A stretch of 33,030 nt of DNA from Gammaproteobacteria bacterium. Lineage in GTDB: Bacteria > Pseudomonadota > Gammaproteobacteria > Natronospirales > JAJUFS01. Position numbers and translations under genes: made by a program. Below are positions 1 through 33,030 of the stretch, piece by piece; the first letter of the stretch is position 1, and the number at the start of each line of letters is the position of its first letter. The stretch lies in assembly GCA_029263725.1 (NCBI GenBank), contig JAJUFS010000011.1, positions 1-33,030 of the forward strand, read 5' to 3'. The notes beneath the pieces are model-generated. The model was given only the letters and a program-made list of their open reading frames with translations. It was not told the origin of the DNA and did not search any database.

Positions 1-21
1 GACTATGTGCTGATCGACTGA
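1..21 (+). CDS. 3' end of an upstream gene (partial)
   Basis: The first frame reads six codons and a TGA stop, consistent with the tail of a gene that begins outside the window. Seventeen bases separate this stop from the ATG of the next gene on the same strand, so the two could be co-transcribed. Six residues say nothing about function, and the frame itself is a guess because no upstream sequence is available. Confidence 0.3.
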   Translation, partial: DYVLID

Positions 22-37
22 CGGCGCACCGGCCGCG

Positions 38-2104
38 ATGGACGCCAATCCGGTCTTCCGGGACGCCCTGCAGGGACCGCGCGCGTGGCTGGTCGCGGCC
101 ATCATACTGCTGTTCCCCGCCACCACCCTCGTGCTCGAGGGGGCGGCCTCCTTCCTGCTGCTGTTGCTGGCGCTGCTCGGCATCGTGTTCGCGCTGCGCG
201 AACGCGGCGAGCCCCTGTCGCGCGACGAGAAGCTGCTGGTGTTCAGCGTCGCCTTCTTCGTCGGCATCGCCGTGCTGTCCTACCTGCTCGGTGAACTCAA
301 CTATCTCGGCTTCAAGAAGCTCGGCCGCTACGCGCGCTTCCTGCTGCTGATCCCGATCTATCTCGTGGTGCGGCGCATGCCGCACAGCGGCCGTTACTGG
401 TGGACGGGGCTGGCCATCGGCGGCATCGCGGTGGGCCTGTTCAGCCTGCTGCTGCTCATCGATGAAGGCCGCTGGATCGAGGGCAACGACCTCTTCAATC
501 TCACCACCGAGCCGCTGCTGTTCGCCTCGCTGTCGCTGGTGGTGGCCTTCATGAGCCTCGGCGGCGTGGAATATTTCCGCGGCCGCTCGGCCTGGCTGAT
601 GCTGCTGCCGGCGGCGGGCTTCGTGCTCGGCTGCACCGCCACGTTCCTCTCGGGCGTGCGCAGCTCCTGGGTGGCGGTGCCGGGACTGGCGCTGTTCCTG
701 TTCTGGTATTTCGCCACGCGGCGCGCGCCGGCCTGGCGATGGGGCGTACTCGGCGGCCTGCTGGCGATCGCGGTGCTGGTCTACCTCGTGCCGCAGACCG
801 GCGTGGCCGAACGAGTGCACATGCTGGTAGAGGACGTCGGACGCATTCTCGCCGGCGAAAAGGTCGAGGGCGTGATCGGCTACCGCGTGCCGATGGCGAA
901 GATCGCCTGGCATGCCTTCCTGCAGAATCCGCTGTTCGGCGCCGGCGTGGGCGGCTACGCGGTCTACCTGCGCGAGTTCGTAGAGGCCGGGCTGGCACCG
1001 GAGCAGCTGCTGCGCTTCGACCATCCGCACAGCGAATACCTCGCCGTGCTCGCCGGCCGCGGGCTGGCGGGGCTTCTGGCGCTGCTGCTGGTGTTCGGCA
1101 TCCCGCTCAGGCATTTCCTGTGGGGCATCCGCCACCCGGACCGCGACATCGCGGCGCTGTCGTATGCGGGCATCGCGCTGGTGGTCGGCTTCATGCAGTT
1201 CGCGCTCACCGAGGCGATCTTCGACCGCACGCTGCCGATCACCTTCTACGTGTTCTGCCTGGCGGTGATCTACGGCCTGGTGCGCGCCTGCGAGCGCGAG
1301 TACCTGTCACGCTCGACGCAGCGCGCGCAGAGCCTGAGCGTGATCATCATCGCCAAGAACGAGGCCGACCGCATCGGCCAGACGCTGGCGGCGATCCATG
1401 GCTGGGCGGACGAGATCATCGTGCTCGATTCCGGCAGCAGCGATGAAACCGTCGAGATTGCGCGGCGCTACGCCGACAAGGTGCAGGTCACCGACTGGCC
1501 GGGCTTCGGCCGGCAGAAGCAGCGCGCCCTGGATGCGGCGAGCTGCGACTGGGTGCTGGCGCTGGACGCGGACGAAGTGGTTACCCCGGCCCTGCGCAAC
1601 GAGATCGATCATGAATTGACGGCCACACCGCGCTTCCAGGGTTATCGCATTCCGCGGCCGCTGATCATCTTCGGCCAGCATGTGGATTACGGCGGCAGCT
1701 GGCAGGCGCCGCTGCGGCTGTTCCGCCGCACGCTTGCGCGTTACACCGATGTCCCCGTGCACGAGAAGGTGGTGCTGAGCGAAGGAAAGATCACGCTGAT
1801 GCGCAGCGGCCTGCACCACCCCACCTACCGCGACTACCAGCATGCGTTGCAGAAGTTCGTCGATTACGCCTGGCTGCAGGCCGGGGCGCGCTGGAACCGC
1901 GGCCGGCGCAGCAGCATGACCGGCGCGGCACTGCGCGCCGCCTACAACTTCATCTACAACTACTTCATCCGCTTCGGTTTCCTGGATGGCGCCCACGGCT
2001 TCGTGCTGGCTGCCCTGCACGCGCAGTACACCTTCAACAAGTACGCGGCGCTGTGGGCGATGGAACAGGAACCGCACACCGCGCCGCCGCCCGGCGGGGA
2101 ATGA
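38..2104 (+). CDS. O-antigen ligase / polymerase-like membrane protein fused to a GT2 (WaaE/KdtX-like) glycosyltransferase
   Basis: This 688-residue protein joins two usually separate enzymes. Residues about 15-415 are strongly hydrophobic, with about ten membrane segments, a periplasmic-loop region with FGAGVGGY (300-307) and DHPHSEYL (328-335), and an Arg-bearing GVRSSW (206-211), as in Wzy_C/WaaL O-antigen ligases. From about residue 432 a cytosolic GT2 domain starts (SLSVIIIAKNEADRIG) with LDSGSSDE (463-470) and the DxD-like LALDADE (508-513), resembling the LPS-core beta-1,4-glucosyltransferase group. The linker is only about 15 residues and the frame is unbroken. The N-terminal part is known to join undecaprenyl-linked glycans to lipid A-core or to polymerise them; the GT2 part adds core sugars. 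A coupled role is inference. The start has no strong ribosome-binding site. Its stop abuts the stop of the convergent gene. Confidence 0.85.
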   Translation: MDANPVFRDALQGPRAWLVAAIILLFPATTLVLEGAASFLLLLLALLGIVFALRERGEPLSRDEKLLVFSVAFFVGIAVLSYLLGELNYLGFKKLGRYARFLLLIPIYLVVRRMPHSGRYWWTGLAIGGIAVGLFSLLLLIDEGRWIEGNDLFNLTTEPLLFASLSLVVAFMSLGGVEYFRGRSAWLMLLPAAGFVLGCTATFLSGVRSSWVAVPGLALFLFWYFATRRAPAWRWGVLGGLLAIAVLVYLVPQTGVAERVHMLVEDVGRILAGEKVEGVIGYRVPMAKIAWHAFLQNPLFGAGVGGYAVYLREFVEAGLAPEQLLRFDHPHSEYLAVLAGRGLAGLLALLLVFGIPLRHFLWGIRHPDRDIAALSYAGIALVVGFMQFALTEAIFDRTLPITFYVFCLAVIYGLVRACEREYLSRSTQRAQSLSVIIIAKNEADRIGQTLAAIHGWADEIIVLDSGSSDETVEIARRYADKVQVTDWPGFGRQKQRALDAASCDWVLALDADEVVTPALRNEIDHELTATPRFQGYRIPRPLIIFGQHVDYGGSWQAPLRLFRRTLARYTDVPVHEKVVLSEGKITLMRSGLHHPTYRDYQHALQKFVDYAWLQAGARWNRGRRSSMTGAALRAAYNFIYNYFIRFGFLDGAHGFVLAALHAQYTFNKYAALWAMEQEPHTAPPPGGE

Positions 2105-3166
2105 TCAGAAGGTTTCGAGCGCGTCGGCGATGCGCCGGCTGGCCTGGCCGTCGGTGGGACCGATGAGTTCGCGGGTGTAGCGGCAGCGAACTTCGCTGCG
2201 CTCGGCGGGGAAGGCCAGCGCCTGTTTCACCACCTCCACCAGCGCATTGGGCGTGGCGGCGTGCGAGGCGATGTCGGCGTACTGCTCGATGCTGCGATCC
2301 AGGCGCTTCTCCAGCCGCCATGCCAGCGGGCCGCGATGCGCCCAGCGGCGATGGAAGAAGTCGCACCACACCACCGGCCTGTCCAGTGCCGCGAACTCGA
2401 ACAGCGCCGACGAGGCTTCGCTGACCAGGATGTCGGCCGCGGCCATGAACGGCAGCAGCGAAACCTCACCCGGACCCGCAACGAAGGCGTTGTCGAAGCG
2501 CCGCCAGCTTTCCAGCCGCTTGCGCTGCGGGGCGTAGTAGGACTTGGTCCAGGAAAAGTGGTGCGGTTTCACCAGCAGGTTGCAGCCTTCGAAGCGCGCC
2601 GGCAGGTCGGCCGGCAGGCGCTCGATGGAGCTCGGGTAGTAGGTCGGCGCATACAGCACCGTCGGCAGCGACGGGTCGAGCCCCAGCGCGGCGAGATCGA
2701 GGCGGATGCCGGCGGGGTCGCGGAACAATGGATCCAGCTTGGCGAAGCCGACCGCGCGCAGCTTCGCTTCCGGGTAGCGGCGCTGCAGCTCGCGCTCGCG
2801 GTACTCGCCTTCGACGAAGCGCAGGGTCATGCGCATCAGGCCCGCGCCGTAATAGCAGCGCTTCACGCCGATGCCGTGGTAAAGCAGCGCGGTGCGCGTG
2901 CCGGCGGGCAGCTCGTCGAGGTGATCGTAGCCGTTGCCGAAGATCAGCCAGTCCGGCTGCTGCTTCAGGTACTCGCGGTGCGCGTCGCGCGCGCCCTTCA
3001 CGTGTACCTGTGGCAGCCCCTGGCTGACCACCGCCAGCGCCTCGGCGCACTCCAGTTCCTCGTGAAAGACGAACAGCGTTTCATGGCCGCGCGCCGCCAG
3101 CTCGCGCTGCACCGGCAGGAACTGCGGCAGGTAATAGAGGTGCTGGACGTCGAAGATGACCTTCAT
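2105..3166 (-). CDS. CDP-glycerol glycerophosphotransferase-like glycosyltransferase (first copy)
   Basis: The 353-residue soluble protein has the layout of the Glyphos_transf family (teichoic-acid TagB/TagF type, GT-B fold): LLYHGIG near 94-100, VLYAPTYYP near 170-178, LLVKPHH near 197-203 and ILVSEASSALFEF near 246-258. The last matches the family's nucleotide-binding TDYSS-x-FDF segment, here written SEASS. Its length is that of the catalytic domain alone, without the membrane-anchoring N-terminus of Gram-positive versions. It begins inside the stop of the preceding minus-strand gene (4-base ATGA overlap), so the pair is probably translationally coupled. In an LPS cluster it may transfer a glycerol-phosphate-like or other nucleotide-activated unit to a surface glycan. 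Donor and acceptor are unknown. Confidence 0.75.
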   Translation of the reverse strand: MKVIFDVQHLYYLPQFLPVQRELAARGHETLFVFHEELECAEALAVVSQGLPQVHVKGARDAHREYLKQQPDWLIFGNGYDHLDELPAGTRTALLYHGIGVKRCYYGAGLMRMTLRFVEGEYRERELQRRYPEAKLRAVGFAKLDPLFRDPAGIRLDLAALGLDPSLPTVLYAPTYYPSSIERLPADLPARFEGCNLLVKPHHFSWTKSYYAPQRKRLESWRRFDNAFVAGPGEVSLLPFMAAADILVSEASSALFEFAALDRPVVWCDFFHRRWAHRGPLAWRLEKRLDRSIEQYADIASHAATPNALVEVVKQALAFPAERSEVRCRYTRELIGPTDGQASRRIADALETF

Positions 3167-4206
3167 TTGACAAGTCCCAGGCGGCGGTAGCGGCGGCGCA
3201 TCTTGAGGCGGCGGAAGAAGTTGCGCGGCTTGGGTTTCAGCGTCGCCATCCGGTTCTCGTTGATGAAGGTCGCAATGGCGTCCAGCACGCGTTCGCTGGA
3301 GCGCCCGTCGCGGCAGGGGTGCATGGCCTCGGCGAAGCGGCGCGCGGCGGCGAGGTCGCCGGGCTGGCGTTCCAGGGCGCGCTCTATGTGCGCCTCAAGC
3401 TCCGCCGCGCGGGTGAAGTTGATGAGGTGCGGCCCGGGACGGCTGTTGCGGAAGGTCACTGCCGGCTTGTCGAGCAGCAGGAATTCCGCGACCACCGACG
3501 AGGTGTCGCTCACCAGCACGTCGGCGGCGCGCAGCAGCGGATTGATGGCCGACGTGCCGGCCACCTGGAGCGTGGCGCCGGCCAGCGCCTGGAAGTGCGC
3601 GATCCACTTGCGATCCATCTTGGGATGGAACTTCACCAGCCAGTTCCAGCGACCGGCCTGCGCCAGCTGCGCGATTTCTCCCGCGAGCGCGGGCGCGCTG
3701 GTGAGCGAGGGCGAGAAGGTGGGCGCGTACAGGATGAGCGGCCGTGCAGGGTCGGCGAAGCCCGCGCGCCAGTCGGGATCGGGGCCTGCCGGCGCGAACA
3801 GCGCGTCGGTCTTGGGCCAGCCGGTTTCATGCACGGCGAAATGCCCGTGGCGCGCCGCCAGCGCCAGGAACGGTTGCGTGGTCAGCGGCCCGTGGGTGCA
3901 GTAGAGATCGAACCAGCCGCGGATGCGGAAGTGACCTTTCTTTTCTATGCCGAAGCCGTGGAAGACCTGCACCTTCACGCCCGGGAAGAACGGCGGCACC
4001 CAGTTGCCGGGCACCAGCACGGCGTCGGGCGCGAAGGCCTTGACCGCATCGAAATCCCGCAGGCGCAGTTCGTCCGTCTGCAGCTGGTCGTTCGCGGTCG
4101 GTTCCAGGAACCAGGCGACTTCATCGCCACGCTGCCGCGCCGCCGCCTGCACCGGGCGAAGGATCTCGTAGGCGTAATCGTGTGTGACGAACATGAGGTG
4201 CTTCAT
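3163..4206 (-). CDS. CDP-glycerol glycerophosphotransferase-like glycosyltransferase (second copy)
   Basis: This 347-residue protein has the same architecture as its downstream neighbour: VFHGFG (81-86), LILYAPTFSPS (157-167), LVKFHPK (190-196) and ADVLVSDTSSVVAEF (228-242). It is a clear but diverged paralogue. The C-terminus is very basic (KPKPRNFFRRLKMRRRYRR), which could hold it at the inner membrane. Its ATG shares one base with the TGA of the upstream GT9 gene (TGATG), and its own stop overlaps the start of the next gene, so the three minus-strand genes form a tight operon. Two different copies suggest two successive transfers, for example a primer and an extender step, by analogy with TagB/TagF; this is inference. 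Confidence 0.75.
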   Translation of the reverse strand: MKHLMFVTHDYAYEILRPVQAAARQRGDEVAWFLEPTANDQLQTDELRLRDFDAVKAFAPDAVLVPGNWVPPFFPGVKVQVFHGFGIEKKGHFRIRGWFDLYCTHGPLTTQPFLALAARHGHFAVHETGWPKTDALFAPAGPDPDWRAGFADPARPLILYAPTFSPSLTSAPALAGEIAQLAQAGRWNWLVKFHPKMDRKWIAHFQALAGATLQVAGTSAINPLLRAADVLVSDTSSVVAEFLLLDKPAVTFRNSRPGPHLINFTRAAELEAHIERALERQPGDLAAARRFAEAMHPCRDGRSSERVLDAIATFINENRMATLKPKPRNFFRRLKMRRRYRRLGLVK

Positions 4207-5249
4207 CAGGCCCTCGATTCCATCAGCGTGTCGAGCTTGCCAGTGACATCGTCGACGGTGATGAGGTCCATGGCATCCGGGGAGCGCACTCGCGCGCCCC
4301 AGCGGACCTCGTCGACGCTACGGTCGAGGAACTTTCGTAATGCATCCGGGTAGCGATTCACCACCCATTCGCGCCCGTAATACGGACCGGTACGGTCGGG
4401 ATTCGAGGTGGCGTAGAGCCCGATGACCGGTGTGCCCACGGCGTTGGCCATGTGCACGGGGCCGGAATCGGGGGAAACCAGCACGGCCGCGCCTTCCAGC
4501 AGGGCGAGCAGCTGCTTCAGCGAGGTCTGGCCGATCAGGTTCACGCAGGCGGGCAGCTCCCGCTGGATGGCCGCGCCATAGCCGCGCTCCAGCTCGGTGG
4601 GGCCGCCGGTGAGCAGCACGCGCATGCCGTGCTTCGTGATGGCATGCCGGGCCAGCGCGACATAGCGCTCCACCGGCCAGTTGCGGAAGTTGCGGCTGCG
4701 CTGGCTGGAGCAGGGGCTGATGACGAGCGTCGGCGCATCGAGATGTCTCGCCGCGAACTCGCGGGCGTCATCGGGGATCGGAATGTCCCAGCGCACCGCG
4801 CCGCGTGGCACGCCCAGCGCCTCGGCAAAGCCGAACAGGCCGTCCATGACGTGCTGCCGCGGGTGGGCTGGAATCTCGCGGTTGGTGAACAGCCACTGCC
4901 AGTCGCGGGCGCGGGCGCGGTCGAAGCCGAGGCGCAGCGGCGCCTTCACCGCCAGCGAGGCGATGCTCGCGCGCAGTGCGACCTGCATGTGCAGCAGCGC
5001 GTCGAAACGCCGGCCCTTCAGGCGGCGGGCGAGTTCCCGGTAGCCGGCGAGCCCCGCGCGCTTGTCGAAGACGATGAACTCGATCCCGGGAATGTCGCCG
5101 ACCAGCTGGTGCTCGAGCCGGCCGATGATCCAGGTGATGTGGGTGTCAGGCCACCGATCCTGTAGAGTGCGCACCACCGGCAAGGTGTGGCAGATGTCCC
5201 CGATCGCGGAGAGGCGCAACACGCATAGGTTGCCGGGTGAGTCGATCAA
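4206..5249 (-). CDS. Glycosyltransferase family 9 (heptosyltransferase-like, WaaC/WaaF group)
   Basis: The 347-residue protein has the GT9 ADP-heptose:LPS heptosyltransferase signature: LRLSAIGDICHTLPVV at residues 11-26, ISPCSSQRSRNFRNWPVERY near 177-196, and SPDSGPVHMANAVGTPVIGLY at 259-279. These enzymes add heptose to the Kdo inner core on the cytosolic side. The neighbouring hldE makes the donor ADP-heptose. Whether this is heptosyltransferase I, II or a later enzyme cannot be decided here. The start is a TTG, supported by GGAG nine bases upstream and by the position of the N-terminal motif. It is the first gene of a three-gene minus-strand operon and diverges from kdkA, with little more than 50 bases between the starts. 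Confidence 0.85.
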   Translation of the reverse strand: MIDSPGNLCVLRLSAIGDICHTLPVVRTLQDRWPDTHITWIIGRLEHQLVGDIPGIEFIVFDKRAGLAGYRELARRLKGRRFDALLHMQVALRASIASLAVKAPLRLGFDRARARDWQWLFTNREIPAHPRQHVMDGLFGFAEALGVPRGAVRWDIPIPDDAREFAARHLDAPTLVISPCSSQRSRNFRNWPVERYVALARHAITKHGMRVLLTGGPTELERGYGAAIQRELPACVNLIGQTSLKQLLALLEGAAVLVSPDSGPVHMANAVGTPVIGLYATSNPDRTGPYYGREWVVNRYPDALRKFLDRSVDEVRWGARVRSPDAMDLITVDDVTGKLDTLMESRA

Positions 5250-5302
5250 GCGGGAGAGCTCCGGGAATGCAGGCGTCAGTGCGGGCCATCAAGGGCGGGC
5301 TA

Positions 5303-6010
5303 ATGCTATACGATGCCGCGGAGAGCGGCAAAATCCATGATCACGTTTTCGCGCCGGCCTACTGGCGCGCCCGCAATGCCCTCAGCGAGCCGCTTGGCGG
5401 GCGCGGCGCCGCCTGGCGCATCACTGCTGGCGACATCGACTGGGTGTTGCGCTTCTATCGCCGCGGCGGCCTGCCCGGCAAGGTGCTGCTCGACTGGTAC
5501 CTGTTTACCGGGATGGATCGTTCCCGGCCCTTCCTGGAATGGCATCTTCTCAAGGACATGCATGACGCGGGCTTGCCGGTGCCGCGGCCGGTGGCGGCGC
5601 GCGTCATCCGCTACGGTCTCGGCTATCGCGGCGCCATCATCACCGCTACGGTGCCGGGCGAATCCCTGGCGCGGCTGCTCATCGAGGAGCGGCTGACCGC
5701 CGCCGACTGGCAGGCGACGGGCTACTGGATCCGCAAGTTTCATGATTCCGGTGTATGGCACGCCGACCTGAATGCCCACAACGTGCTCATCCAGCAGGCG
5801 GAATTGTCATCAAAGGTTCACTTGATCGACTTCGATCGCGGCAGATTCCGCCCGCAGGATACGGGCTGGCGAGAGGGGAATTTGTCCCGTCTGCGCCGGT
5901 CGCTCGCCAAGGTCGCGCCTGACAGGGAGGCGCTGATCGAGGCGGGCTGGGCAGAACTGCGGAAGTCATACGACGAGCCATGGGAATACCAGCACCGGAA
6001 CACGAGCTGA
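5303..6010 (+). CDS. kdkA: 3-deoxy-D-manno-octulosonic acid (Kdo) kinase
   Basis: KdkA phosphorylates Kdo of the LPS inner core at position 4, using ATP, at the cytosolic face. The protein shows the family's kinase-like motifs: HADLNAHNVLI (about 153-163 from this start) and LIDFDRGR (about 174-181), plus RFYRRGGLPGK and FLEWHLL, which match known KdkA proteins. I chose ATG 5303 (235 residues), close to the usual family length and preceded by AAGGGCGGG. The ORF continues upstream to ATG 5267 and GTG 5237, and the GTG would overlap the divergent GT9 gene. Kdo kinases typically accompany a WaaA that adds a single Kdo, so the inner core is probably Kdo-phosphate rather than Kdo2. The 3' end overlaps the next gene by 31 bases. 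Confidence 0.88.
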   Translation: MLYDAAESGKIHDHVFAPAYWRARNALSEPLGGRGAAWRITAGDIDWVLRFYRRGGLPGKVLLDWYLFTGMDRSRPFLEWHLLKDMHDAGLPVPRPVAARVIRYGLGYRGAIITATVPGESLARLLIEERLTAADWQATGYWIRKFHDSGVWHADLNAHNVLIQQAELSSKVHLIDFDRGRFRPQDTGWREGNLSRLRRSLAKVAPDREALIEAGWAELRKSYDEPWEYQHRNTS

Positions 6011-7254
6011 GACTGCTGTTTCTTTCCCGCCCGGGCATTCACGTCCGCTATTTCCGTGCACTTGCCGAAATCCTGCCGCGAAGCCGTGTCGAAGCGGTGA
6101 GAGCGGTGCGGCGCGCCGAGGGCAACGAGTTTCCCGCCGATGACATCCTGGAGCGCCTGCTCCGCGTCCACGTGGCGCGACGCTTCCAGCGCGCGCCGCG
6201 CGTCTTCCGCTACCGGCTGCTGCGGGCAATCTATCTTGCACACCTGCGCCGCGCGGCGCGCCGCCTGTACGCGCACTGGCTGGCGCGCCTTGGCCGCGAA
6301 CGCGGACAGTGGGATGCGGTTGCCGTGTGGAATGGGTTGCGCTACCCGGACGCCGTGCTGGTGGCGGCGGCACGCGAGGCCGGGCTGCCGGTGGTGCATT
6401 TCGAGCTTGGCGCGCTGCCCGAGTCGCTCAGCATCGACCTGCATGGCGTGAACTTCGACAACAGCGTGCCGCGTACCGCGTCCTTCTACCTGCGTCACTG
6501 CGAGCAGCTGCCGCCGGCCACGCCATTGCCGCTGCGCCCGCGCCGTCCGCGGCGCGGCAAGCGGCTCGAAGTCGCCGCGCTGCCGGAGCGCTTCCTGTTC
6601 GCGCCCTTCCAGGTCAACTACGACACGCAGATCGTCGCGCACTCGCCATGGATAGGAAACATGCATCACTGGTACGAGGTGCTCGCCGGCATGCAGCAGC
6701 GGCTAAGCGCGGAAGGCGATCCGCGCGTCATCGTGCTGCGCGAACACCCCAGCGACATGACGCATTACCCGGACCTGCATGAACGCGCGCAACGCGACGG
6801 CATGTTGTTCGCCAACGGCAACGACATGCGGGAGCTGCTCGACCGCATGGACGTGCTGCTCACCATCAACTCGTCCACCGGCATCGAGGCGCTGCTGCGG
6901 GGAAGGAAGGTGATCGTCTGCGGACAGGCGTTCTACGACATCGACGGGCTGGTGCTGCGCGCCCGCGACGGGGACTCATTGCTGGCCGCGATCCGCGAGG
7001 CGGACCACTGGAAACCGGATGGGCTGCTGCGCGAACGCTTCCTCGCCTGGCTGGAACACGAGTATTACGTGCCGCGCTTCCAGCCGAAGGGCCTTGCCAG
7101 TGATGATGCCGCCGAGCGCCGCGAGCACCAGCGCCGCCTCGAGCTTGCCATCAGGCGCATCCACGCGCTGCTGGCGCCGCCGGCAACCGAGACGCGGCCG
7201 CATTTCCATTCGCGACGTGAAATCACGGCGCAGGAGCAGCCGGCCCGCTGGTAG
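5980..7254 (+). CDS. Capsule-type polysaccharide biosynthesis protein (KpsS/KpsC-like)
   Basis: This 424-residue soluble protein resembles the Capsule_synth family (KpsS/KpsC, beta-Kdo transferases that build the phospholipid linker of group 2 capsules). Visible landmarks are WNG (118-120), HFELGALPESLSID (140-153), LREHPSD (253-259), TINSSTGIEALL (295-306) and GQAFYDIDGL (315-324). The last three are the most characteristic. The C-terminal tail of about 40 residues looks unstructured. It starts within the last 31 bases of kdkA, so the two are probably translationally coupled, which fits a joint action on Kdo. No other capsule export genes are seen, so a role in LPS-core decoration is as likely as one in capsule. 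It is convergent with lpxL across 9 bases. Confidence 0.72.
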   Translation: MGIPAPEHELRLLFLSRPGIHVRYFRALAEILPRSRVEAVRAVRRAEGNEFPADDILERLLRVHVARRFQRAPRVFRYRLLRAIYLAHLRRAARRLYAHWLARLGRERGQWDAVAVWNGLRYPDAVLVAAAREAGLPVVHFELGALPESLSIDLHGVNFDNSVPRTASFYLRHCEQLPPATPLPLRPRRPRRGKRLEVAALPERFLFAPFQVNYDTQIVAHSPWIGNMHHWYEVLAGMQQRLSAEGDPRVIVLREHPSDMTHYPDLHERAQRDGMLFANGNDMRELLDRMDVLLTINSSTGIEALLRGRKVIVCGQAFYDIDGLVLRARDGDSLLAAIREADHWKPDGLLRERFLAWLEHEYYVPRFQPKGLASDDAAERREHQRRLELAIRRIHALLAPPATETRPHFHSRREITAQEQPARW

Positions 7255-7263
7255 GTCCTGCCG

Positions 7264-8187
7264 TCAGCGTTTCTCGCGATACGCCTTGGTCTTGAAGCGG
7301 TTGTGGCACCAGAGGTACTGCTCGGGGACGCGCCGCGCTTCCTCTTCGATGAGGGCGTTGACGCGGGCGCTGTCGGCCACCGGATCGGCGCTGGGAAAAT
7401 CCGCGAGCGGCGGATCGATGCGCAGGCGATAACCCTCGGCGCCGGGCAGGCGTTCGACCATGAAGGGCAGCACCGGGCTGCCGGCGCTGCGCGCGATCCG
7501 CGAGGTAGCGGTATTGGTGGGCGCGGGCACGCCGAAGAACGGCAGCATGGCGGAGTTCTTGCCGCGGTAGCCCTGGTCGGGTGCGTACCACACCGGATGG
7601 TTTTCCTTCAGCGAGCGGATCAGCGAGCGCACATCGTCGCGCGGGATGACCTTCTCGAAATGCCTGCGGCGGCTGTTGGAGATGATGATTTCCAGCAGCT
7701 CGGTGCGGTTCGGCCGGTACATCAGGTGGAAAGGATGGAACAGCGCCAGCAGCCGGCCGCCGATTTCCAGCGTGGTGAAGTGCGCCGACAGCAGCAGCGC
7801 GCCGTGCCCCTGGGCGAGCGCCGCCTCGAGATGCTCAAGGCCCTCGATGCGCACCAGCTTGCGCAGCTTGCGGTCCGACGCCCACCAGCAGTTGGCGATC
7901 TCGAACACCGCGATGCCCAGCGCCTTGAAATGCTCGTGCGCGAGCGCGCGGCGCTCGGCTTCGGAAAGCTCCGGGAAGCACAGGTCCACGTTGAGATGCG
8001 TGATGCGCCGGCGGCGTCCCGCGGTGGCGTAGATCAGCCAGCCGATGCCGCGGCCGAGGAACAGCTGCACGCGGTAGGGCAGGTAGACGCTCAGGCGCAT
8101 GAAGCCGATCACCAGCCACAGCGGCCAGTAGAGCGGGTTGAGCACGTGCCTGGGCTGGACCCTGTCGGGATATTTCACTGTAGCCAT
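7264..8187 (-). CDS. lpxL: Lipid A biosynthesis lauroyl-type acyltransferase
   Basis: LpxL/HtrB transfers a secondary acyl chain from acyl-ACP to the Kdo-lipid A precursor at the inner membrane. From the chosen start (307 residues) the protein has an N-terminal hydrophobic anchor (YWPLWLVIGFMRLSVYL), the HX4E catalytic motif in SAHFTTLEIGGR (His about 136, Glu about 141), MYRPN near 156-160 and WYAPDQGYRGKNS, all matching the LpxL family. The ORF is open to 8259, but ATG 8187 (MATVKYPD) is preferred. A good promoter (TTCACC, 17 bases, TAGAAT) lies at 8207-8235, so a transcript would begin near 8200 and exclude the longer form. The 5' leader is then very short, with no clear ribosome-binding site. 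It diverges from hldE. Confidence 0.9.
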   Translation of the reverse strand: MATVKYPDRVQPRHVLNPLYWPLWLVIGFMRLSVYLPYRVQLFLGRGIGWLIYATAGRRRRITHLNVDLCFPELSEAERRALAHEHFKALGIAVFEIANCWWASDRKLRKLVRIEGLEHLEAALAQGHGALLLSAHFTTLEIGGRLLALFHPFHLMYRPNRTELLEIIISNSRRRHFEKVIPRDDVRSLIRSLKENHPVWYAPDQGYRGKNSAMLPFFGVPAPTNTATSRIARSAGSPVLPFMVERLPGAEGYRLRIDPPLADFPSADPVADSARVNALIEEEARRVPEQYLWCHNRFKTKAYREKR

Positions 8188-8206
8188 CCGGGAAAAGCGA
8201 AAGCGG

Positions 8207-8235
8207 ATTCTAGCCCTCCGCTCGATGCGGGTGAA
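8207..8235 (-). promoter_or_regulatory. Probable sigma-70 promoter of lpxL
   Basis: On the minus strand, TTCACC (8230-8235) and TAGAAT (8207-8212) are separated by 17 bases. Transcription would begin about 12 bases before ATG 8187, which supports that start. Confidence 0.6.
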
Positions 8236-8281
8236 CCGCCGCGCGTTAGGGCCTTTCACGGGTCGGGGGTTTTTGATGCTG

Positions 8282-8290
8282 TGCTACCAT
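8282..8290 (+). promoter_or_regulatory. Extended -10 promoter element of hldE
   Basis: TGCTACCAT is an extended -10 (TGn plus TACCAT) 35 bases before the hldE ATG. No convincing -35 is seen at the right distance, which is usual for extended -10 promoters. Confidence 0.45.
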
Positions 8291-8324
8291 GCGCGGCACC
8301 GCCTTCGCAGCCCGATCACGACGC

Positions 8325-9746
8325 ATGAACATCCGCATTCCCGACTTTTCCCAGGTCCGCGTGCTGGTCGCGGGCGACGTCATGTTCGACCGCTACTGGT
8401 ATGGCGCGACCGGAAGAATTTCTCCCGAGGCGCCGGTGCCGGTGGTGAAGGTGGAGCAGGAGGAAGGCCGTCCGGGCGGCGCGGGCAACGTCGCCGCCAA
8501 CATCGTCAGCCTCGGCGGGCGGGCCACCGTGGTCGGTGCCGTCGGCCGCGATGAGGCCGCCGCGCGGCTGCGCAAGGCGCTGGGCGAGCGCGGCGTGGAT
8601 TGCGATTTCGTCGAGCTCGACGGCATCGAGACCACCACCAAGCTGCGCGTCATCAGCCGTCACCAGCAGCTCATCCGCCTGGATTTCGAAAGCACCGACC
8701 GCGACATCGACGCCGCGCTGTTCAACGCGCGCGCCGCGAGCGCGCTGCCCGGCCACCAGGTGCTGATTCTTTCCGACTACGCCAAGGGCACGCTGGGCGA
8801 TCCGCAGGCGCTGATCCGTGCGGCGCGCGAGGCCGGCGTGCCGGTGCTGGTCGATCCCAAGGGCCGCGACTTCCAGCGTTACCGCGGCGCCACCCTGCTG
8901 ACGCCCAATCTTTCCGAGTTCGAGGCCATCGTCGGGCCCTGCCGCGACGAGGACACGCTGGTGGAGAAGGCGCGCCGGCTGCGCGAGGAACTCGAGCTCG
9001 AGGCCCTGCTGGTCACTCGCAGCGAGCACGGCATGACGCTGGTCGCCAACGACGGCGTGCATCACCTGCCGGCGCAGGCGCTGGAAGTCTTTGACGTCAC
9101 CGGCGCCGGCGACACTGCCATCGCCGTGCTGGCGGCGGGGCTGGCCGCGGGCCTGCCGCTGCCCGATGCCGCCGCGCTCGGCAATTTCGCCGCCGGCCTC
9201 GTGGTCGCGCGGCTGGGCGCGGCGAGCGTCACGCCCACCGAGCTCAAGCTCGCCGTCAAGCATCGCACCGGGGGCGCCACCGGCATCCTCGAGGAAGACG
9301 AGCTGGTCGAGGCGGTGCGCGACGCGCGCCAGCGCGGCGAGCGCGTGGTGATGACCAATGGCTGCTTCGACATCCTGCATGCCGGCCACGTCGCCTACCT
9401 GCAGGAAGCGCGCGCGCTGGGGGACCGCCTGGTCGTCGCGGTCAACACCGATGAATCCGTGCGCCGTCTCAAGGGCCCCGAGCGGCCGATCGTGCCGCTC
9501 GCGCAGCGCATGGCGGTGCTCGAGGCACTGGACGCGGTGGACTGGGTGGTGCCGTTCGGCACCGACACGCCGCGCGAGCTCATCGCCAGGGTGAAGCCCG
9601 ACATTCTCGTGAAGGGCGGCGATTACCGGCCCGAGGAAATCGCCGGCTATGAAGAAGTGATCCAGGCGGGCGGCGAGGTTCGCGTGCTGCACTTCGAGGA
9701 AGGCATCTCGACCACCGGGATCATCAGCCGCATACGAAGTCTCTGA
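8325..9746 (+). CDS. hldE: Bifunctional heptose-7-phosphate kinase / heptose-1-phosphate adenylyltransferase
   Basis: HldE carries out two steps of ADP-heptose synthesis for the LPS inner core in the cytosol. The N-terminal ribokinase (PfkB) domain spans about residues 1-315 and includes [13 protein letters not shown], the glycine-rich [11 protein letters not shown] and the catalytic GAGDT near 260. The C-terminal nucleotidyltransferase domain has [17 protein letters not shown] (HAGH about 352-355) and [17 protein letters not shown]. At 473 residues it matches the usual length of about 475. ATG 8325 (MNIRIPDF) is the family-like start; the ORF is open 12 codons further. It is followed after one base (TGA C ATG) by waaA, so the two are almost certainly co-transcribed and coupled. 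Confidence 0.95.
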
Positions 9747-9747
9747 C

Positions 9748-11013
9748 ATGCGCAGCCTGTACAACCTGCTGCTGATCCTGCTGCTGCCGCTGTTCCTGGT
9801 GATCGCCGCGGTGCGCGCCAAGCGGCAGACCGGCAGCTGGGGCCCGGTGCGCGGCCGGCTCGGCCTGGTGAGCGTCCAGTCCGGCGACAACGTCTTCTGG
9901 GTGCATGCCTCTTCCGTCGGCGAGATGCAGGCGGCCGTGCCGCTGGTCAAGGCGCTGGCCGCAGGGTATCCCGAGGCGCGTCTCATCGTCACCAGCTTCA
10001 CCGCGAGCGGCATGCAGCGTGCCCGCGCCGCCTTCGGCGAGACCGTCGAGATCGCGCCGCTGCCCTACGACCTGCCGCTGTTCAACCGCCTGTTCCTGGA
10101 GCGTGTTCGGCCGCGCGTGCTGATCGTCATGGAAACCGAGGTCTGGCCGAACCTGTTCCGCCAGGCCGCGGCCCGCGACATCCCGGTGCTGCTGGTGTCC
10201 GCGCGCATGACCGAGAAGAGCGCAAGGCGCTACGCGCGCATCAGCCGCCTGGTGCGCGATGCGCTCGCCGCGGTGCGCTACGTCGGCGCGCAGAGCGCCC
10301 GCGACGGCGAGCGCTTCCGTAGCCTGGGCGTGCCGCGCGAGCGCGTCACCGTGAGCGGCAACCTCAAGTTCGACATTCCCGAATCCGCCGAGACCCGCGA
10401 GCAGGGCCAGGCGCTGCGCGGCCTGCTGTTCGCCGGCGCCCAGGTGCTGGTCGCCGCCAGCACCCGCGTGGGCGAGGACGAGATCGTGCTGGACGCCTTC
10501 CGGCAGGTGCGACGGCGGCATCCGGATGCGCGGCTGGTCATCGTGCCGCGGCATCCCGAGCGCGGCGCGGCCATCGTGGCCCTGGCGCGCGAGGCGGGCT
10601 TCAGCGTTGCGCAGCGCTCGGTTGACGAGCCCGCCGCGCTCGCCGACGTGCATGTCATCGACACCATCGGCGAACTGAACGCCTTCTATGCCGCGGCGGA
10701 CGCCTGCTTCGTCGGCGGCAGCCTGGTGCCGGTCGGCGGCCACAACCTGCTGGAACCGGCCTCGCTTGGCATTCCCATCGTCACCGGCACGCATCACTTC
10801 GCCACCCCGGACATCTTCCGGGAGATGCGCGAGGCCGAGGCGATCATGGTGGCACGCGACGCGGCTTCGCTGGCGCATGCCTGGAACGAGCTGCTCGATG
10901 ATCCGGTGCTGCGTGACGAGCTCGGCCAGACGGCGCGCGCCATCGTCGAGCGCAACCGCGGCGCGCTCGCCGCGGTGATGCGCGACCTGCAGCCCTTCCT
11001 TCCCGCGGCCTGA
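9748..11013 (+). CDS. waaA: Kdo transferase (lipid IVA 3-deoxy-D-manno-octulosonic acid transferase)
   Basis: WaaA (KdtA, GT30) transfers Kdo from CMP-Kdo to lipid IVA at the cytosolic face of the inner membrane. The 421-residue length is normal. An N-terminal membrane anchor (LYNLLLILLLPLFLVIAAV) is followed by WVHASSVGEMQAAVPLV (the family's acceptor-binding Glu), VMETEVWPNLFRQ, VSGNLKFD, VPRHPER and VGGSLVPVGGHNLLEPA. All are hallmark segments of the family. Since kdkA lies in the same locus, this WaaA may be monofunctional, as in Haemophilus; sequence alone does not prove it. It follows hldE by one base. No terminator is seen directly after it; the nearest is about 190 bases downstream. 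Confidence 0.95.
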   Translation: MRSLYNLLLILLLPLFLVIAAVRAKRQTGSWGPVRGRLGLVSVQSGDNVFWVHASSVGEMQAAVPLVKALAAGYPEARLIVTSFTASGMQRARAAFGETVEIAPLPYDLPLFNRLFLERVRPRVLIVMETEVWPNLFRQAAARDIPVLLVSARMTEKSARRYARISRLVRDALAAVRYVGAQSARDGERFRSLGVPRERVTVSGNLKFDIPESAETREQGQALRGLLFAGAQVLVAASTRVGEDEIVLDAFRQVRRRHPDARLVIVPRHPERGAAIVALAREAGFSVAQRSVDEPAALADVHVIDTIGELNAFYAAADACFVGGSLVPVGGHNLLEPASLGIPIVTGTHHFATPDIFREMREAEAIMVARDAASLAHAWNELLDDPVLRDELGQTARAIVERNRGALAAVMRDLQPFLPAA

Positions 11014-11017
11014 CGGG

Positions 11018-11152
11018 TTACTCCGCCGGGCCAGCCCCGAGATCGGCGGCGGTCAGTACCCGGCGTGCCGCCAGGATCGTCTCCAGCGGACCGGTTTCGT
11101 TGCAGCCCCAGGCAGGGATGCCGTCCTCGCGCCGGTAGCCGCACAGCTTCAC
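11018..11152 (-). CDS. Short coding-like ORF, possible gene remnant
   Basis: A 44-codon minus-strand frame (GTG start, TAA stop, not in the ORF track) reads MKLCGYRREDGIPAWGCNET and onward to LTAADLGAGPAE. Its codon choice and G/C third positions look like real coding sequence. The same frame stays open about 27 codons upstream without an ATG, into the bidirectional terminator, suggesting the tail of a once longer gene. I do not recognise the family. An AGAAG stretch precedes the GTG. It overlaps nothing else. Confidence 0.3.
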   Translation of the reverse strand: MKLCGYRREDGIPAWGCNETGPLETILAARRVLTAADLGAGPAE

Positions 11153-11203
11153 GCCATCTTCTGCCAGTACCAGGCGCCGGGTGCTGGATGCGTAGAACCC
11201 AAA

Positions 11204-11237
11204 ATGAAAAACGCGGCCGGATGGCCGCGTTTTTCAT
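11204..11237. terminator. Perfect bidirectional terminator between waaA and tolC
   Basis: Two 15-base arms (ATGAAAAACGCGGCC and its exact reverse complement) enclose a GGAT loop. A-runs on one side and T-runs on the other make it work in both directions. It lies 13 bases beyond the tolC stop and would also stop transcripts arriving from waaA. Confidence 0.85.
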
Positions 11238-11249
11238 GGAGTGGCTGTG

Positions 11250-12677
11250 TCAGCCGTTGTCGACGGTTTCCGTCATGCCGGCGGACTCTTCCATCCACTG
11301 CGCGATCTGCTCCACGTCCTGCACGGAGAGGATGCCGGCGGCCTGCTTGAGGCGCAGGTTGTTGAGCAGGTAGTCGTAGCGGGCGCGCTGGTAGGCGACC
11401 AGGGCCTGCAGCTCGTTGCGGCGCGCGTCCAGCACGTCCACCGCGGTGCGCGTGCCGACCTCGTAGCCCGCCTCGGTGGCGCGCAGCGCGGTCTGCGCGG
11501 AACGGTAGGCCTGGCGCAGCGCCTCGACGCGCGAGATATCGGAGATCACGCCGAGATAGGTGTCGCGCGCAGTCGCCTCGGCGTTGCGCATGGCCTGGAC
11601 CAGCGTCGAGCGGGCCGCGCTGGTGCGGTAGGCCGCGGCACGGGTCTGGCTGCTGGTGGCGCCGCCCGAGAACAGCGGGATGCTGAACTCGACGCCGACG
11701 TAGTCCTGGGTGGAGCGGCTGTCCAGCGGCGGCAGCGTGCCGCCGAAGTAGCTGCTGCGCGTCGTACTGTCGGTCTCGGTACGGCGGGCGACGAGATCCA
11801 CTGTCGGCAGGTGGCCGCTGCGGGCGATGTCGGTTTCCGCTTCGGCGGATTCCACCGCGAAGCGGTTGGCGATCACGGTGAGGTTCTGCTCCAGCGCACG
11901 CTGCACCCATTCGTCCGCGGATTCCGGCTGCGGCGAGGCCAGCGGCATGTCGGCCTTGGGACGAGCCACCTGGTCGACGTACTCGCCGATGATGGCGCGC
12001 AGGTTCTCGCGGGCGGTGTTGAGGGTGCGCTCGGCCGCGATCATTTCCGCGGTCGCCTGGTCGAAGGCCGCCTGCGATTCCTGCACGTCGGTGATCGCAA
12101 TCAGGCCGACGTCGAAACGGCGGCGGGTCTGGTCGAGCTGCTGGCCGATGGCCTCTCGATTGATGCGCGCGGCTTCCAGGCTGTCCTGCGCGGCGAGCAG
12201 GTTGAAGTAGCGCTCTGCGACACGGACGATCAGGTTCTGCTGGGCGGCGGTGAATTCCGCCTCGGCGCGCGCCACATCGGCGCTCGCGCGGCTGATTTCC
12301 TTCACGCGCGACCAGTTGAAGATGGTCTGGCGCAGGTTGAGGCTGGCGTTCCAGCCATCGGAATCGCGCATCGAGTCGATGCCGGGGATGACCTGCACGC
12401 TGCCGTCGTCCTGGAAGTTGACCTCGTCACTGGTGGAGTCGGTCTCGTTGAGCAGGGTGTAGCTGCCGTTGATCGAGATCTGCGGCAGGTAGGCGGCGCG
12501 GGCCTGCGGGCTGGCTTCCGCCGCGGCTCGGAAGTTGCCTTCGGCGATGGCGATCTCGGGATCGTTCTGCTGCGCCAGACGATAGACGTCGAGCAGGTCC
12601 GCGGCCATGGCCGGGACCGCGGCGAACGTGCTGCCAAGCAGCGCGCCGATGATCAGGGAGAGTTTCCTGTTCGTCAT
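11250..12677 (-). CDS. tolC: TolC-family outer-membrane efflux/secretion channel
   Basis: TolC forms the outer-membrane exit duct for RND and ABC efflux pumps and type I secretion. The 475-residue protein has a Sec signal peptide (LIIGALLGSTFAAVPAMA, cut before ADLLDVYRLA). It also shows the internally duplicated outer-membrane efflux repeat typical of the family, with DLLDVYRLAQQNDPEI at the N-terminus and ALEQNLTVIANRFAVESAE about 230 residues later, each followed by long coiled-coil segments rich in Ala, Glu and Arg. ATG 12677 is chosen over the longer ORF start because the signal peptide begins there and a promoter lies upstream. Its neighbours, a Pcm-like methyltransferase and a rhodanese, often sit beside tolC in proteobacteria. 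No inner-membrane pump is present here. Confidence 0.92.
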   Translation of the reverse strand: MTNRKLSLIIGALLGSTFAAVPAMAADLLDVYRLAQQNDPEIAIAEGNFRAAAEASPQARAAYLPQISINGSYTLLNETDSTSDEVNFQDDGSVQVIPGIDSMRDSDGWNASLNLRQTIFNWSRVKEISRASADVARAEAEFTAAQQNLIVRVAERYFNLLAAQDSLEAARINREAIGQQLDQTRRRFDVGLIAITDVQESQAAFDQATAEMIAAERTLNTARENLRAIIGEYVDQVARPKADMPLASPQPESADEWVQRALEQNLTVIANRFAVESAEAETDIARSGHLPTVDLVARRTETDSTTRSSYFGGTLPPLDSRSTQDYVGVEFSIPLFSGGATSSQTRAAAYRTSAARSTLVQAMRNAEATARDTYLGVISDISRVEALRQAYRSAQTALRATEAGYEVGTRTAVDVLDARRNELQALVAYQRARYDYLLNNLRLKQAAGILSVQDVEQIAQWMEESAGMTETVDNG

Positions 12678-12717
12678 GTGGGTCGTCCTGATACGGGTTG
12701 TTCGGGGTAAGGTGTTA

Positions 12718-12751
12718 TAGTGCAATATATCACTAGCACGATGAGTTGCAA
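12718..12751 (-). promoter_or_regulatory. tolC promoter with overlapping dyad
   Basis: On the minus strand TTGCAA (12746-12751) and TATATT (12724-12729) are 16 bases apart. The -10 lies within an inverted repeat, TAGTG...CACTA (12718-12735, 8-base centre), a plausible repressor site. This gives tolC its own promoter in addition to any read-through from the rhodanese gene. Confidence 0.6.
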
Positions 12752-12754
12752 ACC

Positions 12755-13078
12755 TCAATAACGCGGCATTTGCGGCTCCAGCAGCCGCGCCCAGGCGTCG
12801 ATGCCGCCGGCCAGGTTGGCAAGATCGCCGAAGCCTTGCATTTGCAGCATGCAGGCGGCGTGCCAGCTTCTCAACCCATGGTGGCAGTACACAAGGACAG
12901 GCAGGGCGCGATTAAGTTCAGTCCAGCGTTGCGGGAGTTCACCCAGCGGGATCAGCGTGGCGCCGGGCAGGTGGACCAGTTCGTATTCCCAGTGTTCGCG
13001 GACGTCCAGCAGCTGTCCGCGGCCGCCGTTCAGCCATTCCCTGGCTTGCAGCGGGCCGAGCTGCTGGACGGCGCTCAT
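12755..13078 (-). CDS. Single-domain rhodanese-like sulfurtransferase
   Basis: This 107-residue protein is one rhodanese domain of GlpE/PspE size: LLDVREHWEYELVHLPGATLIPLGEL at residues 23-48, the active-site loop CHHGLRS at 65-71 with catalytic Cys65, and the family's C-terminal LAGGIDAWAR. Rhodaneses carry sulfane sulfur on that Cys. There is no signal peptide, so it should be cytosolic. It starts two bases after the stop of the Pcm-like gene, so those two form an operon. The substrate is unknown. Two histidines follow the Cys in place of the more common R/K-x pattern. Confidence 0.85.
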   Translation of the reverse strand: MSAVQQLGPLQAREWLNGGRGQLLDVREHWEYELVHLPGATLIPLGELPQRWTELNRALPVLVYCHHGLRSWHAACMLQMQGFGDLANLAGGIDAWARLLEPQMPRY

Positions 13079-13080
13079 TC

Positions 13081-13755
13081 TCAGAAGGGGAAGCGCTGCG
13101 GGTTCCAGGCATTGACCAGCGGCGGCACCACGGTGTCGAACAGGCTGGCGATGGCCCAGTCATTCTCGCCGGTGCGGGTATGAAGCTGCGCTTCCATGAC
13201 CTGGTCCTGGCCCACGATCGCGAGCAGCCGGCCGTTCGGCTTGAGGCGCTGCCGGAAGGAGTCATGCAGCACCGGCATGGAGCCCGTCACCACGATCACG
13301 TCGTACTGCTGCTCGAAGCCATCCAGCGTGGACGCGTCGCGGGTTTCCAGCGTGACGTTGTCGATGTCGAGCGCCTTGAGGTTGCGGGCGGCCCGCTGCG
13401 TGAACTGCTCGCGGATGTCCACGGAGTGGACCTGGCCGCCGAGGCCGGCCAGCAGGCTGGTGAAGTAACCGGTGCCCGTACCGACCTCGAGGATGCTGTC
13501 GCCGCGGGTGATGGCCAGCGCCTGGAGCATGCGGCCTTCGACCTTCGGTGCGAGCATCACTTCGCCTTCGCCGATCGGCACGTTCATGTCCGCGCAGGCC
13601 AGCGCGCGCATGCTGTCGGGAACGAAGCTTTCGCGCGGCACGACCTTCATCAGGTCGAGCACCGCCTGGTCGAATACCTCCCAGGTGCGGATCTGGCGCT
13701 CCACCATGTCTTCACGGATGCGGTCGAAATCGAGGCTGCGAGCTGCTTCGGTCAT
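13081..13755 (-). CDS. Protein-L-isoaspartate O-methyltransferase-like protein (Pcm family, atypical active site)
   Basis: The 224-residue protein has the Pcm fold: an N-terminal helix region (MVERQIRTWEVFDQAVLDLMKVVPRESFVP), SAM-binding motif I ILEVGTGTGYFTSLLA (88-103), then VHSVDIREQFTQRA and YDVIVVTG. True repair enzymes have a TISQP segment with an essential Ser before motif I. Here the equivalent stretch reads VMLAPKVEGRML (about 67-78), so that Ser is absent. It probably binds SAM but may not repair isoaspartate. Such diverged copies beside tolC are common in proteobacteria. ATG 13755 (MTEAARSLDF) is chosen; the open frame beyond it is non-homologous. It heads the minus-strand pcm-like/rhodanese operon and diverges from thiC. 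Confidence 0.82.
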   Translation of the reverse strand: MTEAARSLDFDRIREDMVERQIRTWEVFDQAVLDLMKVVPRESFVPDSMRALACADMNVPIGEGEVMLAPKVEGRMLQALAITRGDSILEVGTGTGYFTSLLAGLGGQVHSVDIREQFTQRAARNLKALDIDNVTLETRDASTLDGFEQQYDVIVVTGSMPVLHDSFRQRLKPNGRLLAIVGQDQVMEAQLHTRTGENDWAIASLFDTVVPPLVNAWNPQRFPF

Positions 13756-13821
13756 TTCAGAAAGTCCCGGAAATGCGTGAATACGCGGAAGAAATGAGAG
13801 GATGCAAATGGTATTGGCTGA

Positions 13822-15771
<1,950 letters not shown>

Positions 15772-15844
15772 ATTTCGCTTCGCACCGCAGGAGTTGCGGC
15801 TTGGGTGAGCGATGTGAACCCCGGGGATTCGAGAGGAGCCATGC

Positions 15845-16231
15845 ATGAAACGCTTGTGGACCATCATCGGCGTCTCGAACGTGGCTCGCAGTTTCGCCTG
15901 GTACCAGTCGCTGCTGGGCTTGCCGGAAACTCAGCCGGCCCATGAGCACTTCGGGCAGCTCAGGGACGAGGACGACACCGTCCTCATCTGCCTGCATCGC
16001 TGGGGCGATCACGAGCATCCGCCGCTGGCGAGTCCCGAACGTGCCGAGCCGGGGAACGGCTTGCTGCTGTTCTTCCGTGTCGATGATTTCGAGCGGGCAT
16101 TGGCGCGAGCCCGGATGCTGGTCCCGGCGCTCGCGGAGGAACCTCACGTCAATCCCGGCACCGGCACGCGCGAGTTCGCCTTGCGCGATCCGGACGGGTA
16201 TTACGTCATGGTCAGCGCTCTCGCTGACTGA
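15845..16231 (+). CDS. VOC-family (glyoxalase/bleomycin-resistance) protein
   Basis: The 128-residue protein has the two beta-alpha-beta-beta-beta halves of the vicinal oxygen chelate fold: IIGVSNVARSFAWYQSLLGLPE at the start, LLLFFRVDDFERALARARML in the middle, and the classic C-terminal REFALRDPDGYYVMVSA containing the usual metal-ligand Glu position. Members range from glyoxalases and dioxygenases to antibiotic-binding proteins, so the substrate cannot be inferred. A good ribosome-binding site (GAGAGGAG) precedes the ATG. It lies 73 bases after thiC with no terminator between, so read-through is possible, but it has no obvious link to thiamine. Confidence 0.8.
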   Translation: MKRLWTIIGVSNVARSFAWYQSLLGLPETQPAHEHFGQLRDEDDTVLICLHRWGDHEHPPLASPERAEPGNGLLLFFRVDDFERALARARMLVPALAEEPHVNPGTGTREFALRDPDGYYVMVSALAD

Positions 16232-16348
16232 GCGAGCGGAAGGGACCTCCTTACAGCTTGAAACATTCGGGCGAGTGCATGCGGATCGATACCACGTCCT
16301 GACCTGTCCAGATGACGTGGTCAAGCACTTCGAGGTTGAGTGTCTTCC

Positions 16349-16423
16349 ATGAATTATTCCATCATTCCCGAGTGTCCGGTCGTCGCTCGTCCCCTGTCGC
16401 AATGGCACGAGACCTGGTCATGA
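16349..16423 (+). other. 24-codon upstream ORF overlapping the next gene's start
   Basis: An ATG-started frame encodes MNYSIIPECPVVARPLSQWH and four more residues, and ends with a TGA inside ATGA at the start codon of the DUF998-like gene. The ribosome-binding site is weak and distant. It could couple translation of the membrane protein, or be chance. The rest of the gap from 16232 holds nothing I recognise. Confidence 0.3.
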
Positions 16424-17010
16424 AGCTCCTCGCGACCGTACTGGCGTTCCTGGCCGTCGCCTGGCTGATCGGAACGCTGCTCGTCTTCCAGCGCCGCAAG
16501 CTGTTCTACTCACCGGTGCGCCAGACCATCGGCGAGCTTGCCGAATTCGGCTTCCCGCCGTTCCGCGAGGTGTCGCGTCATGGTTTCCTGCCGACCGGCC
16601 TCCTGGTCATCGCTTTCTGTGCCAGCGCCGCGCTCGCGCTTGACGATGAAACCCTGCAACAGGCGCTCGCCCTGTATGCGCTCGTCGGCGTGAGCTACAT
16701 CGGTTGTGCATTCTTCCCTGTCGATTCCGGGGCGCCCATGACCGGCAGCTGGCGCAACAACATCCACATGATGTTCGCCATTGCCGGCTACCTGGGCGGC
16801 ATAGCCGCGCTGTACCTGCTGGAGCGCCATCTCGTCGCGGGCGGAAGGGAGGCGGCAGCCGCCGTGCTGCGCACGCTTGCCTTCGCGGTGATTGCCGGTG
16901 TGGTGTTGATGAACCAGGGCTGGCTGGCGCGCTGGCGCGGCGCCGTGCAACGCGTCGTCGAGCTTGCGCTGTTCAGCGCCATGCCGCTGTTCGTGCTCCT
17001 GTTCCTGTGA
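16420..17010 (+). CDS. DUF998-like integral membrane protein
   Basis: The 196-residue protein is almost wholly hydrophobic, with about six membrane segments (for example LLATVLAFLAVAWLIGTLLVF, GFLPTGLLVIAFCASAALAL, MMFAIAGYLGGIAALYLL, LFSAMPLFVLLFL). The loop FFPVDSGAPMTGSWRNNIHMMF has the Pro-Asp and conserved His spacing seen in DUF998 proteins. Function is unknown for the family. ATG 16420 (MKLLATV) is chosen because the hydrophobic segment begins there and it overlaps the upstream short ORF; ATG 16402 is an alternative, and the longer ORF start at 16312 looks non-coding. It has no evident operon partner. Confidence 0.65.
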   Translation: MKLLATVLAFLAVAWLIGTLLVFQRRKLFYSPVRQTIGELAEFGFPPFREVSRHGFLPTGLLVIAFCASAALALDDETLQQALALYALVGVSYIGCAFFPVDSGAPMTGSWRNNIHMMFAIAGYLGGIAALYLLERHLVAGGREAAAAVLRTLAFAVIAGVVLMNQGWLARWRGAVQRVVELALFSAMPLFVLLFL

Positions 17011-17125
17011 TCAGGGAGTTGACCGCGAACAAGACGTATTGGAGGTTTCGAAGTCGATTCCCACGCCAAGGCGCACCTGATATCAGTCAGGCTCGTGTTG
17101 GCCTTCGTCAAGGGCGAAACAGCTG

Positions 17126-17872
17126 ATGAAGAAAGTCATGCTTGTTACAGGTGGAAGCCGAGGCATCGGCGCTGCGACATCCTTGCTTGCCGCTCAGGCG
17201 GGATACCACGTTGCCGTGAACTACAGAGTGAATGAAGACGCGGCAAGCGAGGTGGTGGCAACGATCAAGAAACAAGGCGGCACCGCGATTGCGGTCAGCG
17301 CAGACGTTGCGGTCGAGGAAGACATTGTCCGGATGTTCCGTGAGGTGGATGAGAAACTGGGGCCCATCACCGCCCTTGTCAACAACGCGGGCATTCTTCA
17401 GAAGCAATGCAAGGTCATTGATCTCGACGGGCCGAGGTTGCAGCGGATCCTTGCCGTCAATGCAATCGGTCCCATGCTCTGCTCGCGCGAGGCGATCAAG
17501 CGCATGGCGCGAAGCAGCGGCGGGAACGGAGGTGCGATCGTCAACATATCCTCGACGGCGATCAAGCACGGCGGTGCCTTCGAGTATGCCGATTATGCCG
17601 CTTCGAAAGGCGCCGTGGAGGTGTTCACGCTGGGGCTCGCCAGGGAAGTTGTCTCCGAGGGCATCAGGGTCAACGCCGTACGGCCGGGAAGCGTGCATAC
17701 GGATATTCATGCCGACGGCGGGGAGTCCGCCCGCGTTGACCGGATCAAGGATGATATTCCGTTGAAGCGGGGCGGCCAGCCCGAGGAGATCGCAAGGGCG
17801 GTGCTTTGGCTGCTTTCCGATGCAGCGTCTTATTGCACGGGTTCGATACTTGATGTTTCCGGAGGGAAGTAA
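17126..17872 (+). CDS. Short-chain dehydrogenase/reductase (SDR, classical)
   Basis: This 248-residue protein is a classical SDR: the cofactor motif TGGSRGIG near residues 8-15, VNNAGIL near 86-92, catalytic Ser in NISSTAIKHGG and the YxxxK pair in YADYAASKGAVEV, then VRPGSVHTDIH and the C-terminal LDVSGGK. The sequence resembles 3-oxoacyl-ACP reductase or glucose-1-dehydrogenase-like members. The residue after the first strand (VNYRVNEDAA) lacks an acidic terminus, favouring NADP(H); this is inference. The substrate is unknown. The gene looks slightly less GC-rich than its neighbours, which may mean recent acquisition, though weakly. AGGGCG about ten bases upstream can act as ribosome-binding site. 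Confidence 0.88.
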   Translation: MKKVMLVTGGSRGIGAATSLLAAQAGYHVAVNYRVNEDAASEVVATIKKQGGTAIAVSADVAVEEDIVRMFREVDEKLGPITALVNNAGILQKQCKVIDLDGPRLQRILAVNAIGPMLCSREAIKRMARSSGGNGGAIVNISSTAIKHGGAFEYADYAASKGAVEVFTLGLAREVVSEGIRVNAVRPGSVHTDIHADGGESARVDRIKDDIPLKRGGQPEEIARAVLWLLSDAASYCTGSILDVSGGK

Positions 17873-17958
17873 CCGGGCATCCATGAGGTCGTTCACTTTT
17901 TTTGTTCCGGAAGACAGGCGTCAATCCCCGTTTCCCATTTCTGGATCGAAATTTCCGC

Positions 17959-17989
17959 TTGACCCTGACGTTGCGTGACCCCGCAGAGT
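17959..17989 (+). promoter_or_regulatory. MerR-type promoter with 19-base spacer
   Basis: TTGACC (17959-17964) and CAGAGT (17984-17989) are separated by 19 bases, longer than the optimal 17, and the spacer holds an imperfect dyad CCTGACGTTGCGTGACC. Overlong spacers with a central dyad are the hallmark of MerR-family activated promoters. This fits autoregulation of the MerR gene that starts 23 bases downstream. Confidence 0.55.
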
Positions 17990-18012
17990 GCGCTCCCGGA
18001 GGCGATCGGAAC

Positions 18013-18777
18013 ATGCGCGAATACACCGTCAAGCAACTCGCGAGGCTCGCCGGCGTCAGTATCCGGACGTTGCATCACTACGATCAGATCCGCCTGCTCA
18101 GGCCGAAGACGCGCACGGCCGGCGGTTACCGCGTCTACGGCGAGGCGGAGCTGTTGCGGCTGCAGCAGATCCTGTTCTACCGCGAGCTCGGCGTGCCGCT
18201 GGAGGAGATTCGCGACATTCTCGATGATCCCGCCTTCGATCCGGTCGCGGCCTTGCACGCACATCGCGAGCGCCTGCAGGCCAGGGTCGAGACGTTGACG
18301 CGCCTCCTTGAAACCGTGGATGCAACCATTGCCCGCTACAAGGGAGAGCATGAGATGGACGATCATGAGCTTTACGCAGGGTTCCCGAAGGAAACGGCGG
18401 AACGTTACCGGCGCGAAGCGCAGCAACTGTACGGCGAACGCGTGGCGGAATCGGAGCGGCGGCTGAAGCGCCTGGGCAAGGAGAAGCTGGCGGAAATCCG
18501 GCAGGAAGGCGAGGAGGTTGCCCGCCTGCTGGCGGAGGTCATGGACCAGCCGGTCGAGTCCGACGAGGTCCAGGCGCTGGTGGCGCGTCATCATCGCTGG
18601 ATCGAGAACTTCTATCCGGCGCCTGCAGAACTGTACGAAGGGCTCGGGAAGCTTTACGTCAGCAACCCGGAGTTCCGTGCCTACTACGACCGGCATCGCG
18701 AAGGACTGGCGGCCTTCCTCTGCGAAGCCATGGTCTGCCATGCGCGCACCCGGCTGGCGAAACCCCAGGATGAGTGA
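18013..18777 (+). CDS. MerR-family regulator with TipAS ligand-binding domain
   Basis: The 254-residue protein has an N-terminal MerR winged helix (YTVKQLARLAGVSIRTLHHYDQIRLLRP, then GGYRVYGEAELLRLQQILFYRELGVPLEEIRDIL), a dimerising helix to about residue 115, and a C-terminal TipAS domain starting at HELYAGFPKETAERY and running through RHHRWIENFYPAPAELYEGLGKLYVSNPEFRAYYDRH. TipAL, Mta and SkgA are relatives that activate multidrug or stress genes after binding an antibiotic or other ligand. ATG 18013 fits the MerR start; a TTG 37 codons upstream is rejected because it lies before the promoter. A terminator follows. A shorter paralogue lies 1 kb downstream. Confidence 0.88.
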   Translation: MREYTVKQLARLAGVSIRTLHHYDQIRLLRPKTRTAGGYRVYGEAELLRLQQILFYRELGVPLEEIRDILDDPAFDPVAALHAHRERLQARVETLTRLLETVDATIARYKGEHEMDDHELYAGFPKETAERYRREAQQLYGERVAESERRLKRLGKEKLAEIRQEGEEVARLLAEVMDQPVESDEVQALVARHHRWIENFYPAPAELYEGLGKLYVSNPEFRAYYDRHREGLAAFLCEAMVCHARTRLAKPQDE

Positions 18778-18802
18778 AGCCGAGGGTATGCCATGAGCGA
18801 CA

Positions 18803-18828
18803 AGGCGGGTCTTCGGGCCCGCCTTTTC
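18803..18828 (+). terminator. Rho-independent terminator after the full-length MerR gene
   Basis: AGGCGGGTC, TTCG tetraloop, GGCCCGCCT, then TTTT. The stem has one G-T wobble. It separates the MerR gene from the methyltransferase gene. Confidence 0.8.
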
Positions 18829-18927
18829 ATTTCGGATATCACTTCTGCGAGAACCTCGGCGATACCTGGCGCGAGTACGCGAGGTTGGTCATGCTTTCGG
18901 TGAAACGCATTCCATGGAGCGATCACG

Positions 18928-19671
18928 ATGAGCGAGTTCAAGGATCATTTCTCGGCCCACGCGGACAGTTACGCGAAGGCACGCCCGACCTATCCGCGCG
19001 AACTTTTTTCCTGGCTTGCGGAACAATGCGAACGGCGCGAGCTTGCCTGGGACTGCGCGACGGGCAACGGCCAGGCGGCGATTGCGCTGGCGGAATTCTT
19101 CGACGCCGTGCATGCCACCGATGCGAGTGCCGCACAGATCGGGAATGCCTTCGCGCACGAGCGGGTGCGCTATGCGGTGGCGCCCGCGGAAGCGTCCAGG
19201 CTGCCGGAGGCGAGCTGCGATCTCGTCACCGTCGCGACGGCATTGCACTGGTTCGACCACGCGCGCTTCAACGCGGAAGTGCAGCGCGTCCTCAAGCCGG
19301 GCGGCGTGATTGCCGCCTGGGCTTATGGCCTGACGCGCGTCGCTCCGGAGATCGACGCCATCACCGCTACCTTCGATGAAGCCATCGTCGGACCCTGGTG
19401 GCCGCCGGAGCGCCGGCACGTCGATACGCGGTACGCCGGCATTCCTTTCCCCTTCACGCGCATCGCCGCCCCGGAATTCGAGATGCGGGTGGAATGGGAT
19501 CGCCGCCAGTTCCTGGCATACCACTCGACATGGTCATCGGTGCAGCGTTATCGCAAGGCGCGCGGTCATGATCCGCTGGTGTGGCTGGAAGCGGAGCTGG
19601 CGAGTTTCTGGCCGGCGGAGGAAGTGCGCAGCGTGCGCTGGCCGCTGTTCATGCTGGCAGGACGGCGCTGA
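18928..19671 (+). CDS. Class I SAM-dependent methyltransferase
   Basis: The 247-residue protein has an N-terminal FKDHFSAHADSYAKARPTYPRELFSWLAE, motif I LAWDCATGNGQAAIALAEFF (about 38-57), VHATDASAAQI (motif II region), CDLVTVATALHWFDHARF and VQRVLKPGGVIAAWAYG, which is the Methyltransf_11 pattern. The N-terminus and the HWFD segment resemble small-molecule methyltransferases of the trans-aconitate methyltransferase-like group. The substrate is unknown. GGAG lies nine bases before the ATG. It sits alone between two TipA-type MerR genes, each with its own promoter, so one of them may regulate it; that is inference. Confidence 0.85.
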   Translation: MSEFKDHFSAHADSYAKARPTYPRELFSWLAEQCERRELAWDCATGNGQAAIALAEFFDAVHATDASAAQIGNAFAHERVRYAVAPAEASRLPEASCDLVTVATALHWFDHARFNAEVQRVLKPGGVIAAWAYGLTRVAPEIDAITATFDEAIVGPWWPPERRHVDTRYAGIPFPFTRIAAPEFEMRVEWDRRQFLAYHSTWSSVQRYRKARGHDPLVWLEAELASFWPAEEVRSVRWPLFMLAGRR

Positions 19672-19681
19672 AGGCGTGTAA

Positions 19682-19712
19682 TTGAACCTCCCGCGTCGAC
19701 ATGCGGATTAAC
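19682..19712 (+). promoter_or_regulatory. Possible MerR-type promoter of the short MerR gene
   Basis: TTGAAC (19682-19687) and ATTAAC (19707-19712) are 19 bases apart, with the inverted repeat CCGC...GCGG (19691-19706) in the spacer. The layout parallels the promoter of the full-length paralogue, although the -10 is weak. Confidence 0.4.
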
Positions 19713-19759
19713 CTCAGGATGGAGGGGCTTGCGAGGAAGTCGAGTGGGCAGGAGGTTTG

Positions 19760-20209
19760 ATGCGCACCTATTCCGTAACCCAGCTTGCCGCTTTCGCCGG
19801 AATCACGCCGCGTACCTTGCATCATTATGATGAGATCGGTCTGCTGTCGCCCCGGGCACGCAACGGCTCGGGTTCGCGTCTTTATGGCGTCGAAGAGTTG
19901 CGGCGGCTTCAGCAGATACTGCTGTACCGTGAGCGCGGCCTCGCCTTGAAGGAGATTGCGGAGAGGCTGGAATCGCCGCAGTACGATCCGGAGACCGCCT
20001 TGCACGAGCATCGTGAATGGCTGGTGCAGGAGATCGAACGCCTGCAATTGATGCTCGCGACGGTCGAAAGGACGATGAGCGGAGAAGGCATGCTGGGCCG
20101 CGAGTACTTTGCCGGCTTCGCCAGCGAGACCAGCCTGCCGCCGGTTACGAAACGTCAAGGCAATGAAGGCGGCTACATGAACCTCGCATCGCAGCGGGGG
20201 AATTCATGA
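19760..20209 (+). CDS. Short MerR-family regulator lacking the TipAS domain
   Basis: This 149-residue protein aligns with the first 125 or so residues of the upstream TipA-type regulator: YSVTQLAAFAGITPRTLHHYDEIGLLSP, GSRLYGVEELRRLQQILLYRERGLALKEIAERLE, the dimerisation helix, and even the opening of TipAS (REYFAGFASET against HELYAGFPKET). It then ends in an unrelated 25-residue tail. A terminator 33 bases after the stop shows the missing domain was deleted, not frameshifted. It can probably bind DNA and dimerise but not bind ligand. It may act as a competitor or be a decaying copy. ATG 19760 is preceded by AGGAGG; a TTG one codon earlier is possible. Confidence 0.8.
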   Translation: MRTYSVTQLAAFAGITPRTLHHYDEIGLLSPRARNGSGSRLYGVEELRRLQQILLYRERGLALKEIAERLESPQYDPETALHEHREWLVQEIERLQLMLATVERTMSGEGMLGREYFAGFASETSLPPVTKRQGNEGGYMNLASQRGNS

Positions 20210-20241
20210 GCGACGATATCGTCACAAGACCCCTCATGTTG

Positions 20242-20268
20242 ACGGCGGCCATCGTGCCGCCGTTTTTT
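20242..20268 (+). terminator. Rho-independent terminator after the short MerR gene
   Basis: Perfect 8-base arms ACGGCGGC / GCCGCCGT with a CATCGT loop are followed by a T-rich run. A 12-base palindrome GACGATATCGTC lies just before it (20212-20223). Confidence 0.8.
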
Positions 20269-20310
20269 CTTTTCTCTCCTTTCATTTCATCGTTCGCTCT
20301 TCCCCTTACG

Positions 20311-20389
20311 TGACGTCAGACGAATGACGTCGCGCGTTTGAACTGAACGGCCTTTCCCGAAGATGCACGGAAGGAGCGCAACTGCGCTC
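20311..20389 (+). promoter_or_regulatory. Leader of the TonB-dependent receptor gene: TGACGTC repeats and a perfect dyad
   Basis: TGACGTCA (20311-20318) and TGACGTC (20325-20331) recur 14 bases apart, and GAGCGCA-AC-TGCGCTC (20374-20389) is an inverted repeat with perfect 7-base arms. These look like operator or leader structures controlling the receptor, which starts at 20428. I cannot name a regulator; neither is a Fur box. Confidence 0.35.
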
Positions 20390-20427
20390 GCAAAGACCTT
20401 TCCCAACCCATGAGAGGGAGGCTATTC

Positions 20428-23163
20428 ATGAAAACTATAAAGAGAGCGAAGGCGCGGCTGCTCGCGCTGGCGGTGGGAGTGGCAAGCGCGGCCGTGTTGC
20501 CCGCACATGCCGCTGACCAGGAGGACGTCGCCGAGCTGCAGCGCGTGCAGGTGACCGGTTCGCGCATCACGCGCATGGATGTCGAGGGGCCGCAACCGGT
20601 GGTCACCATCACGGCGGAAGACCTGCGCGCGACCGGTTACGGTTCGCTGTCCGACGTGCTGCGTGATTCGACCTTCAACTCGTTCGGTTCTTTCCAGGGT
20701 GGCTCCGGCTTCGGCGGCGGTGCGCAGGGTGCATCGCAGCTGAACCTGCGCGGCATCGGCGCCCAGTACACGCTGGTGCTGGTCAACGGCCGGCGTCTTT
20801 CCAACTCGCCGGCGTTCTCCGCAGACCAGCAGAACGTCAACAACATTCCGGTCGCGGCCATCGAGCGCGTCGAGATCCTGCGTGATGGCGCATCCGCGAT
20901 CTACGGTTCGGATGCCATCGGCGGCGTGATCAACGTGATCCTCAAGAAGGACTACGAGGGCATGGTGGTCGGCGGCCAGTCGAGCCGTCCCGAGGCCGAG
21001 GGCGGTGATGATGACCTGTTCTACATGAACCTCGGCATCACCGGCAATCGCGGCAGCCTGCTGTTCAGCTACGAGAACTATGTCCGCGACATCATCCTTG
21101 CCGGTTCCCGTCCCGGCCTGCTTGGCCCCGCCGATCTCAGCACGCCGGAAGGCGTCAGCGAGGCAGCGCTGCTGGGCCTCATCAGCCCGACAGGCTTCCC
21201 GGGACGCTATCGCCGCCTGGACGCGGACGGCAACCTGTTCCCGGTCGGCGATCCGCGCCGCGCCTGGGAGGCGGGTCCGGGTTGTCCGGAATCGTTCGGC
21301 GAAGACAGCAACTTCCCGCGTTCCGGCATCGTCGATGCCGCCGACTTCGGCCTCGGCGAAGGCACGGTCTGCGGCTATGACTTTGCCGCCATCGCCGGTT
21401 TCACCGCGGCCATGAACCGCGACAACATCGCGGTGGTCGGCGACTATGAAATCAACAACGACGTGAGCGCCTTCGTGCGTGCGGTGTATGCGCGTACCAA
21501 GTCCTTCGGCCGTTTCGCGCCGACGCCGAGCACGCTGGCGATCGTCGTGCCGGGTGACGCGGAGTACAACCCGACGCTCGGCGAAGTCGGTCCCGGCATG
21601 GGATATGACCTTGCGGTCAACATCCGCTTCGACCCGCTCGGTCCCCGCGATTCCTATGTGCACGACTACATGCAGGACATCCAGGGCGGCCTGATCGGCA
21701 ACGTCGACTGGTTCGGCGGCGCGGAATGGGAAATTGCGGTCGGCAACTCGCGCAACAAGCAGGACGGCTACGGTTACAACTACGTGATCCAGCCGCTGCT
21801 GCAGCGTGCGGTCGACGAGGGCCTCAATCCGTTCGACTACGACGCGGTCGCCGAATCCGCCGCGACCTTCGCGACCACCATCACCAACGACAACTACTAC
21901 CGTGATCGCTTCGCCGATGCGCGGCTTGGCTGGGACATCGCCGACATCGGCGGCCGGCCGGTGGGCTTCGTGATCGGCGCCGAGTATCACGACATCTCCT
22001 ACGCCTCCATCACCGACCAGCAGTCGCAGACCGGCGGCGTGGTCGGCTCCTCGGGCGCGACCTCGGGCGGTTCGCGCACCTGGGGTGCGGGCTACTTCGA
22101 GACACTGCTGCCGCTGACGGATACCGTGGAGGTGAACATCGCGGGCCGTTATGACCGGTTCAGCGACTTCGGCAGCGAGTTCTCGCCGAAGCTCTCCATC
22201 GGCTGGCGGCCGACCGACACGCTGCTGGTGCGGGCCAACTTCGGCGAAGGCTTCAAGGCGCCGAACATGGACCAGCTCTACAGCGCGCCGTCACAGAGCT
22301 TCAACCCCGGCCGCGACCGTCGTGAATGCGCCGCGCTCGGCATCGATCCGTTCTCCGCGGATTGCGCCAACGTGCAGCGCGAGACCTTCCTGCCGTCGAA
22401 CACGGAACTGGAAGCGGAAACGGCCACGCAGTGGACCTTCGGCGGCGTGTGGAACCCCGTCGATGACTTCTCCATCGCGCTGGACTACTACAGCATCGAG
22501 ATCGAGAACCAGATTCGCCGCCTGACCACCCAGGACGTGCTCGACGCCGAGTACCGTTGCGTGGTGGAAGGCATCGAATCGTTCTGCGATACCGATTTCT
22601 GGGGCGAGGTGGATCGCAGCAACCTCGGCGGCATCATCGTGACTCGGCCGCTGGCGAATACTGCGGCGATCAAGACCAGCGGCATCGACATGGACATGGC
22701 CTACCTGTTCAACACCGGGATCGGCTCGCTCGAGACCAACCTGAGCATCAGCCACATCTTCGAGTTCGAGACCGAAGCGGTGCCGGGCTCGGGTCTGGTC
22801 GACAACATCGGCTACCGCGGCTTCCCGCAGCTGCGCGCCAACCTGACGCTGACCTGGACGAACGGTCCGTTCAACGCCACCGTCATCGGCAACTACACCG
22901 ACGGCTGGAAGGACTGCCCGCAGCGCGTCGCCGCCGCGGATCCGGAAAGCCCCGAGTGCGAAGGCGACCCGCGCATCTCCTCGTTCACCACCTGGAATGC
23001 GCAGCTCGGCTACGAGGCGCCGTGGGACGGCCGGTTCTCCATCGGCGTGCGCAACGCCTTCGATCGCCAGGCGGAACTGCAGAACGACGGCAACATCGAT
23101 GCCACCCATACCATCGGCATCTACGGCAGGACGCTGTACGCCGCCTACGAACAGCGCTTCTGA
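20428..23163 (+). CDS. TonB-dependent outer-membrane receptor
   Basis: The 911-residue protein has a signal peptide (LLALAVGVASAAVLPAHA, cut before ADQEDV), a TonB-box-like start followed by VQVTGSRITRM, a plug domain (LRGIGAQYTLVLVNGRRL, IPVAAIERVEILRDGASAIYGSDAIGGVINVI) and a 22-strand-type barrel ending in the aromatic AAYEQRF expected for outer-membrane insertion. The late barrel contains FGEGFKAPNMDQLY and SIGVRNAFDRQAEL, typical of the family. It imports a ligand using TonB/ExbBD energy. Several Cys pairs lie in predicted outer loops (for example PGCPESFG, RRECAALG). The ligand is unknown, with no siderophore, cobalamin or sugar genes nearby. ATG 20428 has GGGAGG upstream. It is monocistronic with a strong terminator. 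Confidence 0.93.
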   Translation: MKTIKRAKARLLALAVGVASAAVLPAHAADQEDVAELQRVQVTGSRITRMDVEGPQPVVTITAEDLRATGYGSLSDVLRDSTFNSFGSFQGGSGFGGGAQGASQLNLRGIGAQYTLVLVNGRRLSNSPAFSADQQNVNNIPVAAIERVEILRDGASAIYGSDAIGGVINVILKKDYEGMVVGGQSSRPEAEGGDDDLFYMNLGITGNRGSLLFSYENYVRDIILAGSRPGLLGPADLSTPEGVSEAALLGLISPTGFPGRYRRLDADGNLFPVGDPRRAWEAGPGCPESFGEDSNFPRSGIVDAADFGLGEGTVCGYDFAAIAGFTAAMNRDNIAVVGDYEINNDVSAFVRAVYARTKSFGRFAPTPSTLAIVVPGDAEYNPTLGEVGPGMGYDLAVNIRFDPLGPRDSYVHDYMQDIQGGLIGNVDWFGGAEWEIAVGNSRNKQDGYGYNYVIQPLLQRAVDEGLNPFDYDAVAESAATFATTITNDNYYRDRFADARLGWDIADIGGRPVGFVIGAEYHDISYASITDQQSQTGGVVGSSGATSGGSRTWGAGYFETLLPLTDTVEVNIAGRYDRFSDFGSEFSPKLSIGWRPTDTLLVRANFGEGFKAPNMDQLYSAPSQSFNPGRDRRECAALGIDPFSADCANVQRETFLPSNTELEAETATQWTFGGVWNPVDDFSIALDYYSIEIENQIRRLTTQDVLDAEYRCVVEGIESFCDTDFWGEVDRSNLGGIIVTRPLANTAAIKTSGIDMDMAYLFNTGIGSLETNLSISHIFEFETEAVPGSGLVDNIGYRGFPQLRANLTLTWTNGPFNATVIGNYTDGWKDCPQRVAAADPESPECEGDPRISSFTTWNAQLGYEAPWDGRFSIGVRNAFDRQAELQNDGNIDATHTIGIYGRTLYAAYEQRF

Positions 23164-23179
23164 AAAAGCGCACATGCAG

Positions 23180-23208
23180 AAAGGCCCGCGTATGCGGGCC
23201 TTTTTTTG
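23180..23208 (+). terminator. Rho-independent terminator of the TonB-dependent receptor gene
   Basis: Perfect 10-base arms AAAGGCCCGC / GCGGGCCTTT with a GTAT loop, followed by a run of T, 16 bases after the stop codon. Confidence 0.9.
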
Positions 23209-23212
23209 CAGT

Positions 23213-23254
23213 TAGAAGGTAGAAGAAGAGTAGCGTCTTCTCTCTTCTCCCTCC
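23213..23254 (+). repeat. Left copy of an inverted intergenic repeat around the CDF gene
   Basis: A purine-rich block (TAGAAGGTAGAAGAAG then GTAGCGT, 23213-23236) followed by CTTCTCCCTCC (23244-23254) recurs in inverse orientation at 24192-24240. The 24-base core matches at 20 of 24 positions. It lies between the receptor terminator and the 3' end of the CDF gene. Confidence 0.55.
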
Positions 23255-23258
23255 TTGA

Positions 23259-24161
23259 TCAATCCGAATACCTCCGCAACGACGCCACCGGCAGCTTCAC
23301 TTCCTCGATGGTCTCGGGCTGCAGGGTGATGTGGTCGATGGCGTATTCCTGGGCGAGGTGCGCCTTCAGCCTGCGCAGCACGGGTTCCCATTCCGCCAGG
23401 TTGTCGACGACGACGTGCGCGGACAGCGACACGGTGTGCGAATCCAGCCGCCAGATGTGCAGGTCGTGCACCGAGCGCACGCCGTCGATCGCCGCCATGC
23501 TGTGCCCCACCTGCGGCAGGTTGATTTCCGGCGGCACGCCTTCCATGACGACATGAAAGGCTTCGCGCAACAGGCGCAGCGCCGAGACCATGATCAGCAG
23601 GCTGATGAACAGCGACAGCAGCGGATCGATGGGCGTCCAGCCGGTGAGCAGGATCACCACGCCGGACATCAGCGCCGCGACCGAGCCAAGCAGGTCGCCC
23701 ATGACGTGCAGCAGGGCGCCGCGCACGTTCAGGGTGCGCTCGCCATGACTCAGGATGATGGCAACGACGATGTTCACGCCGAGTCCGATACTGGCGACCA
23801 CCAGCACCATGGCGCCCTTCACCTCCGGAGGTTGCTGCAGGCGCTGGATGGCATGCAGCACGATGCTGCCGACGATGATCAGCATGAAGATCGCGTTGAT
23901 GATGGCGGAGACGACCTCGGCGCGGCCGAAGCCGAAGGAAAGCCGCTCCGATGCCGGCCGCTGCGCCAGCCTTGCGGCGAACGCGGCGAGCGCGAGCGAG
24001 ATGGAGTCGGTGACCATGTGCCCGGCATCGCCGAGCAGGGCGAGCGAGTTCGCGAACCAGCCTGCAGCCGCTTCCACGCCGGCGAACGCCAGCGTGAAGC
24101 CGACCGCGAAGAACAGCTGGCGGGAACTGCGGTCGGCGTGATGGTGGTCGTGCTCGAACAT
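23259..24161 (-). CDS. Cation diffusion facilitator (Zn2+/Co2+/Cd2+ exporter, CzcD/ZitB type)
   Basis: The 300-residue protein exports divalent metal from the cytosol in exchange for protons. It has a His-rich N-terminus (FEHDHHH), six membrane segments, and the paired metal-site motifs in TM2 (LLGDAGHMVTDSISL, with HxxxD) and TM5 (LLHVMGDLLGSV, HxxxD). The HxxxD/HxxxD pattern marks the Zn-preferring subgroup. The cytosolic C-terminal domain has HDLHIWRLDSHTVSLSAHVVV, the usual dimer fold. ATG 24161 is chosen over the ORF start because the His-rich segment begins there. No metal regulator is adjacent. It stands alone, flanked by an inverted intergenic repeat. Confidence 0.9.
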   Translation of the reverse strand: MFEHDHHHADRSSRQLFFAVGFTLAFAGVEAAAGWFANSLALLGDAGHMVTDSISLALAAFAARLAQRPASERLSFGFGRAEVVSAIINAIFMLIIVGSIVLHAIQRLQQPPEVKGAMVLVVASIGLGVNIVVAIILSHGERTLNVRGALLHVMGDLLGSVAALMSGVVILLTGWTPIDPLLSLFISLLIMVSALRLLREAFHVVMEGVPPEINLPQVGHSMAAIDGVRSVHDLHIWRLDSHTVSLSAHVVVDNLAEWEPVLRRLKAHLAQEYAIDHITLQPETIEEVKLPVASLRRYSD

Positions 24162-24191
24162 GCCGGCATCATAGCGCAGGCGCCGCTGCGG

Positions 24192-24240
24192 GGAGGGAGA
24201 AGGATCGCAGGCCTTCACGCTACCGATCTTCTGCCTTCTA
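24192..24240 (-). repeat. Right copy of the inverted intergenic repeat around the CDF gene
   Basis: Read on the minus strand this contains TAGAAGGCAGAAGATC then GTAGCGT (24217-24240) and, after a 14-base spacer, CTTCTCCCTCC (24192-24202), matching the left copy. It sits just upstream of the CDF start. Confidence 0.55.
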
Positions 24241-24287
24241 CCTCTACCTCGACCCCTCGAGGGCGTCGTCTCACGTCTTACGTCACG
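24228..24287. repeat. Degenerate heptamer runs between the CDF gene and ppa
   Basis: The plus strand reads as imperfect tandem units: CTTCTGC, CTTCTAC, CTCTAC, CTCGAC, and, after a short GC-rich step, TCTCACG, TCTTACG, TCACG. This fills most of the gap between CDF and the ppa terminator. It looks like a decaying low-complexity intergenic element rather than a gene. Confidence 0.45.
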
Positions 24288-24289
24288 CG

Positions 24290-24316
24290 AAAAAAAGCCC
24301 CGTTACCGGGGCTTTT
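24290..24316 (-). terminator. Rho-independent terminator of ppa
   Basis: On the minus strand AAAAGCCCCG / CGGGGCTTTT with a short loop ends in seven T, 16 bases after the ppa stop. Confidence 0.88.
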
Positions 24317-24331
24317 CGTTCGTCGAGCTGG

Positions 24332-24880
24332 TCAGAAGCTCGGCTTGTCCGGCGCGCGCAGGTACTTCTCCACGCTGGCGTTGATTTCCTCGCGCGCGGC
24401 ATCGAGGCCCTTCCAGCCGTCGATCTTCACCCACTTGCCCTTTTCCAGGTCCTTGTAATGGGCGAAGAAGTGCGCGATGCGCTCCAGCATCAGCGGGTTC
24501 ACGTCCTCGATGGACTTGTAGTCCTTGTAGGCGGGGAAGACCTTGTCGTGCGGCACCGCAAACAGCTTGGCGTCCTCGCCGGATTCGTCGGTCATGTACA
24601 GCACGCCGAGCGGACGGCAGCGGATCACCGAACCCGGCTGCACGGGCACCGGCATCATCACCAGCACGTCCAGCGGGTCGCCGTCGCCGCACAGGGTGTG
24701 CGGGATGTAGCCGTAGTTGCACGGGTAGTGCATGGGCGTGGTCAGCACGCGATCGACGAACAGCGCGCCGGTGTCCTTGTCCACCTCGTACTTGACGGGT
24801 TCGCTGTTCATCGGAATTTCGATGATGACGTTGATGTCGTTCGGCAGGTCGCGGCCGCTGCTGACGTCTTGCAGGCTCAT
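24332..24880 (-). CDS. ppa: Soluble inorganic pyrophosphatase (family I)
   Basis: Ppa hydrolyses cytosolic pyrophosphate to two phosphates with Mg2+, pulling biosynthetic reactions forward. The 182-residue length is typical of bacterial family I enzymes. The signature [11 protein letters not shown] lies near residues 65-75, with KYEVDKDTG and [13 protein letters not shown] before it and [14 protein letters not shown] after, supplying the usual metal and substrate ligands. The ATG and the MSLQDVSSG start fit the family. It has its own promoter and terminator. It diverges from hppA, the membrane pyrophosphatase, with 196 bases between the starts. Confidence 0.96.
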
Positions 24881-24924
24881 TGCAGTCGTTGCTCCGGAGG
24901 AAGGGGTGGTCGGAAAAGCCGCGC

Positions 24925-24953
24925 ATTATACGGGAAGGGCGCCGGGGATTCAT
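24925..24953 (-). promoter_or_regulatory. ppa promoter
   Basis: On the minus strand a perfect TATAAT (24925-24930) lies 17 bases from ATGAAT (24948-24953, a weak -35), placing the start about 45 bases before the gene. Confidence 0.6.
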
Positions 24954-24979
24954 GGCGGAAAGCCCGCCGCATCGCGGTT

Positions 24980-25008
24980 TTTACAGCGCATACGCGCAAG
25001 GATATGAT
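24980..25008 (+). promoter_or_regulatory. hppA promoter
   Basis: TTTACA (24980-24985) and TATGAT (25003-25008) are spaced by exactly 17 bases, a strong sigma-70 promoter about 70 bases before the hppA ATG. It lies back to back with the ppa promoter, only about 27 bases apart. Confidence 0.7.
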
Positions 25009-25076
25009 CGGACGGCCGTCGCGGCAGGGGAGCCGGGCGGAGCGTCCATACCAATATCAATAAACGAGGGGATCCT

Positions 25077-27074
<1,998 letters not shown>

Positions 27075-27080
27075 CTGACG

Positions 27081-27111
27081 ACGGGAACAGGCCCGAGCGG
27101 CCTGTTCCCGT
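27081..27111 (+). terminator. Strong hairpin after hppA
   Basis: Thirteen-base perfect arms ACGGGAACAGGCC / GGCCTGTTCCCGT enclose a CGAGC loop, 6 bases after the stop. Only a weak T-run follows, so it may stabilise the mRNA 3' end or be a leaky terminator. Confidence 0.6.
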
Positions 27112-27133
27112 CCCTGCTTTCCCGGAGATACCG

Positions 27134-27532
27134 ATGCGAACAGTACGTGGCATTTTCGTGCCGTTGCTGGCCTGCGTGCTCGTTTCCTGTGCCAGCGTCG
27201 CGAAGGACGACGCGCCGACCTGCAGCTCCGCCGCGGAGTGCGACGCGAAGTGGAAAATGGCGGAGAGGTGGATCGTGCATCGTGCCAGGCGGAGCGTCGA
27301 GCACAAGGGCGATGACTACATGGAATCCGTCGGCACCTACGGCAAGGCGCTTGTCGTGCGCGTGCGCAAGGTGCCGCAGGGCGATGGCAGCTGGCGCATC
27401 GAGGCGCATATTCGCTGCGGCGAGCCCATCGGCTGCGATCCCAGTGTCGAGGAGGCGCGGCGATCCTTCAGGCAGTTCGTCGAGATGGCCTGGTTTGAGC
27501 CTCCTTCCCGCAAGACGGAGGGCTCCGACTGA
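27134..27532 (+). CDS. Putative lipoprotein of unknown function
   Basis: The 132-residue product starts with a lipoprotein signal ([15 protein letters not shown], lipobox LVSC), so the mature protein would be lipidated on that Cys. It is followed by [43 protein letters not shown] in two parts and a basic strand [22 protein letters not shown]. Four further Cys residues (TCSS, ECDA, IRCGE, GCDP) could make two disulfides in the periplasm. I do not recognise the family. ATG 27134 has GGAG six bases upstream. It lies 59 bases after hppA, past a hairpin, and 17 bases before the GNAT gene, so it may form a small operon with the latter. Confidence 0.7.
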
Positions 27533-27549
27533 TCAACGAGGTAGGCAGG

Positions 27550-28152
27550 ATGAGAATTGTCGACGTCACCAGCGAGAACTTCGAAGAGGCGGCGGCCGTG
27601 CTGGGCGCCGCGTTCAGCGACTACGCCGTTTTCACTTTCGTGCTGCCGCCGGAAACCGCGGACCGGGAGCGCAAGCTGCTGGCGCTGATGCGCTATTACG
27701 CCTGGCGGCGCTTCGTGAGGAGCTGGCCGCTGCTGGCGGTGGAAGAGGATGGGCGCTTGCTCGCCGTGATTGCCGCCAATCCTCCCCATGACGGCACGCC
27801 GCCGCCCGGTGAGGCGGAGGCCGAGCGCGAGCTGGTCGCCGTCATCGGCGAGGAGGCGGAACAGCGCCGCCGCGCCTACGAATCCGCGAGCGGCGGCGGC
27901 TTTCCCGAGGTGCCGAAATTCTTCGTGGGCATGATCGGGGTGCGTCCCGAGGCTCGGGGCCGGGGGCTGGGCAAGGCGCTGATGACGGAAATCCTGCACC
28001 GTTCGCGCGCTCATCCCGAATCGCGCGGCATTGCGCTGTGCACCGAAAGCCGCGACAACCTGCCGTTCTACCGGGCGCTCGGCTTTGATGTCGTCGATCA
28101 TGCCGATGGGCAGATCGAAAGCTGGTCGCTGTGGCGCTACAACGACGGCTGA
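27550..28152 (+). CDS. GNAT-family N-acetyltransferase
   Basis: The 200-residue protein shows the acetyl-CoA-binding motif A of GNAT enzymes, FFVGMIGVRPEARGRGLGKALM (about 125-146), then a motif-B-like SRGIALCTESRDNLPFYRALGFDVVD near the C-terminus. The substrate is unknown and the sequence does not match RimI or aminoglycoside acetyltransferases closely. The central segment HDGTPPPGEAEAERELVAVIGEEAEQRRRAYESASGGG is an unusually charged insertion. It follows the lipoprotein gene by 17 bases on the same strand and has GTAGGCAGG upstream of its ATG. Confidence 0.87.
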   Translation: MRIVDVTSENFEEAAAVLGAAFSDYAVFTFVLPPETADRERKLLALMRYYAWRRFVRSWPLLAVEEDGRLLAVIAANPPHDGTPPPGEAEAERELVAVIGEEAEQRRRAYESASGGGFPEVPKFFVGMIGVRPEARGRGLGKALMTEILHRSRAHPESRGIALCTESRDNLPFYRALGFDVVDHADGQIESWSLWRYNDG

Positions 28153-28200
28153 CCTTGCGGCCGCCGCGCTCGCCGCAGGGCGAGCACGGGGCGGCCGCGC

Positions 28201-28206
28201 TACAAT
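28201..28206 (+). promoter_or_regulatory. Possible -10 element before the small membrane protein gene
   Basis: TACAAT lies 28 bases before the ATG, the same distance as in thiC. No good -35 is seen. A GC-rich nested dyad (GCTCGCC / GGCGAGC inside two GCGGCCGC copies) lies just upstream and may end GNAT transcripts. Confidence 0.35.
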
Positions 28207-28234
28207 CCGCGTTCCTTCCCCCGCGGAGCGTTCC

Positions 28235-28435
28235 ATGAAGGTTCTTCTCGTGCTTCTGCTGTGGGCGCTGCTGCTGGCGCTGTGCTGGCCGCTCGCGCTG
28301 CTGGTGCTCGTGCTCTGGCCGGTCCTGTGGCTGCTGTCCATTCCCTTCCGCATCATCGGCGTGCTGATGGAAGCCCTGCTCGCGTTCGCGCGCGCGCTGT
28401 TGATGCTGCCGGCGCGGCTCCTGGGAGAGCGATGA
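28235..28435 (+). CDS. 66-residue Leu-rich small membrane protein
   Basis: The product is MKVLLVLLLWALLLALCWPL followed by two more hydrophobic stretches and a basic C-terminus (MLPARLLGER). It should span the inner membrane two or three times. I know no family for it. The ATG is preceded by GCGGAGCG. Its TGA overlaps the ATG of the flavoprotein gene (ATGA), so the two are translationally coupled, which makes it more likely to be real. It is missed by the ORF track as a separate gene because the frame is open further upstream. Confidence 0.6.
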   Translation: MKVLLVLLLWALLLALCWPLALLVLVLWPVLWLLSIPFRIIGVLMEALLAFARALLMLPARLLGER

Positions 28436-29670
28436 GCCCACCCCTGGACGCGGCGGTGATCGGCGGCGGCCCCGCCGGACTGATGGCCGCGGAGCGCCTT
28501 GCCGCCGGCGGACTGCAGGTGGAGGTCTTCGATGCCATGCCTTCGGTGGGGCGCAAGTTCCTGCTCGCCGGCATCGGCGGCATGAACATCACCCACTCCG
28601 AACCCTTCGATGATTTCGTTCCGCGTTACCGCGAGCGCGCCGCGGAGTTGCGGCCGCTGCTCGAAGCCTTCGGGCCGGCGGCGCTGCGCGACTGGATCCA
28701 CGGCATTGGCATCGAGACCTTCGTCGGCACGTCGGGGCGCGTGTTCCCGCGCGAGATGAAGGCCGCGCCGCTGTTGCGTGCCTGGCTGGCGCGCCTGCGC
28801 ACGGCCGGCGTGCGCTTTCATCCGCGGCATCGCTGGCTGGGATGGAACGCCGATGGCGGCCTGCGCTTCCTCACGCCCGGCGGCGAACATTCGGTGAACG
28901 CAGGAACGACCGTGCTTGCCCTGGGCGGCGCCAGCTGGCCGCGGCTCGGTTCGGATGCCGCCTGGGTTCCGTTATTGCAGGAAAAAGGCGTGGAGATCGC
29001 GCCCCTGCGGGCCGCGAACTGCGGCTTCGAGATCGCCTGGAGCGAGTTCTTCCGCGCGCGCTTCGCCGGCGTGCCGGTGAAGCCGGTGACGCTGTCATTC
29101 CGCGATGTGAACGGCGAGCATTGCGTCCGTCACGGCGAGTTCGTGGTCACCGCGCACGGCATCGAGGGCTCCCTGGTCTACGCCGTCTCGGCGCCGCTGC
29201 GTGATGCATTGGAGCGCGACGGACAGGTGCGCATTACGCTGGACCTTGCGCCGGGACGCAGCGAGACGGCGCTGCGCAACGCATTGGCAGCACCGCGCAA
29301 GGGCCGTTCGCTGTCGGAACACCTGCGGCGGCGCGCGGGCATCCATGGCGTGAAGGCGGCGCTGCTGCGTGAGGCGCAACCAGAGCTGCCAGCCGATGCC
29401 GGCGAGCTTGCTCAGCTCATCAAGTCATTGCCGCTGCTCATCACCGCGGCCCGGCCCGTCAAGGAAGCGATCAGCACCGCGGGCGGCATTTCCTTCACGG
29501 CGATCGACGGGAACATGATGCTCAAGGACTTGCCGGGCGTGTTCGTTGCCGGCGAGATGCTCGACTGGGAAGCGCCGACCGGCGGCTACCTGCTGACGGC
29601 GTGTTTCGCGACGGGCTACGCGGCCGGCGAGGGCGCGTTGCGCTGGAGACGGATGACGCCGGAAGCCTGA
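28432..29670 (+). CDS. FAD-dependent oxidoreductase of the HI0933/BaiN family
   Basis: The 412-residue flavoprotein has the N-terminal FAD-binding VIGGGPAGLMAAERLAAGGLQVEVFDAMPSVGRKFLLAG in two parts, then GIGGMNITHSEP, VGTSGRVFPREMKAAPLLRAWL and the C-terminal ISTAGGISFTAIDGNMMLKDLPGVFVAGEMLDWEAPTGGYLLTACFATG, where a Gly-Asp-like step closes on FAD. This matches the HI0933-like group (including BaiN and the TIGR03862 set), whose roles are mostly unknown. The start is ATG 28432, inside the stop of the small membrane protein; the longer ORF in the track runs antiparallel to nothing and lacks homology. No redox partner gene is adjacent. Confidence 0.88.
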   Translation: MSPPLDAAVIGGGPAGLMAAERLAAGGLQVEVFDAMPSVGRKFLLAGIGGMNITHSEPFDDFVPRYRERAAELRPLLEAFGPAALRDWIHGIGIETFVGTSGRVFPREMKAAPLLRAWLARLRTAGVRFHPRHRWLGWNADGGLRFLTPGGEHSVNAGTTVLALGGASWPRLGSDAAWVPLLQEKGVEIAPLRAANCGFEIAWSEFFRARFAGVPVKPVTLSFRDVNGEHCVRHGEFVVTAHGIEGSLVYAVSAPLRDALERDGQVRITLDLAPGRSETALRNALAAPRKGRSLSEHLRRRAGIHGVKAALLREAQPELPADAGELAQLIKSLPLLITAARPVKEAISTAGGISFTAIDGNMMLKDLPGVFVAGEMLDWEAPTGGYLLTACFATGYAAGEGALRWRRMTPEA

Positions 29671-29686
29671 GCTTCCGGCGCGTACA

Positions 29687-29956
29687 TCAGTTCAGCCGGT
29701 CGCGCCCGGGAAGGTCGCTGTCGGAGAAGCGCGTGTCCTGCTCCCAGCGGGAAAGTTCCTCCTCGGCCTCCTTGCGCGACTTGCCATAGGTTTCCTGGAT
29801 GGCGCCGAGCAGCTTGTCGCGGTTGCCCTCGATGCGGTCCAGGTTGTCGTCGGTGAGATCGCCCCAGCGCTCCTTGATCCTGCCCTTGAACTGTTTCCAG
29901 TTGCCCTTGGCGATGTCCCAGTTGGCGCTGCGGGACTGATTGGATTGCTCTCGCAT
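29687..29956 (-). CDS. CsbD-family stress protein (copy 1)
   Basis: This 89-residue hydrophilic protein carries the CsbD domain: NWDIAKGNWKQFKGRIKERWGDLTDDNLDRIEGNRDKLLGAIQETYGKSRKEAEEEL, in order. CsbD proteins are small helical proteins induced by general stress (sigma-B in Bacillus, RpoS-type in proteobacteria), with unclear biochemical role. It is convergent with the flavoprotein gene (16 bases apart) and diverges from the Crp-type regulator. GGAG lies at the right distance from the ATG. It is one of three CsbD genes within 2 kb. Confidence 0.9.
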   Translation of the reverse strand: MREQSNQSRSANWDIAKGNWKQFKGRIKERWGDLTDDNLDRIEGNRDKLLGAIQETYGKSRKEAEEELSRWEQDTRFSDSDLPGRDRLN

Positions 29957-30257
29957 GTGGTTCTCCGCGGTGTGAGTTCCTGTTCATGGAACCCTTGTTC
30001 GGGCAGTCCGCGCAAATCATGAAACTGCTGAAGGCAAGGTGCTCAACGGCAAAGCGCGCCAGGGCGATTTGTGTCGGCCTGTGGCGACAGCGATGAGCGT
30101 GTAGCCCCCTCGATTGCACAAAATAATCAGAATTAGCACCGATGAAATATATACGCTGAAACGCTCAAGCTTTGTCTCCGGCGGCGGTTGCGTTTCTGTC
30201 ATCACACCTCGCGCAAGGTCGTGTCCTTGCGTGGAACCGGAAAAGGTGGAGGCTTCA
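29957..30257. promoter_or_regulatory. 301-base divergent intergenic region between csbD copy 1 and the Crp-type gene
   Basis: The gap holds an AT-rich island (about 30108-30160, with TATATA at 30148-30153) inside otherwise GC-rich DNA, the likely site of promoters. I see no convincing -35 and no classic Fnr or Crp box. The ORF track's longer start at 30114 reads through this region but has no protein-like sequence. Confidence 0.4.
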
Positions 30258-31076
30258 ATGCTTCGCAGAAACCTTCTGCAGGAGAACGCCGTGCTCGCGG
30301 CCATGAGCGCCAGGGACAGCGAACTGATACGAGCCATGCTCGAACCCGTGACGTTGCATGCCGGCGACACGCTCTATGAACCGCGCCGGCCGCTGCGCGA
30401 CATTTACTTCCCCGTCAGCGCGTCCATTGCGCTGCTTCTTGCCGCCGAGGAGGACTCGGCGGGCATTGCCATGGTCGGCAACGACGGCATGCTCGGCACC
30501 GGCCTGATGCTGGGCGTGGAGATCGCCGCCAGCCGTGCCGTGGTGGTCAGCGCCGGCGATGCCTATCGCATTGCGGGCAACCGCCTCAAGGCGGTCGCGG
30601 AAGAATCCCCGGAGCTGCGCATGCTGTTCCTGCGCTGCGCGCACCTGCTCACCCTGCAGGCAGCGCTCACCGCGGTATGCAACCGGCGGCACCTGGTGAA
30701 ACAGCAGCTGTGCCGCTGGCTGTCATGGATGATCGATCACACCCCTTCCTGGGATCTTTACGTCACCCACAGCGCGATTGCGGTCAGTCTCGGCGTGCGT
30801 CGCGAGGCGATCACGGAAGCGCTCGGGAAACTGCAGGACGCAGGCGCGGTCGCCTGTTCACGCGGGCGCATCTCGGTGCTCGAGCCGCGGCTGCTGCACC
30901 AGGGCGCGTGCAGCTGCTATTCGCTGCTCAAGGCCGAGCATGGACGCCTGCTGGGGATGGATGCCGGCGAGGATCAGTGCGAGCCGCCGGAATCGCGGCC
31001 GCGCTCCAGCGTCTCCAGGTTGGCCTTGACGAACGCGTCGACCTCGGCTTCGGCCTGGGCGCGATCCAGCCCGTAA
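30258..31076 (+). CDS. Crp/Fnr-family transcriptional regulator
   Basis: From ATG 30258 (272 residues, GGAGG five bases upstream) there is an N-terminal cyclic-nucleotide-binding-type barrel (VTLHAGDTLYEPRRPLRDIYFPVSASIALL, then GNDGMLGTGLMLGVEIAASRAVVVSAGDAYRI) and a C-terminal helix-turn-helix (THSAIAVSLGVRREAITEALGKLQDAGAV). It lacks the cAMP-binding RS-A signature of Crp and the N-terminal Cys cluster of Fnr, so its ligand is unknown. The last 35 or so residues (after CYSLLKAEHGRLLGM) are low-complexity and read antisense through the 3' end of a CsbD gene for 103 bases. It lies between CsbD genes and may regulate them; that is inference. Confidence 0.85.
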   Translation: MLRRNLLQENAVLAAMSARDSELIRAMLEPVTLHAGDTLYEPRRPLRDIYFPVSASIALLLAAEEDSAGIAMVGNDGMLGTGLMLGVEIAASRAVVVSAGDAYRIAGNRLKAVAEESPELRMLFLRCAHLLTLQAALTAVCNRRHLVKQQLCRWLSWMIDHTPSWDLYVTHSAIAVSLGVRREAITEALGKLQDAGAVACSRGRISVLEPRLLHQGACSCYSLLKAEHGRLLGMDAGEDQCEPPESRPRSSVSRLALTNASTSASAWARSSP

Positions 31077-31243
31077 ACCTTCTGCAGCTTGCCGGCCAGC
31101 TTCTCGTGGCGGCCGGCGATTTCCTCGATCTCGTCGCGCGTCAGCCGGCCCCAGCGCTGGCGCGCGGCGCCTTTCAGGATGGTCCAGTTGCCGGCAAGGC
31201 GAGACCGCAGCCCGACATGTGGTGGTGGTTCGCGCATCGTCAT
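30974..31243 (-). CDS. CsbD-family protein (copy 2)
   Basis: The 89-residue product includes GLRSRLAGNWTILKGAARQRWGRLTRDEIEEIAGRHEKLAGKLQKVYGLDRAQAEAEVDAFVKANLETL, a CsbD domain more diverged than copy 3. ATG 31243 lies one base after the stop of copy 3 (TGA C ATG), so they form a coupled operon; ATG 31237 is an alternative. The ORF track's longer start is antisense and non-homologous. Its 3' 103 bases overlap, antisense, the end of the Crp-type gene. Confidence 0.85.
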   Translation of the reverse strand: MTMREPPPHVGLRSRLAGNWTILKGAARQRWGRLTRDEIEEIAGRHEKLAGKLQKVYGLDRAQAEAEVDAFVKANLETLERGRDSGGSH

Positions 31244-31244
31244 G

Positions 31245-31577
31245 TCAATGCCGGGTGGGATGATCGCCGGTTTCGTTGCCGCTGCCGTACTCGCGCATGC
31301 GCTCGGTGGGTCCGCGGCCGCTGGCGCCGGCCACGCTCCTGCCGCCTTCCTCGAACTCGCGGACCTGCGCTTCGGCGGCTTCGGCATCAAGGCCGTACAT
31401 GCGCTGCAATTCTTCCAGCAGCTTTTCGCGCCGGCCGGCGATGCCTTGCACCTGCTCGTCGCTCAGCTGGTTCCAGCGCGCCTGTATCTTGCCCTTGAAG
31501 GTCTCCCAGTTGTTGCCGGCCTCGTCCCAGTTCATGTTCTGGCGGCGCTGCTCGTTGGAATCGATGCGGTTCTTCAT
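31245..31577 (-). CDS. CsbD-family protein (copy 3)
   Basis: The 110-residue protein has NMNWDEAGNNWETFKGKIQARWNQLSDEQVQGIAGRREKLLEELQRMYGLDAEAAEAQVREFEEG, a full CsbD domain (residues about 14-78), plus a 30-residue Gly/Arg-rich tail. The N-terminus (MKNRIDSNEQRRQ) is basic. It is the first gene of a two-gene minus-strand operon with copy 2. Three CsbD copies in one locus suggests expansion. The 91 bases upstream, up to the next gene, are moderately AT-rich and hold no motif I can name. Confidence 0.9.
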   Translation of the reverse strand: MKNRIDSNEQRRQNMNWDEAGNNWETFKGKIQARWNQLSDEQVQGIAGRREKLLEELQRMYGLDAEAAEAQVREFEEGGRSVAGASGRGPTERMREYGSGNETGDHPTRH

Positions 31578-31668
31578 GTGCCGATTGCTCCGATCACCTT
31601 AGTCATCCGCAATCTAGCCGCCGCCCCGTATTCGACCCATTCCGAATTGCCATTAGGGGAAAGACCAT

Positions 31669-32331
31669 TCACTCACGCAGAAGGTAACGGCCGGTGAAGC
31701 TCACGTTCCTGCCGCCGCAGCGTCCGCTGTCCTTCACATCCAGCGCCGCGCCGGCAAGCCGCATCTCGATGCGGCAGGCAGGATCGTTGCTGTCGTCCCC
31801 GAGCGCCTTCGCGTCGTAGAGCAGCATTCCCTCGCGTGGCGAAAGCACGGCCTCGAACTCGCCGAAGTTCATCGCGAGCTCGCTCACCTGGTAGCTTGCC
31901 TCGCCGCGCACCCGGTAGCCGTTTTCCGTTGCGATGATCACGATGCCCGCCTCGCGCGCGCCGCCATCCCGCAGGACCCAGTGGCCGGCCCAGGCGGCGA
32001 CAGGCCGTAGCGTCAGCGTGAGGCCGTCGGCGGGAAAGCGCGAGGCTTGATCGCAATCGAAGAGCTCGAGCCACGCCGCCTCGTATTCCAGTGCGACCGC
32101 CACGGTGACGCCGCAGCGCTCGAAGCGGCCGTGATGCAGCCGAGCGGGCAGGGCGAGATCATCGAGATCGCGCACCTCGATGTCCTCGCTCGCGGCAAGG
32201 TCAGCGGTGTGGCTGCCATGACTCACGCGGACGCGGTCAGCCGCCGCCTTGATGCGCCAGTCGACGCCGGCGTGCTGCAGCTCGAACTGGTGGGTATCGG
32301 CAAGGAACAGGAAAATAAGCGCCGTGATCAT
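31669..32331 (-). CDS. Exported or anchored protein of unknown function
   Basis: The 220-residue product begins with a short hydrophobic segment (MITALIFLFLADTHQF), a weak signal peptide or anchor, then a beta-rich domain (GVDWRIKAAADRVRVSHGSH, LTLTLRPVAAWAGHWVLRDGG). Four Cys residues (RCGV, FDCD, ACRIE, RCGG) could form two disulfides in the periplasm. I do not recognise the family. ATG 32331 has GAGGAG seven bases upstream. It is on the same strand as the csbD pair, 91 bases apart, but diverges from the SRPBCC gene. Confidence 0.65.
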   Translation of the reverse strand: MITALIFLFLADTHQFELQHAGVDWRIKAAADRVRVSHGSHTADLAASEDIEVRDLDDLALPARLHHGRFERCGVTVAVALEYEAAWLELFDCDQASRFPADGLTLTLRPVAAWAGHWVLRDGGAREAGIVIIATENGYRVRGEASYQVSELAMNFGEFEAVLSPREGMLLYDAKALGDDSNDPACRIEMRLAGAALDVKDSGRCGGRNVSFTGRYLLRE

Positions 32332-32453
32332 CGCCAGGCTCCTCGAATGAACAGGCGGCGCAGGCTAGCAGGCGGCGAGCCCCGGGAAAGTCAGGGGCTG
32401 CCGGAATCGGCGTTGCCTCGGTACCATCTGGCAAAAAAAGGAGGAAGGCCGCC

Positions 32454-32855
32454 GTGCATGAAGTTCGTCATCTTTCCGTCAGCATTGCCTGCCCGCCGCA
32501 GCGGGTCTACGAGTACGCCGCCGATCCCGCCAATCTCGCGCACTGGGCGAGCGGCGTGGGCGCGAGCATCCACCAGGAGGACGGTCGCTGGCTGGTGGAC
32601 GTGCCGGACGGCACCCAGGCGGAAATCCGCTTCACCCCGCGCAACAGCCACGGCATTCTCGATCACGAAGTGATACTCGCGGATGGCAGCGTGGTGCCCG
32701 TGCCGATGCGGGTCGTCGCCAACGGCAAGGGCGCGGAAATCATCTTCACGCTGTTCCGCCTGCCCGGCATGAGCGAGGCGGAGGTGGAGCGTGATCTCGC
32801 GACGATACGAGAGGATCTCGGCAGGCTGAAGCGGATACTGGAGGAAGGCCGGTAA
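32454..32855 (+). CDS. SRPBCC-family (START/polyketide-cyclase-like) protein
   Basis: The 133-residue protein has the SRPBCC pattern: HLSVSIACPPQRVYEYAADPANLAHWASGV at the start, a central antiparallel sheet (RWLVDVPDGTQAEIRFTPRNSHGILDHEVIL), and a long C-terminal helix (EAEVERDLATIREDLGRLKRILEEGR). Such proteins bind hydrophobic ligands in a deep pocket; the ligand is unknown. The GTG start is supported by GGAGG nine bases upstream and by the family N-terminus; a nearby ATG is in another frame. It is followed by an A-rich stretch and no clear terminator. Confidence 0.82.
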   Translation: MHEVRHLSVSIACPPQRVYEYAADPANLAHWASGVGASIHQEDGRWLVDVPDGTQAEIRFTPRNSHGILDHEVILADGSVVPVPMRVVANGKGAEIIFTLFRLPGMSEAEVERDLATIREDLGRLKRILEEGR

Positions 32856-32967
32856 AAAAAAGGTTCTTCACGGATTAGCGGGGCCCGTGAGATATAGAAA
32901 GCGGCGCTCCTTCGGATAGATTTGGAAGGGACACGACTCCAATCCACTTCTGCGAAGGACCGCCGCC

Positions 32968-33030
32968 ATGGCAGAGCCTAAAGTGCTTTCCCTGTTCTGG
33001 GAAGGCTTCGAACTTCACGATGTCCATGAA
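32968..33030 (+). CDS. 5' end of an unidentified gene (cut by the window edge)
   Basis: The ATG begins MAEPKVLSLFWEGFELHDVH and the frame is open to the end of the window. AAGGA lies about ten bases upstream. Twenty-one residues are too few to name a family. It is likely to be transcribed separately from the SRPBCC gene, 112 bases away. Confidence 0.5.
   Translation, partial: MAEPKVLSLFWEGFELHDVHE

Follow-up and report, generated by a model that had tools for sequence, protein, structure and literature searches.

A single open reading frame of 688 residues, encoding an O-antigen ligase joined in frame to a WaaE-like GT2 glycosyltransferase, spans positions 38-2104 (+) of the DNA analysed here, and its product is probably a bifunctional, two-sided inner-membrane enzyme of lipopolysaccharide (LPS) maturation. 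We infer the two activities, which sugar and acceptor are used, and whether the halves are functionally coupled. The window, 33,030 nucleotides in length, is the whole of one contig (C128) of a draft gammaproteobacterial genome (2.15 Mb, 83% complete). The frame starts with ATG and an in-frame stop lies upstream of it at 11-13. A sequence-only reading of the window had described the frame as unbroken, with a multi-span WaaL-like half, a linker of about 15 residues and a complete GT2 domain. The ORF list, the Pfam search and the alignments described below agree with that description, and the matches to Wzy_C and to Glycos_transf_2 (residues 434-518, E 1.5e-17) both pass their curated cut-offs. 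The features are collected in Table 1. An AlphaFold2 model made from a two-row alignment had a mean pLDDT of 40 and was set aside.

Table 1. Features of the fused gene and its neighbours (window coordinates)
Feature	Position	Strand	Basis
Last codons of upstream zinc-finger gene (zf-CHCC-like by reading), body on contig C145 after glnE	1..21	+	
Fused CDS, O-antigen ligase and GT2 glycosyltransferase, 688 aa	38..2104	+	ORF, Pfam
WaaL-type ligase half, residues 18-416, 12 predicted membrane spans	89..1285	+	alignment to 7tpg, hydropathy
Pfam Wzy_C match, residues 194-350	617..1087	+	E 1e-17, over curated cut-off
R208	659..661	+	Arg in 38/39 ligase halves; aligned to Arg of 7tpg
Large predicted periplasmic loop, residues 257-342 (86 residues), bearing R283 and H329-P-H331	806..1063	+	hydropathy
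R283	884..886	+	invariant, 39/39 ligase halves; aligned to Arg of 7tpg
H329-P330-H331, histidine motif of O-antigen ligases	1022..1030	+	ligase-half and 7tpg alignment
Interdomain linker, about residues 417-431 (15 residues)	1286..1330	+	near-constant length across fused proteins
GT2 (WaaE/LgtF-like) half, residues 432-677	1331..2068	+	Pfam, Klebsiella alignment
D510-A-D512-E513	1565..1576	+	D510, D512, E513 invariant in 82/82 GT2 relatives
CDP-glycerol glycerophosphotransferase-like protein A	2105..3166	-	PF04464
CDP-glycerol glycerophosphotransferase-like protein B	3163..4206	-	PF04464
Heptosyltransferase, GT9	4206..5249	-	best NCBIfam match heptosyltransferase I, below its cut-off
Kdo kinase KdkA	5237..6010	+	domain/family profiles
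Capsule-synthesis-like protein	5980..7254	+	PF05159
LpxL/LpxP family acyltransferase	7264..8259	-	domain/family profiles
HldE	8289..9746	+	family profile
WaaA Kdo transferase	9748..11013	+	family profile

In a search of solved structures, residues 20-415 of the fused protein aligned with residues 13-401 of Cupriavidus metallidurans WaaL (7tpg, a chain of 413 residues; E 1.2e-10). As this is nearly the whole chain, the ligase half is complete. The Arg, Arg and His positions are shared as well, although 7tpg is a stand-alone chain without a glycosyltransferase domain. This length-wise alignment and the Wzy_C match place the half among the WaaL-type O-antigen ligases (CAZy GT121), as do about 12 spans and a large periplasmic loop bearing conserved His and Arg, both predicted from hydropathy and the positive-inside rule. 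Such Arg and His residues have been discussed as functional in WaaL-type enzymes (PMC9938171, PMC12800693). Neither Wzy_C_2 nor PglL_A, which would indicate a PglL-type protein O-oligosaccharyltransferase, was found in the fused protein by Pfam at E 0.001.

The 12 spans were obtained from hydropathy averaged over the family. With the N-terminus placed inside, the even (cytoplasmic) loops contain 19.8 Lys and Arg residues vs 8.1 in the odd short (periplasmic) loops. The GT2 domain comes after span 12 and is therefore predicted to lie on the cytosolic side, with the ligase site predicted to be periplasmic. The earlier suggestion that one membrane protein carries two activities on opposite faces is thus upheld as a prediction.

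Residues 430-677 aligned, at 42% identity, with residues 2-250 of a Klebsiella protein of 258 residues that is encoded between waaA and coaD, the position of waaE. The alignment covers the full length of the Klebsiella protein, so that the GT2 half is complete, and it resembles WaaE/LgtF. In Klebsiella and Aeromonas, WaaE acts as the beta-1,4-glucosyltransferase of heptose I (PMC5372535). In the solved-structure search residues 433-592 matched GmaR, a GT2-fold protein, with E 1.1e-13. D464, D469 and H575 are invariant in 82/82 GT2 relatives, as are the three acidic residues listed in Table 1. The known WaaE and LgtF proteins differ in being stand-alone, at about 258 residues, and in their phylogenetic position: the GT2 halves of the fused proteins belong to a 31-row group (98/96) that is sister to, and outside, the Klebsiella/Aeromonas WaaE group. 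The GT2 half therefore looks like WaaE, and its precise sugar and acceptor are presumed from that resemblance.

The neighbourhood of the fused gene is an LPS core locus (Table 1). Its GT9 heptosyltransferase gene is the sole GT9 gene in the recovered genome (83% complete), which hints at a short core. The first 141 bases of the window are identical to the last 141 of contig C145 (L036), and this overlap places glnE and a small zinc-finger gene upstream of the fusion; it touches only the first 34 codons of the fused frame, over 1 kb away from where the two domains join. The window genome and genomes G001, G213 and G400 share the order glnE, (ilvE), zinc-finger gene, fusion. On the far side of the fusion, one or both CDP-glycerol glycerophosphotransferase-like genes are present in most of the cases examined, and in several families one or both adjoin the GT2 gene, fused or unfused. 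Further along the window, at 29692-31577 (-), there are small ORFs resembling, by eye, three CsbD-type stress proteins, with a regulator-like ORF among them at 30114-31076 (+). No RNA families or tRNAs were found within the window.

The following scheme is proposed. The cytosolic GT2 domain would take a hexose from a nucleotide sugar and add it to the nascent lipid A-core; by analogy with WaaE/LgtF acting on heptose I, the hexose would most likely be glucose. The lipid A-core would then be flipped by MsbA, and the 12-span ligase half, using a periplasmic site made up of R208, R283, H329 and H331, would put an undecaprenyl-diphosphate-linked glycan onto the core. A PF01943 flippase was found neither in the window genome (83% complete) nor in G001, a genome of the same family but a different genus, and so the donor glycan in these two is uncertain; in the other three families, the genomes with the fusion do have PF01943 flippases. 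On contig C106 of the window genome (L042 4944-8148) a MurJ-family flippase lies beside a Wzy-like protein and an asparagine synthase. It is possible that this polysaccharide cluster would be the donor pathway, perhaps via the MurJ-like flippase. ABC2-type exporters on C127, C73 and C80 of the same genome were considered and rejected, being by eye other kinds of ABC exporter and not O-antigen exporters.

The fused architecture is real, recurrent and uncommon. Full-length single-ORF fusions, aligning end to end, were found in 15 cases from four families of Gammaproteobacteria, with 40-53% identity to the window protein in a 12-row alignment. G001 carries the same joined ORF, with 56% identity over the matched part. 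In an even draw from the class the full-length fusion is present in 5/369 genomes (the window genome, G001, G213, G228 and G073), and a sixth, G209, has it split across two contigs. Sampling within orders gave full fusions in 7/24 genomes of the order of G213 and in 5/12 of the order of G228, where one more is truncated by a contig end past the junction. The matches listed from a 399-genome draw from the phylum include no other fusions. A scan of a genome contig collection gave one GT2-only locus, a scan of viral contigs gave one fragment, and a plasmid collection held no record covering 80% of the query; its listed matches were to the GT2 half only and some are chromosomes filed as plasmids. 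An apparent 752-aa open frame in G032 was rejected, as it consists of two ORFs with in-frame stops between them. Elsewhere the ligase and GT2 genes are separate, as the sequence-only reading had assumed, and often adjacent. Its term "rare gene merger" is apt in that the fusion is uncommon, but the window gene is not a lone case.

Some irregular forms were also seen. In G397 (L078, around 2385) a frameshift breaks the fused gene at about residue 380, within one of the late membrane spans of the ligase, and contigs of G401 (L122) and G209 (L049) end at the same place; these breaks may reflect chance, assembly trouble or a hot spot. In G161 a 631-residue ORF (L053 394-2286) joins a close relative of the GT2 half to a GT4/GT1-type glycosyltransferase (Glycos_transf_2 and Glycos_transf_1).

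The fused gene probably originated when a waaL-like and a waaE-like gene became joined in frame at the glnE-ilvE-LPS core locus. Pairs of separate genes for the same kinds of protein, in the same order and touching or nearly so, are found in G040, G187, G353, G181 and others; they differ from the fusion in giving two proteins with a stop between them and lie mostly on another GT2 branch. In G040 the TGA stop of the ligase is followed immediately, in the same frame, by the ATG of the GT2 gene. The TGA-ATG spacing recurs in G187, a member of that genus, and in G353 a single TAA separates the two. As the tree places these three pairs on another GT2 branch, they illustrate the ease of such a merger and are not direct ancestors. 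A single clade of all fused GT2 halves was not rejected in a tree test (p 0.31). The corresponding strict clade of ligase halves was rejected (p 1.5e-5), since the unfused ligases of G390 and G361 branch among the fused ones. In G390 the ligase gene occupies the canonical site behind the zinc-finger gene, and the GT2 gene is on another contig. The trees are compatible with a single fusion and subsequent separations, and also with repeated fusion.

The two halves may be joined without being functionally coupled. They may simply act as ordinary separate enzymes would, with the joining serving only to fix equal amounts or to anchor the GT2 domain at the membrane. This has a substantial chance of being correct, somewhat short of even, and is compatible with a bifunctional protein. 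It is in keeping with the common occurrence of unfused adjacent pairs, some only one in-frame stop apart, with the existence of close relatives of the fused halves carried apart in G390 and G361, and with the linker, whose sequence is poorly conserved among the 15 full-length proteins aligned. The length of the linker, however, is constant to within about one residue, and the fusion has been retained in many species of two genera and across four families, which speaks against this reading.

Both halves are under purifying selection in two of the families, where dN/dS in nine pairs was 0.05-0.18 for the ligase and 0.004-0.14 for GT2, several of the synonymous distances being saturated. Between the window gene and that of G001 the values were high, at 0.60 and 0.33 respectively, on composition-biased synonymous sites.

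The ligase half has diverged more rapidly than the GT2 half: identity between the window protein and that of G001, its nearest relative, is 46% vs 70%. H331 is kept in 37/39 ligase halves, the exceptions being two fused proteins, those of G001 (Leu) and G408 (Arg), and R208 is replaced by His in the fused protein of G395. Among unfused ligases in the alignment set 0/23 have lost H331 or R208. Ligase activity may thus be weak or altered in some fused members. These substitutions, the faster divergence and the missing PF01943 flippase would fit a protein that is mainly a core glycosyltransferase, with a ligase half that serves as a membrane anchor and has reduced or lost its activity at least in the family of the window genome. 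This is nevertheless unlikely, since the window protein itself retains R208, R283, H329 and H331, two other families show purifying selection on the ligase half, and rapid divergence is usual for ligases.

The sequence-only reading had left open whether the N-terminal half performs ligation or polymerisation. Wzy_C is common to polymerases and ligases and Pfam alone cannot separate them, but a Wzy-type polymerase is distinctly unlikely here: the best solved relative is a WaaL aligned end to end, the gene sits in an LPS core locus with waaA and hldE, and the cluster on C106 has a separate Wzy-like protein. The location of the gene and the length-wise alignment to WaaL therefore favour ligation, and polymerisation is disfavoured. 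A sequencing or assembly artefact, for which the draft status of the genome might speak and which had been raised for the junction near 1310-1335 (inside or beside the linker), has practically no chance of being correct and was rejected, as the same joined ORF is present in 14 other, independent genomes and the junction is distant from the contig end.

The closest known parallel to the bifunctional, two-sided enzyme favoured here is WadA of Brucella. Experiments support both a core glycosyltransferase and an O-antigen ligase activity for WadA, which was presented as the first example of a bifunctional O-antigen ligase and also of a membrane-spanning enzyme whose active sites lie on both faces (PMC9938171). 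A CAZy study found its GT25 and GT121 form in five genera, Brucella included (PMC10920833). Both proteins, of about 700 residues, combine a 12-span O-antigen ligase with a cytosolic core-sugar glycosyltransferase and have two active sites on opposite membrane faces, the sites and roles in the fused protein being predicted from sequence. In WadA, which belongs to the Rhizobiales, GT25 comes first (residues 1-266) and the ligase second (267-703), whereas the fused protein, from Gammaproteobacteria, has the ligase first and a WaaE-like GT2 second; no GT25 domain was found in it by Pfam. The joining of both activities on one protein is therefore already known, and the Wzy_C and GT2 build is different. 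No published description of this build was found in the literature searched, which has few subscription journals. The earlier caveat that such a fusion might prove common and already described in related genomes thus applies only insofar as it recurs in relatives.

The presence of an opposite-order fusion in Gammaproteobacteria suggests that the core-sugar and ligation steps have been joined more than once. It is also a Rosetta-stone clue that WaaL-like ligases and WaaE-like glycosyltransferases cooperate when encoded apart, and comparison of related fused and split forms would allow a test of whether coupling matters. Tentatively, and as less likely than not, the fusion may be a separate invention of the WadA strategy, in which a transmembrane enzyme would add the acceptor sugar at the cytosolic face and afterwards ligate O-antigen to that very sugar on the periplasmic face. 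If this is true, one gene would set both the ligase acceptor and the core tip in a short core.
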